Source: Candidatus Poribacteria bacterium
GTDB taxonomy: Bacteria; Poribacteria; WGA-4E; WGA-3G
Length of the DNA: 57,626 nt
Assembly (NCBI GenBank): GCA_028820845.1
Contig: JAPPII010000018.1
Coordinates: forward strand, 1-57,626
Direction: 5' to 3'
This document shows, in pieces, positions 1 to 57,626 of this stretch; the first letter of the stretch is position 1; every line of letters begins with the position of its first letter. A model generated the notes under the pieces. The model made no database searches and was not told where the DNA came from. It saw only the letters and a list, made by a program, of their open reading frames with translations. The translations under genes were made by a program, and so were the position numbers.

Positions 1-114
1 TCTGCCAGCAACTCAAATCACCCTCACTCAAATTTAACGCTGCGTAAGTCCTACTCTATTAAGAAGGGAAATCCGGTTTTGTGTATTTACAGTCTCTGCA
101 TCATAAGGAGCAAA

Positions 115-810
115 ATGCCTTACAAAGCCATCATATTCGACCTGTATGGCACATTGGTTGACAATTTCAGCAGCCAAGCATACGACCGAGTCCAAGAACA
201 GATGGCAAAAATTCTCGGTGTACCGTATCCAAAGTTCTGGCAAGCTATGGGAGAAACCATTAAGGACAGGTCATTAGGTAATCTCTCCGCTGAAGAGAAT
301 ATTGTTGAGGTATGTCGGCGTTTAGGTGCTAAAGCAGATAGGACACAAATTGAACAGACCGTTTTTCTACAGGACGAATTCACAAGGAATTCTATTATTC
401 TCAAGTTTGAGGTTTCGGAAGCACTGAATCTGCTAAAACTTAACGGATTACATATAGGGCTTATCACCAACTGTAACGCCGCTGTTCCGCGGTTTTTTCC
501 AGAATCTCCGTTAGCCCAATACATTGATGCCCCTGTTTTCTCCTGCGAAGAACGAGTCAAAAAGCCTTCACGTCGCATCTATAAGATAGCGTATGAACGG
601 TTGAAGGTCAAACCGCAGGAGTGTCTCTATGTCGGAGATGGAAGCGGCGAAGAATTGAAGGGGGCAGCGGCGGCAGGAATGCTACCCATACTAAAGCGTG
701 CCGATCTAACGGATGTCTATGACCCACACCGACCAGAAGTAGAAAATTGGCAAGGTATTGCTATTGATGAAATCTCGGAGTTGTGCGCTATCGTTTCCAA
801 ATTGGCGTAA
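115..810 (+). CDS. HAD-superfamily hydrolase (phosphatase-like)
   Basis: A 231-residue protein that probably removes phosphate from a small cytoplasmic metabolite; the substrate cannot be read from the sequence. HAD motif I is at residues 7-14 (DLYGTLVD, nucleophile Asp). Motif II is ITNCN near residue 119. The motif III lysine lies in KKPSRRIY, and motif IV is GDGSGEE, with an acidic pair missing its usual second Asp. A helical cap lies between motifs I and II. The start at 115 is chosen because AAGGAG lies four bases upstream; an in-frame ATG at 79 would add twelve unconserved-looking residues. IMP dehydrogenase follows 26 bp later and may be co-transcribed. The family assignment is firm; the function is open. 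Confidence 0.85.
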   Translation: MPYKAIIFDLYGTLVDNFSSQAYDRVQEQMAKILGVPYPKFWQAMGETIKDRSLGNLSAEENIVEVCRRLGAKADRTQIEQTVFLQDEFTRNSIILKFEVSEALNLLKLNGLHIGLITNCNAAVPRFFPESPLAQYIDAPVFSCEERVKKPSRRIYKIAYERLKVKPQECLYVGDGSGEELKGAAAAGMLPILKRADLTDVYDPHRPEVENWQGIAIDEISELCAIVSKLA

Positions 811-836
811 TTATGTGTTAACAGGAGGGATGAATA

Positions 837-2336
837 ATGGCTCACTTTTTTTGTGAAGCAAGCCGGACTTTCAGCGAATATTTGCTTTTACCCAACTTAA
901 CGACGAAGGATTGTATCCCTGAAAATGTTATCCTGAGAACCCCTCTGGTGAAGTTTAAAGTGGGGCAACAACCCTCTCTGGAAGTAAATATTCCCTTTGC
1001 TTCTGCAATCATGCAAGCCGTTTCGGATCACAATCTGGCAATTGCCTTGGCAAGACAGGGTGGGATATCCTTTATTTATGGGTCCCAAAGTATTGAAGAG
1101 CAGGTGGCGATGGTCCGGACGGTTAAAAATCACAAAGCAGGTTTCGTTGTCAGCGACTCAAATTTAAAGTGTGATAGTACTATAGAAGATGTTGTGAAAC
1201 TTACTGAAGAAACAGGGCACTCGACGATTGCTATAACCCACGATGGCTCGTCTTCAGGTGAACTCCTTGGACTTATAACGGATAAGGATTATAGATTGAG
1301 TCGCGTGGATTTAGAGGCTAACGTAAGCGAATTCATGACGCCGTTTCCCGAACTAATTGTGGGTCAAAAGGGAATTACGATTGAAGCTGCCAACGACCTC
1401 ATTTGGAAACACAAGATAAATTGTCTGCCGATTGTTGATGAAAATCGTAAACTGGTACATTTGGTCTTTAGGAAGGATTACGATGACCATAAGAAAAACC
1501 CGCTTGAATCCGTAGATTTCCAGAAAAGACTTGTTGTTGGTGCCGGAATTAATACCAGAGATTATAAAGAGAGAGTACCAGCACTGGTCGCAGCAGGTGT
1601 TGATATTATGTGTGTTGATTCTTCTGAAGGGTATACAGAGTGGCAATCAGACACGATCCAATTTATTAAAAATACGTACAATGGGACTGTGAAAGTGGGT
1701 GGCGGAAATGTCGTTCACGGAGATGCATTTACGTATCTGGTAGAAGCCGGTGCTGATTTTATAAAAGTAGGTATCGGTGGAGGTGCTATTTGTATAACAA
1801 GGGAACAGAAAGGAATCGGTCGTGGGCAAGCAACTGCCCTCATTGAAGTCGCTCGGCAAAGGGATCAGTACCTGAAAGAAACCGGTGTTTACGTGCCAAT
1901 TTGCTCAGATGGTGGTATATTCCAAGATTATCATATTGGTTTGGCACTTGCGATGGGTGCGGATTTCGTGATGATGGGCAGATACTTTGCGAGGTTCGAC
2001 GAAAGCCCAAGTAAGATAAGAAAATTGGGTATGAATACAGTGAAAGAATATTGGGGTGAAGGCACAAAGCGAGCCTCTAATTGGCAACGCTACCATGAGG
2101 GCGGCGGTCCAGAATTACTGTTCGAGGAGGGTGCTGATGCTTATGTCCCTTATGCAGGAAAGATGAACGATAATTTGAAAACGACTCTCGCAAAGATCCG
2201 ATCGCTTATGTGTAATTGCGGGGCGATATCCCTACCGGAATTCCGTCAAAAAGCGAGATTCGTGTTAGTCTCTTCAGCAAGTATTCGCGAAGGCGGTGTT
2301 CACGATATTATTCCCAGAACGACGCAGGATGGGTAA
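837..2336 (+). CDS. guaB: IMP dehydrogenase
   Basis: Oxidises IMP to XMP with NAD+, the first committed step of GMP synthesis, in the cytoplasm. At 499 residues it has the usual length. A (beta/alpha)8 barrel is interrupted by a CBS pair (about residues 105-215, including ITDKDYR and FRKDY). Visible motifs are VVGAGI, the [10 protein letters not shown] substrate loop, KVGGGNV, and the catalytic-cysteine loop [20 protein letters not shown]. This loop is a variant of the common GPGSICTTR form. The flap region carries [19 protein letters not shown]. An AGGAGGG ribosome site precedes the start. The next gene begins one base after the stop, so the two are probably co-transcribed. Confidence 0.95.
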
Positions 2337-2337
2337 C

Positions 2338-3912
2338 ATGAAAACTTTCGACAACAAAATCACACTTAATCTCAACGGTAACGCAAAAATCAACGTCAAA
2401 GCCTTCATCGCGCCGATTGAATATACACAATACAACTTTCATGTAGACTGGGATACATTAGCAAACCTACGCGTCGCTGAACCAGAAAAACAGTATCCCC
2501 ACTCAATCTTCTGCGACTTCCTCCCTAAGGAAGCCGTTTCTGTCGGGACACCTTGGGAGATTGAGCACGCTGGTCCTCTGGAATTGATGAAGCAACTTCA
2601 TCCGAGTCCATCTCTGGGTATGCGCTGGGATCTGCATCACCATAAAACCGAATCTCAAGGACTATGGGCATGCCTCCGCGCCCACGGCGATGAATTCGCT
2701 GACATTGTGTTCCGCATCCACGCGCAATTTGCCCTAAAAGATGGTTGGTTCACGCCTTCCCAGTTTACGGGGCATCTTGTTATTGATAGAATTAAAAGAT
2801 CGGTTGCCTTTTTTCAGATGTCTGTTCCTAACGGGACCGTAAACTTTGACACTTGGTGGAAGAAGGATCCAGACGCGGAGGGGCATATTATGGATATCGG
2901 CTTCTGCCCGCAAATGGAGCTCCATGCTGGAACAGAAGATATCCTGCAAAACGCTAAATTCGCTGAATCCATTAGGCAAGAGGAAGTGGAGCACCAATTA
3001 ACGCGCTGCTTCTACAAATCACAGCAAATTAACTGGGTATCGCTCAAAGAAGCGTTGGAGACGGCACCCGCAGAACAGAAACCGATTCATGCCATCTCAA
3101 TAGATGGACCGCTCCTTGACGAATCCTGCTGAGGGAGTGGCAAAGGCTTGAGGGCAGGTGTCCTCTCAAAAGACGAAGTTATTGAATTTTTAAACGAAAA
3201 TTTTGTCAATACATGGGTACCCAATTGTGAATTAGGACGTATCCAGAGTTTGCGGGAACCGATTGCCAAAAGACGCGAACGCGAGGGGAAGAGCTTTGAC
3301 ACATCGCACCCGTTAGCACAAGCGATTATTAAAGGCTGGGAAACCGGATCCAAAAAAGGCTCGCCGGTAGATTGCTTGGTTATATCGTCAACGTTTGAAC
3401 TAATGGGTAGACAAATGGTCAATAATCTCCGCGAAGACAGTGAGCGTGAGGGACTCCCGAAGCATGTGCATTATCTCGCATTTCTCAAGGAAGCCTTGGG
3501 AGGAAAACAGCCCGGGTTAGGCAATATTGTACTAAGCCGTGAGCAGCCATCGGGAACAGTGTTGGGCACTTTTCGGATACCGATTGTGGGGCATCAGGAC
3601 TGGACTGTTGTCATGATTGATACCACAGCTTTTGGAAACGGCGGCACACTCACCATTGACGTTGAAATCGGTAGAGAAGATGGTGAAGCGGCGTTCTTTC
3701 TGCTTGATGGTGATAAAGAACTTCCCACAGAAGAAACATTACCTAAAGACAAGATTACTTGGGTATGGGGTGAACCCGGGGACACCCGTCAAATTAAGCA
3801 TCGCTTCAACAAAGGTCAATTATTTAAGTTAGGTGTTATTGGAGCTTGGGTGAGAGACGAACCGTGCATAAACGCCTTTCACGCAAAAATTTCTGTAGAG
3901 GCAGCAGATTGA
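2338..3912 (+). CDS. Probable selenoprotein with thioredoxin-like Cys-Sec motif, read through TGA at 3130-3132
   Basis: Two open frames, 2338-3132 and 3133-3912, are in the same frame and separated only by one TGA. Reading TGA as selenocysteine gives 524 residues with Cys264-Sec265-GSGKGLR. The frame then continues into a thioredoxin-fold-like stretch (VLSKDEVIEFLNENFVNTWV) that resembles the segment after the redox pair in thioredoxin-like proteins. The second half has no good start of its own: its first possible codon is a TTG inside the hairpin. A SECIS-like hairpin lies just 3' of the TGA. The N-terminal 240 residues are unrecognised; they contain HHH and several Trp residues. TGA is an ordinary stop in neighbouring genes, including this one's own end. 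It could instead be a nonsense mutation or sequence error. The redox role is inferred from the motif. Start 2338 is chosen over 2329 for ribosome-site spacing. Confidence 0.72.
3133..3172 (+). promoter_or_regulatory. Bacterial SECIS-like stem-loop
   Basis: Immediately after the in-frame TGA, TTGAGGG at 3149-3155 faces CCTCTCAA at 3161-3168. The stem is TTGAG/CTCAA plus GG/CC with a single bulged T. The short apical loop contains AGGTGT. The loop begins about 22 nt after the TGA, inside the range known for bacterial SelB-dependent SECIS elements. The GG at the loop and the bulged U are the features SelB recognises in the E. coli fdhF element. Folding was done by eye. Confidence 0.6.
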
Positions 3913-4647
3913 TCACTGATTACCGACATCCGACAATCGTACAAACCTGTATCCGTCCTGTTTAAGTCGAGTGATAATCTGGTCTGTCGCTTCGACCGTC
4001 CCCGAACGATCTGCATCCTTATTTTCCGCTTTTCCATCGTGCAGGACGATAATTGAACCCGGTTTTGTTTTCTTTAATACGGTCTCAGTGATTTTGTCGG
4101 GATTCTGGGTCGTCCAATCCCAACTCCAGACATTGCAACTGATGTGCGCTCGATTACCTTTCGCAAGTACCCACGCCACTGGCAGGAATCTTGTTAATAT
4201 CGGTGCTCGGATTACAAGTTCATCTGTAACACCGGCTTGACGAAGCAGGTCGTCTGTCCGTTCGATTTCTCGCTGGATATAGGCAGGTGGGCAGAAACCG
4301 AGCACGGGGTGACTGTAGGAATGATTTCCAATTTGGTGCCCTTCAGCGATAGCACGCTGGAGTGTTTCAGGATATTTTTCAATCCGATTTCCAATCATAA
4401 AGAAGGTGGCTTTGACGTTATGCTCGGCGAGGATATCAAGCAGCCGATCCGTATAGGGTGGATTCGGGCCATCGTCAAAGGTAAGTGCAACCACGCGTTC
4501 GTCTGTATTTAGGCGAACAATATTCTTTCCGAAGGGAGGTTTAAAGTAAATCCATAGCAGTGCCGCTGTCGCGAATCCTATTAGAGTAGTGATTAGTGAT
4601 CTCAAAATGTGTTCCTCATCAAACCAATTTTTCTTGACAGCTTTCAT
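3913..4647 (-). CDS. Polysaccharide deacetylase (NodB homology domain), membrane-anchored
   Basis: A 244-residue metal-dependent deacetylase of the carbohydrate esterase 4 type, probably acting on N-acetylated cell-envelope or extracellular glycan. An N-terminal hydrophobic helix (about residues 17-34) anchors it. NodB motif 1 is LTFDDGPN (metal-binding Asp), motif 2 is HSYSHP (the H-x3-H metal ligands), and motif 5 is IIVLHDG. Motif 3, usually RxPxG, reads RAPILTRF, so it has the Arg and Pro but not the Gly. The gene converges on the selenoprotein with no space between the stops. The promoter of the methyltransferase overlaps its start codon. Confidence 0.9.
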   Translation of the reverse strand: MKAVKKNWFDEEHILRSLITTLIGFATAALLWIYFKPPFGKNIVRLNTDERVVALTFDDGPNPPYTDRLLDILAEHNVKATFFMIGNRIEKYPETLQRAIAEGHQIGNHSYSHPVLGFCPPAYIQREIERTDDLLRQAGVTDELVIRAPILTRFLPVAWVLAKGNRAHISCNVWSWDWTTQNPDKITETVLKKTKPGSIIVLHDGKAENKDADRSGTVEATDQIITRLKQDGYRFVRLSDVGNQ

Positions 4648-4684
4648 CGAACATGCTATTATTTTTTTCGAATTATTATAGCAT
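4634..4684 (+). promoter_or_regulatory. Promoter of the restriction-modification genes, with inverted repeat
   Basis: TTGACA at 4634-4639 and TATTAT at 4657-4662 are separated by 17 bp and point toward the methyltransferase. TGCTAT at 4654-4659 overlaps the -10 and is mirrored by ATAGCA at 4679-4684, which could bind a regulator. The promoter overlaps the start codon of the divergent deacetylase gene. Confidence 0.6.
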
Positions 4685-4738
4685 CAACAATAGTCTTTTT
4701 CCCGATAATTTTATATTCTTTCACACATGAGACTATCT

Positions 4739-5881
4739 ATGAAAACCACCCATCAGATCCTTTTTCAAAACGCACAAGATTTAAAAGTACTCCCTTCAGA
4801 AAGCGTTGATTTGGTCGTTACCTCCCCACCGTATCCCATGATTGAGATGTGGGACGATATATTCAGTGCCCAAAATTCGGAGATTCAAAATGCCCTTATA
4901 CGCGGTGACGGTAAGCAGGCTTATGAATTAATGCACCAGATCCTTGATTCTGTATGGAATGAAATGTTTAGAGTCTTAAAGAATGGCAGATTTGCTTGCA
5001 TCAATATAGGCGATGCAACAAGAAAAATCCGAGATGACTTCTGTTTATATCCCAACCATGCCAGAATTCTGAATTATCTCCTAACTATCGGGTTCTCAGC
5101 ACTCCCTGACATCCTCTGGCGCAAACAGGCGAATACCCCCAATAAATTTATGGGCTCCGGTATGCTCCCTGCGGGTGCTTATGTGACACTTGAACACGAG
5201 TATATCTTAATCCTCAGAAAAGGTTCCAAAAGAGAGTTTAAAACAGAATCCGAAAAAGAAAACAGACGCGAAAGTGCCTTGTTCTGGGAAGAACGGAATA
5301 TTTGGTATTCAGATGTTTGGATGGATATTAAGGGAACAGATCAGAAGCTTCCGAATGCAGTGTCACGATTGAGGAGCGCAGCATTTCCATTTGATCTGGC
5401 TTATCGACTCATCAATATGTATTCCGCAAAAGATGATGTGATACTTGATCCATTTTTGGGTACAGGAACTACGACTGCTGCTGCAATGACATCAGGACGC
5501 AATAGCATCGGTGTTGAAATCGACGAGAGTTTTCAACAGATTATTTGTCCGATTGTGCATCACATTATCGAGTTTTCAAACGATTATTTGTCCGACAGGT
5601 TGCAAAGACACTTGGCGTTTGTCGAAAATAGGATCCGAAACGCGGGAATGACAAAATATACAAATAAGTACTACGGCTGCCCGGTGGTGACGAGCCAAGA
5701 GCAGTTTATTTTTCTGAACAGTCTCAAAGAAATCCGAACAAGCAAAGATAATATCTTTGAAGTCACATATTCAAAGAAACCGCAAGCTTGGAATTTTGAA
5801 CGCCCCTCGGAAACTTTGGGCAGGCAGAAAATGAAGTCGTCCACAAAACTCTTTCAACCCAGCATGTTGGACACACAGTAA
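4739..5881 (+). CDS. Type II DNA methyltransferase, probably N4-cytosine, MjaI-type
   Basis: Modifies host DNA to protect it from the restriction enzyme encoded next. Motif IV TSPPYPMI appears near residue 25 and the SAM-binding motif I DPFLGTGTTTAAA near residue 240. This order (catalytic motif before SAM motif) is the beta class, and SPPY favours N4-cytosine. The partner's family (MjaI) cuts CTAG, so CTAG is the likely target; that is inference. Start 4739 is preferred over 4727 because the endonuclease has the same leader, TATCTATGAAAA. Neither has a strong ribosome site. 380 residues. Confidence 0.85.
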   Translation: MKTTHQILFQNAQDLKVLPSESVDLVVTSPPYPMIEMWDDIFSAQNSEIQNALIRGDGKQAYELMHQILDSVWNEMFRVLKNGRFACINIGDATRKIRDDFCLYPNHARILNYLLTIGFSALPDILWRKQANTPNKFMGSGMLPAGAYVTLEHEYILILRKGSKREFKTESEKENRRESALFWEERNIWYSDVWMDIKGTDQKLPNAVSRLRSAAFPFDLAYRLINMYSAKDDVILDPFLGTGTTTAAAMTSGRNSIGVEIDESFQQIICPIVHHIIEFSNDYLSDRLQRHLAFVENRIRNAGMTKYTNKYYGCPVVTSQEQFIFLNSLKEIRTSKDNIFEVTYSKKPQAWNFERPSETLGRQKMKSSTKLFQPSMLDTQ

Positions 5882-5905
5882 CTTCACATTGCCAAATAAG
5901 TATCT

Positions 5906-6505
5906 ATGAAAATCAAACTCAAAAATGCTGAAATTCAGGAGTATGTGAACGCCCCTGCTTCCGAATTTCCGAAGTACACGACCCAATTAATGAATGTTGC
6001 AAACCAGAATTCTCAAGCAACACGACCGAGACACGTGGGACAATTGAGCGAACTGATTCAGGAATTCCTGGGACAAACCTTTGAAGAATGGGTTACGTGG
6101 TATCAAGAGCGACATCCCGATGCAATTGATGAGGCAACAGATAGAATAATTTCAATGATAGAAAACTTTAATGCGGCTGTCCAAAAAATTGACCGAACCT
6201 TGGTTAAATCATGGGTAGAAGATCTCATTCTGGTCAAGACGTTCGCAGGACTTAGATTTCAGGAGGCAATCCTGAAAAGGTTGTCGGAAATAAGAGGTTG
6301 CGACTACCGTTTGGCAGAACCTCATGAAGAATCTCAGGGCATAGATGGATTCGTAGGGGAAGAAGCGTATTCTATCAAGCCCAATACTTATGATTCAATG
6401 TCAACTTTAGCGGAATCGATAGAGGTAAAAATCATTTTTTACGAAAAAAAGAAGGATGGTGTGGTATTTGAAATACCGGAAGACTTAAGTAAAACCGTTA
6501 AGTGA
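5906..6505 (+). CDS. MjaI-family type II restriction endonuclease
   Basis: A 199-residue protein that fits the MjaI restriction endonuclease family. Its N-terminal PKYTTQLMNVANQNSQATRP and the following VGQLSELIQEF are the parts I recognise from that family. The C-terminal half holds QEAILKRL and IDGFVGEEAYSIKPNTY; an acidic residue followed by a lysine two strands on would suit a PD-(D/E)xK-like site. It lies 24 bp after its methyltransferase and shares the TATCTATGAAAA leader, so the two form one unit. Predicted cleavage at CTAG is inferred from the family name enzyme. It looks full length, so the system may be active. Confidence 0.78.
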   Translation: MKIKLKNAEIQEYVNAPASEFPKYTTQLMNVANQNSQATRPRHVGQLSELIQEFLGQTFEEWVTWYQERHPDAIDEATDRIISMIENFNAAVQKIDRTLVKSWVEDLILVKTFAGLRFQEAILKRLSEIRGCDYRLAEPHEESQGIDGFVGEEAYSIKPNTYDSMSTLAESIEVKIIFYEKKKDGVVFEIPEDLSKTVK

Positions 6506-6544
6506 CTACCCGCCTCATTTCACGCGTGACGCATAACTAAAAAC

Positions 6545-7648
6545 ATGAAAATTCGTTCTATTAACGCTTATCAAGTCGATCTCCCGCTTCATGAAGGCAG
6601 CTATAACTGGTCGGGTGGGAAATCTGTATCCGTCTTCGACAGCACCATTGTCTCAATTGAGACGGATGAAGGCATTACGGGTTACGGCGAGGTCTGCCCA
6701 CTGGGACCGTTTTATCTTCCCGCTTATGCAGCAGGCACCCGCACCGGCATCGTTGAACTTGCCCCACATCTCATCGGCGAAGACCCGACCCAACTATTTC
6801 CGCTCAACCAACGCATGGACATCGCTCTCAAGGGACACCCGTATGTGAAATCCGCAATCGACATCGCATGCTGGGATATCCTTGGCAAGGTTTCAAACCA
6901 ATCCGTTTGCACACTTCTCGGTGGAAGGTATGGAGAAGATTTCATGCTCTATCGTGCGATCTCACAACAATCTCCCGACGAGATGGCAGCGAAGGTTGCA
7001 ACCTATCGGGCGGAAGGCTATCGCAAATTCCAGTTGAAAGTCGGCGGCGATCCGAACATCGATATTGAACGTATCCGAGCGGTTGCTGAATTGATGGAGC
7101 CGGGAGATGTGCTTATCGCCGATGCGAATACCGGATGGCTGATGCACCAAGCAGCACGCGTCGTCCGAGGTGTCCGCGATGTGGATGTTTATATCGAACA
7201 ACCCTGCCTCTCATATCAAGAATGTCTTGCCGTCCGTCAGCGCACAGATCACCCCTTCGTCCTTGATGAGACGATTGACAGCATCGAAACCCTGTTACGG
7301 GGGAATGCCGACCGTGCGATGGATGTCGTCAATATTAAGATAAGTAAATTCGGCGGACTGACTAAAGCGAAACTCGCCAGAGACCTCTGCGTTGAACTCG
7401 GAATTGCAATGACGATTGAAGATAGTTGGGGTGGTGATATTACAACCGCAGCGATTGCGCATCTTGCCCACAGCACCCCCCCAGAATTCCTTTTCACGGC
7501 AACCGATTTCAACAGTTACGTTACCGTCAGTACAGCAGCAGGCGCGCCGCAACGTGTCAACGGCAGAATGGCAGCCGCAACGCAACCGGGTTTGGGGATC
7601 ACTCCAAATATGGATGTGTTAGGTGAAGCGTTAGTTCGCGTGGAGTAA
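6545..7648 (+). CDS. Enolase-superfamily dehydratase, probably cis-3-hydroxy-L-proline dehydratase
   Basis: A 367-residue mandelate racemase/muconate lactonizing enzyme-type protein. The N-terminal cap has [16 protein letters not shown], which resembles the capping domain of cis-3-hydroxy-L-proline dehydratases. Metal ligands appear as Asp in IADANTG, Glu in YIEQPC and Asp in VLDETI; catalytic lysines sit in KFQLKVGG and [10 protein letters not shown]. In that family the enzyme removes water to give delta1-pyrroline-2-carboxylate. The adjacent reductase, 4 bp downstream, belongs to the family that reduces that product to proline, which supports the call. Other acid-sugar dehydratase or epimerase activities remain possible. 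No clear ribosome site is seen. Confidence 0.72.
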
Positions 7649-7652
7649 TTGC

Positions 7653-8618
7653 ATGCCTATCAGAATTCTCTCCGCTGCCGATGTCCGAGATGCTCTACCG
7701 ATGTCCCAAGCGATTGATGCAATGTGTTATGCCTACGGTCAACTTTCGGCAGGCAAAGCCATCGCACCACCACGGCAACACATCTCCACCGACAAAGGCG
7801 TTACGCTTATAATGTCCGCCTACCTCCCAGAACATAGAGACTTCGGAATCAAAGTTGTCTCAGTCTATGACGATAATCCTAACCTCAAGTTACCTCGTAT
7901 CACCGCGACAGTCTTAGTCCTCGATCCAGCCACAGGAGTCCCAAAAGCCTTCATAGACGGTGCCAGTCTCACTGCCATCCGCACAGGTGCCGGTGGCGGC
8001 GTGGCGGCAGATTTGCTTGCTCGGCAAGATGCAAAAACAGTTGGACTCTTTGGAGCCGGTGTACAGGCAAGAGCACAGTTACAGGCGGTGAGAGCAGTCA
8101 GAGACATCACCTGTGTCAACCTTATCAGTCGCACACAAACCTCCGCACAACAACTCGCTACCGAGATTTCCGAGTGGACAGATGCTCCCGAAGTCAATCT
8201 CGTATCTACGCCACAACAGGTCATAGAAAATGCTGATATTGTCCTATGTGCGACGACCTCAGCAACCCCTCTTTTTGACGGAAGTGCTTTACAACTTGGC
8301 ACACACATCACAGCCGTCGGCACATTCGTCCCAGAAAAACGGGAAGTTGATACCACAACAATAAGGCGAGCAGATCGGATTGTGGTTGATTCGCGGGAAG
8401 CCTGCTTAGAGGAAGCGGGTGATCTGATTATTCCAAATGCCGAAATTGATGCTGAAATCGGTGAAATCGTTAACGGCGACAAATCTGGGCGGCAGTCAGA
8501 TGACGAAATCACGTTCTTCAAATCTGTAGGGGTGGCGGTGCAAGATGCAGTGGCAGGTGCAGCGGTACTCGCAGCGGCAGAAGCAAAAGGGTTAGGTGTT
8601 CTTGCGGACCTCTGGTAG
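7653..8618 (+). CDS. Ornithine cyclodeaminase/mu-crystallin family protein, probable pyrroline-2-carboxylate reductase
   Basis: A 321-residue protein with the family's Rossmann segment (VGLFGAGVQARAQLQAV near residue 130). Upstream it has the substrate-binding FGIKVVSVYDDNP and the ITATVLVLD/PKAFIDG strand. TAIRTGAGGGVAADLLA is the family signature. Members include ornithine cyclodeaminase, ketimine reductase and delta1-pyrroline-2-carboxylate reductase. The neighbouring dehydratase points to the last: NAD(P)H reduction to L-proline. The last 27 bases overlap the 3' end of the convergent crtW gene. Confidence 0.78.
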   Translation: MPIRILSAADVRDALPMSQAIDAMCYAYGQLSAGKAIAPPRQHISTDKGVTLIMSAYLPEHRDFGIKVVSVYDDNPNLKLPRITATVLVLDPATGVPKAFIDGASLTAIRTGAGGGVAADLLARQDAKTVGLFGAGVQARAQLQAVRAVRDITCVNLISRTQTSAQQLATEISEWTDAPEVNLVSTPQQVIENADIVLCATTSATPLFDGSALQLGTHITAVGTFVPEKREVDTTTIRRADRIVVDSREACLEEAGDLIIPNAEIDAEIGEIVNGDKSGRQSDDEITFFKSVGVAVQDAVAGAAVLAAAEAKGLGVLADLW

Positions 8619-9296
8619 ATGCCACCACGGAACGGACGGATATTCATGGTGTTCCCAGTGGTAGCCGAAGTGATAACAGGTGATAAAAGACCAGAATGTC
8701 GAATACGCATTGCTTCGCGCTCGGTGTGGGTTGTCGTAGCCATCTTCTGGTCTGCGATGTGGTAGATACGTGCCAAAATAAAATAGCTGCAGCGTGCTAA
8801 GCAGTGCTGGAGAAACCCAGAACAGTATCAGATTGAGTGTCGGGATTCCCAGAACGTATTCCAGAATCTGAAAGACAATCGCCATACCGACCATCTGTCT
8901 CCAACTGAGGTATTCCTTCATAAAACGAAGATACCACATTAAGAAACCGCTATGCCCCCCATCGTGAAAATCTGGATCCGTTTCACTCGCCGGTGCTCGG
9001 TGGTGTGCCCAATGTTTCGCTAATAATTTGCGATATGAAAACAGGGCATATAACCTGACAGCGATTGTCCCGATTGTATTATTGACCCGTGGGCGCGTTT
9101 GGCAAACCGCACCGTGCATTGCATCGTGTGCTGTAATGAAAAGACCGGTATAGAGAAACGTCTGGCAAAGGACACCCAAAGGGACCAACGCAATGTTAAT
9201 CCGAGCGAGATCGAGTGACAGCAAAACTGAGAGACTCAATCCCCACAGACCCATAATCATTAGCGCAATGAATAAACCCTTGTTTGTCGTTTTCAT
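8592..9296 (-). CDS. crtW: Beta-carotene ketolase, CrtW type
   Basis: A 234-residue membrane di-iron enzyme of the fatty-acid-desaturase/hydroxylase superfamily that puts a 4-keto group on a beta-ionone ring. The histidine clusters are HDAMHG, HWAHH and HHEYPSVPWWHLP; the last matches CrtW better than fatty-acid desaturases. Hydrophobic spans flank them. The start at 9296 is chosen because its ATG overlaps the cruF stop as ATGA. An upstream in-frame extension would merely read the cruF region in another frame. It is the last gene of the carotenoid operon. Confidence 0.85.
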   Translation of the reverse strand: MKTTNKGLFIALMIMGLWGLSLSVLLSLDLARINIALVPLGVLCQTFLYTGLFITAHDAMHGAVCQTRPRVNNTIGTIAVRLYALFSYRKLLAKHWAHHRAPASETDPDFHDGGHSGFLMWYLRFMKEYLSWRQMVGMAIVFQILEYVLGIPTLNLILFWVSPALLSTLQLFYFGTYLPHRRPEDGYDNPHRARSNAYSTFWSFITCYHFGYHWEHHEYPSVPWWHLPEVRKNT

Positions 9297-9955
9297 AGGC
9301 TTTTCAAATCCACCAGTCCGAAATAGATGAGTTGTGCGAAATAGAAATGAAACGCAATTCGAGGCAACGGCGGTTGAAAAAACAAACCAACTTTTATACC
9401 AATCGTCGCAAAGACGAAACTCAATCCGAACCACGCCAGATAGTTCTGCAGCGGAATACGGTTGTCCACCCATACCCAATAGTCTAATATCCCCGCTGCA
9501 GGTTCCATAAACAGATCAAAACAGACCATCAACACCGCTACACACATTGCCAACTTGATTGTACTTTTAATTACGGATTTTGGTGCGATTTTTTGGACGA
9601 CGGCAACTGAAGCAACAAGCATTACAAACCAAGCACACCCGATAGAGATCGGCACACCATCAATTGAGGGACGTAGTGCTTGCCCGTAGGTATACGCTCC
9701 GAAAATCTTCCCTGTCCGAACACCGAGCCATTCAACTCCGACACTCCCTACAATAACGATGATGCTCCAGAGAACAAGTTGCCGTCTTTTCCGTGGTGGA
9801 TATACCTGCCAACACTCCCAAAAGAGCCAGATCCCCAAACCAAACATCATCGGCGAAGCAAGAACTCGCATGGCTCCTTGAAAAACACCGAGCAGATGCC
9901 ACAACCCGCCCGCACCTAAAAGCAGATAAAGTACACCTATTTTTTGCTTGTTCAC
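9293..9955 (-). CDS. cruF: Carotenoid 1,2-hydratase, CruF/DUF422 type
   Basis: A 220-residue polytopic membrane protein. The block GVEWLGVRTGKIFGAYTYG followed by GVPISIGCAWFVM is characteristic of the DUF422 carotenoid family (CruF). These enzymes add water across the 1,2 double bond of an acyclic psi end group, giving a tertiary hydroxyl. Here that hydroxyl would be the acceptor for the glycosyltransferase next door. The start is GTG, immediately after the TAA of the upstream glycosyltransferase gene. The end overlaps crtW by four bases. The exact substrate is inferred. Confidence 0.82.
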   Translation of the reverse strand: MNKQKIGVLYLLLGAGGLWHLLGVFQGAMRVLASPMMFGLGIWLFWECWQVYPPRKRRQLVLWSIIVIVGSVGVEWLGVRTGKIFGAYTYGQALRPSIDGVPISIGCAWFVMLVASVAVVQKIAPKSVIKSTIKLAMCVAVLMVCFDLFMEPAAGILDYWVWVDNRIPLQNYLAWFGLSFVFATIGIKVGLFFQPPLPRIAFHFYFAQLIYFGLVDLKSL

Positions 9956-11077
9956 TTACCTATTTACCTGCATGTCAATCCGCCGTCCTTTCCATTGCAA
10001 GCGACCGCGTTTAACTTGATAGAATGAATTAATCCCTATTAGCAACGTGAATAAAACACCCATCGGATGCAAAACTACGCTTGTAAAGAATGGGTGCCTA
10101 TATTTCAACGCCAGTACAGCACGCATCGTAATATTCATAGAGATAGCAATGAGCGATAGTTTCGTAAGCGAAGCGAACCAAACAGTGATATAGGGCAAAA
10201 CACACATTGTAAACAGCGCAAGCGTTAGCACAAAAAACGGGATTGTCTTGTAGCGCACCAATCCAAAAAGGTTTTTGGAAAACCCGTTCCACACTTCGCC
10301 AAACGAATGATACATTCGACAAAACACCACGCGAGTGCCAGCCGAAGTCAAGATTTTGATGCCCTTCTTTTTTGCCAAGCGACTTAACTCAACGTCCTCA
10401 ACAATTTGACTGGATACCGCTTGATGCCCACCAATCTGTTGATATGCATCGCGAGTAAAGGCAATCCAGAGACCACTCGCAGCTGCCAGCGACGGAAAAC
10501 GACTGAAATACGTAAGCCACAACGGAAGCCCAGCATAAACAAACATATCAACCACCGGCACTACGAGATTTTCCGCCAAACCTCCAGTTACTTTCTCTGG
10601 AAACGCCGATAATAATCCAAGTCCAAACTTCTGCATATAGGCGACGGTATTCACAATCGCGTTCGGGGCAGGACGGTTATCCGCATCGGTGAAGATGAGT
10701 ATCTCTCCATCGGCATGCTGACTTAATTGATGGCACGCCCAATTTTTGCCCATCCAGCCCGATGGCAGGGATGCACCGCGCATTGCTCGAACTTTAGAAT
10801 GCCGCGTCGCGAACGCTTCAATGATTTCACCCGTGCGATCGGTCGATTGGTCATCAAGAACGTGAATCTCAAAATTGTCGTACTGCTGTGCCAAAAACCC
10901 TTCAATACACGCACCGATATTGGCTTCCTCGTTCCGAGCGGGAATCAGCACCGAGACGCGCGGACGGTTCTGGAGGCTGACGGATTTTTTCAGCATCGGT
11001 GCAGTCACAGCATTAAACAAAGCGACTGCCAAAATAACCGCCAACAAAACTATCGAAATAACTATGAGAGTAAACAA
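9956..11077 (-). CDS. Family 2 glycosyltransferase, CruG/CrtQ-like
   Basis: A 373-residue membrane glycosyltransferase probably attaching a sugar to the carotenoid 1-hydroxyl. An N-terminal helix is followed by a GT-A domain. It shows VSVLIPARNEEANI, LDDQSTDRT (nucleotide binding), the metal-binding TDADN and an acceptor/base region VEDVELSR. Three or four C-terminal hydrophobic helices follow. GWMGKNWACHQL is typical of the carotenoid GT2 group. The start codon in the frame is TTG at 11077, with AAAGG about ten bases upstream. The gene sits between the acyltransferase and cruF, all closely spaced. Confidence 0.8.
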   Translation of the reverse strand: MFTLIVISIVLLAVILAVALFNAVTAPMLKKSVSLQNRPRVSVLIPARNEEANIGACIEGFLAQQYDNFEIHVLDDQSTDRTGEIIEAFATRHSKVRAMRGASLPSGWMGKNWACHQLSQHADGEILIFTDADNRPAPNAIVNTVAYMQKFGLGLLSAFPEKVTGGLAENLVVPVVDMFVYAGLPLWLTYFSRFPSLAAASGLWIAFTRDAYQQIGGHQAVSSQIVEDVELSRLAKKKGIKILTSAGTRVVFCRMYHSFGEVWNGFSKNLFGLVRYKTIPFFVLTLALFTMCVLPYITVWFASLTKLSLIAISMNITMRAVLALKYRHPFFTSVVLHPMGVLFTLLIGINSFYQVKRGRLQWKGRRIDMQVNR

Positions 11078-11092
11078 AGCAACGCCGACCTT

Positions 11093-11752
11093 TCAAGGTA
11101 GCAGATTCCGTCCCTTTTCCTGACGAAGCATCCGCAGCGCGAGATCATCTAACAAGGCAGTTTCAGTCTCCTCAAGCCAATCCACTCCGAGAAATGTGTC
11201 CGAGTCAAAGACATTGACATCCCCAAATAAAAATAACACTTCTGGACGTTTCTCACCGAGGAGTTCAGTGCGAATTGCCAAGGGTAGAATAGCCACCGGT
11301 TTTCCGTATGCCCTTAAAATCCATTCAACACCGCGTTTATAGCCGAGTGGACGCGTGTGCCATGGTAATAATTCGCCCTGCGGAAAAATAGAGATAAGCG
11401 GGGTCCCTCGTTTCAATAATTCAACGGTATATTCCAGCGATTCAACGATACCTTGCCGATGCTTCGGCGCAATCGAATAAGCCCCAATCTTCGTAAAAAA
11501 CTTGTACTTAGATAATTGCTCCTCAAGCATCATCAAATAGGCAGTTCGTCGAAAAATTCGTTTATTGAGCAGATAAACAAAGAACCCATCCCACCATGTA
11601 CTGTGATTCGGCAGCAATAGCAACGGCAAATGCTTCGGAATTTCTGGCAGATCCCCCAAGAGTTGGATTGCGTGAAAATGCCGTTTGAATAACCATTTTA
11701 GATACGGTTGAAAGATAAAATCCGCCCAAAAGCGGTGTTGTGCCCGAATCAT
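11093..11752 (-). CDS. Lysophospholipid-type acyltransferase, probable carotenoid-glycoside acyltransferase
   Basis: A 219-residue PlsC-like protein. The HX4D catalytic box is NHSTWWD (near residue 50), the acceptor-binding motif is FPQGE, and LPLAIRTE suits motif IV. A general role in phospholipid synthesis is possible. Its position inside the carotenoid operon, with start overlapping the crtB stop (ATGA) and 15 bp before the glycosyltransferase, suggests that it esterifies the carotenoid-bound sugar. That role is inference from context. Confidence 0.75.
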   Translation of the reverse strand: MIRAQHRFWADFIFQPYLKWLFKRHFHAIQLLGDLPEIPKHLPLLLLPNHSTWWDGFFVYLLNKRIFRRTAYLMMLEEQLSKYKFFTKIGAYSIAPKHRQGIVESLEYTVELLKRGTPLISIFPQGELLPWHTRPLGYKRGVEWILRAYGKPVAILPLAIRTELLGEKRPEVLFLFGDVNVFDSDTFLGVDWLEETETALLDDLALRMLRQEKGRNLLP

Positions 11753-12678
11753 TTATTTATTATTCCAGAGTGAGCTGGGAATAGTTTTTCCTGCGCCGAT
11801 AGGAGCTTTGTGCGAAGTCCTTCGTGTAGCAAAATTCCAATTTTTTCAACTGATGGCACAAAAACTCGACCTAAAAACGGGTTGTAATCGTGGGCTTCGA
11901 TTTTTCTTAAGATACCGCGGTAAATTTTAGCAGCCGAATAAATCGCATACTGCGAATCCGTATTGAGCAGGGAAATCCCCGGCATTGCCTCAGCATAATA
12001 GTGATCCGCGCGTTCGACTTGAAATTTTATGAGTGTTTTTAATCGAGGTGTCATTCTCTCTTCTAAGATGTCCTGTTCTGACACACCGAATTGCACCAAC
12101 TCCCTCTGCGGTAGATAGATGCGTCCCATCCCTTTATCCTCTTTAACATCCCTCAGAATATTGGTCAGCTGCATGGCAATACCGAGTTGCTTGGCGTAGT
12201 CAAACGCCCGATCGTCCTTATAACCAAGAATATGCGTCATCATCAAGCCAACAACAGCCGCAGCCCGATAGCAGAAAAGAGACAGGTCATCAAACGTTTT
12301 GTACCGCATCCGCTGGATATCCATAGCAACACCTTTGAGCAGATCAAGCGGATAGGCAATAGGAATTCCATAAGATTTCGCCACAAGAATAAAGGCACGA
12401 ATAACGGGGTGTTCGGACTCACCTGTATCATAGGCAATCCGTAATTCTTCTGCCACAAATTGAATCTCCCTGAGAAGATCTGTCTTAGTTCGTCGACGCG
12501 GGGTATCAATCAAATTATCGCAGTGTCGGCAGAATCCGTACAAGGCGTATGTTGCCCAACGTTGCTCACTCGGCAGCATTCGTGCAGAAAAATAAAAACT
12601 TTTTGAGTAATAGGCAGTTATCCTGCGAGCATGCTCAAATGCAGCGCGATCTCTGTCTGCTGGTTTCCACAATTTCAT
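11749..12678 (-). CDS. crtB: Phytoene synthase
   Basis: A 309-residue all-helical prenyl synthase joining two geranylgeranyl diphosphates to phytoene, the entry to carotenoid synthesis. The aspartate-rich motifs are CRHCDNLID (near residue 50) and QLTNILRDVKED (near residue 170). SKSFYFSARMLP is typical of the phytoene/dehydrosqualene synthase N-terminus. A GGAGG ribosome site lies five bases upstream. A C30 dehydrosqualene synthase is less likely given the cyclase and C40-type tailoring genes. No geranylgeranyl diphosphate synthase is present in the window. Confidence 0.9.
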   Translation of the reverse strand: MKLWKPADRDRAAFEHARRITAYYSKSFYFSARMLPSEQRWATYALYGFCRHCDNLIDTPRRRTKTDLLREIQFVAEELRIAYDTGESEHPVIRAFILVAKSYGIPIAYPLDLLKGVAMDIQRMRYKTFDDLSLFCYRAAAVVGLMMTHILGYKDDRAFDYAKQLGIAMQLTNILRDVKEDKGMGRIYLPQRELVQFGVSEQDILEERMTPRLKTLIKFQVERADHYYAEAMPGISLLNTDSQYAIYSAAKIYRGILRKIEAHDYNPFLGRVFVPSVEKIGILLHEGLRTKLLSAQEKLFPAHSGIINK

Positions 12679-12717
12679 GATATTCCTCCCATCCGATGTT
12701 TAAAAACGAAACACCGG

Positions 12718-14199
12718 TTACTCCACCAAATCCTTAAGGACCAATTTTACCGTCGTTTCCGCTGTTAGTAGTACGCCTGGTACGCCAGCTCCGGGATGCG
12801 TACTCGCCCCAACGAAATATAGTTTTTGTATATCTTCACTTCGGTTATGTGGTCGAAAATACGCCGTTTGTGTTAGTTTCGGCTCAACCCCCCATGCACT
12901 GCCGAGATGATTGTTCCGTAGTTTTTTGAAATCTGAAGGCGTAAAGGTTTCGAGCACCTCAATCGAACGCTTTAGATCTGTCAGTCCAAAATCGTTCTCC
13001 AAGAAAGTCAATATGCTGTCTGTATACGCTCTCTTTATCTTCTCCCAGTTGATACCGCTCTCCAAATTCGGCACAGGAATTAGAACATACATACTCTCAC
13101 AACCTTCGGGTGCCATTGTCGGATCGGTCTGTGACGGAATATGTAAATACATCGAAAAATCGTCCGGTAGGATTTTATTGTCAAAAATGTCGTCTATCAG
13201 TCCCTTGTATCTCTTAGAAAGAATGAGCGTATGATGCTTCAGTTGCGGATACTTTTTATTCACACCGAGGTAGAGTAGAAACGCACTCATTGAATATTGG
13301 GTTCTTCTGAGTTTCTTGTCAGACCATCTTCTACGATGTTTCGGTTTAATAAGTTCGCTGTATGTGTGCACCAGATCGGCATTGGAAATTACAGCATCCG
13401 CTTCGTAAAATCTCCCTTTTGCCATAACCCCTTTCGCTTCTCGCTTTTCAACGGCAATCTGTTCAACCTCTGCATCGGTTTCAACGATACCGCCGAGTTC
13501 TATGAACACATTTTCCAGTGTCTGAACAAGGTTATACATGCCTCCCTTGCAGAACCAGACACCGCCAGTTTTTTCAAGGTACGGAATCATTAGGTAAACC
13601 GAGGGAGCCCGAAACGGATTGCCCCCTATAAACAGTGGATGAAATGAGAAAGTGAAACGGAGACGCGGGTCGTCAAAATATTTTTTAACGAAGTTGTATG
13701 CTGGCATCAACGCCTGAAGTCGTAAGGCACGTGGCAGAAAACCGATCATTGTCGGTAAGTCAAAGGGAGTCGATCCAAGCCCATCCGTAATGACAGCATC
13801 GTAGAGTTGACGGGTGTGCGCCATGAACTGGTCATAGTTGTCAGCATCCTCCTTATTAAACCGTGCCATCTGCCGTTTCATCTCTTCGCCGTCATCCGTA
13901 TAGTCAAGCGATGAACCGTCATGGAAATAGATGCGATAAAACGGATCAAGTTTCACCAAATCAAGATAATCTTCCATCCGCATACCCGCGCATGCAAACA
14001 CACGCTGAATCAGGTCAGGTGCCGTGATAATTGAGGGGCCCATGTCGAAAGTGTATCCGTCCCGAACCAGCTGATAGGCATGGCCACCAACTTTCGCGTT
14101 CTTCTCCAGAACCGTGACCTGCATACCCTCAGCCTGCAGTCGAATCGCTGCTGCGAGACCGCCAAATCCTGAACCGATGATGACGATTTTCTGCTTCAT
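12718..14199 (-). CDS. crtI: Phytoene desaturase, CrtI type
   Basis: A 493-residue FAD-dependent desaturase converting phytoene to lycopene. The N-terminal dinucleotide fold is IVIIGSGFGGLAAAIRL followed by the acidic VLEKN. The C-terminal CrtI signature includes YFVGASTHPGAGVPGVLLTAE. The start at 14199 is chosen because the FAD fold begins directly after it and GGGAG lies four bases upstream; an ATG at 14259 would run into crtD. It differs from the neighbouring paralogue crtD in the C-terminal motif (GAGVPGVLL versus GGGIPLVILSGK). This is how the two roles are assigned. Confidence 0.88.
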   Translation of the reverse strand: MKQKIVIIGSGFGGLAAAIRLQAEGMQVTVLEKNAKVGGHAYQLVRDGYTFDMGPSIITAPDLIQRVFACAGMRMEDYLDLVKLDPFYRIYFHDGSSLDYTDDGEEMKRQMARFNKEDADNYDQFMAHTRQLYDAVITDGLGSTPFDLPTMIGFLPRALRLQALMPAYNFVKKYFDDPRLRFTFSFHPLFIGGNPFRAPSVYLMIPYLEKTGGVWFCKGGMYNLVQTLENVFIELGGIVETDAEVEQIAVEKREAKGVMAKGRFYEADAVISNADLVHTYSELIKPKHRRRWSDKKLRRTQYSMSAFLLYLGVNKKYPQLKHHTLILSKRYKGLIDDIFDNKILPDDFSMYLHIPSQTDPTMAPEGCESMYVLIPVPNLESGINWEKIKRAYTDSILTFLENDFGLTDLKRSIEVLETFTPSDFKKLRNNHLGSAWGVEPKLTQTAYFRPHNRSEDIQKLYFVGASTHPGAGVPGVLLTAETTVKLVLKDLVE

Positions 14200-14233
14200 A
14201 GCTCCCAACCCCACCACAAAGTTTAGCCACACT

Positions 14234-15721
14234 TCATAACTTTTCCTGATCCTCTGCAATCAACGTTGCTGCCATTTTTCCAGACAATATCACCAACGGA
14301 ATTCCACCACCCGGATGCACCGAACCACCAGCGAAATAGAGTCCATCAAGCGTCCGACTCCGATTTGGTATCCGTTTGAATGCTGTGGTTTTGCTATTCG
14401 ACGATATGCCGTAGATGCTCCCCTGATTGCTCGCATACAGTTGAGAAAAATCTTCCGGTGTGTAGATCTGCTCCACTTCAATTTGATCGGCGATGTCAAA
14501 ACCGAGTTGTTTTAACGTGTCCAAAACAACCGATCGCATCCGAACCGTCTCCTTCTCCCATATCTGTCCAAATGTGAGATATGGCATGTTCAACAATACG
14601 AACCAATTCTCGCCATCAGCTGGTGCGTGTTCAGCATCCGCTTTACTTGTTATAGCGATATAGATAGTCGGTTCATTCGGTACTTGTCGGTGTTTGAAAA
14701 TCTGCTTGAACTCCGCATCGTAGTCGCTGGAGAAGATAATGTTGTGGTGCGCTAACTTCGGGTGCTTGGCACGAACACCCCACAGGAATACCATCCCTGA
14801 TAACGAAGGTTCCAACCGATTCAATCTTTCGCGACGTTTCTGATGTCCGTCAATCAATTCGTTATATGCTACAACTGCGTCCGTACCGCAGAGTACGTAA
14901 TCCGCCTCAATCTTTTTGCCATTAACCTGCACACCACTGACCCGTTTGCGTTCCTGACAGATTTTTTCAACTTTTGCCGATGTATGAACCTGAACACCTA
15001 ACTCGCGCGCGACTGCCAACAAAGCATCAACGAGACGATATATCCCCCCTTTGACATAATACCCACCCAACTCATACTCAATATACGGAATTATGTTAAG
15101 CGTCGCAGGTGCCTGAAACGGATCTGAGCCGTTGTAAGTCGCGTAGCGGTCAAAGAGTTGAACAAGTCGCGGATCTGAAAAAAAACCGGACACGCTCTGG
15201 TGGACGGTCCGAAACGGATCAATTTGATGAAGCCTCAACAATGTCTGAAAATGTCGAGGTTTCATGAGTTTTTTGAACTCATGGATCGGTGTAAACATAA
15301 AGATTTCAGATGTTAAAGTATGAATCCGTTCCGCATATTTCAAGAAACGCTCATACGACTCCACATCATCAGGTGATAGCTGCTGGATAGCGGTTCTCAT
15401 CTTCGCCTTATCGGCACTCGCATCCATCACTGAACCATCTGAGAAGAAGTATCGGCATATCGGGTCAATTGACACAAAATCAAGATAATCTGACCGATTG
15501 AACCCAGCAAAATCGAACAACTCGTCAATAACAAAAGGCATTGTTAGCAAGGACGCGCCAGTATCAAATCGGTAGCCCTCCAAAACGACCTCGTTCACCT
15601 TTCCACCGATTTTCGGATTCTTCTCGAATAATTGCACAGAAAATCCAAGCCGTGCCAGACGCATTGCACCACTTAGCGCACCAAGTCCACCCCCAATAAC
15701 TGCTACTCTCTTATTTTCCAT
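14234..15721 (-). CDS. crtD: CrtD-type carotenoid 3,4-desaturase
   Basis: A 495-residue FAD-dependent CrtI-family enzyme. The dinucleotide fold is VAVIGGGLGALSGAMRL; the C-terminal signature FAGGSVHPGGGIPLVILSGK is the CrtD form. CrtD enzymes desaturate C-3,4 of a 1-hydroxy acyclic end group and so act after hydration by CruF. The start overlaps the lycopene cyclase stop by 11 bp, and crtI begins 34 bp downstream. The subfamily call rests on motif memory and gene context. Confidence 0.82.
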   Translation of the reverse strand: MENKRVAVIGGGLGALSGAMRLARLGFSVQLFEKNPKIGGKVNEVVLEGYRFDTGASLLTMPFVIDELFDFAGFNRSDYLDFVSIDPICRYFFSDGSVMDASADKAKMRTAIQQLSPDDVESYERFLKYAERIHTLTSEIFMFTPIHEFKKLMKPRHFQTLLRLHQIDPFRTVHQSVSGFFSDPRLVQLFDRYATYNGSDPFQAPATLNIIPYIEYELGGYYVKGGIYRLVDALLAVARELGVQVHTSAKVEKICQERKRVSGVQVNGKKIEADYVLCGTDAVVAYNELIDGHQKRRERLNRLEPSLSGMVFLWGVRAKHPKLAHHNIIFSSDYDAEFKQIFKHRQVPNEPTIYIAITSKADAEHAPADGENWFVLLNMPYLTFGQIWEKETVRMRSVVLDTLKQLGFDIADQIEVEQIYTPEDFSQLYASNQGSIYGISSNSKTTAFKRIPNRSRTLDGLYFAGGSVHPGGGIPLVILSGKMAATLIAEDQEKL

Positions 15722-16385
15722 TCTTTAGTTTCTCGTAGAGCATTGTGTTAAAAAGCATCAGTGTGAATCCGTATCCGAAATCCTCAATTGGAATCGTCCA
15801 AATCCGGTACCCCATCTGATACGCCTCACCATATATAACAACCGGGCGCGCCGTGAGATAGCCGTTGAATACCAAAATCAAACCCGCGACAATTGCAAGA
15901 TAGAGATAAGTTTTCGGACGCAGAAGTAGGTCGGTTCTTAACAGCATATCTACCAATCCAACAAGTCCAAAACAGCATAACACCAATCCTGTATACTGTT
16001 TACCTGTGCTGAAAACCCATATACCGACAGGTAGTGTAGCGTATAAAACGTTTCTAATGTGCCGAAGCGACTTCAATCGTGCTAACCATCTATCCAATTG
16101 GGGTAAGGTCTCCCACACTAACAAACATCCAAATGGAACTGTGATGAAGAAGAGCCATTCCTCAATTGGCAAACCGAACAACCGAAAATCGAGTGTATAT
16201 GCCGTGTTGAACTGCCAATGCGAGCCCGCGACAAGCGCGTCCCATATCACATAAGGAATCATTACAATTACACTTACGAGTAATTTCAATCGCCACCGTG
16301 AAACGCTTTTAATTTGGCGACTGAACTGGGACACGACAGGCCCTACAACAACAGCAAGGTTAAATAGAAGATATTCAAACTTCAT
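15711..16385 (-). CDS. Lycopene beta-cyclase, fused CrtYc-CrtYd type
   Basis: A 224-residue membrane protein with about seven hydrophobic spans. It has the two tandem half-domain signatures of the heterodimeric-type cyclases: PIEEWLFFITVPFGC near residue 74 and PIEDFGYGFTLMLFN near residue 200. In actinobacteria the halves are separate genes; here they are fused, as in Bacteroidetes and fungi. It would close a beta ring on lycopene or a hydroxylated intermediate without net redox change. The 83-bp gap to the upstream TPR gene holds a 7-bp-period repeat. Confidence 0.87.
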   Translation of the reverse strand: MKFEYLLFNLAVVVGPVVSQFSRQIKSVSRWRLKLLVSVIVMIPYVIWDALVAGSHWQFNTAYTLDFRLFGLPIEEWLFFITVPFGCLLVWETLPQLDRWLARLKSLRHIRNVLYATLPVGIWVFSTGKQYTGLVLCCFGLVGLVDMLLRTDLLLRPKTYLYLAIVAGLILVFNGYLTARPVVIYGEAYQMGYRIWTIPIEDFGYGFTLMLFNTMLYEKLKNGK

Positions 16386-16468
16386 TTTCAGGGCGTTCTG
16401 CTGCGCTTCACTCTCAGCAGTCAGGTCGCTGCGCTTTCAGGTGTCAGCAGTTAGCAAAGACGCAAGCG
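16386..16468. repeat. Intergenic 7-bp-period repeat remnants
   Basis: CTCAGCA-GTCAGGT at 16413-16426 and GTCAGCA-GTTAGCA at 16443-16456 are two degenerate heptad pairs of the RTYAGCR family found elsewhere in the window. They separate the TPR and cyclase genes of the carotenoid operon. Confidence 0.5.
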
Positions 16469-17038
16469 TTACTGACCGCTAAAAAGTGTTTGGAGATATA
16501 TTTTTTCGCTATCAGTCAACTTCGCATTTTCAAGTAGGAACACAAAGACATTTGTGATTAACTTCGGATCGTAGGCATCTATCTGCTGTGGCATCAATTT
16601 GATAATTTTTTTGAAATCGCGTTGGGCATCGTCCGCACGTCGGAAGAAAAATGGAAGATGATAACAAGTCGTTCCGTGGATAAATAGGGCTTCAATGTCG
16701 TTTGGACTCTTCTGCAAACCGCTATCCATAATTGCTAAACCGCGCTTTGCCCACTTGAGTTTGGTATGCGGGAGAAATGCGTGTTTGCCTTTGAGGGCAA
16801 CGAGTGCGCCGATATAGACCTTTGCGCGCCCAACGTACTCCGGTTCGACTTTCGCAATTTGCTTAAACAACGCAATTGTCGGCGCAACCTGCTTTTCGTC
16901 TTCAATCGCGGTATAGAATTGTTCTCGCGCGCCCCTCAGCGTCTCTTCCACCGATCCGTGAGATGCAATACTACTAAACCATACGAAAAAAGGCAGTATT
17001 AATATCAGACTTATATGCGCAAATTGGTTATATTTCAT
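16469..17038 (-). CDS. Secreted TPR-like protein in the carotenoid operon
   Basis: A 189-residue protein with an N-terminal hydrophobic signal (about residues 8-28, ending ASHG). The helical body looks TPR-like: REQFYTAIEDEKQVAPTIALFKQIAKVEP, then ALVALKGKHAFLPHTKLKWAKRGLAIMD, then SPNDIEALFIHGTTCYHLP. Likely periplasmic or membrane-attached. The start at 17038 lies 11 bp inside the end of idi, implying translational coupling, which puts it second in the operon. No enzymatic motif is seen. It may scaffold or carry the pigment or its enzymes, but this is conjecture. Confidence 0.7.
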   Translation of the reverse strand: MKYNQFAHISLILILPFFVWFSSIASHGSVEETLRGAREQFYTAIEDEKQVAPTIALFKQIAKVEPEYVGRAKVYIGALVALKGKHAFLPHTKLKWAKRGLAIMDSGLQKSPNDIEALFIHGTTCYHLPFFFRRADDAQRDFKKIIKLMPQQIDAYDPKLITNVFVFLLENAKLTDSEKIYLQTLFSGQ

Positions 17039-17567
17039 TAGAAAAACCGATTTTTTGGGACTGTTCAACAACACGATCCAGCGTTAGTTTGAACCAGTAA
17101 GTGTAATTTTCAGGACTTTCTTGAACATCCTGTTTCAACGCGCTTATGTTCATCCATTTCCAATCGTCAACTTCATTCGGATTTGGAGTAGGTTGACCGT
17201 TATAGTATCCAGCAAAGACATGGTCCAATTCGTGTTCAAATAGACTATTATCGAGTTGGGTGTGATAAATAAAACTAAAAAGTCCAGTTAATTCACAGTT
17301 AAAACCCATTTCCTCATTGAGTCGACGTTTCGCCGCGTTATAATAACTTTCACCGGGACGTGGGTGGCTACAGCAAGTATTCGTCCATAATCCCCCAGAG
17401 TGATATTTTGTTAGTGCGCGTCTCTGTAGCAATAATTCGCCTACGGCGTTAAAGATAAAAATCGAAAATGCACTGTGTAATTTACCCTCACGATGTGCTT
17501 GTAGCTTTTCTTGGGTGCCGATTTCTCTGCCCGTATGGTCTACGAGTATGACATGCTCTTGTATCAT
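17028..17567 (-). CDS. idi: Isopentenyl-diphosphate delta-isomerase, type I
   Basis: A 179-residue Nudix-fold enzyme interconverting isopentenyl and dimethylallyl diphosphate, which supplies precursors for the pathway below it. The catalytic cysteine lies in WTNTCCSHPRPGE; the Nudix-like RRLNEEMGF and EHELDHVFAG metal/acid region follow. AAGGA lies about ten bases before the start. It is the first gene of the carotenoid operon and is transcribed from a promoter divergent from the CarH-like gene. Confidence 0.94.
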   Translation of the reverse strand: MIQEHVILVDHTGREIGTQEKLQAHREGKLHSAFSIFIFNAVGELLLQRRALTKYHSGGLWTNTCCSHPRPGESYYNAAKRRLNEEMGFNCELTGLFSFIYHTQLDNSLFEHELDHVFAGYYNGQPTPNPNEVDDWKWMNISALKQDVQESPENYTYWFKLTLDRVVEQSQKIGFSNEI

Positions 17568-17896
17568 TGATATTCATTTCCTTCGTATCGGTATAATTTC
17601 TCAAGTTAAATTAGGGCGTAAATCTCTATGTACACTATTATTACATATTGTCTATATTATGTCAAGAAAAAATTTATACAATTTTATCATAAATCAAATT
17701 TTGTATAAAATTATGTAGGGCAATAGCACAAGATGACGCAACGAATACCCACCACAGATAACCAGATCGAAAGGAAATTAAGATTTCTCCTCCGTCTTAA
17801 TTTTAAAATTTAGACAAAATTATAGACAAATAACATATACCAATGTTATACTAAATCGTAAGATAACAAGAAAAAAAAGAAAAAAGGAAAGGACTG
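17568..17896. promoter_or_regulatory. Divergent control region between idi and carH
   Basis: 329 bp, very AT-rich. It holds the idi promoter, an inverted repeat TTTATACAA (17673-17681) / TTGTATAAA (17701-17709), and two TAGACAAA copies starting at 17811 and 17823. A forward promoter for carH is present: TAGACA at 17823-17828, 18 bp, then TATACT at 17847-17852. TAGACAA also occurs inverted at 17648-17654 in the idi promoter. The shared word suggests that one regulator acts on both promoters. Confidence 0.6.
17637..17665 (-). promoter_or_regulatory. Promoter of the carotenoid operon with 11-bp direct repeats
   Basis: On the minus strand TTGACA (17665-17660) and AATAAT (17642-17637) are separated by 17 bp. 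TTGACATAATA is followed exactly 11 bp on by TAGACAATATG, giving a TNGACA direct repeat that covers the -35 and spacer. Thermus CarH is known to bind 11-bp direct repeats over the -35, so this is a candidate operator. Confidence 0.6.
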
Positions 17897-18865
17897 ATGA
17901 CGGATCAACATAAACACGGTATTAAAACCGTTGCTATTCAGACAGGATTAACACAACTTATCATTCGGGCATGGGAAAAGCGATACAACGTCGTCACACC
18001 GCTGCGAACCGAAACGAATCGTCGTCTCTATTCCGATGCGGATATCTCGCGACTCACGTTGCTTCGTCTCGCGACTCAGGCAGGACATAGTATTGGACGA
18101 ATAGCAAATCTATCGACCGAAGAACTTCTGGAACTCATTGGAACGGGTGGGACGGTTGTGCAGTCCGCTGCAATCGCAAAAGAGGATGTCTCACAGGAAA
18201 CATCCCTTCATTTTTACATCGCTTCGTGCATCGCAGCGATTAAAAGATTTGAGATGCAAGCACTCGAATCAACACTCTTCGCCGCATCAGTCGCATTTAG
18301 CCAACCTGTTTTCCTTGAAAAGTTGATCACACCGCTGATGCAGAAAATTGGTGAACAATGGAAAGCAGGAACGTTACGGATCGCACACGAACATCTTGCC
18401 ACTGCAGTTGTCCGAACACTGTTGGGCAGCATCTCTCAAGGATCTGATGTATCCGCCGCAATGCCAAATTTAGTGGTCGCGACGCCACGGGGTCAACTCC
18501 ACGAAATCGGTGCCTTAATTGCCGGAACAACTGCAGCGTCGCACGGGTGGCGAGTCACCTACCTCGGTCCCAACCTACCAGCTGAAGAGATTGTAGGGTG
18601 TGCAGTGCAAAATGGGGCAAAGGCGATCGGGTTGAGCATCGTTTACCCGACAGATGACCCCCTTATGGCAAATGAATTACGGAAAATTCGACGCGGAATT
18701 CAAGCAGATGTTGCCCTGTTTGTCGGGGGGGCGGGGGCAATCGCCTACGACTCCGTCATTAACGTTATTGGCGCGGTGAGAATCAATGACATGCCAACTT
18801 TCCGCACCGAACTCGAAGCCTTGCGTGCGCAACAGAACGCGTCAGTAGCATCGGAGGAATCGTAG
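17897..18865 (+). CDS. carH: CarH/LitR-like MerR-family B12-dependent photoregulator
   Basis: A 322-residue transcription factor. A MerR-type winged helix occupies residues 1-75 (including RAWEKRY and TNRRLYSDADISRL). A helical cobalamin-binding region holds W155-x9-E165-H166, the Wx9EH motif of light-sensing CarH proteins. A Rossmann B12-binding domain follows, with H202 in QLHEIG (the usual D/E of DxHxxG is replaced by Gln), then LSIVYPTDDP and FVGGAGA. In known members, adenosylcobalamin makes a tetramer that represses carotenoid genes in the dark, and light breaks it. It is divergent from the carotenoid operon, with shared sequence words in both promoters. A strong AAGGAAAGGA ribosome site precedes the start. 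Confidence 0.88.
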   Translation: MTDQHKHGIKTVAIQTGLTQLIIRAWEKRYNVVTPLRTETNRRLYSDADISRLTLLRLATQAGHSIGRIANLSTEELLELIGTGGTVVQSAAIAKEDVSQETSLHFYIASCIAAIKRFEMQALESTLFAASVAFSQPVFLEKLITPLMQKIGEQWKAGTLRIAHEHLATAVVRTLLGSISQGSDVSAAMPNLVVATPRGQLHEIGALIAGTTAASHGWRVTYLGPNLPAEEIVGCAVQNGAKAIGLSIVYPTDDPLMANELRKIRRGIQADVALFVGGAGAIAYDSVINVIGAVRINDMPTFRTELEALRAQQNASVASEES

Positions 18866-19021
18866 CGGAAAGACTATCTTCGTTCAAGTTGCCAGTTATT
18901 GATTGTTGAACAAGAGTTGTGTGGTAACAGAAACCACTTCGTTACGCTCGCGTCTTTAACCAATATCTGATAACGGAAAGGATTTCGCAGAAATCCGTAC
19001 CGAGAATTGTTCTTTCAATAA
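18866..19021. repeat. Intergenic palindrome
   Basis: GGATTTC (18980-18986), loop GCA, GAAATCC (18990-18996): a perfect 7-bp hairpin between the convergent carH and chimeric glycosidase genes. It may end transcription but has no T run. Confidence 0.45.
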
Positions 19022-21214
19022 CTATTCCCCTCGGATCGCTTGTCGTAAGATTCTCATCTGTTCAAGTGTTGCAGATGAGACTTTTCCATCCTGGGTAATC
19101 CCCATGTTCATTGTAATTACCAACTTCTGGGCAATACAGGTCTGCACATAATCAATAAGCCGCTGAGTAGCAAACAGGGGTGCAGCAATATCGGTATCTG
19201 GATATCCGTGCTGCCAAGGGTCATCGAGAAAAATCAAGCCGTGCGGTTGTAGTCCGCCTGCACTGCCACCCTCTGCAAAGAAACTTGCTGGTGGATTCAC
19301 GAGCGCACCGCCAAACTCACCCGCATAGTACTCTTGAAATTCAGTCGTTTTGGGGAGAATCCAACTGTTCCAAGCGACAATGCGTTCGGGATTGCCAACC
19401 TTGGTCGCCTCATACAACTCTTCAAACGGCTGAAGCGGATACCGATCGTCGAACCAGTACCCCGCAATTTTTTTACCATAGCGAATACCGATCTCGGTAA
19501 GAATGTCACGCTCAATTTTGAAGAACCCTGACTTGTCTTGACGTAAAAACCCAGCGGCTTTCATCCACCCTGTATCCCCAACGCCATGATGGAAATAAAG
19601 AATAAGGGGTATATCATGTTCTTGCAGTTTGTCAGCCATCTCTCCAATTAGATCGCGTCTACACGTGCGTTCCGGCATAACCGCTTCGATCGATTTCAAC
19701 GGAGCAGGGAAATGCATAACTCCGTGGACAGAAGTGAAAATAACGTAGCCTGCCCCAGTTTCACGCACCATATCGGCGAAAGTATCGATGTCAAAAGCGT
19801 TCACCGCTTCTGGATAGGATTTTTGTGAACCCCGCAACGGCTGCGTCGTTGTTGACCAGTGGAACATTACGCCATATTTCGCCTCGACGAACCAATCGGT
19901 ATTCGCTCGTATTTCTTGAGCCTTCTTCCTTGAAGCAATCGTTGCTTTTGCTGCCGAGGGTGAAATCAGCTCAAGCGAATGGACTTTTATGTTTTCTACA
20001 GAGTTTGCCTTTCCGATGAGGCGCAGCGTAATTGTACTTTCACCTTCGGGAATGTGCAATGTCTCCTGAAGCGGTATCCTTTCAAAATTCTGCGAATCCC
20101 CTGCCCATCCGGTTGTTTGGCGGACTATCCAAGTAATTTTGCCGTGTCTTGTGATAATCTCGAACGCCGAACCTATTGCATCGGCATCGGCAGTATAAGT
20201 TAGCGCAATTTCATAATCAGAAGACCCCTGGAATTTCACCTTCCATGAGAGTGAAGCGGATGGTTTGTTCCAACCCTCAATCCAGTCCTGTGCCTGCAAG
20301 TGCGCAAGACCGGCATCTGTCTTGGCACTGTCCCCAAAAAGATAGATAACCGACGAAGGATCTGCTTCAACCAACCGCGGTTTCTTAAGCGTAGCGGGAT
20401 CTCCCTCAATATCAAGAACGACGATGTCATCAATACCGTTTTGGTATTCCTCTGGAACCACGATCAAAAGTCCCCACGGATGTTGTCGCACGATTCCCCA
20501 CAAAGTGCCGTCTACCGTGGGATTTCCCAGAATCCAAGCGTTCTTCACCACCCGATCGGTGATTGCTGGAAGCGTGATATTGTTCTTTCCAGCCCAAGAA
20601 AGCACATGAACGTAGATTCTGCCATCCTTGTAGGTTGTGACGTATTGGTCGGTGGGTTCAAATGGACCACCGCGAGTATTGATGATCGATTCCCCGTTCT
20701 CCTTAATCCACTCTTGAATCACTTCGTTTGCTCCAGGGAATCTGGACCTTTTCTGGCTATCCGACAATGGATTGACATTGATCTCTAAATCGCTACCCGC
20801 TGCATGCACCATATCTACAATCAACGCCTTGGCGGTTCCTTGATTACGCATAATTTCCTCCTCTGTGTGTGCAGCAAAAACCAGGCAGTTGAGCGCAAGT
20901 AAAATCGCAAAGAACGGACTTAGTTCGCGACGCTTTTCAACTTTCTGGCACACCTTGTTATGGGCATCTGCCTGCGCATTGAAATAGGTATGTGATGCCG
21001 ATTTGACGGTAAAGCCCTCTTTTTTGCTGCCAGGGTCTACACCCACAGCAATCTCTTGATTACATCGTTTTGAAGGTTCTCTGTTGAGTCTTACACAGAA
21101 TACGCCGTTGCTCCAAAACGGTGTTGCCTTGCCTGATTTTATTCGCTTCGCTGCCCTGGAAGGACGTGTAGGCATCAATGGCTTTTGATTCTTATCTACA
21201 ACTGGGACAAACAT
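19022..21214 (-). CDS. Chimera: IscB/IsrB N-terminal fragment fused to a secreted alpha-L-fucosidase-like protein
   Basis: A 730-residue frame with two unrelated parts. Residues 1-97 match the start of IS200/IS605-associated IscB/IsrB nucleases: VDKNQKPLMP, the RRXRR-type region, and RuvC-I VGVDPGSKKEG with Asp60, ending near KVEKRRE where the arginine-rich bridge helix should begin. Residues 98-117 (SPFFAILLALNCLVFAAH) are a signal-peptide core. The rest has glycosidase character: KYGVMFHWS near residue 440, FDIDTFADMVRETGAGYVIFT, LILYFHHG and YWFDD, as in GH29-like fucosidases. The glycosidase therefore lost its own start to an in-frame fusion with transposon DNA. AAGGAAG precedes the fused start. 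The signal is no longer N-terminal, so export may fail. An assembly join is the main alternative. Confidence 0.75.
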   Translation of the reverse strand: MFVPVVDKNQKPLMPTRPSRAAKRIKSGKATPFWSNGVFCVRLNREPSKRCNQEIAVGVDPGSKKEGFTVKSASHTYFNAQADAHNKVCQKVEKRRELSPFFAILLALNCLVFAAHTEEEIMRNQGTAKALIVDMVHAAGSDLEINVNPLSDSQKRSRFPGANEVIQEWIKENGESIINTRGGPFEPTDQYVTTYKDGRIYVHVLSWAGKNNITLPAITDRVVKNAWILGNPTVDGTLWGIVRQHPWGLLIVVPEEYQNGIDDIVVLDIEGDPATLKKPRLVEADPSSVIYLFGDSAKTDAGLAHLQAQDWIEGWNKPSASLSWKVKFQGSSDYEIALTYTADADAIGSAFEIITRHGKITWIVRQTTGWAGDSQNFERIPLQETLHIPEGESTITLRLIGKANSVENIKVHSLELISPSAAKATIASRKKAQEIRANTDWFVEAKYGVMFHWSTTTQPLRGSQKSYPEAVNAFDIDTFADMVRETGAGYVIFTSVHGVMHFPAPLKSIEAVMPERTCRRDLIGEMADKLQEHDIPLILYFHHGVGDTGWMKAAGFLRQDKSGFFKIERDILTEIGIRYGKKIAGYWFDDRYPLQPFEELYEATKVGNPERIVAWNSWILPKTTEFQEYYAGEFGGALVNPPASFFAEGGSAGGLQPHGLIFLDDPWQHGYPDTDIAAPLFATQRLIDYVQTCIAQKLVITMNMGITQDGKVSSATLEQMRILRQAIRGE

Positions 21215-21250
21215 AGTTTGTAACTTCCTTGGGATATGTATTTCCCCTTT

Positions 21251-23230
21251 TTAGAATCTCCCAAAGACACGCACAAAAATTTCCATGTAATTCTGGTCGT
21301 TAACATCACCGATTGCCCGTTGATCTATGTACCGCGCACCGATATGCAGAAACATCCGCTTTTCGTAAGCGACAAAACTCTTCTCCATTTCAGCCAACAA
21401 GGCTTGACGGACAAAATCGTTATCGTTCTCACGCATATCATTGAACAAGAGAATTTGCCCCCCACCGGTTAGCTTGATGGTTTTCGTAAACTGGTAGACA
21501 ACCTTGAGGATAAGTGCGGGTGCCATATCGCGGACATTTGCGCGTTCAATTTGGCGTAGTCGGAGGCGACGGGAGACCTCCTCACCGTCAATCTCTCCAG
21601 TTAGGGAAAGGTATTCCAACCGGTCCTCCGCCATTCGGAAGCCATTACGGACAGTGTACTTGAACATTGGGCTAATCTCAAGCGACTTGGTAGGACGCAT
21701 ACGGTACAAGGTTTTGAAGATACCCACTTCGTAATGCTGGTTGTCTTTATCAAAGTCGTAGTCGTACTGAACTTTAGCGCGAGCTGTGGTGACCATCCGG
21801 TCAATTCCTAAGTATTCCCAAGTGATTTTGGCAGTGTTAATCAGGTCGTTCTGCATCAGCAGCGGATCCTTGCGTCGTTTTTCGACTTCAGTCCCGCCAT
21901 CAACACCAAAGAACTGAACATCACCATCTTCTTCCATCTCCCAGACTTCCGGCTGTGATCGATAGAGGTGTTCGTCTTGCCTACTTAAAAATCCAGCGTA
22001 ATACCACGTTTCGTCAGGGATTCGATCTTTCACCAACTTCAGCTCATTCTCAAAAACGAGCGAAGAGGCGTGTGGGAGTTCTTTTTGATAAACGAGATTA
22101 GCGAACGCTTTCGTTGAAGTTGGCGTATTTCTGAGTCTGATATTTTCTTCGATTTGAAACCCCAAATCCAAGTCAACAACACTCGTCTGCTGACTGATCT
22201 TGCGGTTCATGAAAAGCCGTACACCTTGAAGTCCAACATCGAATTCATAATTCGGATCCTTATCATTCTCCTCTTCGTCCCGAATGCCGTTGTTGTTCCG
22301 ATCGCTCTCATCAAGGAAATCCTCGTCAACATCAAAAAGCAGAATATCATCCTCATAGTCGAAGATACCGTTGTTATTCTTATCAAGGTCTCCGGGGATA
22401 ATCAGGGAGGGAGGATCAAGCGGTGTGTTATCGGAGTAGCGGTCTTGATCGTCATTATCGCCAACTGAACGAGAGGCATCGAACCGTGGGCCGACGCGAA
22501 ACACTTCTGCCTGAAAGATGGCATCACCAACGGTTTGGAAGGCTTTGAAAACGGTCGTTGTCGCATCAAAGCGCGACCGCAAGTTTTTCCGCAACGCGCT
22601 TTTCGGTGTAACAGCCACTTCTGCTTTTATACCGTAGTTGGTAAAATTGGTTTCCAAATCCACCGCCCATACGGGTGTTTCGCGGAAGTACCAAGAGAGT
22701 CCTAACTGCGATTTTCCAAACTTTGTAACCTCACGTAAACCGATACCTGACCCTTCCATTGTCCCCTCTTGTCCGTTCAGTCGGTTAAGCAATCCAGGGA
22801 CCATGAGAATTGTCCAATCGGTGCGATTCGAGCGGACCTCCCAACGGACACCGCTTAAGTCAATCTGATCAAAGGTGAATTTTGTGAAGGTCGTCGGGAC
22901 TTCTCCGAGACTCAGGATATTTTTGACGCTACCCGCTGTCTCCTCAATCACCATGACACTGTGGAAACCCCGCCGAAAGAGACGATCAAAATCAAAACGG
23001 TCTTGTCTAACGCGTTCTTCCTCCGTATCTGCAAGGAAGTTCCGTCTGTTTGTGAAATCATACTCGACACGTCCAGAAAGAAACAACTTGCCGAATAGAC
23101 TGTACACATCCTCTGCCTCAGCCCGGAACGTGAGGGAACAACAAAGCAAGACTTTTAAGAAAAAAAGGAAACTTTTAACAGAAAAATAAGGACCGAGCCA
23201 GGACTTTCGGTTGTCTGTATTTATTTCCAT
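21251..23230 (-). CDS. Outer-membrane beta-barrel-like protein with calcium-binding-like inserts
   Basis: A 659-residue secreted protein with a signal peptide near residues 18-39. Long alternating hydrophobic/polar strands suggest a porin-like barrel, and it ends in Phe (VFGRF), as BAM substrates do. About residues 265-325 hold two Asp/Asn-rich loops, DLDKNNNGIFDYEDD and ESDRNNNGIRDEEEN, similar to dockerin/EF-hand-like calcium sites. I do not recognise the family by name. The start is uncertain: no ribosome site is visible, and a (GGCTATC)4 array ends eight bases upstream. It lies 36 bp from the chimeric glycosidase gene, on the same strand. Confidence 0.65.
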   Translation of the reverse strand: MEINTDNRKSWLGPYFSVKSFLFFLKVLLCCSLTFRAEAEDVYSLFGKLFLSGRVEYDFTNRRNFLADTEEERVRQDRFDFDRLFRRGFHSVMVIEETAGSVKNILSLGEVPTTFTKFTFDQIDLSGVRWEVRSNRTDWTILMVPGLLNRLNGQEGTMEGSGIGLREVTKFGKSQLGLSWYFRETPVWAVDLETNFTNYGIKAEVAVTPKSALRKNLRSRFDATTTVFKAFQTVGDAIFQAEVFRVGPRFDASRSVGDNDDQDRYSDNTPLDPPSLIIPGDLDKNNNGIFDYEDDILLFDVDEDFLDESDRNNNGIRDEEENDKDPNYEFDVGLQGVRLFMNRKISQQTSVVDLDLGFQIEENIRLRNTPTSTKAFANLVYQKELPHASSLVFENELKLVKDRIPDETWYYAGFLSRQDEHLYRSQPEVWEMEEDGDVQFFGVDGGTEVEKRRKDPLLMQNDLINTAKITWEYLGIDRMVTTARAKVQYDYDFDKDNQHYEVGIFKTLYRMRPTKSLEISPMFKYTVRNGFRMAEDRLEYLSLTGEIDGEEVSRRLRLRQIERANVRDMAPALILKVVYQFTKTIKLTGGGQILLFNDMRENDNDFVRQALLAEMEKSFVAYEKRMFLHIGARYIDQRAIGDVNDQNYMEIFVRVFGRF

Positions 23231-23238
23231 ATCGTATT

Positions 23239-23266
23239 GGCTATCGGCTATCGGCTATCGGCTATC
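23239..23266. repeat. Tandem heptamer (GGCTATC)x4
   Basis: Four perfect copies of a 7-bp unit lie immediately upstream of the barrel-protein start codon. Two more degenerate copies (ATGGCTG-ACGGCTA, 23315-23328) reach into the stop codon of the next gene. Part of a dispersed heptad family. Confidence 0.85.
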
Positions 23267-23325
23267 GGCAAGAAACCTTATAGCGGTTGCCCACACTTTA
23301 CATACCACAAACTGATGGCTGACGG

Positions 23326-26300
23326 CTATCTCAAAATATCCTCCGGTCCGTAGGACTCCGTGAAGGTTGTCCAGGTTCCTGTGTGTTTATCAAGACGGCT
23401 CAATCCACGATATGTGCCAAACCAAACATAGGTGTTATCTACCGCCACGGAGAGGATACCGTTATGTGCTAAACCGTCCTCTCGGGTGTAAGTCGTCCAA
23501 CTATCCGTCAACTGATTAAACCGACTGACGCCTGCATTATAGGTGCCGATCCACAGTTCCGTGCCATCCACACCGATATTGGTAACCTTGTTGCTGGCGA
23601 GCCCATCTTCTGTTGTATAGGCATCCCAAATATTCGTCTTTTCATTATAGAGCGTCACACCACGATCGCTGCCAAACCAGACCCGATCGCCATCAATAGC
23701 GATACAACTGACTTCATCACTTGCAAGCCCATCTTCCACTGTGATTGTCTTCCAAGTGTCTCTACCGATGTCGTACTTGCTGACCCCTCGGCGTGTCCCG
23801 ACCCAGACGTGTCTCTTGCTTGCCGTGATACACCAAATTTGATCGGTAACTAACGATTCTGCGAACTCCTTAGATATAGCGGAAGGCTGGATTTCGGTTC
23901 CCGACGTATAGGTGATCCAAGCATTAAGGTCATCCGCTGTGCGAGGATATTTTCCAATCCCAGAGTTAGTGCCAACCCAGATGCTATCGCCGTCACTGCT
24001 GACAGAGGTTATATTATTGGCAGGCAACCCATGCTCAGTTTTGTACTGATCCCACCGGAGTGCTAATTTATCAAAGCGGTTCGCCCCATCGCGTGTCCCG
24101 ACCCAGACATATTGTTCATCGGTTACAATAGAGCTCACAACGTCATCGGAGAGCGTGTCTCTCTTTTTGCGTCGATGCTCATGCCAGTGGCCGCCATGGG
24201 TTTCTATATTTTCGGATCCACCTTCCTGCCGATAATTCTTCCAAGTCCCCAAGGATTTATCATAGCGGGACATACCTTTGTCAGTTCCGACCCAGACAAA
24301 ACGTTCATCTGTATCAACTGTCCGAACAGTCCGACCAACAAGCGTTGGCAATGATGTCAAAGGTGTCCAAGATTCTTTCCGCTTGTCATAGCGGGAAAGC
24401 CCACGCAAGGTTCCGACCCATACGTAGTCTTCATCAACCGCAAGCCCATACTCACCGACATGGTTATGGAGTAGGCCTTTGATATCTCTAAACGCTGCCC
24501 AAGTACCAGAAGCGAAATGGAATCGCCGAAGCCCACTGTTGGGTGCAGCTAACCATAGATAATCTTCGTCGGCTGCCAGTTCAAGCGTTCCGCGTCCGGA
24601 TCTGATTGTCGTCCACTCTTTGTTCCGCCTATCGTATCGTGTAACTCCTACATCTTCCCAAGGTCTATAGAGTATCCATACGTCCTTCTCTGTTGCAATA
24701 ATGCGTCTAATGGTCCTCGAAGCAAGTACATCGTTCGTTGAAAAGGTTGTCCATTTTTTTGTTTTCTTATCGTACCGCGACAATGGACGGTTGCTACCTC
24801 TGTCCCATTCCGAACGCGCAACCCAGATGAAATCGTCATCTACAGTAATCCACTCTCCGCCTCTACCGGCGAGTCCATCCCTTGGACCGAAGTCTTTCCA
24901 TTCACGGGTAATCTCATTGTACCGAGTGAGTCCACGCCCAGATGCAAACCAGACATTTGGTCCATCAACCCCAAGTGCATTTACACGTTCAATCTGCTCA
25001 TGCCTATCCTCTTCAACTACTTCCCATGTCCGAGTCGTTTTACTATAATGGTTTAATTCCAAACCTATCATCGGAATGACCCAGACACTCTGTTCACTCA
25101 CAGCAATTTTACTTAAATCGTCTGTAGAGAGTCCATCCTCTGTCGTAAAATGCTGCCATGTATCCGCCATTTTATCGTAACGGAGAATACCGTAGTCTGT
25201 CGTGAACCAGACTGCGTCCGTATCCACATAGGTCCAACGCAGGAGTGTCATGGATCTTTTCTGCGTAGACTTCAGAATATCTAAGCGTGTAAAACGCCGC
25301 CACGTCTCTGTTGGCCGATGAAATCGTACAATACCACCATTGGGTGAAGCTCCCCAGTTACTGAACCAGATGTAATCGCCATCGAACTTGATGTTCGAGA
25401 CTTTGATTTCAAGGAACGGCTCCCGCACTGGACGGGACTGATGTGCTACCTCTCTCCCACTTTGCGTCTCATATTCAACCAGACCAATATCTGTTGCCAA
25501 CCAAAGTGTTCCATCCGCCTCACAGAGGATGTCGCGAATACTATAGGGCACGTTTGAGAGGGAATTCCAAGAATCAGAAGCGATTGTGTAACTGCCGAGA
25601 CCGTGTGGTGTGCCGATCCAAAGGACGCCATCTTGAAAGGCAAGTGCGGTAACATTGGGAGAGGGCAACTGTTTATTAAAGGAGAGTGGAAGCCAAGACT
25701 GGCGGGTGCTGTCATACTTTGCCAGCCCTTGACGTGTCCCTGCCCAAAGTGTCTGTCCTGTGGGAGCGGTTTGTAACCCCGAATCTGTAGTAAGCAGCAC
25801 ATTAACGTAAGAATTCGGAAGACCGTCGGCGGCCGAGTGCATCTTCTCATCTTCAATCGAATACCGCCAAACACCTTCCGCACCGCCAAACCAAACATTG
25901 GCATCGCGAGCGAGTACAGATGATATAAGTGGGTCTTTAGGCGTATCTGGTAGGGCAAGCTGCGTCCATACTTGAGAAATTGTATCATACACCGCAGGAC
26001 CGAGACTCGTACCGAGCCAAAGGTAGTGGCTCGGCGATGCAGTATCCACATCAACGGATGTCACGAAAGCTTCACCTTGTGTTTTCTCACGAGATGGGAT
26101 CCGAAATGTCCATTCACCGCCCAAAGATGCCCGTGTCCCAAGCCCGCGATCGGTCCCGATCCAAATGGAATAGTTATCAGTTTCCAGAGAAGCATTACTG
26201 GCGACTGGCGACTGTCGACTGCTTAGCTGAATACATATTGATGTGATATAGGAAGTTGGCAATCCATCTTCTTTGGAAATCGTTTCCCAACTGTGCGTTT

Positions 26301-27654
26301 GCGGTGAGTAAATCGAAATCCCTGCGACTGTCGCAACCCAAAAGTTTCCATCCGGGTCGCGCGCTATATCCCGTACGTCGTTGTCGGTGAGAAAATCGGC
26401 TTGTTTGTAAAGCGTCCACTCACCGGTTACCTTATCAAAACGGCTCACACCATCCTCTTTGCTCGCGAACCAGACATCGTTACCTTGTGTTGTAATCCAG
26501 CTGACATGATTGCTCGATAATCCATCTGCTCTCGTGTAGTGGACCCATGTGTTGACAGGTTTAATGAACCGATGCACACCCGCATTAGCAGTTCCGAACC
26601 AGACTTGGAACCCATCTGCCCGGATCGAGGTAATCATATTGCTTCTGAGCAAATCAGTTTTCGTATACGTTTTGATGAACGTTTGGTCAACCTGATTGTA
26701 TTGACTGACCCCCTCGTTTTGCGTGCCAAACCAAACACTGTCATCGTCCACCGCAATCGTAGCAATCTGGCTGCCTATCAAACCATCTGATTTGGTATAG
26801 TTATTCCAAGAATCGGTATCTCGATGATAGCGACTCACCCCACCCCTGCTGAACCTTGGATCCTCATCCCATCCATGTGGATCAGGATTTATTTCTCTAT
26901 CGGTGCCGACCCAGACGTACTCCGGCTCGACTGCGATCGTTGTAATTACTTTGCTGACTAAGCCATCTTTCCGAGTGCGTACCGCCCAACTATCTATCGT
27001 TTTGTCATAACGGTTCAACCCATCGGATGTCCCAAACCACACGTAGTTTCCGTCCACTGCAACAGAAGAGACTTGGTCGCTCGCCAAACCGTCAATGGTT
27101 CGGAAAGTCGAAAAAGCGTTTGTTTGGACATCGTAACGGCTCACCCCTTCATCCGTAGCAAACCAAACCCATTGCCCATCAACAGCAACAGCATTCACCA
27201 TATCGTTTGCCAACCCATCTTCCATTGTATAGTGGAACCACTTGTCCTGTTGGCGATCCCAGCGCGAAACTCCCCTCGCTGTCGCAATCCATACATTGTC
27301 TGCATCTGCAGCAATACAGTTAACTTCGTTACTGACGAGCGTCCGTTCCGTGGGCCACGTCTTTACAGGTGCCGAACCCGTTTGGGAATCCTCAAAGGGT
27401 ACATCGGATTGCCGATCAGTTGCTAATGTCCCACATCCCATAACTATAAACAGGAGCAGTAACACCAAAACACAGACATTAGAAAATCCGTAAAGTGTTC
27501 TAAAGTCTGTAAAGTTGTGAAGTTGTTTCAGATTGCGTCCCAACTTTACAGAATTCTTCCACTCGTTGCCTGAAGGGGGCAAGCCGACTTTAGTATACTT
27601 GCTGCTTTTCGCAAGCGATCTTTGCGGCTCACGATTATCTGCTCGCTTTATCAT
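23326..27654 (-). CDS. Giant beta-propeller lipoprotein (two-component-regulator propeller repeats)
   Basis: A 1442-residue protein built from roughly 25 repeats of about 50 residues. Each contains a core like VWFGTxxGLSRYDKxTxxWxxYTxxDGLxSNxVxxIAVDG, as in the periplasmic sensor propellers of hybrid two-component systems. No kinase domain follows. The lipobox is IVMGC at residues 70-74 after a hydrophobic stretch, so it is a likely outer-membrane or periplasmic lipoprotein. The n-region is unusually long (about 55 residues), but AAGAGGT eight bases upstream supports the 27654 start. A 7-bp repeat insert interrupts one blade near residues 476-492. It could act as a large binding or sensing scaffold; the ligand is unknown. 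Confidence 0.85.
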   Translation of the reverse strand: MIKRADNREPQRSLAKSSKYTKVGLPPSGNEWKNSVKLGRNLKQLHNFTDFRTLYGFSNVCVLVLLLLFIVMGCGTLATDRQSDVPFEDSQTGSAPVKTWPTERTLVSNEVNCIAADADNVWIATARGVSRWDRQQDKWFHYTMEDGLANDMVNAVAVDGQWVWFATDEGVSRYDVQTNAFSTFRTIDGLASDQVSSVAVDGNYVWFGTSDGLNRYDKTIDSWAVRTRKDGLVSKVITTIAVEPEYVWVGTDREINPDPHGWDEDPRFSRGGVSRYHRDTDSWNNYTKSDGLIGSQIATIAVDDDSVWFGTQNEGVSQYNQVDQTFIKTYTKTDLLRSNMITSIRADGFQVWFGTANAGVHRFIKPVNTWVHYTRADGLSSNHVSWITTQGNDVWFASKEDGVSRFDKVTGEWTLYKQADFLTDNDVRDIARDPDGNFWVATVAGISIYSPQTHSWETISKEDGLPTSYITSICIQLSSRQSPVASNASLETDNYSIWIGTDRGLGTRASLGGEWTFRIPSREKTQGEAFVTSVDVDTASPSHYLWLGTSLGPAVYDTISQVWTQLALPDTPKDPLISSVLARDANVWFGGAEGVWRYSIEDEKMHSAADGLPNSYVNVLLTTDSGLQTAPTGQTLWAGTRQGLAKYDSTRQSWLPLSFNKQLPSPNVTALAFQDGVLWIGTPHGLGSYTIASDSWNSLSNVPYSIRDILCEADGTLWLATDIGLVEYETQSGREVAHQSRPVREPFLEIKVSNIKFDGDYIWFSNWGASPNGGIVRFHRPTETWRRFTRLDILKSTQKRSMTLLRWTYVDTDAVWFTTDYGILRYDKMADTWQHFTTEDGLSTDDLSKIAVSEQSVWVIPMIGLELNHYSKTTRTWEVVEEDRHEQIERVNALGVDGPNVWFASGRGLTRYNEITREWKDFGPRDGLAGRGGEWITVDDDFIWVARSEWDRGSNRPLSRYDKKTKKWTTFSTNDVLASRTIRRIIATEKDVWILYRPWEDVGVTRYDRRNKEWTTIRSGRGTLELAADEDYLWLAAPNSGLRRFHFASGTWAAFRDIKGLLHNHVGEYGLAVDEDYVWVGTLRGLSRYDKRKESWTPLTSLPTLVGRTVRTVDTDERFVWVGTDKGMSRYDKSLGTWKNYRQEGGSENIETHGGHWHEHRRKKRDTLSDDVVSSIVTDEQYVWVGTRDGANRFDKLALRWDQYKTEHGLPANNITSVSSDGDSIWVGTNSGIGKYPRTADDLNAWITYTSGTEIQPSAISKEFAESLVTDQIWCITASKRHVWVGTRRGVSKYDIGRDTWKTITVEDGLASDEVSCIAIDGDRVWFGSDRGVTLYNEKTNIWDAYTTEDGLASNKVTNIGVDGTELWIGTYNAGVSRFNQLTDSWTTYTREDGLAHNGILSVAVDNTYVWFGTYRGLSRLDKHTGTWTTFTESYGPEDILR

Positions 27655-27715
27655 TTCTAATTACCTCTTAATAACTTACAACTAACAACCTTAGCACACT
27701 TCATAACTTTCCTTA

Positions 27716-29962
27716 TCAGTCGATGACAATCTGTTCGATAGAATGCACAAACAACACATCTTTCACTTCATCATAACGCTGGAGTATTTGAGACAAGTCA
27801 TCAGAATTAAGGTCTTCGCCGGTTAATCCTGTGATGACGAGGTCAGCCTGAGCGGATTGATGGGACACTTCGTCTTCCAATGATTCCAAACTGTCATAGG
27901 AAACTGATGTCACATTTTGCATCGAGATTGGCAATCGTCCTTCTATCATGAGGGTCGAGAGTTTGTCCGCTTCTCGCTCAGCGTCTCTGGAATCGGAACA
28001 AGCGAAGAGTCTAATCTCTGCGCCTTTCCAGTCGGGATGTCCAATAATAATATACGCCAGCAAGAGCATCATCGGGGCATTATTTAGATTCTCCTCTGTC
28101 ACCCAGACATGGATGGAGGACTTATAACCGAAGCGGTACCCCGTGGATCTGAGGATTAGAATATTGAAAAGCGAATTTACAGCGATCCGCGTGCCTTGTT
28201 TGATCTCCTCAATTTCCTCTGGAGTCTCCTCATCAAACTCAAAGAGTATGGTATTGTTAGGCAACCCCGAAATCCCCGGCATCTGTGCTATTTGTGTGAT
28301 TGCAAGTTGAAACGTTGGACAAATCAGGGTATCAACGAAAACGCTGGCTCTACTGACCTCCGTCCGTTTAATGAGTTCATCAACGTGGAGGCGTGCCTTT
28401 ATCTCGTTTGGAAATGTGTAATCCCCAAGGTAGAGTTGAACGAAGTGTCCGAAACCGTGTCTGTGGCAGATCCACCGGAGCAAGTCGAAATGCCCAAGTC
28501 GATGTTCCCCTAAACGTGAAACGGCGACGATCGAAGGCCGCCATCCACCTTCAGAGGTCATAGCCCGACTTTTTTGGAGGGTCGTCTGCAACCAACGGGT
28601 TAGCTGAAACATTGTTCCTTGAAAGATTGCGGCAAAGTCGCGCTCGTCTTGACGGCTGCGGCGAAGCCCTATGTAGGTGCCACCCATGAGGACGAGCGCA
28701 ATCAGGGCATAGAACGCGCTAATCTGAACCATCATCAGCCCGCACATCACGGTCCCCAGCAGAGACAAATACCAACGAGAATGAAAGGTCGGACGATAAG
28801 ACGGATTGCCTGCGAAATGCTCAAGAAATGATACCGCACAGAGGGCTCCATAAGTTACCATAAAAAACATACTCAAAATTTGGGCGATAAAGTCCACATC
28901 GCCTATGACAACAAACACTATAGCAACAATACCCGACACACCCGTCGCGTACACGGGTTCTTGACTTTTTCCCACACCGGTTTCCATCAGACGATTCAGT
29001 CTCGGAATCGGAAAGACGTTATCACGGGCGAGCATTTGCAGCGTCCTTGGTGCCACCATGATTGAACCGAGGGCAGAGGATAGTGCGGCTGCGCCTAATC
29101 CGATATAGATTGCCGGACTCCAGAGGGCGACTTGCGCCATGATAAATTGGTCCTCATCCAGTGCCTCAGGTGTGGCACTCTGTCCCAATTTGACAGCAAC
29201 AAGGACGTATATTACCATACCGCCGAACGTCGCGCCGATTGTGCCGAGAGGTATACTCCGCCGAGGATTCTTTAGATCTCCCGACAACCCCAAGCCCGCA
29301 ATCATGCCTGTAAAGGCAGGGAAACAGGTCGCGAAAACCGTCCCAAAACCATCCGGATTTTCAATCCGCGCCGTAAGATTCAACCCCTCGGGTCGTATAG
29401 AGTCGGGCCCCTCACCAAATAGGAAAGCCAGAATTGAGACCGCAAGCATTACGCAGACGAACCAGAGAAGTTGTACCCCTACGCCTGCCCCTTTCGTCAG
29501 CATGATCACCAACATCAGGAACGTGCAAGGAATACTTACCCAGCGCGCATCTAAACCAAAGCCATAAGTAGCCTCAACCCATTCATAAACTGGTTGAAAG
29601 GCTTCCGCAAAAGCGACAATATAAAAAGCAACCGAGATCGCTTGCGAAATATACAGCGCGATGCCGATCGAACCTCCGATACTCGCACCGAAGGAACGAC
29701 TCACAATATAATACGCACCACCGCCAGCGACTCGGCGATTTGTCGCAATCTCAGACACTGCCAAAACGGTAGGGACTGTCACCAAATGCCCAAGCAGAAC
29801 AACCATAAGTGTCCCCCAGAGCCCAGCATGCGCGACAGCGTAACCGAACCGTAAAAAAAGGATAGCACCGAGGATTGTGCTAATTGAAGCTAAAAAAACA
29901 GGAGCTGTACCAAACCCGTGCCCATTTTGACTTTCAGATTTTTGTGACGCTTCTGAAAACAT
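27716..29962 (-). CDS. SLC12-like cation-chloride or amino-acid transporter (APC superfamily)
   Basis: A 748-residue inner-membrane transporter. About 12 hydrophobic helices lie in the first 440 residues. They contain the APC-type ILGAILFLRFGYAVAHAG and, near residue 215, FPAFTGMIAGLGLSGDLKNP-RRSIPLG. The latter is the signature of the eukaryotic-like Na-K-Cl cotransporter family. A 290-residue cytoplasmic C-terminal domain follows, with ENLNNAPMMLLLAYIIIGHPDWKGAEIRLF, as in SLC12 proteins. The ion specificity cannot be stated. ATG 29962 is preferred over GTG 29968 because AGGGGG lies five bases before it. Confidence 0.82.
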   Translation of the reverse strand: MFSEASQKSESQNGHGFGTAPVFLASISTILGAILFLRFGYAVAHAGLWGTLMVVLLGHLVTVPTVLAVSEIATNRRVAGGGAYYIVSRSFGASIGGSIGIALYISQAISVAFYIVAFAEAFQPVYEWVEATYGFGLDARWVSIPCTFLMLVIMLTKGAGVGVQLLWFVCVMLAVSILAFLFGEGPDSIRPEGLNLTARIENPDGFGTVFATCFPAFTGMIAGLGLSGDLKNPRRSIPLGTIGATFGGMVIYVLVAVKLGQSATPEALDEDQFIMAQVALWSPAIYIGLGAAALSSALGSIMVAPRTLQMLARDNVFPIPRLNRLMETGVGKSQEPVYATGVSGIVAIVFVVIGDVDFIAQILSMFFMVTYGALCAVSFLEHFAGNPSYRPTFHSRWYLSLLGTVMCGLMMVQISAFYALIALVLMGGTYIGLRRSRQDERDFAAIFQGTMFQLTRWLQTTLQKSRAMTSEGGWRPSIVAVSRLGEHRLGHFDLLRWICHRHGFGHFVQLYLGDYTFPNEIKARLHVDELIKRTEVSRASVFVDTLICPTFQLAITQIAQMPGISGLPNNTILFEFDEETPEEIEEIKQGTRIAVNSLFNILILRSTGYRFGYKSSIHVWVTEENLNNAPMMLLLAYIIIGHPDWKGAEIRLFACSDSRDAEREADKLSTLMIEGRLPISMQNVTSVSYDSLESLEDEVSHQSAQADLVITGLTGEDLNSDDLSQILQRYDEVKDVLFVHSIEQIVID

Positions 29963-29968
29963 ACGCAC

Positions 29969-30287
29969 CCCCTTAGTTTATGAAAACTTCTTAATATATG
30001 TAAAACTTCACGAAGTTCTCACAGACGAAATTATCGTGATTTTTTAGGAACACCGCTGAAGAACTAAATCTTTCGTTTTATCAATGATTAATACTAAAAT
30101 CACGCCATTCCCGCAATTATTATGCCATAAAAGCATTTCATAGGCAAGGAAAGCGTAGCATAAAACCATCTAAACCCAATGAACGGCACTCCAAAAACCT
30201 ATTTGACAAAAACTCCCAAATGCTCTACAGTGTATTTTAATCGCAAAATGACAACCCGAATTGACTGTAGAGATGGAGGTATTCATA
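29969..30287. promoter_or_regulatory. Divergent intergenic region with amidohydrolase promoter
   Basis: 319 bp. The clear element is a forward promoter, TTGACA at 30203-30208, 17 bp, TACAGT at 30226-30231, upstream of the amidohydrolase. GGAGG at 30275-30279 fixes its start. The remaining DNA is AT-rich, with no gene or repeat that I can support. Confidence 0.55.
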
Positions 30288-31313
30288 ATGCCTTATGGAG
30301 ATAATGACTGGCTCGCTTTAACCGAAGAACCGACACTGGAACCAGAGATCCCTATCTGCGATCCACATCACCACTTTTGGGATTTCCGAACCGAGCGGAT
30401 TCCTTACCAACGCTACTTGCTCCACGAGTTGATAGCAGACATCAATAGCGGACACAATGTGCGCTCTACTGTATTCGTTGAGGCGAGAGCGATGTACCGA
30501 GCCGATGGACCGGCGGAAATGCGTCCTGTCGGTGAGGTTGAATTCGTGCAAGGGTTGGCGGCTGCGAGTGCGAGCGGTCTATACGGCACGAGTCGCGCTG
30601 CCGCTGCGATTGTTGGACATGCGAACTTGAACCTCGGTGAGCGCGTCGAACCCGTACTGGAGGCACTACAAGCGGCAAGCCCGAATCGGTTTCGAGGGAT
30701 TCGCCATTCTGTCACTTGGGACCCACACCCGGAGATAGCAGGCGCGTCCGCTTACAGAGCAGAAGGACAACTAGAGCGTGAGGACTTCCGAGCAGGGGCG
30801 CGGGTGTTGGCAGGTATGGGGATGTCTTTTGAGGCTTGGATGTACGCGCCACAACTCCCTGAACTCGCTGATTTTGCGAAAGCCGTCCCTGATTTGACGA
30901 TTATCTCAAACCATATTGGCGGTTTGCTACGGGTCGGTCCTTACGGCGGTAAGGATGACGAGGTGCTGGCGAATTGGCGGGACGGCATCGCTGCAGTCGC
31001 GGCGTGTCCGAACGTTCACATGAAACTTGGTGGTATTGGGATGCCTCGTACGGGTTTTGACTGGCACGAACGGGAAGAACCAATTGGCTCTGAAGAGTTG
31101 GCGGAATCTATGGCCCCCTTTATGAACTATTGTATTGATCAGTTTGGTCCAGAGCGGTGTATGTTCGAGAGCAACTTCCCTGTTGATAAGGTTTCGTTCT
31201 CGTACAATGTGATGTATAATGCGTTCAAACGGTTGTCATCGGGATATTCGGAGAGTGAACGTGCTGCGCTGTTTCACGATACGGCTGTTCGTGTGTATCG
31301 GATAGATGTATGA
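30288..31313 (+). CDS. Amidohydrolase family 2 protein (lactonase-like)
   Basis: A 341-residue TIM-barrel metal hydrolase of the amidohydrolase-2 type, which includes dicarboxylate lactonases. The metal motif is CDPHHHFWD near residue 22; later HxD-type positions are ISNHIGG and MFESNFPVDK near the end, where the Asp of a barrel strand is expected. FRGIRHSVTWDP is typical of this family. The start is set by GGAGG eight bases upstream. The natural substrate is unknown. Confidence 0.85.
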   Translation: MPYGDNDWLALTEEPTLEPEIPICDPHHHFWDFRTERIPYQRYLLHELIADINSGHNVRSTVFVEARAMYRADGPAEMRPVGEVEFVQGLAAASASGLYGTSRAAAAIVGHANLNLGERVEPVLEALQAASPNRFRGIRHSVTWDPHPEIAGASAYRAEGQLEREDFRAGARVLAGMGMSFEAWMYAPQLPELADFAKAVPDLTIISNHIGGLLRVGPYGGKDDEVLANWRDGIAAVAACPNVHMKLGGIGMPRTGFDWHEREEPIGSEELAESMAPFMNYCIDQFGPERCMFESNFPVDKVSFSYNVMYNAFKRLSSGYSESERAALFHDTAVRVYRIDV

Positions 31314-31356
31314 GGAAACATCTAATCCTACAAATCCGCGATTTTGCACCGAATAA

Positions 31357-31508
31357 AACGTGAGTTTGATAAACGTAGGATGTCGGGTTTCGCTCCTGCT
31401 ATTTAGGCAGAATGTGCCTTGAAAACGACATATTTGTGCCCATTATAGGGTTTTTCGTGTATATTTACCGCTCTACCCGACCTACAGATTTATTTTCAAG
31501 CTCACGTT
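31357..31508. mobile_element. MITE-like 152-bp inverted-repeat element
   Basis: Thirteen-base ends AACGTGAGTTTGA (31357-31369) and TCAAGCTCACGTT (31496-31508) are inverted with one mismatch. Further in, a GTAGG..GTCGGGT arm faces ACCCGACCTAC, making a long imperfect palindrome. No ORF is inside. Its right end touches the last bases of the RelE-like toxin gene. Confidence 0.5.
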
Positions 31509-31764
31509 AATAAACATTGCTACGGTGCCCAACTTCATGCACAAAAACCTCTTGGGTTCTTGCATTGAAGGAGTAAAGGACTCGATAATGTTTGGCAACT
31601 GTTAGACTGAATTTGCCTCTGTGTATACCTTTCAATGCTTTTTTCGGGTGTTCATCCCAATTTGCACATAAATTTTCCAGTTTTTCGAGTACTCTTGCCC
31701 GGATTGTGGGATGTAAACGCTGCATATCCGATCTCGCCCCGGATCTTAGCACTAACGTGTACAT
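31507..31764 (-). CDS. RelE/ParE-family toxin
   Basis: An 85-residue toxin of the RelE/ParE fold. It starts YTLVLRSGARSDMQRL, then has KALKGIHRGKFSLTVAKHYRVLYSF and ends VFVHEVGHRSNVY, the classic layout whose Lys/Arg/His residues support ribosome-dependent mRNA cleavage in RelE. It overlaps the upstream antitoxin gene by 13 bp. AAGGAG lies inside the antitoxin end, so translation is coupled. The neighbouring repeat element touches its stop. Confidence 0.88.
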   Translation of the reverse strand: MYTLVLRSGARSDMQRLHPTIRARVLEKLENLCANWDEHPKKALKGIHRGKFSLTVAKHYRVLYSFNARTQEVFVHEVGHRSNVY

Positions 31765-32447
31765 TTCAATTTTACCCCAAACTCCTTAGCAACCTCCTCA
31801 AGTGAAATCGTTTCTGCTGTGCCAGCTTCGATTTCTGCTATACTTTGATCAATCCTCTCAATAACTTCCGGGCGGAATTCCAATCCTTCGTCCGGATCGT
31901 AGTGATAATCTTCAAAAGCACCCTCCAGAAGTTCATAGGCGACGTAAAACTCTCGAAATGCCACTTCTAACTCTTTATCTGAAGGATTTTTATCAAGCAG
32001 CACAACAAGCCTCTCACGTACTGGGAAGATATCTTGGGTGACGAGGTCGCGAAGCAAAGCTCGGTATTCTTCCATTGATAAGTCAGTGATTTTTTTTTCT
32101 GGCATCGGATCACTGTTGAGGTAGATCCCCATCCGTCTGAAGTTCCGTTCTTTAAGAGTCGTCTTCCGATTAGCGAGGACATATTCGCGCTGCCGTTTGA
32201 GTTTTTTAACGAGTGGTGTATCCTGTGTGAGTCCTTCAAGCGGATCTTCTTCGTAATCCTCTAACCAATAGGCGAAATCTACATAGTCGCCGTGGAAGTG
32301 AAAGAATTCTGCATCCAGTGCCTCGCGCGGACCCTCCTTTGCGAGTAATGCAGCAAGGCGTTCCCGCGATTTGAAGAGTTCCTCGTTAACGAGCGTGTGG
32401 AGTAACTCCCGGAATTCGATAGGGTTCATCTCCGTAATGTTTGGCAT
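31752..32447 (-). CDS. Antitoxin with internally duplicated domain
   Basis: A 231-residue partner of the RelE-like toxin. Residues about 8-38 (EFRELLHTLVNEELFKSRERLAALL) and 118-150 (EYRALLRDLVTQDIFPVRERLVVLL) are clear copies of the same unit, and the following DYxxDPxEGL stretch also repeats. The C-terminus TISLEEVAKEFGVKL is a typical toxin-binding antitoxin tail. The length is about twice that of a usual antitoxin. The start at 32447 is set by GGAGAA; an upstream ATG lacks one. Promoter TTGGAC-N18-TATACT at 32511-32482. Confidence 0.75.
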   Translation of the reverse strand: MPNITEMNPIEFRELLHTLVNEELFKSRERLAALLAKEGPREALDAEFFHFHGDYVDFAYWLEDYEEDPLEGLTQDTPLVKKLKRQREYVLANRKTTLKERNFRRMGIYLNSDPMPEKKITDLSMEEYRALLRDLVTQDIFPVRERLVVLLDKNPSDKELEVAFREFYVAYELLEGAFEDYHYDPDEGLEFRPEVIERIDQSIAEIEAGTAETISLEEVAKEFGVKLKCTR

Positions 32448-32481
32448 GATGTTCTCCGTATGTTTTACAACCTTGGCGTTA

Positions 32482-32511
32482 AGTATAACATAAAATCCAA
32501 TTGATGTCCAA
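32482..32511 (-). promoter_or_regulatory. Toxin-antitoxin promoter
   Basis: Minus-strand TTGGAC (32511-32506), 18 bp, TATACT (32487-32482), about 35 bp upstream of the antitoxin start. It faces the divergent promoter of the phosphoribosyltransferase gene 30 bp away. Confidence 0.5.
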
Positions 32512-32541
32512 TATAGAAGCTTGAATTGCTGTGAAATTTGG

Positions 32542-32570
32542 TTGATACCCTTCACAAAACATGGTATACT
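32542..32570 (+). promoter_or_regulatory. Promoter of the phosphoribosyltransferase-DprA pair
   Basis: TTGATA at 32542-32547, 17 bp, TATACT at 32565-32570. The transcript would start near 32577 and carry an AGGAGGA site at 32584-32590. Confidence 0.65.
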
Positions 32571-32595
32571 TCTTCACAAAGGCAGGAGGACACAA

Positions 32596-32613
32596 ATGGT
32601 GCCAGAACTATGA
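32596..32613 (+). CDS. Five-codon leader ORF (MVPEL)
   Basis: AGGAGGA at 32584-32590 is ideally spaced for ATG 32596, not for the phosphoribosyltransferase ATG at 32610. The reading ATG GTG CCA GAA CTA TGA ends so that its TGA overlaps the next ATG (ATGA). This suggests that ribosomes load on the mini-ORF and reinitiate on the main gene. Too short to prove by sequence alone. Confidence 0.4.
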   Translation: MVPEL

Positions 32614-33215
32614 CAGATATCAACCCACAAGAAATTCGCGGTAATTGGCGAGCAGGTTGGGCTTTAGACATTCATACACTATCAAGTCGTCCTTTGCCGG
32701 GCGGAGGATATGATACGAAACGACCCGAGTTTGGTGAATGGGTCTATCAGTTAAAATATCGACACGATAGAACCAAACTTCAACCTATAGCAGAAGTTGC
32801 TGCCAAATTCGTTAAAGAAGAATTTGCCGTTGATGGATATCCGATCCTTCCATATCTGAAGGCGACTCTTCCGATCCCACCCTCAGATCAAAATAGAAAT
32901 TTTCAGCCTGTTACCGAAGTCGCACAGGAAATAGGGAAACTTCTAAGTGTACCGGTCCGAATGGATTATCTGATGAAAGTAAAGCAGACAGTACCCCTCA
33001 AGAATCTTCCAAACATAGAGAGTAAACGTGAACAACTCCGTGGGGCGTTTGTGGTGCAGTCCCAAGATTTGAAAAATCAATGCGTTTTGTTGGTTGATGA
33101 CCTCTATGACTCAGGAACTACTTTAACAGAGGCAACCAAAGCTCTCTATGAACAGAGCGGTGTTCAACATGTTCTCGTCTTAACCCTCACTCGAACACGG
33201 ACAGGTCGTAATTGA
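32610..33215 (+). CDS. Phosphoribosyltransferase-domain protein, possible ShosT-like toxin
   Basis: A 201-residue protein with a ComF-like phosphoribosyltransferase domain. The PRPP motif is VLLVDDLYDSGTTLTEA near residue 165, and the early strand is LPIPPSD. The N-terminal part (RGNWRAGWALDIHTLSS) lacks ComF's zinc cysteines. It is followed 49 bp on by a DprA-like gene. In the described ShosTA antiphage system, a phosphoribosyltransferase-domain toxin is paired with a DprA-domain antitoxin, so this pair may be of that kind. Alternative: nucleotide salvage or a competence-type role. Confidence 0.7.
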   Translation: MTDINPQEIRGNWRAGWALDIHTLSSRPLPGGGYDTKRPEFGEWVYQLKYRHDRTKLQPIAEVAAKFVKEEFAVDGYPILPYLKATLPIPPSDQNRNFQPVTEVAQEIGKLLSVPVRMDYLMKVKQTVPLKNLPNIESKREQLRGAFVVQSQDLKNQCVLLVDDLYDSGTTLTEATKALYEQSGVQHVLVLTLTRTRTGRN

Positions 33216-33264
33216 GGTTATGAACTCCGAGGTTACCAAAATCAAGCCAAACAAGGACAGAAAA

Positions 33265-34227
33265 ATGAGCATTAACAGAGATTATTTCTGGTTTCGACTC
33301 TTTAAGACGCGTGGGATAGGTCCCAAATTACTGGTTTCGATTGCCGAAATCTTGGAAGCAGACAACCTAAACCCAGAAATATTACCGCGAAGCCAAAGTG
33401 AACTCTCAGCACAATTTCCGAAATTAGCGAAAATTCTTAATGGAAAAATCCGTGCAGAGGATAGAGAGAAGGTGTCAAAAGAGTACGAGGAACTCAAAAG
33501 GCAAGGGGTCAATATCATTTATCCCGGGCACCCCGATCTTCAGCCACACATCCTTGAAATTTCACCAATTCTATTTGTTAAAGGGCGGCAGAAACGGCTT
33601 ATGTCAGATAGTGTCGCAATCGTTGGGGCGCGGAACGTATCAGATATAGGGATTCGTATTGCGAAAAAACTCGCTGGAGATCTCGCAGACGAAGGGTTAA
33701 ACATCGTCTCTGGATACGCCAAAGGGGTTGATTCGGAAGCACACTTAGGTGCATTAGAGGCGGAAGGAACAACAACACTCGTACTTCCTCACGGTATCAA
33801 GCAGCTGCATCAAAAAAGTGCATTTAAGAAGTTCAATTGGGATCAAGACGTACTCGCCGTTTCGCAATTTGACCCAAATTCCAGGTGGCGGGCGCGCAAT
33901 GCAATGGTGCGGAATAAACTTGTGTGCGGACTATCTAAGGCGGTTGTTGTTATTGAATCAGGACCCGAGCGAAATGAGCAAGGCAAAATGAGTGGAACCT
34001 TCAGTGCCGCAAAAACGGCACTCAGTATGGATTTACCGCTTTTCGTTCTCAATCCAAACTGTCTTGACGATGCCCCAAAAGGCAATGCCGAACTGATTAA
34101 GTTGGGCGGTTATAGTCTTGATCCTGTCAATGGTGCAAAGGAAATTGTTGAACGTATCTTCGTCAAAAAGGCGAAGCCTGCTTCAATTGCAAATCAAAAT
34201 TCTACTGAGCAATTGTCACTCTTTTAA
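33265..34227 (+). CDS. DprA/Smf-like protein, possible ShosA-like antitoxin
   Basis: A 320-residue Rossmann-fold DprA family member. SVAIVGARNVSDIGIRIAKKL, NIVSGYAKGVDSEAHLGAL and TTLVLPHGI are the core motifs; an N-terminal SAM-like helical region precedes them. In housekeeping DprA the protein loads RecA on incoming single-stranded DNA. Here its pairing with a phosphoribosyltransferase gene suggests a defence role instead. The start at 33265 is set by AAGGACAG, and an ATG at 33220 would overlap the leader. The C-terminal EQLSLF resembles a clamp-binding peptide (QLxLF). Confidence 0.78.
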   Translation: MSINRDYFWFRLFKTRGIGPKLLVSIAEILEADNLNPEILPRSQSELSAQFPKLAKILNGKIRAEDREKVSKEYEELKRQGVNIIYPGHPDLQPHILEISPILFVKGRQKRLMSDSVAIVGARNVSDIGIRIAKKLAGDLADEGLNIVSGYAKGVDSEAHLGALEAEGTTTLVLPHGIKQLHQKSAFKKFNWDQDVLAVSQFDPNSRWRARNAMVRNKLVCGLSKAVVVIESGPERNEQGKMSGTFSAAKTALSMDLPLFVLNPNCLDDAPKGNAELIKLGGYSLDPVNGAKEIVERIFVKKAKPASIANQNSTEQLSLF

Positions 34228-34309
34228 GGATTTCCAGACATCCTAACCGGAGTTTGTAGCGTATCGCTGTCGAGTGGGGTTATGCCGCCATACGTATCAA
34301 GTGTATGTG

Positions 34310-35383
34310 TCATAGGTTCTGTCTCCGCTGCATTTCAGTGTTGACGACGCGAATCCCAGCAATCGTTTCGTTAATCTGCCTGTTTGTCCGGTCTCGAAAC
34401 CCGCATTTGCGTGCGTTGTTCCGAATGTATGCCCCACATAGGTGGTATCCGACGCATTGTGGGATCTCCCAGAGTGCGTCCATCACTTGTTGATAGTGGT
34501 CTGTATCGTGCAAACGGTTCGCCGTTGGTGGCCAGCTTGTGTCACTGTGAGCGCGTATATGTCCCGCCGCGTCTGCCAGCAGCACCGGTCGGTCTGCGAA
34601 GCCTGCCCAGCGTTGCATCTTCGTAGCAATATTCGCTACCGTCCCAAAACATTGAAAACTGAGCACATCAATGTAGGGCAGTGCTGCTTGGACGACTTCC
34701 TCGGGTAGCACTGCGTTTGCTTCCCAACGGTCACCCAAGATTAGGTGGTTCGGGTCGTAGCGACGGATAGCGTCATGGGTGACCTTATAGTAACGTTCGG
34801 CAATCGCCGAGAGTTCGCGTCGTCCCGCTTCTGATTCGAGCAGGTCTGGATCGACCAACGACCCGCGCCACTTTGTGGTAGGCGAGGCGTGCACCCACTG
34901 CGGACAATCGCAGTAGAAGTAGCCAATTAGCTTGGGATCATCCCGCAAGCGTACGCACTCATCGCGGGCGACATAGTCGCACCACTCTTCAAAATCGGGG
35001 CTCATAAGATCAGGCATACGAACTTCAACCTGCCACTGATGTGCCTCAGTGAAAGGTAGCAGATGGCAGTAAGGCATGTCCGCCCATTGGTACTCCTCAT
35101 AAGTAAAGGGTCGCGAATGCCGATGGTAGCCGTCAGTGATAATTACGACTTCCTGAGTCCAGCCAATCGTGTTAAAGCCCCAATCCCGCAGATCATCGGC
35201 GACTGCGCGGAGCCACTGTTCATGACTGTTGGCGAACTCGCCTTCCCACACGCCATCTGACTCTACATACCGCAACGCAGCCGAGTCGATATGGTTCATG
35301 CCGATGGACCAGAAAGGTGCACCGTCGGGTGTAATGAACCACCAACGTCCGTCCCGCTTTTCAACCGTGTAAAAGTCTGCCAT
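34310..35383 (-). CDS. Agarase-like glycoside hydrolase (TIM barrel)
   Basis: A 357-residue protein whose start, RDGRWWFITPDGAPFWSIGMNHID, matches the opening of GH50/GH86 agarase-type enzymes. LRDWGFNTIGWTQ, KLIGYFYCDCPQW and DPNHLILGDRWEANA are strands expected of a retaining TIM-barrel hydrolase; acidic residues near GDRWE could be catalytic. There is no signal peptide, so it is perhaps cytoplasmic. The start at 35383 was chosen since the conserved part begins right after; AAGGA lies about 12 bases upstream. Substrate unknown. Confidence 0.65.
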   Translation of the reverse strand: MADFYTVEKRDGRWWFITPDGAPFWSIGMNHIDSAALRYVESDGVWEGEFANSHEQWLRAVADDLRDWGFNTIGWTQEVVIITDGYHRHSRPFTYEEYQWADMPYCHLLPFTEAHQWQVEVRMPDLMSPDFEEWCDYVARDECVRLRDDPKLIGYFYCDCPQWVHASPTTKWRGSLVDPDLLESEAGRRELSAIAERYYKVTHDAIRRYDPNHLILGDRWEANAVLPEEVVQAALPYIDVLSFQCFGTVANIATKMQRWAGFADRPVLLADAAGHIRAHSDTSWPPTANRLHDTDHYQQVMDALWEIPQCVGYHLCGAYIRNNARKCGFRDRTNRQINETIAGIRVVNTEMQRRQNL

Positions 35384-35418
35384 TGTGGTTGGTGTTCCTT
35401 TAATAATAAAACACAAAA

Positions 35419-35444
35419 GCGCAATGAATTGCGCTACTACAAAC
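35419..35444. repeat. Extragenic hairpin with TACTACAAAC tail
   Basis: GCGCAAT-GA-ATTGCGC followed by TACTACAAAC. The same element, with a compensating C-to-G/G-to-C pair, occurs at 40714-40739. Member of a dispersed hairpin family. Confidence 0.7.
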
Positions 35445-35472
35445 AGAAATTATTGAGGTCCGCTTTTTAGAT

Positions 35473-36432
35473 TCACTTTCTCGGCGGTTTAATCATCAAG
35501 TCTTCAACGATACGGACAAACTCACTATCCGACACCTTTGGATCCAGATAAGACCGAAAGCCTTGTTTCATCTCCCATTCATACCCATTCGACAATCTAC
35601 CTTTGCCTTCTGTGACCTCAGTGAAATAGTCACCAACACCGCGGACACCGTATAAGACAGCCAACTGATCCCAACTGGAACGTCCCCTATACTGCCCGTT
35701 AAAACGTCGATAATACGCTTCACGCACAGGATTTTCAGCAGCTGTTTCCGCAAGTCTGGCACCGGTATGGACAGACTCTCCATAGTGGCTGATAACAAGG
35801 TGTGTGGGCCAATTGTGGATAACATATTCTGATTTATCAATCTGATTGTGACGAACTGTGTTGTACGGATCATCAACAACCAACGCCATCACCACGAGTT
35901 CGATGACTTTCTGCTTAACGAGGTTAGAATCGGTTTTCAGGAGATCGTAGAGATTGTTGAGGAAACCGACGCTGATAATTGTTACCGAGTCATCGGGTTG
36001 TTCACTAAGCACCTGTCGGTAAAGCTCCAAAGAACTCGGTGTAGGAGTGGTCGGGAGATGATGTGGAAAATTAGCGAGTGCATCCAGATAACTGGATTCA
36101 TCAGGATCAGCGAGATCACCTTTATAGATACCAATGGGAATGTCTTCGCGGTTGTACCACGTATTTATCGCACAAATAGCGTTGGCAGCACTCGGATGTA
36201 CTTCGTTGAAACTAACAGCAAGGATCTCAGTCTCTCCACTATCTGCCAAGGCATGAAGCACAGCCAATGCCCCTACATCATCTACGTCTGTAGACATATC
36301 GGTCTCAAATATTACTTTTTTAAGGTTCATTTTCTCAGCACCTTCTGCCAGTAAATTAGACGGTGTTATTATCACAACCAAGAACGTCAATATTGCTACA
36401 AGGCACGAAATCTTAAAGTTCTGCTCTAACAT
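35473..36432 (-). CDS. Secreted nucleoside-hydrolase-like protein
   Basis: A 319-residue protein with a signal peptide (about residues 8-29, ending LLAEG). The calcium-binding aspartate cluster ETDMSTDVDDVGAL near residue 43 is the nucleoside hydrolase signature. SVGFLNNLYDLL and VIELVVMAL follow the fold's later strands. The group may hydrolyse ribosides or act as a related DUF1593-type glycosidase in the periplasm. GGAGA lies six bases before the start. A long gene-poor region follows upstream. Confidence 0.75.
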   Translation of the reverse strand: MLEQNFKISCLVAILTFLVVIITPSNLLAEGAEKMNLKKVIFETDMSTDVDDVGALAVLHALADSGETEILAVSFNEVHPSAANAICAINTWYNREDIPIGIYKGDLADPDESSYLDALANFPHHLPTTPTPSSLELYRQVLSEQPDDSVTIISVGFLNNLYDLLKTDSNLVKQKVIELVVMALVVDDPYNTVRHNQIDKSEYVIHNWPTHLVISHYGESVHTGARLAETAAENPVREAYYRRFNGQYRGRSSWDQLAVLYGVRGVGDYFTEVTEGKGRLSNGYEWEMKQGFRSYLDPKVSDSEFVRIVEDLMIKPPRK

Positions 36433-37107
36433 GAATATCTCCGAGTAACTTCAAAGATGCAATTTCTATTACGTAAGTATATTTGAAAAATTGACAAATG
36501 TCAAGAACTCCGGCGTTTTGCGCCAGAGTCATTCGATTTTCAGTTGTCTGAATCAGGGTTTGTAGGATCATACGGACGTGAATATGTATTTAACTTAACG
36601 GTATATTTTCCAGCGATTTCCCTTAAAAATGTTACACCAGTGTAACATTTGGCGTATAGTGTGTAACGTTAGAGAACCCAGTCACCGTAAGGGTTCGTTG
36701 ATGTTTAATTTTCTGTTGTGAAAAAAATAATTTGGCGAAAAGTGTAACATTTTTGAGTTAGCGGTCAGCAATCAGCGGTTGATATTCAGTAAGTAACTTC
36801 TGTAGTCCTCTGAAAACGTTTGTGTCGGTTTCCGCGCCAATATTTTGTCGTTTGGTACAATATTCATCTCTTTGGAAAGTCTTACGATATATTATACTCT
36901 ATTTGCTAACGGGTGTAAAGTTAAAAATGTATTAGTGATTTATATTTTTGAGGATTTAGTGTCAAAAACTTTACACACCCCTGTAAGTCCATCCTTATGT
37001 CTCCTTTTTGTGGTGGTTTACAATAAAGGATAACATAAGGATGGGCGAACACCAAAGCGAAAGCAGCAGCCTTCATGAATCTGAAAGCATCTCATATCTT
37101 AAAGCAA
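36433..37107. promoter_or_regulatory. Gene-poor region with repeated GTGTAAC operators and hairpins
   Basis: No credible gene. AAATGTTACAC (36627-36637) and GTGTAACATTT (36640-36650) form a near-perfect palindrome. GTGTAACG recurs at 36661 and GTGTAACA at 36742. Heptad repeats lie at 36757-36784. A promoter-like TATACT at 36893 is followed by GTGTAAAGTTAAA at 36913-36925, the same word as in the TetR remnant at 55681. Nearby hairpins are GGGTGTAAAGTT/AACTTTACACACCC and CCATCCTTATGT (36989)/ACATAAGGATGG (37033). Confidence 0.5.
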
Positions 37108-37317
37108 TTAGCACCAGGCGTGTACATCGTAATTTTTTAGCACCGCTTCACTGAGATAATTTCGGTTGTTAGTGGTTTGATAGATGCTGTCCGGCTCGAT
37201 TCGTATCAATCCATCTGACCAACCGGTATCGCGTGAAGTATCAACTAAAATCCGAATTCGTTCTTTTGTCATCTGTTGTATGCCCTGTCTATTAGATTGT
37301 TGGTTTGGTTCGCTCAT
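37108..37317 (-). pseudogene. Possible remnant of a secreted or regulatory protein gene
   Basis: A 69-residue frame. Its centre, KERIRILVDTSRDTGWSDGLIRIEPDS, looks like real protein with a Rossmann-like first strand. No ribosome site or downstream continuation is visible, and the DNA beyond it is non-coding. I do not recognise it. A fragment of a longer lost gene is the likeliest reading. Confidence 0.3.
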
Positions 37318-37532
37318 TTGGATTTTAATCTTCAATAGTTCAAATTTGCTTAGACACCCCGATAATCCATCCCTTCTTTTATTCAACCGTCCCCATGACT
37401 CTTTCTTCAATTTTTTGTTGAATTCTGGTGCTGAAGTTGCTATGATAGAGGCAAACGAAGCATATATTTTTTTGGGCAAACAATATAAGGGCAAGGACAA
37501 ATTGCGCTTTAGTAGCACGATTTGGAGACACC

Positions 37533-38660
37533 ATGAACACTTATCGTATAGCAATTATCGGCTTGGGCGGCATGGGTGGAGCGCATGCAGAAGCAGTAAA
37601 GTTAGAAACGAACTGCGAACTCGTCGCCGGTGCAGAAATCAATCCAGAGCGAGCAAAGGCGTGGAGCGAACGGTTCGGGGTCGAAGCCATCTATGACGAC
37701 TACGAAAAGATGCTCGACGCACAGCAGCCCGACATCGTTATCGTTCCAACGCAAGCACCCATGCACCATCCCCCGACAATCGCAGCGGCACAGCGTGGCA
37801 TCCACGTCTTCTGTGAAAAGCCGACTGCTTTAAACCTTATTGAAGCCGACGAGATGGTCGAAACCTGCGACCGACACAACGTCAAGTTTGCCATTAACCA
37901 CATCAAACGCGCCAGTCCATATAACCGTCACGTTCTTTCATTAATTGAAAAAGGCGAGATCGGCGATGTCGTTGTAATGAAGGCAACAGATAAAGGCGGA
38001 CGCAAGGTAGGTAATTCGCTCATGGAGATGGGCACGCATCTCTACGACTGGTTGCGTCTTTTCGCGGGCGATGTCGAGTGGACACACGCACACCTCGTGC
38101 AGATGGACGGTCGCGAATCAACCGTTGACGACATCAAACACACACAAGAGGTTCACGCATTTGACCGCGACGCGGGACTCGTCCTTGGGGAGCGTGGACA
38201 CGCTGCTTTCCGTTTCAAGAACGGCATTCATGCGGATGTGCAGTTCCTCGCGCAGCCCGAAACCAACGATAACGCCTACGGTATCGACATTATCGGGACT
38301 GAAGGCAGAATTGCCATCCGAGAGAGTGTCGGCACGACGATGTTTATCCACAAGGGACAACACAAAACACCCGCAGAAGCGTGGGAGCCGGTGCATCTAT
38401 CCGCTGAAGACCTTGACGAAGAAGGTAACCCACGAGATAAAGCCTCAATACGGTTGCTATTGCAACGTCTCATGCTACGCGATCTCATCGAAGCCATTGA
38501 AGAGGACCGGGACCCCTTCGCGAGTGGTAGGGATGGTCGTGATTGTCTTGAAATGATACATGCGACATGGGAATCACATCGGCAAGGAGCTCGGGTCCCT
38601 ATGCCACTCACGCCACGTGAACACCCGCTTGAACGCTGGAGAAAAGAAGAAGGCATCTAA
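37533..38660 (+). CDS. Gfo/Idh/MocA family oxidoreductase
   Basis: A 375-residue NAD(P)-dependent dehydrogenase, probably acting on a sugar, inositol or related polyol. The N-terminal nucleotide-binding motif is IAIIGLGGMGGAHA, then VIVPTQAPMHHPPTIAAAQRGIHVFCEKPTALN contains the family's EKP catalytic lysine. MEMGTHLYDWLRLF (H..D) lies in the substrate domain. GGAGA lies five bases before the start. An O-methyltransferase gene follows 43 bp downstream. The substrate cannot be told from the sequence. Confidence 0.92.
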   Translation: MNTYRIAIIGLGGMGGAHAEAVKLETNCELVAGAEINPERAKAWSERFGVEAIYDDYEKMLDAQQPDIVIVPTQAPMHHPPTIAAAQRGIHVFCEKPTALNLIEADEMVETCDRHNVKFAINHIKRASPYNRHVLSLIEKGEIGDVVVMKATDKGGRKVGNSLMEMGTHLYDWLRLFAGDVEWTHAHLVQMDGRESTVDDIKHTQEVHAFDRDAGLVLGERGHAAFRFKNGIHADVQFLAQPETNDNAYGIDIIGTEGRIAIRESVGTTMFIHKGQHKTPAEAWEPVHLSAEDLDEEGNPRDKASIRLLLQRLMLRDLIEAIEEDRDPFASGRDGRDCLEMIHATWESHRQGARVPMPLTPREHPLERWRKEEGI

Positions 38661-38703
38661 AAAATAGGCGAGGTTAGAAAAACTCGTCAGCAAGGAGTAA
38701 TTT

Positions 38704-39384
38704 ATGCAACGTTTGGATATTCTTCACCCGTCAATCGACGACTACTTACTCGGCATCATTCCTGAACGCGACGAAGTCCTCACAGAGATGGAGGCACACG
38801 CACGCGCAAATCGTTTCCCTATCGTTGGACCGCTCGTCGGACGCGTTTTGCATCAGCTGGTATTGCTTACCAATCCAACGCGGATTTTCGAGATGGGTTC
38901 AGGTTTCGGCTATTCGGCGTATTGGATGGCAAAGGCACTGCAAAAACCGGAAGCCTCTATCATCTGTACCGATGGATCGCAGGAGAACGCCGATCGCGCA
39001 GCGGGATATCTTGCGCGCAGTGGTATCGCAGACCGCATCGACTATCGCGTCGGCAACGCCCTTGAAATCATCGACGATACCGAAGGCGAGTTTGACATCA
39101 TCTACAACGACATCGACAAAGACGGGTATCCCGAAGCGTTTCGGAAAGCGATTCCGCGACTCAGGAGTGGTGGGTTGTTTATTACGGATAACATGATTTG
39201 GGGTGGACGCGTCGTCACGCAGGAACCCGGTAGTGCTCCAGAAGGACTTAACGAACAGGAGCAGTGGTTCCATGAGGCTACGATCGGTGTTAGAGAGGTA
39301 ACGCGGCTGCTCTACAGTTCGCCTGAGGTATTCACGACGATTATCCCGCTCCGTGATGGCGTTTCGGTTGCTTTAAAACGTTAA
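38704..39384 (+). CDS. Class I O-methyltransferase (CCoAOMT-like)
   Basis: A 226-residue SAM-dependent methyltransferase of the caffeoyl-CoA/catechol type. The SAM site is FEMGSGFGYSAYWMA, the acidic strand ICTDGSQENADRA follows, and YNDIDKDGYPEAF and TDNMIWGG carry the metal-binding Asp/Asn residues. A strong AAGGAG ribosome site. It probably methylates a small molecule with vicinal oxygens. Confidence 0.88.
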   Translation: MQRLDILHPSIDDYLLGIIPERDEVLTEMEAHARANRFPIVGPLVGRVLHQLVLLTNPTRIFEMGSGFGYSAYWMAKALQKPEASIICTDGSQENADRAAGYLARSGIADRIDYRVGNALEIIDDTEGEFDIIYNDIDKDGYPEAFRKAIPRLRSGGLFITDNMIWGGRVVTQEPGSAPEGLNEQEQWFHEATIGVREVTRLLYSSPEVFTTIIPLRDGVSVALKR

Positions 39385-39413
39385 TGGCAGTCAGCAACTG
39401 CTATAGCCATTAA
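39381..39413. repeat. Inverted repeat at the end of the O-methyltransferase gene
   Basis: TTAATGGC (39381-39388) and GCCATTAA (39406-39413) pair across a 17-base loop that contains heptad-like AGTCAGC. It overlaps the stop codon. Perhaps a weak terminator, but there is no T run. Confidence 0.4.
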
Positions 39414-39635
39414 AAAACTTGACTTTTATTTTCACATACCATAGAATTGCCACAGAAGCCATCTGGTAATTGAGGCATCTCAATATCCTCACAACGACAC
39501 GCGATGGCAACTATCCTGTCCGTTTGTCTTACCGACGTACCTATTGCTTGCGAAACCCAGACATCAAGCATGTCTTTACAAAAGGCTGAAACGTCTTTGC
39601 CTTTTAGGACAAAGATCATCCATAGGAGGTTTACA

Positions 39636-40649
39636 ATGTTTTTTCCAAACAAACCATTATCTATAAAAGCCAATCTATTTACTATCGCTTGCTGTGTTTT
39701 ATTTACACTAACCACATTGCCAGTAATGGCACATTCAGGTGGTGAAGTAACATCGAAAAAAACCGAAACGCCTATCACGATTGACGGCATGCTTGATGAA
39801 GCAGAATGGGACGCAATATTTCAAGAAGCTTCCCCTCTGCAAGATATTGTCGTAGACCCGCGCGATCCGAAACATAACCAAGACTGGTATCAAATTATTC
39901 CGGGTGGTGGTGCAGGTGCCGACACAAACGACGGTGGGCTCCGTGTCAGTCGCGGGAAATTCGACGGTGACGACGATTTCTTGGCGCGTTGGGCGACGCT
40001 GTGGGACGACGACTACCTCTATTTCGCGTTTGATGTGACCGATGATACCACACACGCTTATGCCAACGATCTCGCCACTCGGACTGGAGACATTGACGGG
40101 ATATGGTTGCTGTTTGATACCAAGCACGATGCCCCTGTATTCGAGTTTCCACACCACGAGTTTGAAACGAGACACGTCGCCAACAACAGCAGTTATGAAG
40201 CGGACGACCACTATTGGATATTTGCCCCTTTAACGACAGACGGGATTGGGGCATGGGCACAATCCTTGAGCGCCGGTTTGGATCCAGAGTTAGGCGAACC
40301 CGCTAACGGACACGTCGCCGGTCAGAAAACAGGGTCAGGTTATTCCGCTGAGATGCGTCTTCCTTGGTCGATTTTTGAGCCGTTTTTCGGTGCAGCCCTC
40401 GCGCCTACAGACGGTTTGGTCATCGGATTCGACATCACAATCACAGATATTGACGGGGACGCTCCCGGCACGTATGCCGCACCGCTTGGTGGCGCAGTTG
40501 CATGGTCGAGCGATTTTGAAAACGATAATAGCCCGGGTGTACTCGGCGATCTCATGATTTCCACTGAGGTTGTCGGCAGTGCAACTTCTGTTGACCCCGA
40601 AGGCAAATTGCCATTGAGATGGGGTGAGATCAAACGCGGTTACAAATAG
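39636..40649 (+). CDS. Secreted CBM9-like protein with WGxIK tail (paralogue 1)
   Basis: A 337-residue exported protein: signal peptide ending LPVMAHSGG, then a family-9-like carbohydrate-binding sandwich. The domain has ITIDGMLDEAEWDAI, a DWYQIIPGGGAGADTN / RVSRGKFDGDDD insert, LWDDDYLYFAFDVTDD and SAEMRLPWSIFEPF. The C-terminus SVDPEGKLPLRWGEIKRGYK carries a tail shared with two other secreted proteins here. The start is fixed by AGGAGGT. It pairs with a paralogue 256 bp downstream. The ligand is probably a polysaccharide. Confidence 0.82.
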   Translation: MFFPNKPLSIKANLFTIACCVLFTLTTLPVMAHSGGEVTSKKTETPITIDGMLDEAEWDAIFQEASPLQDIVVDPRDPKHNQDWYQIIPGGGAGADTNDGGLRVSRGKFDGDDDFLARWATLWDDDYLYFAFDVTDDTTHAYANDLATRTGDIDGIWLLFDTKHDAPVFEFPHHEFETRHVANNSSYEADDHYWIFAPLTTDGIGAWAQSLSAGLDPELGEPANGHVAGQKTGSGYSAEMRLPWSIFEPFFGAALAPTDGLVIGFDITITDIDGDAPGTYAAPLGGAVAWSSDFENDNSPGVLGDLMISTEVVGSATSVDPEGKLPLRWGEIKRGYK

Positions 40650-40678
40650 TGGTCTGTCCACCTTGGATTTAAGGGTTA

Positions 40679-40739
40679 GTTTGTAGTAGTGCGATTCATC
40701 ACACGTCCCGAACGGGCAATGAATTGCCCTACTACAAAC
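40679..40739. repeat. 61-bp inverted-repeat element
   Basis: Arms at 40679-40699 and 40719-40739 pair over about 21 bases with few mismatches. The outer part is GTTTGTAGTAG / CTACTACAAAC, and inside is GGGCAAT-GA-ATTGCCC. It lies between the two CBM9-like genes; a related half element is at 35419. Confidence 0.75.
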
Positions 40740-40905
40740 GGACTTGCCCCTAATCTGAAACTGGAGAGAACAACAGTCCTTGATTAACCGCTATCTCCCT
40801 TATTTTTCCTACGCAGAAAATGGGTGGAAACCTTATTCCCCCTTAACATTCTAAGACAATTCAGCATAAACCTTTCCAGAAACTTGAAAAAAGGAGGGTA
40901 ACTTC

Positions 40906-41862
40906 ATGAAATTCACGATTCACGCTCAAAAAACGCTCGGTTTGTTTGTCGCAACACTTATTTCAATCTGGCTAATCCTCCTCACAACAGATGGGTTTGC
41001 GCATTCTGGTGGAGAGGCAATTAGTGCACCGAGGAGAGGAGACATCACTATTGATGGCGACCTTGTAGAATGGGAGATCGTTAGAAGCCTCGCGCAAGAG
41101 ATTACCACAAAACCGCAGGATTGGTATCAAATTGTTGCAGGCGGCGGTGCCGGTCGCAACACAAATAAAGGTGGGGACCGTGTGAGCCGCGGACAGATCG
41201 ATGGCGACGATGATCTCCATGTTACATGGATGACCATGTGGGATGATGACAATCTCTATTTCGCCTTTGAAGTCGTTGATGACGATATCAACGAGTTAGA
41301 TCCACCTTTTGCAGCACGAGACAGCAGGAATTTTGAAGGGTATTGGCTCTGTTTTGATACGAAACACGATGCCCCGACCAAAAAATTCGGAAACAAGAAA
41401 TTTGATACCGCTGCTATTGCCGCGATTAGCACTTACGAACCGGATGATACCTATTGGGAAATTGCACCGTTGACGGCACGCGGTGCAGGTGCTGCATTTC
41501 AAAGAGACGGTCAAGTCGAGGACCTGGAGCTCAACAGTCCAGCAAAGGGACACATCATGGCGAAAAATGATGGAGGCAGCTACACTTTTGAGGTGCGCAT
41601 GCCTTGGAAAATATTTGAACCCTACTACGGAAAACGGATCAAACCGGAAGACGGTGATGTCATCGGATTTGACATTACGGTAATGGATATTGATCCTGTC
41701 TACGATCCACCACAAGGTGGCGCGATGGCGTGGTCGAGTGATTTTGAAAATGACAACAGTCCTGGCGTGTTGGGCGATATAATTTTCAGCACGACCGCTG
41801 CTGTCGATCCGAGTGGCAAACTCCCTGTGACTTGGGGTCAAATCAAGCAATCACATCAATGA
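40906..41862 (+). CDS. Secreted CBM9-like protein with WGxIK tail (paralogue 2)
   Basis: A 318-residue homologue of the preceding gene. It has a signal peptide ending GFAHSGGE, then ITIDGDLVEWEI and the same DWYQIVAGGGAGRNTN / RVSRGQIDGDDD insert. MTMWDDDNLYFAFEVVDDD and FEVRMPWKIFEPY follow. The ending AVDPSGKLPVTWGQIKQSHQ again has the shared tail. An AGGAGGG ribosome site. Its stop overlaps the TPR gene's start as ATGA, so the two are translated together. Tandem duplication is clear; a division of ligands is possible. Confidence 0.82.
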   Translation: MKFTIHAQKTLGLFVATLISIWLILLTTDGFAHSGGEAISAPRRGDITIDGDLVEWEIVRSLAQEITTKPQDWYQIVAGGGAGRNTNKGGDRVSRGQIDGDDDLHVTWMTMWDDDNLYFAFEVVDDDINELDPPFAARDSRNFEGYWLCFDTKHDAPTKKFGNKKFDTAAIAAISTYEPDDTYWEIAPLTARGAGAAFQRDGQVEDLELNSPAKGHIMAKNDGGSYTFEVRMPWKIFEPYYGKRIKPEDGDVIGFDITVMDIDPVYDPPQGGAMAWSSDFENDNSPGVLGDIIFSTTAAVDPSGKLPVTWGQIKQSHQ

Positions 41863-42977
41863 GACATCTGTTCCTAACCGCTTTTATCCTTTTTTGTTCA
41901 AGCTTCACAGTGAGTGCCCAACGCTCCGAACTGTTGCTACAGCACTATCGACAAGCGGAGATGTTTGTCAACCAGCAACGCTTCGATGAGGCACTCCGCG
42001 AATATCAGAAGGTCATCGAATTAGATCCCACGTTGCCGCAAGCATATCTCGGATTGGGCAACATCTACCTCGCTCAGTTCAAGTTTGACCTTGCGCTGGA
42101 AACGTATACACAGGCGATTGAACTGAAGTTGCCATCGCCAGAGATACACTGTAATCGCGGCATCGTCTACACTAAACAGGGAGAGTATGAGAGGGCAATC
42201 GCCGATTTTCAGCAGGTGCTGGCAATTAACGCCGATTACACACCAGCAAGATTTGAACTCGGCTTTGTCTATCAGCAGATCGGCGAGTATGAGAAAGCGG
42301 TTCTCGAATATGAGCGTGTGCTCCCGCACCGTCAGGGAGACCTCGCGCTTCACCACAACCTCGCTCGCTGCTACTTCCGTCTCGGACAGGTTGAAGCGGC
42401 AGCGCAGCAACACGAGATTGCACAGCAAATTCGGAAATTTCAAGACACCTTCGATGCAGCACAGCAGAAAATTCGTGAAAAACCGGACGACCCTGACGGT
42501 TATATGGCACTTGCGAAAATCTACGCAGACCACGGGCAACCCCAAAAAGCGTTTGAGCAGTATAAAGCCGCGATCCTCAAAGATGCCTCTCTGATGGAGG
42601 CTTACGATAAAATCGCCGCACTCTATATTCAGAATCAACAGGGCAGTAAGGCGGTTACCGTCTACAAAACCGCAGTTGGTGTTAATTCGGGATATATCAA
42701 AGGACATCTGATGCTCGGTCTACTATATCAACAGTCCGATCAGCCAAACGAATCTGCGCACCATCTGGAAATCGCCCGTCAACTCGCTGAAAAAGCGACT
42801 GAAATGACCCCAAATGCGCAAAATCTCAACATGCTCGGCGCGATTTATCTTGCCATGAAAGATTATAATCGGGCTGAAGCCACTTTTCAGAAGGCTCTTA
42901 AACTGACACCCGATAACAAACAGGCACAAGCATACCTTCATCAGGTGCGCGAGGCGAAAAAGAAGGAGTCAGACTAA
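41859..42977 (+). CDS. Secreted TPR-repeat protein
   Basis: A 372-residue protein with a signal peptide (ending SFTVSAQ) and about nine tetratricopeptide repeats. Examples are FDEALREYQKVIELDPTLPQ and YLGLGNIYLAQFKFDLALETY; one near the end is YNRAEATFQKALKLTPDN. It probably works as a periplasmic protein-interaction scaffold. It starts inside the stop of the CBM9-like gene (ATGA) and precedes a CRTAC1 gene by 103 bp. TPR and CRTAC1 genes often occur together. Confidence 0.88.
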   Translation: MRHLFLTAFILFCSSFTVSAQRSELLLQHYRQAEMFVNQQRFDEALREYQKVIELDPTLPQAYLGLGNIYLAQFKFDLALETYTQAIELKLPSPEIHCNRGIVYTKQGEYERAIADFQQVLAINADYTPARFELGFVYQQIGEYEKAVLEYERVLPHRQGDLALHHNLARCYFRLGQVEAAAQQHEIAQQIRKFQDTFDAAQQKIREKPDDPDGYMALAKIYADHGQPQKAFEQYKAAILKDASLMEAYDKIAALYIQNQQGSKAVTVYKTAVGVNSGYIKGHLMLGLLYQQSDQPNESAHHLEIARQLAEKATEMTPNAQNLNMLGAIYLAMKDYNRAEATFQKALKLTPDNKQAQAYLHQVREAKKKESD

Positions 42978-43045
42978 TCTTGAGGTGATTCCAACAACCG
43001 TCAGTTATTAGTAAAAGAGACTTTCGGTTAATCAAACATCTCTTT

Positions 43046-43080
43046 GCTGACTGCTAATGGCTAATCGCTGACAGCCTATT
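43046..43080. repeat. Five heptad units abutting a start codon
   Basis: GCTGACT, GCTAATG, GCTAATC, GCTGACA and GCCTATT run without gap from 43046 to 43080, directly before the CRTAC1 ATG. They occupy the place where a ribosome site would be. Confidence 0.8.
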
Positions 43081-44730
43081 ATGCGCTACACAATCTGTCT
43101 ATTTCTCACAACCTGTTTAATTAATGCCTTCTGCTGGGCGGATACCGAAGGTAAAATTTCATTTACTGCTGTCACAGAAGAGGCAGGTATCCAGTTTCAG
43201 CACGTTGACGGCCGGAGCGGGCAGCGGTATTTTTTGGAAACGGTTGGATCGGGTGTCGCTTTTTTTGACTATGACGACGACGGTTTGCTGGATATATATT
43301 TCGTTAACAGCGCAGATTTGCCCGGCTCTCATTCACCTACACTCCCCACCAATCGACTTTATCATAACAACGGCGACGGCACTTTCACGGATGTCACGGA
43401 ACAAGTAGGCGTTGGAGATACCGGTTACGGTGCGGCTTGCGCTGCCGCTGACTACGACAACGACGGCGATCTGGATTTATATGTGACGAATTTTGGTGCG
43501 AATGTGCTTTACCGAAACAACGGCGATAGCACTTTCACGGATGTCACACAGTACGCCGGGGTCGGAGACAACCGTTGGAGTCTTGGCTGCGCCTTCGCCG
43601 ATTATGACAGCGACGGCTTTGTTGACTTGTACGTCGCTAACTACATCGACTTTGACTTTGAAACGCATATCAACTGCACACAAAAAGGCGTGGCGACTTA
43701 CTGCCCACCGGAAAGCTTTGAAGGTTCACCAGACACCTTATATCGCAATAATGGCGATGGCACGTTTACCGATGTCACCACCACTGCCGGAGTCTATAAT
43801 AAAGACGGAAAAGGGATGGGAGTCGTGTTCGGGGATTACGACAACGATGGAGACGTAGATTGTTATGTCGGCAACGATGCCGGGGAGAATTTTCTCTATC
43901 ACAACAACGGTGATGGGACATTCACAAATGTCGGCTGGATGGCAGGCGTGGAGGCTGACGAAAACGGGAACGTACAGGGAACAATGGGGGTCGATTTTGG
44001 AGATTATGACAATGATGGCCGCTTAGACCTCATCGCCGTCAACTATCAGCAACAACCGAATGCCCTCTATCGCAACGATAACGGCAGCTTCTTCACAGAT
44101 GTATCGTTTGTGGCGGGTATGGCTGAGAGTCTCCCCTATGTCGGTTGGGGTGCCGATTTTTTCGATGTAGACAACGACGGGGACAAAGACCTGCTCATCG
44201 CCAACGGTCATCTTCAAGACACGGTCGAACAATACGACGACACAACGACCTATCCGCAGCAGAACTACCTCTTGATTAACAACGGACAGGGACGCTTTGT
44301 TAATGTCTCAATGAAAGCCGGAAGTGGGTTACAGGCACGCGAGGTGAGTCGAGGTCTTGCCACTGGGGATTACGATAACGACGGTGACTTGGACGTGCTA
44401 ATCTCCAACGCCAATGATACCCCGCAACTCCTTCGCAACGATAGTGAAAATCACGGCAATTGGATTCTGATTCATACGATTGGGACGCGGAGCAATCGGG
44501 CAGGTATCGGCGCACGGGTAAAAATTCAGACCGGCGATTCGATTCAGATTGATGAAGTACGGGGTGGGTCGGGTTATCTCTCTCAAAACGACTTACGCCT
44601 GCATTTTGGCATCGGTACCCACAAACGCATCGACAGTATTGAGGTGAGCTGGCCCAGCGGGGTCGTGGATACAATCCGAGATGTCGTGCCCAACCAGATA
44701 CTCACGATTACAGAATCAGCGACGCAGTAA
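43081..44730 (+). CDS. CRTAC1-type FG-GAP/ASPIC-UnbV secreted protein
   Basis: A 549-residue protein with a signal peptide (ending AFCWA). At least seven FG-GAP-like calcium-binding repeats of the form FFDYDDDGLLDIYFVN, ADYDNDGDLDLYVTN and FGDYDNDGDVDCYVGN form a propeller. The end is an ASPIC/UnbV domain (RAGIGARVKIQTGDSIQIDEV... LHFGIGTHKRIDSIEVSWPSG). It is probably surface or periplasmic and binds calcium and perhaps other proteins. No ribosome site is visible; a heptad array abuts the ATG. Confidence 0.92.
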   Translation: MRYTICLFLTTCLINAFCWADTEGKISFTAVTEEAGIQFQHVDGRSGQRYFLETVGSGVAFFDYDDDGLLDIYFVNSADLPGSHSPTLPTNRLYHNNGDGTFTDVTEQVGVGDTGYGAACAAADYDNDGDLDLYVTNFGANVLYRNNGDSTFTDVTQYAGVGDNRWSLGCAFADYDSDGFVDLYVANYIDFDFETHINCTQKGVATYCPPESFEGSPDTLYRNNGDGTFTDVTTTAGVYNKDGKGMGVVFGDYDNDGDVDCYVGNDAGENFLYHNNGDGTFTNVGWMAGVEADENGNVQGTMGVDFGDYDNDGRLDLIAVNYQQQPNALYRNDNGSFFTDVSFVAGMAESLPYVGWGADFFDVDNDGDKDLLIANGHLQDTVEQYDDTTTYPQQNYLLINNGQGRFVNVSMKAGSGLQAREVSRGLATGDYDNDGDLDVLISNANDTPQLLRNDSENHGNWILIHTIGTRSNRAGIGARVKIQTGDSIQIDEVRGGSGYLSQNDLRLHFGIGTHKRIDSIEVSWPSGVVDTIRDVVPNQILTITESATQ

Positions 44731-44810
44731 CTCCATTAGCTCTTTGTCGTGATGGTATCGTACCTCACAAGTGGTATCGAAAATCATCGTTGCACCACCT
44801 TCACAGGTAA

Positions 44811-45329
44811 TCACTCGTCCTCTACTGCTACCGGTTCGGCAAGAAGTCGACCGAGGTTGCCAACATCAGCAATGACAACTTGAACCAGAAACTTATATTG
44901 ACTGCCTCGCGTGAGATTGCCAATATATTCTGTGCCATCGTCAATGATAATAAGAGTATCACTGGTGAGGTCATTGTTCACATCTGCAATCACTACACCG
45001 TCATCGTTGGTGGCAATCACAAAAGCCTCAAGTTCTACATATTCGGCGTGATATGTGTCGGTATCCGATAGGATTGTAGAAATGGTTGTATCAACAGCCA
45101 ATTCCTCAAGTGTTTTCCCGGTTACCAATAAATCCACACAGACCTTATCTAAGGCGATGTAGTACTGTGTTAGGTCACCCAGTAAATAGTCGTAACAGCC
45201 TGCGACCTCGCCAACAACTTCGTAGGTGGGTCGGTCCAACTGGTCAAGAACAACATCTAATCTACTTTCAGCGCAACCGAGTGTGAAAACAGTCACGATA
45301 ACAAGTAGTGAAAAAGTGAAAAGTCGCAT
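44811..45329 (-). CDS. Small lipoprotein, unknown function
   Basis: A 172-residue protein with a signal and lipobox FTLGC (Cys19). The mature part is acidic, with IADVNNDLTSDTLIIIDDGTEY, which resembles a single FG-GAP-like or calcium-binding strand, but no family is recognised. GGAGAG lies five bases before the start. It is convergent with the CRTAC1 gene. A TAGCAC/GTGCTA hairpin lies upstream. Confidence 0.7.
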   Translation of the reverse strand: MRLFTFSLLVIVTVFTLGCAESRLDVVLDQLDRPTYEVVGEVAGCYDYLLGDLTQYYIALDKVCVDLLVTGKTLEELAVDTTISTILSDTDTYHAEYVELEAFVIATNDDGVVIADVNNDLTSDTLIIIDDGTEYIGNLTRGSQYKFLVQVVIADVGNLGRLLAEPVAVEDE

Positions 45330-45539
45330 TGTGTCTCTCCAAAAGTAGTTTTCAGAGAGTATAGCACATCCCTAAAAACAATAATAGTGCTATGTTGAAA
45401 TACATCGAAATCAGGACTGTATTTTAACAGGGGTTTTCACGAAGGTTTCACGGAGCTTCATGAGGCCCCTTGATTTCATTGGGTTTGTGATTTTAGATTT
45501 GTGCGTTCTCCGTGAAATCGGTTTTTGGTTATATTTTAT

Positions 45540-46907
45540 TTAACGAATTGGACTGACGACGCCGCGCTTTTGATTTTTCCAGTTGCCGCGCGTGAACCAG
45601 TACCCTATCAGGAGACATTGTACAACGTTTGATACCGCAATCCCCCACCAAATCCCCGTGAGTCCTATCAACTGGGAGAGCAGAACCACCAATATCAATC
45701 CAACCCCGAACTGAGAGAGTCCTGTAATCGTCATCGGGGACTTCGTATCTCCAGCACCGTTGAGCGCACGCCCTAAAACACTGGCGACAACCATGAACGC
45801 AAACGTCGCTGCGAGATACCGCAAATACACATTCCCAATCTCAATAACTGCGGGGTCGTTCGTGAACCAACCGACGAAGAACTGAGGGATCGTGAATAAG
45901 AAGATGCCGATAAACGTAACAACCGCCGCTGCTAAGACACTTCCTAAATGCGCTGATTTCTCGGCACGATCAATTCGGTTGGCACCGATATTCTGTCCAA
46001 CCATCGGTGCTGTCGCGTTTGAGAAGGCAGTCCCAAAATGCATAACCAAGCTACGTAACCGCATACAGATAGCGTAGGCAGCAACGGGATTCGTGCCAAA
46101 GACAGCGACAATCCGAATAAACAACACGCGTGAACCGTGCCGCAACAACGCCTGCATGGACGTAAAAATTCCCAAACGCATGATTTGACCCCACAGTGAA
46201 AAGTTCGGGCGCCGTTGAACATGACGCAGAGAAATCACACTATATCCTCTAAAACAGAGATAAAGAAGGACAACAACGCCGAGACTGCGACCAATCACCG
46301 TCGCATACGCCGAACCGACCACGCCGAGTCGTGGAAATCCCCAGATCCCAAAGATGAGCAGTGGATCCAAAACGATGTTAACAACCGAAGAAAAAATTAG
46401 GACCACCATCGGTGTCATCGCATCCCCGGCACCGCGAAAAATTGCAGTGAGGGTGCGGGAGAGAAACATCACCACTCCACCCAGCAGCATCACGCGAAGA
46501 TAGGGAACACCCAACGGAATGACTTCCGGTTCGACACCCATTAACCACAACCCAAATTCCGCTAACGGATAGCCTAACACCCCGATGCCCAACGCACAAA
46601 CCACGTTAAGCATCAAGGATTGCATGGCAATATCCTCGCTTTCTCTACGCTTCCTGGCACCGATAAACTGAGACACAAGAATAATCGTCCCCGTCGAGAT
46701 ACCGTGTGCCAGAATGCTCACGAGCCGCAGCAAATTCCCACTGACCGCGACAGCAACGAGGGCTCCGGGTCCGAGCCGACCAACGAAAATCATATCAACG
46801 ATGTTAAACAAATCTTGAAGGAGTTGACTGACAAAGGTAGGGATCGCCAATCGTAGGAGGGCTTTTGGAATGCTTCCGCGCGTTAGGTCGTGCTTGGACG
46901 TTCTCAT
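45540..46907 (-). CDS. MATE-family multidrug exporter
   Basis: A 455-residue inner-membrane protein with about 12 helices in two related halves. IPTFVSQLLQDLFNIVDMIFVGRLGPGALVAVAV opens the first half and ANRIDRAEKSAHLGS marks the second. MATE proteins export drugs or metabolites by sodium or proton antiport. The start at 46907 is chosen because AGGAA is five bases upstream and the conserved DLTRGSIPKALLRLAIP follows. Confidence 0.92.
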   Translation of the reverse strand: MRTSKHDLTRGSIPKALLRLAIPTFVSQLLQDLFNIVDMIFVGRLGPGALVAVAVSGNLLRLVSILAHGISTGTIILVSQFIGARKRRESEDIAMQSLMLNVVCALGIGVLGYPLAEFGLWLMGVEPEVIPLGVPYLRVMLLGGVVMFLSRTLTAIFRGAGDAMTPMVVLIFSSVVNIVLDPLLIFGIWGFPRLGVVGSAYATVIGRSLGVVVLLYLCFRGYSVISLRHVQRRPNFSLWGQIMRLGIFTSMQALLRHGSRVLFIRIVAVFGTNPVAAYAICMRLRSLVMHFGTAFSNATAPMVGQNIGANRIDRAEKSAHLGSVLAAAVVTFIGIFLFTIPQFFVGWFTNDPAVIEIGNVYLRYLAATFAFMVVASVLGRALNGAGDTKSPMTITGLSQFGVGLILVVLLSQLIGLTGIWWGIAVSNVVQCLLIGYWFTRGNWKNQKRGVVSPIR

Positions 46908-46996
46908 ACATTTCCTGCTGATGGGCACCCATAAAGACAAGTAAACTGGTCAGTGGAAAAGGAGTTCTTTGTAGCATAACCTGTTAGGTTGTGCAT

Positions 46997-47030
46997 CGCA
47001 CTCATACAGACTAACAGTCTATGCCACAAA
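46997..47030. repeat. Extragenic hairpin with AAC loop
   Basis: CATACAGACT-AAC-AGTCTATG followed by CCACAAAAG, between the MATE and esterase genes. The loop and tail resemble other hairpins at 48405 and 52076. Confidence 0.5.
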
Positions 47031-47066
47031 AGACAGATATATTCATCAATCGGAAATCGTACTACA

Positions 47067-47966
47067 TTATGGCTTCAGATGTTTTTCAAGAAAGGTTTTT
47101 GTTAATTCTGGGACTTTTGGATCCTTAAACCAACCGTGACCGCCGCCTTCTACCCTATAAAACTCAACCGGTGCCCCTATCGCTTCGAGAGCGTCTTTCA
47201 ATAACACGCTCTGGTGATACGGAACAAGTTTATCCTGATCCCCGTGGATAATCAGAATAGGTGGATCGTCTTTGGAGACATAGGTGATAGGATTCGCTCG
47301 TGCCACACGGTCCTCATGCTCTTGAATGGGGCCACCGACCAATTTAGACTCTGGCGAATCAGGGGCGTCATGAACCAATCCATCTGGGAGGCGATGCGTG
47401 TCCATCTGAAGGAAATCTGTGGGTCCGAAGTAATTGACGACGGCTTGCACCTGACTGGACACTTCCAAGTTTTCACCCACTTCAAATTCGGTTACATCAC
47501 CGGCTGTGCCGAGCATAGCAACGAGATGACCACCCGCAGAAGAACCCCATGCCGCAAATCGATTCGGATCGAGACGATAGGTTTCCGCATTCGCGCGGAT
47601 CCACCGCACCGCGGCTTTCACGTCTTCGATTTGTGCTGGAAAGATAGCGTGCTGGCTCAAACGGTAGCCGATACTCGCACCCGCATAGCCCGATTTGAGA
47701 TATTCCATCGGTGCGTAGCGTTCCTTGCTGCCACCGAGCCAAGCACCCCCATGCACCCAGATGATGAGCGGTAGGTTTCCTCCCGTGTCCGGCACATAGA
47801 GATCCAGTTTCTGACGTTCGTGCCCATCGGTAACATAAGCAATATTCCGATGTACCGTTACGCCTTCAGGCACTTTTGGTTCAGTTCGATTTCGTTGCTG
47901 CGCCAGCACCGAAGTCCCGACAAGAAAACAGAAAATTAACGCAGCCGCGACAGTGATTCGCGTCAT
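47067..47966 (-). CDS. Secreted alpha/beta-hydrolase, feruloyl-esterase/carboxylesterase-like
   Basis: A 299-residue exported esterase: signal peptide ending SVLAQ, HGGAW oxyanion hole, GSSAGG nucleophile Ser, HGDQDKLVP with the Asp, and GGGHGWF with the His. LDLYVPDTGG and IGYRLSQHAIFPAQIEDVKAAVRWIR match the bifunctional feruloyl-acetyl-xylan esterase (BD-FAE) type. Its start overlaps the RHH regulator's stop as ATGA, so the two are translated together. The substrate is likely an esterified glycan. Confidence 0.88.
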   Translation of the reverse strand: MTRITVAAALIFCFLVGTSVLAQQRNRTEPKVPEGVTVHRNIAYVTDGHERQKLDLYVPDTGGNLPLIIWVHGGAWLGGSKERYAPMEYLKSGYAGASIGYRLSQHAIFPAQIEDVKAAVRWIRANAETYRLDPNRFAAWGSSAGGHLVAMLGTAGDVTEFEVGENLEVSSQVQAVVNYFGPTDFLQMDTHRLPDGLVHDAPDSPESKLVGGPIQEHEDRVARANPITYVSKDDPPILIIHGDQDKLVPYHQSVLLKDALEAIGAPVEFYRVEGGGHGWFKDPKVPELTKTFLEKHLKP

Positions 47967-48307
47967 CGACTTTCTCCATTCTGCCCGATAGATTCGGACG
48001 CTTTTGTATTTTCGGCAATCATTGCCTCCAGCTCAGTTCTTAAATTTTGAATCTGAGAAATTTTATCTGCCATCTGCTCGAACATCTGCTGTTTGGCTTT
48101 GATGCCCTCACTGATCAGAAACGCCGTCGCTTCAGAACGACTGTTAAATTGTCCGGTCTCCACAAGCTCGTCAATCCGATTCAGATTCTCCTCATCGACC
48201 CTGACCATTACGACATTATCTCTTTTTCGTTCTCCCTTTTCGCGCTTATGTTTTCTTCTTCTTTCACGGTGTCTTTTTCTCCCGTGTTTTCCTTCATATT
48301 CTGACAT
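47963..48307 (-). CDS. Ribbon-helix-helix-like DNA-binding protein
   Basis: A 114-residue protein. Residues 1-32 are extremely basic (HGRKRHRERRRKHKREKGERKR); then VVMVRVDEENLNRIDELVETGQFNSRSEATAFLISEGI is a ribbon-helix-helix fold, and a coiled coil follows. It probably represses its own promoter at the palindrome TAATTACATGTAATTA and so controls the coupled esterase. The start is set by GGAG eight bases upstream. The basic tail is unusual for the family. Confidence 0.72.
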   Translation of the reverse strand: MSEYEGKHGRKRHRERRRKHKREKGERKRDNVVMVRVDEENLNRIDELVETGQFNSRSEATAFLISEGIKAKQQMFEQMADKISQIQNLRTELEAMIAENTKASESIGQNGESR

Positions 48308-48343
48308 TGTAAAATCTCCTTTGTTCTTTAAACACATATAACT

Positions 48344-48388
48344 TAATTACATGTAATTATTATACAACATTACATAATAGATTGTCAA
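48344..48388 (-). promoter_or_regulatory. RHH-esterase promoter with palindromic operator
   Basis: Minus-strand TTGACA (48388-48383), 18 bp, TATAAT (48364-48359). The perfect 16-bp palindrome TAATTACATGTAATTA (48344-48359) sits just after the -10, and ATTACAT repeats in the spacer near 48370. A good candidate autoregulatory site. Confidence 0.65.
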
Positions 48389-48404
48389 ATTAAATTTTGA
48401 TACG

Positions 48405-48436
48405 TATAGCACAGGCTAACGGTCTCCTATGCTACA
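48405..48436. repeat. Extragenic imperfect hairpin
   Basis: GTATAGCACAGGCT-AAC-GGTCTCCTATGCTAC, a stem with wobble pairs and the same AAC loop as the element at 46997. Confidence 0.45.
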
Positions 48437-48464
48437 GGGAGTCTATGCTCTCGAATTAGAGAGA

Positions 48465-48493
48465 TTGACACTGCTGACGATTCAGGATATAAT
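48465..48493 (+). promoter_or_regulatory. Consensus sigma70 promoter
   Basis: TTGACA at 48465-48470, 17 bp, TATAAT at 48488-48493, upstream of the zinc-ribbon gene; GGAGG near 48525 serves translation. Confidence 0.7.
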
Positions 48494-48537
48494 AGTTTGT
48501 ATAAGCACGAAATACTGAAATATGGAGGCATAGCTAA

Positions 48538-48792
48538 ATGACAGCGATGAAATGTGGCAGGTGTGGATCCGAGAAGGTCATGCCTAATTTGAGAATTCGG
48601 GATCGCTACGAAGCAGGAATGGGACAAGATGTTGAAGTCGAAGTAGAGGGTAACCCCGATGCTATGATTTTTAAGAAGGCTCACAGAGAAGCGTTGCGCG
48701 CAACCGTCTGCGGTGAATGTGGGAATGTTGGCCTCTCTGTCGAAAATCCGAAAGCACTCTGGGAAACTTATACCCAAGGAAAGGATTCATAG
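48538..48792 (+). CDS. Small zinc-ribbon protein
   Basis: An 84-residue protein with CGRCG near residue 6 and CGECG near residue 60, two CxxC pairs that would bind one zinc. Between them is an acidic strand region (DVEVEVEGNPDA). It is probably an adaptor or nucleic-acid-binding protein; the function is unknown. A consensus promoter and GGAGG site indicate good expression. Confidence 0.75.
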   Translation: MTAMKCGRCGSEKVMPNLRIRDRYEAGMGQDVEVEVEGNPDAMIFKKAHREALRATVCGECGNVGLSVENPKALWETYTQGKDS

Positions 48793-48845
48793 TAGAACAA
48801 ATTTGATTTTTTCCACGCATTATCACGTAGTAATACGGGGGAATA

Positions 48846-50339
48846 ATGGCATCAACCGAACGTTCCTTCAAACGCTTGGTTTTTATTTTAATTGATGGAG
48901 CACCCTACACAGTGTTTAGAGGGTTACTTGAAAACGGTGACCTCCCGAATATCAAGAAACACGTCGTGGACCGCGGCAGTTTGAACAAGGCGGTCTCCGT
49001 CTTTCCTTCAACAACAGGTCCCGCCTTTCTCCCCTTTTTTATGGGGTTGTATCCCGGCACAGCGAATATTCCGGGTATCCGGTGGTTGTCTAAATCGGAT
49101 TTTCATTTCCCACACCGTTTCAAACGTCCCGGCATCTGCAGTTATATGGGAATCGACGGGCTCCGTTTTGAAGCCGATTTACCGATAGGCTATCCGTCAC
49201 TCTTCAATTTCTTCTCACCTGTAAGTAATATTTACAACCTCCTCACTCGCGGGTGTCCGCCTTCTAAAAACCTGACGCGTCGGATTAAATCGTTCGTCTA
49301 TACCTATGCCCACTTCTCGCATCGGTGGCGATTCGTTAACAAGATCGCTACGCATCACCTACATAAAGCCGTCGAAGCGGGTGACAAGTTTGTGATGTGC
49401 CTCTTTCCTGCAGTCGATACCTTTTCACACCTCACAGAGATACAATCTCCACAGGTCCTTCAGACTTACCGAGAAATAGATACGGCGATCGGCAAACTTG
49501 TTCATCTTTTGCAAAAGGCGAACACACTTGAGGAAACGCTCATCTTGATTACCAGTGATCACGGAATGACCGACACACATACGCACATTGATGTCCCTCA
49601 GCATTTAGATGGCGGCGGCTGGCGATGCCTGCATTATCCAAAGGTTTGGCGACAAGGTGCCGTCTCTGCGAGTATGGTATCCGGGAACGGAATGACACAC
49701 CTCTACTTCAAAAACAACTCGGACGGAAAGGGATGGGGAACACGTACGCCTTTCGAGAAACTTCAGCAAATGGGTGTCGTTGGTTCACTGATTGAACTGG
49801 AGGGATTGGGACTCGTTGCAGGGCAGAGCGAAACGGGGAACATCATTGTTCAAAGCCGAAGCGGACAAGGGAGAATTTCTTGTCACTTGCAAAACAAAAC
49901 TTGCGAAAATCCACAGCGCGCGGCTATAACTTCTAAATCCGCAGACGCGCTACGCTTCTCCTATCGGTTTACTGGCACAGACCCACTCGGATACGGCATC
50001 CACTACAAGAATCTGTCTTCGCGGGACGCGCTACATGAAACATACGACACTCCCTATCCAGATGGAATTGTTCAGTTATGGCAGATATTCAAGAGCCAAC
50101 GCACCGGAGATTTGGTCCTCAGTGCCGAGAGCGGTTACGACCTACGCGCCCGCTATGAAGTCCCAGAGCATCACGCGACGCACGGTGCCTTAATAGCGGA
50201 ACACTTAAACATTCCACTTGCCACGAATTATCCAATCGTCGAACCGTACATCCGTTCTGTCGATGTCTTTCCGACAGTGTTAAGCCTCTGCGGACACACC
50301 ATCGCGGAGCAGTATATTGATGGAAGGGTCGTCAAGTAA
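48846..50339 (+). CDS. Alkaline-phosphatase-superfamily phosphodiesterase/nucleotide pyrophosphatase
   Basis: A 497-residue metal enzyme of the type I phosphodiesterase group. Metal-binding Asp in FILIDGAP, nucleophile Thr in FPSTTGPA, LFPAVDTFSHL (Asp...His), TSDHGMTDTHTH (Asp-His) and HHATHG (His) cover the family's metal ligands. There is no signal peptide, so it is cytoplasmic or membrane-peripheral. It may hydrolyse nucleotide or lipid-linked phosphodiesters. The start follows GGGGGAATA. Confidence 0.87.
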   Translation: MASTERSFKRLVFILIDGAPYTVFRGLLENGDLPNIKKHVVDRGSLNKAVSVFPSTTGPAFLPFFMGLYPGTANIPGIRWLSKSDFHFPHRFKRPGICSYMGIDGLRFEADLPIGYPSLFNFFSPVSNIYNLLTRGCPPSKNLTRRIKSFVYTYAHFSHRWRFVNKIATHHLHKAVEAGDKFVMCLFPAVDTFSHLTEIQSPQVLQTYREIDTAIGKLVHLLQKANTLEETLILITSDHGMTDTHTHIDVPQHLDGGGWRCLHYPKVWRQGAVSASMVSGNGMTHLYFKNNSDGKGWGTRTPFEKLQQMGVVGSLIELEGLGLVAGQSETGNIIVQSRSGQGRISCHLQNKTCENPQRAAITSKSADALRFSYRFTGTDPLGYGIHYKNLSSRDALHETYDTPYPDGIVQLWQIFKSQRTGDLVLSAESGYDLRARYEVPEHHATHGALIAEHLNIPLATNYPIVEPYIRSVDVFPTVLSLCGHTIAEQYIDGRVVK

Positions 50340-50404
50340 ACCTATCCGTTATTTTGAATCCACTATCCTTCTCTCCAGAATTATGCACCTTTCTTCACCT
50401 AACT

Positions 50405-50457
50405 CGCGTCATTATATAGTGACGCGGACGGAGCAAAAACACTCGCTCCTACAAAAA
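50405..50457. repeat. Two adjacent palindromes upstream of the sigma factor
   Basis: CGCGTCA (50405-50411) and TGACGCG (50420-50426) form a near-perfect palindrome. Then GGAGC (50430-50434) and GCTCC (50445-50449) are followed by TACAAA, the tail seen in other hairpins of the window. Confidence 0.65.
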
Positions 50458-50497
50458 GAAAATGTGGACGGAATAATAGTCTTTCTGGAGATGTCTG

Positions 50498-51685
50498 ATG
50501 AAAAAAGACGATGTTAAACTCATCCAGCGTATACTTGCGGGTGACGAGAAGGCTTTTGAGAATTTGATTCAAAAGTATCAACGGCAGGTTCATGCCCGGG
50601 CGTTGCGGAAAATAGGGGATTTTCAGATTGCCGAGGATATTACACAGGAGACTTTTCTGCGAGTTTACCAGAAACTTGACACGCTAAACCATCCAGCACA
50701 GTTTTCAAAGTGGCTATATGCGATTGTAGATCGCCTTTGTATCGCATGGTTCCGAAAAAACCGACTACAAATCAGGTCGCTGGAAGAAGTTCACATCTCG
50801 GAAATAGAGGGAGCGGCGTACTCTCGGTATATCGCAACGGAACATGCAAAAGCGACTACCGAAGTGCAACGCGATCTCGTCAAAAAACTGCTTGCGGAAT
50901 TGAAGGAGAGTGACCGCGAGGTTATCACGCTCCACTACTTTGAAGAGATGACCTCTTCAGAAATAGGCGAGACCTTAGGGGTCTCAGAGAATACGATTAA
51001 GAGTCGGATCCGTCGTGCAAGGCAACGATTAAGGAAGTATGCATTTATGATCCGAGAAGCACTCGAGATTACAACCGAAGGGGAACATTACACCCAAAGC
51101 CAATTAGAAGGAGAAACGACCATGACAAAGGAAGTCAGAGACGAATCCAAACTTAGGGCAAGTCTTGAAGAAATGCAGCGTCAGATTGCCGATTTGCAGG
51201 AGCAACTTCAGGTTATCGCAGATGAATCGGATGCCTTTCTTAAGGCTGAGAAACGGGAAGCGGTATCAACATTATGTCGGCTCCCCCAGAATGGTGAGGA
51301 ACCTATTGCGTGGTGTTATGGGGGTAGTTACCGCACCACCGGCGGAAAAAAGTCAAATCGCTTCTCGCTCTGGACCACCAGTGTTGATAATTTTTTATCA
51401 AGCGTACCGGATGCCGAGATTGCGAATCTTGCGAGTCTCTTCACAAATCCCACCATCGTCGCTATTTTGAGACAACTCGTAGAAGGGAAAAAATCGATTG
51501 AGGACCTTGCAAAGGGATGTGATGCCTCAGTGCATGAGATCGAAAAAGCCGTAGAGATGTTAATCGATGCGATGTTAGCGGCTCGTGGAGAGGACAATTG
51601 CATCGAACCTAAACACGATGCTGTGTTCTATTTCCTGAACTTCGTGGGTATGACAAGGGTCCATCTGAACCCAACAGACCACTAA
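50498..51685 (+). CDS. ECF-type sigma factor with coiled-coil and winged-helix-like C-terminal extension
   Basis: A 395-residue sigma70-family factor. Sigma2 is at about residues 10-85 (FENLIQKYQ, DFQIAEDITQETFLRVYQKL). Sigma4 is at about 125-185 (LKESDREVITLHYFEEMTSSEIGETLGVSENTIKSRIRRARQRL). A coiled coil at about 215-250 (LEEMQRQIADLQEQLQVI) and a C-terminal ArsR-like winged helix at about 315-385 (NPTIVAILRQLVEGKKSIEDLAKGCDASVHEIEKAVEMLI) double the normal ECF length. No anti-sigma gene is adjacent, so the extension may hold the control. GGAG lies nine bases upstream. Confidence 0.85.
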   Translation: MKKDDVKLIQRILAGDEKAFENLIQKYQRQVHARALRKIGDFQIAEDITQETFLRVYQKLDTLNHPAQFSKWLYAIVDRLCIAWFRKNRLQIRSLEEVHISEIEGAAYSRYIATEHAKATTEVQRDLVKKLLAELKESDREVITLHYFEEMTSSEIGETLGVSENTIKSRIRRARQRLRKYAFMIREALEITTEGEHYTQSQLEGETTMTKEVRDESKLRASLEEMQRQIADLQEQLQVIADESDAFLKAEKREAVSTLCRLPQNGEEPIAWCYGGSYRTTGGKKSNRFSLWTTSVDNFLSSVPDAEIANLASLFTNPTIVAILRQLVEGKKSIEDLAKGCDASVHEIEKAVEMLIDAMLAARGEDNCIEPKHDAVFYFLNFVGMTRVHLNPTDH

Positions 51686-52306
51686 CCCAACAATGCTCAT
51701 CCCGCTGGCGAGGTTTCCTACCTCGCCGATTCCCTTTATAGCCCATTATTATGTGAGTTTAATCTTGGGTTCTGCCGACTTAGTGTAGCACAAACTGTAT
51801 GAAGATTAATTATTTAAATCGGTAATTCTTTCCGGAGGTTTCCCCAACTTGTTAGGGACGCAGGGCACCGAAACACTCCCGAACAAGTTCGGGCTTCCAA
51901 ATATTCGGATATTACCGAATTATTTTCTTAAACTTCATTTATGGTAAACCTTAGAATTAATTAGACATTCAGCACCAGTGCGGTTAGAAACCGCACCTAC
52001 CGGGGTGGGGTAAAATGTCTGTTTATTTTTCAGGGTTCCCATAGTTTGTGTGGTGCTAAGTGAAATCAGCGGTATCGCAAACTAACAGTTTGCGGTACAA
52101 GGACTTTTTACCAAATCCAGATTCATTGTAAAATCTACTACGGTTTTCACAAGGATCGAACGGCTAATCTTACGACTTGACTTTGTCAGCCAGATTTGTT
52201 ATTATTCTAACAATCAATTTTGGTAACATACGGTTCAAACGACCTTTAATTCGCGCTGCAATACCACTTATTATTCGATACAAAACTCTCAACGTTCCAA
52301 ATAACC
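51686..52306. repeat. Palindrome-rich intergenic region
   Basis: No gene seen in 621 bp. Hairpins: GGCGAGGT (51707)/ACCTCGCC (51720), CCCGAA (51878)/TTCGGG (51888), GTGCGGTT (51978)/AACCGCAC (51989) followed by CTAC, and CGCAAACT (52076)/AGTTTGCG (52087) followed by GTACAA. Each has a different stem but a similar short loop and TAC tail. Confidence 0.7.
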
Positions 52307-53080
52307 ATGCCAATACCGAATTTCCCGAGCAAACATAAATCGACCCCCATTATCACACCACAAGAGCACGTTGCCTATTTCCGGAAACAAGGCTTCATTC
52401 CCGATTTTCCTATTCCCGAAAGTGTCATTTTTTGTTATGAAGGAAATCTGCTTGAGCGTATTACCAAGGTTGAAAATGTTGAGCAGGTTCATGGGGTAGG
52501 TGGCGGATTCTATCTACTGACCGAAACTGACAATCGCGTGGCAGTTAGCGGCAATAACGGCATCGGTGCCCCTGGTGTCTCAATGCTCCTCGAAATTTGC
52601 ATAGAACTCGGGGTCAAGCGATTTATCAATGTGGGGATTGCCGGAGGCCTACAAAAAACCTCTCATATTGGCGATGTCGTTGTGTGCACCAGTGCGATTC
52701 GTGATGAAGGCGTTTCCTATCACTATTTGGAAGACCCGTTAGCACCTGCGATGCCGTCTAAAAATCTGACAGCTGCACTTATGAAGACACTTGAGGCTGA
52801 TGGCACTCCTTATACACAGGGACCAACTTGGACGATTGACGCTTTTTTCCGCGAAACAGTCGCAGAAATTCAGCACTATCAACAGGAAGGAGTTGTCACA
52901 GTTGAGATGGAAGCCGCCGCTCTATTTGCTATCAGTACACTGCGTGGTGTTGATATGGCATCAGGATTTGTCATCAGTGATTCGATAGCAGAACTGGTAT
53001 GGCATCCACAAATACTCGCCCAAGAAACACACAAAAGTCTATTTCGTTTGTATCAGGCGGCACGCGCAACCTTACAGTAG
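52307..53080 (+). CDS. Nucleoside phosphorylase (PNP/UDP family)
   Basis: A 257-residue cytoplasmic enzyme that splits nucleosides with phosphate. SGNNGIGAPGVSMLLEICIELGVKRFINVGIAGGL is the phosphate and family core near residue 85. DVVVCTSAIRDEGVSYHY and VVTVEMEAAALFAI carry the ribose- and base-site residues (Glu-Met-Glu). FVISDS ends the core. Uridine phosphorylase is a likely activity. The start codon lacks a strong ribosome site. Confidence 0.87.
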   Translation: MPIPNFPSKHKSTPIITPQEHVAYFRKQGFIPDFPIPESVIFCYEGNLLERITKVENVEQVHGVGGGFYLLTETDNRVAVSGNNGIGAPGVSMLLEICIELGVKRFINVGIAGGLQKTSHIGDVVVCTSAIRDEGVSYHYLEDPLAPAMPSKNLTAALMKTLEADGTPYTQGPTWTIDAFFRETVAEIQHYQQEGVVTVEMEAAALFAISTLRGVDMASGFVISDSIAELVWHPQILAQETHKSLFRLYQAARATLQ

Positions 53081-53123
53081 CACACTTGCTTAAATATTAA
53101 ACGCTAACACCAAAGGAAACCAA

Positions 53124-53957
53124 ATGGGAATACTCACACAAGCACATCGCGACCATTTTGATGAATACGGCTATATGGTCATCGAAAACGCCGTCCCCAC
53201 TGAACTTTGCGATGCGGTCATTGATGCGATTTTTGCGTTTTTGGAGATGGACCCTTCAGATCCAAATAACTGGTATCGCGCCCCGCATAAACCCGGCGCA
53301 GGTATGGTCGAGATGTACCAACACCAAGCCATGTGGAACGTCTATCAATACCCACCGATCCATCAAATCTATACCGAGGTATACGGTACCCACCGGATTT
53401 GGGTTCACCCCGACCGCGTCAATATGAAGCCGCCGAAACATCCTGACCATCCTGAGTGGGACCATAAAGGGATGTACCACTGGGATGCCGACACCTCAAA
53501 ACTGCCCGTTAGATTCCACACACAAGGTGTCCTGTTTCTGACAGACACGGCTGACAATCAAGGGTCTTTTGTCTGTTGGCCCGGGGCGCACAAGTCGCTG
53601 ATTGACGAGGAAAACCCATGGGTGCCAGAACTTACGCCGGAAATATATAGGGAAAAATTCATACAGGTACCAGCGAAGGCAGGTTCCCTGCTTATATGGC
53701 ATGTCGCACTTCCGCACGGCAACGGTCGTAACACCTCTGACAAGCCCCGACTGGCACAATACATGAACTTCTATCCGGTTCCCGAGCCGATGGATGAAGA
53801 ACGACGACAAGAACGTATCACACTCTGGCGGGAACGGAGAGCCTTGGGGCGTGGTCCCTGGCCGGGCGATCCACGCGGTTGGGAAGCGAAAAACTATGGA
53901 CCCGCGGAACTGACACCCCTGGGACGAAAACTATTGGGACTCGATCTGTGGGATTAA
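53124..53957 (+). CDS. Phytanoyl-CoA dioxygenase family protein (PhyH)
   Basis: A 277-residue Fe(II)/2-oxoglutarate-dependent oxygenase. YHWDAD supplies the HxD iron ligands near residue 120 and LPHGNGRNTSDKPRLAQYMN the distal His and the 2-oxoglutarate Arg. The N-terminal FDEYGYMVIENAVP is typical. These enzymes hydroxylate small molecules; the family is expanded in marine and sponge-associated bacteria. AAAGGAA precedes the start. The stop overlaps the convergent LamG gene by four bases. Confidence 0.88.
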   Translation: MGILTQAHRDHFDEYGYMVIENAVPTELCDAVIDAIFAFLEMDPSDPNNWYRAPHKPGAGMVEMYQHQAMWNVYQYPPIHQIYTEVYGTHRIWVHPDRVNMKPPKHPDHPEWDHKGMYHWDADTSKLPVRFHTQGVLFLTDTADNQGSFVCWPGAHKSLIDEENPWVPELTPEIYREKFIQVPAKAGSLLIWHVALPHGNGRNTSDKPRLAQYMNFYPVPEPMDEERRQERITLWRERRALGRGPWPGDPRGWEAKNYGPAELTPLGRKLLGLDLWD

Positions 53958-54754
53958 TACTTCTTAATCATGCCCCAACTTGTGGCTAATTTCCCTTGTG
54001 GGTCTACACCGAGTGCCGCTTGCAATCCGTTGTCCATGATTGCCTTAATCTGATCTTCACTCAAATCCACATTGAAGATAGCGACTTCATCAAAGAGACC
54101 GAACATAAACTGGTGGTGCGCCAGGAAGTCCCCCATGTTCACTTCCTGCGCCTCATCATTCGTGTCCATTGCTTGATCGGTGCCTTCTTTGGTTTGAAGT
54201 TCACCGTCAACATAGAGATCATGGTCTTTCACAGCGTCTGAACCTTTGGGAAAGACCACCGCCATGTGATGCCATTCCTTATCACAGACGTCGTCTGCCC
54301 CGTAATTCTGCCCTCCCGCAACTTCAACCCTCAAGTTGCACTCGGCACCTCTCAGATGCGACCGGATGTAGTACTTTTCTCCCGTCAGGTTCGGTCCCCA
54401 CTTCACCCACGAATGCTCTCGTGTGTCCCCGGCTTTAAACCAGAAAACAGTCGTCCGAGGGTCCGTGCCACCGATTCCAGCGTAGCCGGTAACAACCAAA
54501 TTATCGTCACTGCCATCGTAATCCAGGCAGGTTCCGAACACACCTTTGACGTATTTCGCTCCAGAGATGTCCCCATCTCGACCATTTTCAGAGATATCTT
54601 TAGCAACGGTGCCTTTTCCTTCGTCAAAGAGATAGGCGACTTCAACAGTTTTTGGATCAAGCACAGCAGCATGGCTGCTACTTGCAACCAACAGTCCAAA
54701 AGTGATGACAATCAACCCAATTAGGACGGATCCGCCGCAACTTCTAACACTCAT
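53954..54754 (-). CDS. Secreted LamG/concanavalin-like protein with WGxIK tail
   Basis: A 266-residue protein with a signal peptide ending SSSHAAV. A LamG-like jelly-roll domain follows: AYLFDEGKGTVAKDISENGRDG, FGTCLDYDGSDDNLVV, WHHMAVVFPKG, DLYVDGELQ and LFDEVAIFNVDLSEDQIKAIMDNGL. The tail GVDPQGKLATSWGMIKKY matches those of the CBM9-like pair. AGGAGG nine bases upstream fixes the start at 54754. A TATAAT at 54853-54848 is a possible -10. It likely binds glycans outside the cell. Confidence 0.85.
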   Translation of the reverse strand: MSVRSCGGSVLIGLIVITFGLLVASSSHAAVLDPKTVEVAYLFDEGKGTVAKDISENGRDGDISGAKYVKGVFGTCLDYDGSDDNLVVTGYAGIGGTDPRTTVFWFKAGDTREHSWVKWGPNLTGEKYYIRSHLRGAECNLRVEVAGGQNYGADDVCDKEWHHMAVVFPKGSDAVKDHDLYVDGELQTKEGTDQAMDTNDEAQEVNMGDFLAHHQFMFGLFDEVAIFNVDLSEDQIKAIMDNGLQAALGVDPQGKLATSWGMIKKY

Positions 54755-54901
54755 CTCTATTTGCCTCCTATGCGAAAATAGGACTATATTTTCAACCCCA
54801 AACCCTATATTTCGACGTAGGGGTGGGTGCCTTTTTGTAGAAAATGAATTATAGCAAAACTCGCAAAAATGATAAAGGAAAAAGAAACAACAAGCAATCT
54901 C

Positions 54902-54930
54902 TTGACAACCAGAAGACCGCACGGTATAAT
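54902..54930 (+). promoter_or_regulatory. Perfect sigma70 promoter
   Basis: TTGACA at 54902-54907, exactly 17 bp, TATAAT at 54925-54930, about 75 bp before the methyltransferase start. Confidence 0.7.
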
Positions 54931-55005
54931 AATTCGCAAGTAATTCCCAATGCCAAAATCTCAGAGGGAAACGAGAACAAATCAGCTTAATTCATACAAC
55001 CCAAC

Positions 55006-55635
55006 ATGAACAACATCCAAAACGCCTACAACGACTGGTCAGCAACTTACGATTCTGACAAGAATCGCACGCGGGACTTAGATCAGGCCGTCACCGAGAA
55101 AACACTCGCAAATTGGCAGTGCAAATCAATCCTTGAACTCGGCTGTGGAACGGGAAAGAATACTTACCTTTTGTCACAAATCGGTGAGAACGTTTATGCT
55201 CTCGATTTCTCAAAAGGCATGATTGCTCTCGCCAGAGAAAAACTGAAGTTCAGCAATGTGACTTTCTCGCATGCCGACATTACACATCCGTGGCATTGCG
55301 ATAACGCGTCCGTAGACCTCGTCGTCTGCAACCTCGTCCTTGAACACATAGAAAACCTCCAATTCATATTCTCAGAGGCATTCCGTGTATTGGTTCCTGG
55401 CGGTCACTTCTTCGTCTCTGAACTGCACCCTTTCAGGCAGTATCAAGGCACACAAGCAAACTTTCAAACAACTCAGGGAACCACAGAAATTCAGGCATTC
55501 GTGCATCACATCTCAGATTTCCTGAATGCCGCCACAACCAATGGATTCCGCCTCAAGGAATTCAAGGAATGGTGGCATGAAACAGATCAAAACAAACTGC
55601 CAAGACTTGTGTCTTTTATGTTTGAAAAAAAATAA
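55006..55635 (+). CDS. SAM-dependent class I methyltransferase
   Basis: A 209-residue enzyme. SILELGCGTGKNTYLL is the SAM motif I near residue 41, ALDFSKGMIALAREK motif II, and VDLVVCNLVLEHIENL with FRVLVPGGHFFVSELHP the later motifs of the UbiE/MenG-like group. It acts on a small molecule of unknown kind. A consensus promoter precedes it; the ribosome site is weak. Confidence 0.87.
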   Translation: MNNIQNAYNDWSATYDSDKNRTRDLDQAVTEKTLANWQCKSILELGCGTGKNTYLLSQIGENVYALDFSKGMIALAREKLKFSNVTFSHADITHPWHCDNASVDLVVCNLVLEHIENLQFIFSEAFRVLVPGGHFFVSELHPFRQYQGTQANFQTTQGTTEIQAFVHHISDFLNAATTNGFRLKEFKEWWHETDQNKLPRLVSFMFEKK

Positions 55636-55646
55636 TGCAAAAAAAT

Positions 55647-55693
55647 TTGACAAAAGAAAAAATACATGATATACTTAACAGTGTAAAGTTAAA
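55647..55693 (+). promoter_or_regulatory. Promoter and operator of the TetR remnant
   Basis: TTGACA at 55647-55652, 17 bp, TATACT at 55670-55675. AACAGTGTAAAGTTAA overlaps the start of the transcript. An inverse copy of AACAGTGT lies near 55899 (ACACTGTT), and GTGTAAAGTTAAA recurs at 36913. Confidence 0.55.
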
Positions 55694-55719
55694 TGACTCT
55701 GTAAATAAAGGGTAAAGCA

Positions 55720-55848
55720 ATGGGTGTTAAAGAACGGAGAGCCAGAGAAAAAGAACAGTTGCGGCGGCAAATTCTTGTTGCAGCACGTGAGCTGTTTGTC
55801 AACGATGGGTATGAGATTGACACAACGATTCAGGGTTTGCAGGCATAG
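55720..55848 (+). pseudogene. Truncated TetR-family regulator (42 codons)
   Basis: RRAREKEQLRRQILVAARELFVNDGYE is the first helix and start of the DNA-binding domain of a TetR regulator. The frame then ends at TAG after ten unlike residues, without the recognition helix or ligand domain. The promoter is intact, and the DNA between here and the next gene has GTTAAC at 55895 and 55922. Probably an internal deletion. Confidence 0.65.
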
Positions 55849-55955
55849 AATTTAACACTATTTGGCGCAGGTCGCCTCTATTTTTTCCTATAAAGTTAAC
55901 ACTGTTCATTTATTTATCTTTGTTAACATATTGAAAATCTGAAAGGAGAATAAAA

Positions 55956-57575
55956 ATGCAAAAGCAAAACCCATTTCATACTTTTCTTATACTGGTCTTC
56001 AGTGTCCTTCTAACGGGATGTTCTGGTCTGCTTAGCAAAAAGGTTGGTTCAATGGCATCCGCTTCCGTCGAATTCACTTTCGAGCAGCACGAGATCGATA
56101 CGGGTTCGACGAAACATCAAACTATTTTAACAGGATTTTTTCTCGGCGGTGATTTCGCGGAACTTGCTGTGGTGAGCAGTGACGAAAATGACAACCGGCA
56201 CTTGCACATCTACGCGTTCAACGACAGCGTTTGGGAGTTGAGACTTGACGCAACGCTGCGTCCCGAAGTGTTGTTCGTCGATGTCGTAAATATTGGTGGA
56301 CGCGATCGCTTAATCACCTACGAACATGGACACCTAAATTGGTTTGATCCCGACTCGGCAGTGGAACGTATGCTGGTTGAGGTCACTACGACCTACAAGG
56401 CAACAAATGACGGTGGAATTCCATATATTGACATTACGCACGATGTAAACCGGGACGGTCTCAACGACCTGGCAGTACCCGATATTGACGGTTTCTGGAT
56501 AGCCACGCAATTGCGTAACGGTTCGTTCACCCCTCCGATAAAACTCGGACCGCCTGACCCTTTCCTCGACAAGATTGCTTTAGACGATAGCCGCAGCTAC
56601 CGCGAGGTAGGGATAAATGCCTTGACTGCCCTCTGGTATCTGAGCCGTCTCCACCAAATGGATTATGACCTCGACGGACGCAGCGATCTCGTGTTCTGGA
56701 ACGCCGATCATTTCGATGTTTATCGCCAGGATGCCCGCGGAATGTTTTCCAGGGTGGCGGAGACTTTCACTGTAGACATCCCATTTGACACCGACGGTGC
56801 CTACTCAATCGCCTTTGATTTCAAGGACGAGAATATGTTCTCACTCATCTCTGGCTTCAGAGAGAACACGAAGCGGAGGGTGCTGCGTGGATTCCAAGAT
56901 TTGAACGGCGACGGCGTTGCTGACTTTCTGATTCACTCACTACAGGGACGGAGCCTCGGAAAACAGCACAGCGTGTACGAGGTGCATCTCGGCGCACCAA
57001 CACCCGATGGGACGGTGTTCGCGCAGGATGTTAGTATGACAATCCAACCGCGAGGAACCGCTGGTGGATTGCTGCCTTGGGGCTATTCATCGCAATGGTT
57101 AGAAGATTTCGACGGAGATGGTGAGATCGACATTCTGTTCAAAGATGTTCAGACCGGACTTATCGGAATGAGCCGCGCGATGCTCGGCAAGTCGATTTCA
57201 ATAGATATCGAATTCTATCGCATGGAAAATGGAGTTTATCCTCACAAACCCACTACCACGCGTAAAATTAGACCTGCACTTGACCCCTTCGAGCCGCACA
57301 GAGTTCTCTTTCCAGTCGTCCTGCTGGGCGATGTGAATGGCGATGGACGCTCAGACCTACTGGTCGGCAAGGCCTGGGAAGAACTGCACGTCTTTCTTGG
57401 TGTCCCGGGACCGGAACTGTTAGCGCAGAAACCGCAAAAGATAGCAGTTGCTATGCCCAACGACGAACGAAATGCTCGACTCGTGAACCTCAACAAAGAC
57501 AACAAACAAGACATCCTCGTGTACTATCCATCAACGACTGAATCCCATAGGTTAACGTTGTTGATCGCCCGGTGA
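55956..57575 (+). CDS. FG-GAP/VCBS repeat lipoprotein
   Basis: A 539-residue lipoprotein: signal and lipobox VLLTGC (Cys22). Spaced calcium-binding-like repeats form a propeller: ITHDVNRDGLNDLAVPD, MDYDLDGRSDLVFWN, FQDLNGDGVADFLIH, LEDFDGDGEIDILFKD, LGDVNGDGRSDLLVG and LNKDNKQDILVYY. AAAGGAGAA is the ribosome site. It likely sits in the outer membrane or periplasm; partners are unknown. Confidence 0.87.
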   Translation: MQKQNPFHTFLILVFSVLLTGCSGLLSKKVGSMASASVEFTFEQHEIDTGSTKHQTILTGFFLGGDFAELAVVSSDENDNRHLHIYAFNDSVWELRLDATLRPEVLFVDVVNIGGRDRLITYEHGHLNWFDPDSAVERMLVEVTTTYKATNDGGIPYIDITHDVNRDGLNDLAVPDIDGFWIATQLRNGSFTPPIKLGPPDPFLDKIALDDSRSYREVGINALTALWYLSRLHQMDYDLDGRSDLVFWNADHFDVYRQDARGMFSRVAETFTVDIPFDTDGAYSIAFDFKDENMFSLISGFRENTKRRVLRGFQDLNGDGVADFLIHSLQGRSLGKQHSVYEVHLGAPTPDGTVFAQDVSMTIQPRGTAGGLLPWGYSSQWLEDFDGDGEIDILFKDVQTGLIGMSRAMLGKSISIDIEFYRMENGVYPHKPTTTRKIRPALDPFEPHRVLFPVVLLGDVNGDGRSDLLVGKAWEELHVFLGVPGPELLAQKPQKIAVAMPNDERNARLVNLNKDNKQDILVYYPSTTESHRLTLLIAR

Positions 57576-57579
57576 TAGC

Positions 57580-57626
57580 ACCCACACGCTAAAGCGTGGG
57601 GCTTCGGTTTCGTAGACAGTGCGGTT
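57580..57626. other. GC-rich hairpin at window end, possible IS200/IS605-type end
   Basis: CACGC-TAAA-GCGTG followed by GGGCTTCGG. Hairpins of this kind with a GGGGCTTC tail occur at ends of, or guide RNA regions near, IS200/IS605 and IscB loci. The window stops here, so it cannot be checked. It may simply end the FG-GAP gene's transcript. Confidence 0.35.

What the first reader, a model, noticed from the sequence alone, without database searches (positions are those of the whole stretch)
2338..3912. Undescribed-looking selenoprotein: Cys-Sec in a thioredoxin-like context with a SECIS hairpin
Two long frames in the same phase are separated only by TGA at 3130-3132. The second has no proper start. 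The joint reads ...DESC-U-GSGKGLRAG... and a thioredoxin-like strand-helix follows. Directly after the TGA a hairpin with a bulged T and an AGGTGT loop sits at the distance SelB needs. TGA is otherwise a stop here, so code change is excluded. The 240-residue N-terminal domain is not one I recognise, so this could be a new selenoprotein family.
Basis: partly seen in the sequence, partly recalled or inferred. Interest (0 to 1): 0.85.

Follow-up and report, generated by a model that had tools for sequence, protein, structure and literature searches.

The report
Unlisted selenoprotein family in sponge bacteria
The gene makes a selenium-containing, thioredoxin-like redox protein by reading a stop codon as selenocysteine; it belongs to a large, apparently undescribed family found in sponge-associated Poribacteria, in which almost every copy has selenium and none of the sampled copies has the usual cysteine instead.

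Summary
Confirmed and extended. One 524-codon frame (2338-3912) is interrupted only by TGA at 3130-3132. The genome carries selC next to selB, plus selA and a Sec-containing selD. In Poribacteria 65 of 85 genomes hold relatives: 196 of 198 sampled sites read Cys-Sec, one Cys-Ser, one Cys-Gly, none Cys-Cys. A strict nucleotide pattern of the active site finds 373 sites (up to 15 per genome; control 0). The SECIS is a 6-bp hairpin at 3150-3165 with an AGGU loop, 23 nt after the UGA. Its six codons are the most synonymously conserved stretch of the gene, and its third-codon-position pairs covary. AlphaFold gives three domains: an unmatched beta N-domain, a thioredoxin fold closest to DsbH/AGR, and a beta-sandwich. 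Aligned to ordinary thioredoxins, Sec265 sits on the nucleophilic Cys of CXXC, the resolving Cys is Gly268, and Cys264 replaces the Trp. This implies a vicinal Cys-Sec redox pair. No Pfam or NCBIfam (June 2026) model and no entry read in a 2026 selenoprotein catalogue matches. The substrate is unknown; a cytosolic selenol/disulfide oxidoreductase is the best guess. Some relatives are predicted to be exported and lie near ECF sigma factors carrying the same C-terminal domain.

The parts
2338..3912 (+). Selenoprotein gene, 524 codons plus TGA stop, with in-frame Sec-UGA
   Evidence: 65 of 85 phylum genomes hold relatives
3130..3132 (+). Sec-UGA (codon 265), on the nucleophilic-Cys position of a thioredoxin CXXC
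   Evidence: 196 of 198 relatives have TGA here; alignment to CXXC proteins of other phyla
3127..3129 (+). Cys264, invariant partner of Sec (vicinal Cys-Sec)
   Evidence: 123 of 123 in alignment A2
3139..3141 (+). Gly268, invariant, in the place of the resolving Cys of CXXC
   Evidence: invariant column; alignment
3150..3165 (+). Bacterial SECIS hairpin: arms 3150-3155 and 3160-3165, loop AGGT 3156-3159, 23 nt after the UGA
   Evidence: covariation at third codon positions; highest synonymous conservation in the gene; kept in a shifted register in divergent relatives
2338..2976 (+). N-terminal beta domain (residues 1-213), no fold match found
   Evidence: models
2977..3522 (+). Thioredoxin-fold domain (residues 214-395), DsbH/AGR-like
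3523..3909 (+). C-terminal beta-sandwich domain (residues 396-524); a related domain is fused to ECF sigma factors elsewhere in the genome
837..2336 (+). Upstream neighbour, IMP-dehydrogenase-like gene ending one base before the selenoprotein ATG; probable shared transcript
   Evidence: a homologous gene occurs in 17 loci; the name is from memory of the family, not tested

Best explanation
It is a selenoprotein of an apparently undescribed, Poribacteria-restricted family. Supported by sequence: SelB with tRNA-Sec reads UGA 265 as Sec, directed by the hairpin at 3150-3165. Inferred: the central thioredoxin-fold domain works as a cytosolic selenol oxidoreductase in which Sec265, at the N-terminus of the active-site helix, attacks an oxidised substrate (disulfide, peroxide or similar). 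Because the usual resolving Cys is Gly268, the neighbouring Cys264 resolves the intermediate as a vicinal Cys-Sec selenylsulfide, which a thioredoxin or small thiol then reduces. The N- and C-terminal beta domains probably select substrate or partner, which would fit the many paralogues. The confidence given is for 'selenoprotein of a new family'; for the oxidoreductase mechanism with the vicinal pair it is about 0.6.
For: Sec machinery in the same genome: tRNA-Sec 78.1 bits with anticodon tca, selB alongside, selA, selD with its own UGA in the usual motif. Family-wide UGA: 196 of 198; 373 strict pattern sites in 65 genomes, control 0, including one-contig genomes (G005, 12 sites; G010, G022, G029, G044). 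SelB passes its cut-off in 76 of 85 phylum genomes; the five family-bearing genomes without it are at most 83% complete. SECIS: pair 23-32 forms in 160 of 187 against 142 expected, reached by 0 of 20,000 shuffles; pair 20-35, 185 against 181, reached by 4; several double changes on the tree. Divergent relatives keep a hairpin with GGU at the same place though the 3' arm moved two bases. Codons 271-276 have the highest six-codon synonymous conservation in the gene. Model pLDDT 90; DsbH, AGR2/3, TXNDC12 and Thioredox_DsbH at Z 10.4-11.9 over residues about 217-398. Profile alignment puts WCxxC on C-U-G-S-G.
Against: No direct proof of Sec insertion. No functional partner or substrate evidence: neighbours are generic. 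The pair 23-32 is mismatched in about 15% of sequences. Two paralogues carry Ser or Gly at the site with an otherwise open frame, so some family function may not need Sec. Shuffle counts do not correct for relatedness.
Confidence: 0.9

Rival explanations
1. It is a selenoprotein, but the vicinal Cys-Sec pair binds or transfers a metal or metalloid (mercury, arsenic) rather than doing disulfide or peroxide chemistry.
For: Several catalogued selenoproteins with a bare CU motif are metal-linked: SaoL (MerB-like), HgcA, MbdU (PMC13188914).
Against: The site lies at the redox position of a thioredoxin fold; no metal-resistance genes stood out among the larger neighbour clusters.
Confidence: 0.2
2. 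The UGA is mainly a stop: the working product is the 264-residue N-terminal protein ending in Cys, and readthrough is minor.
For: Bacterial Sec insertion competes with termination; an in vivo study reports 30-40% recoding (abstract of PMC4513850). The N-domain models well alone.
Against: Residues 214-395 and 396-524 are conserved about as well as the N-domain (mean top-residue frequency 0.72 and 0.64 against 0.70); the SECIS is under selection.
Confidence: 0.04
3. Sequencing error or pseudogene.
For: Only that this genome is a fragmented assembly.
Against: The same UGA recurs in hundreds of genes from many assemblies, including single-contig ones.
Confidence: 0.005

Closest known systems
Thioredox_DsbH / DUF255 (PF03190), DsbH, AGR2/AGR3, TXNDC12
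   Same: Fold of residues about 226-395 (Z 10.4-11.9); faint sequence signal (18 of 50 members, best E 0.026)
   Different: Below the Pfam cut-off; CXXC replaced by C-U-G-S-G; two extra beta domains
UGSC-containing selenoprotein (NF041046) and Trx7/PDZ selenoprotein (NF041199)
   Same: Bacterial selenoproteins; NF041046 shares the letters U-G-S, NF041199 is named for a Trx7 domain
   Different: No NCBIfam match to either; motifs listed as UGSC and CxxU, here CUGSG
Mammalian thioredoxin reductase C-terminal Cys-Sec pair (from memory)
   Same: Adjacent Cys and Sec as proposed redox pair
   Different: There at a flexible C-terminus of a flavoenzyme; here at the active-site helix of a thioredoxin fold
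Catalogued selenoproteins with a CU motif: SaoL, HgcA, SaoC, MbdU (PMC13188914)
   Same: Adjacent Cys-Sec
   Different: Listed under other models (NF040728, NF040863, NF040734, NF045648), none of which matches this protein

Membership tests
Bacterial selenoprotein | In-frame UGA conserved in homologues at one site | tested here: met
   196 of 198 sites; 373 pattern sites, control 0
Bacterial selenoprotein | selA, selB, selC, selD in the genome | tested here: met
Bacterial selenoprotein | bSECIS model: loop 3-9 nt, stem 4-16 bp, G in first two loop positions, 16-37 nt from UGA, MFE at most -7.5 (PMC13188914) | tested here: met
   AGGU loop, 6 bp, G second, 23 nt, -7.7 to -8.9 kcal/mol
Bacterial selenoprotein | Sec shown in the protein | not testable with these tools
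   needs mass spectrometry or 75Se labelling
Bacterial selenoprotein | Cys-containing homologues at the Sec site (usual supporting test, not strictly defining) | tested here: not met
   None among 198 members; remote thioredoxins with Cys only by profile alignment
Thioredox_DsbH (PF03190) | Score over the Pfam gathering cut-off | tested here: not met
   best E 0.026 in members; 12.5 bits against cut-off 27 in the C101 paralogue
Thioredox_DsbH (PF03190) | Thioredoxin fold of the DsbH/AGR kind | tested here: met
   Z 11.9 to 2ju5, rmsd 3.6 over 125 residues, on a predicted model
Thioredoxin-type CXXC oxidoreductase | Two active-site Cys (or Sec) spaced CXXC | tested here: not met
   U-G-S-G; the second position is invariant Gly268
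Selenoprotein families modelled in NCBIfam 20.0 | Match to any model | tested here: not met
   0 families for the window protein; one chance hit (prfB, E 0.22) among 23 members

The most novel reading that the evidence does not exclude
A Sec-only enzyme family with a new active-site layout (vicinal Cys-Sec in a thioredoxin fold without the resolving Cys) that makes up a large part of the selenoproteome of sponge-associated Poribacteria, with an exported branch tied to ECF sigma factors sharing its C-terminal domain as a sensing circuit.
Probability: 0.3. Interest if true: 0.8.

Novelty: new variant of a known kind. Interest (0 to 1): 0.66.

Why it matters
SelA and SelB were reported to co-occur in most symbiont bins of a sponge microbiome and to be missing in most of their reference relatives (PMC5649159); this family gives Poribacteria a main client for that machinery. 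Methods that look for Cys/Sec pairs would miss it, because no sampled homologue has Cys. Its two sampled Sec losses went to Ser and Gly, which makes the question of what Sec is needed for directly testable.

Tried and rejected
Single-sequence folding of the SECIS region was uninformative and pointed to a longer hairpin; some of its inner pairs fail across the family, e.g. 16-25 in 47% of sequences. Plasmid search: no match. PDB profile searches: nothing meaningful. Whole-model Foldseek and the viral fold library gave only low-scoring, mostly beta-sandwich matches. N-domain alone: Foldseek best E 0.13, VIA-align best Z 5.2 to barrels, not trusted; a known fold is not excluded. Literature searches for Poribacteria selenoproteins found nothing on this family. 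I first read the Gly copy on C10 as a pseudogene; one search shows an open frame with a signal peptide. The 2026 catalogue was read through part 1 of its table section plus a term search; the groundwater MAG selenoprotein set it cites was not available.

Full report
Observation. The frame 2338-3912 is open except for TGA at 3130-3132. A search of the genome itself and of 98 relatives found full-length relatives in most close genomes, nearly all with exactly one internal TGA. A profile search over 85 genomes of the phylum found relatives in 65, in seven genera; named hits are all Candidatus Poribacteria metagenome assemblies. Of 198 distinct members spanning the site, 196 read CU, one CS (L062) and one CG (own genome, C10). 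A strict nucleotide pattern of D-(E/Q)-x-C-U-(G/A)-x-G-(K/R) gives 373 sites in 65 genomes, up to 15 in one, and none with the reversed control. Several genomes with many sites are single contigs, so misassembly is not the cause.

Machinery. The genome has tRNA-Sec beside selB on contig 124, selA, and selD, itself with UGA in KCAGUASK. SelB passes the curated cut-off in 76 of 85 genomes; genomes with the family but without it (G004, G028, G034, G051, G056) are 73-83% complete.

SECIS. Third codon positions at +20, +23, +26, +29 and +35 from the T of the UGA are nearly fixed while neighbours vary. The consensus fold is 20-25 with 30-35 around AGGU. Both changes at +20 (to C, to T) are matched at +35 (by G, by A). 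At 23-32, both third positions, A never stands opposite C (0 of 27) and several independent GC to AT double changes are inferred on the tree. Codons 271-276 are the most synonymously conserved six-codon window of the gene. In a divergent subfamily the 3' arm is shifted by two bases, yet a 7-bp hairpin with loop GGUC places GGU at the same distance. The Ser and Gly copies still carry the hairpin, which suggests recent loss of Sec.

Structure and site. AlphaFold2 on the window protein plus 122 relatives gives pLDDT 90.1. Residues about 226-395 match DsbH (Z 11.9, rmsd 3.6, 125 aligned), AGR3, AGR2, TXNDC12 and a Thioredox_DsbH domain; residues 400-524 match various beta-sandwiches. The N-domain, modelled alone (pLDDT 89.5), has no convincing match. 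Profile alignment to CXXC proteins from two genomes outside the phylum (L205, L206, L210) puts Sec265 on the first Cys, Gly268 on the second and Cys264 on the preceding Trp. Sec265 begins the active-site helix in the model. The vicinal Cys-Sec mechanism is inferred from this.

Family breadth. Three kinds of member share the CU site: the three-domain form of the window; a shorter tandem form in G058 and G061; and a divergent form (DDESCUANGK and similar) including the own-genome C101 copy. Some members carry two copies of the C-domain. Of 196 sequences that begin near the N-terminus (partial hits included), 21 have a strongly hydrophobic N-terminal stretch; most look like signal peptides, and those whose hit covers the site keep CU, except the own-genome C10 copy, whose site is CG. 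ECF sigma factors with a membrane segment and a related C-terminal domain occur in the loci of this exported branch. The window protein has no signal peptide, so a cytosolic place is inferred.

Known families. No Pfam or NCBIfam model matches, and no entry seen in the 2026 catalogue of 119 families (PMC13188914) fits. It is filed as a selenoprotein with a thioredoxin-like domain, not as a member of Thioredox_DsbH, whose cut-off and CXXC are not met.

Shown: conserved UGA, SECIS under selection, machinery present. Predicted: the folds. Inferred: Sec insertion in the cell, redox chemistry, the Cys-Sec pair, cytosolic place. Unknown: substrate.

Noticed in passing
G000 contig 10, 75871-77457 (L053, minus strand): A paralogue in the same genome with a signal peptide, an in-frame insertion and Gly (GGA) in place of Sec, beside an ECF sigma factor that carries a related C-terminal domain.
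   Followed up: partly
L121, L122, L125, L126, L127, L129, L130, L132, L141, L143, L144: Sigma-factor frames fused to the family's C-terminal domain lie in the same loci as family genes, many of them with signal peptides; a possible sensing circuit.
   Followed up: partly
L062:7887-9467: A full-length member with UCA (Ser) at the Sec site and an intact hairpin, a recent Sec loss that did not go to Cys.
   Followed up: partly
G000 contig 123, 5786-6709 (L075): selD of this genome is itself a selenoprotein gene (KCAGUASK).
   Followed up: partly
window 8592-12678, minus strand: A cluster that looks like carotenoid synthesis (phytoene-synthase-like, glycosyltransferase, acyltransferase, hydroxylase-like frames), named from memory.
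   Followed up: no
window 4727-6505: A DNA-methyltransferase-like frame followed by one resembling a restriction endonuclease, perhaps a restriction-modification pair; from memory.
   Followed up: no
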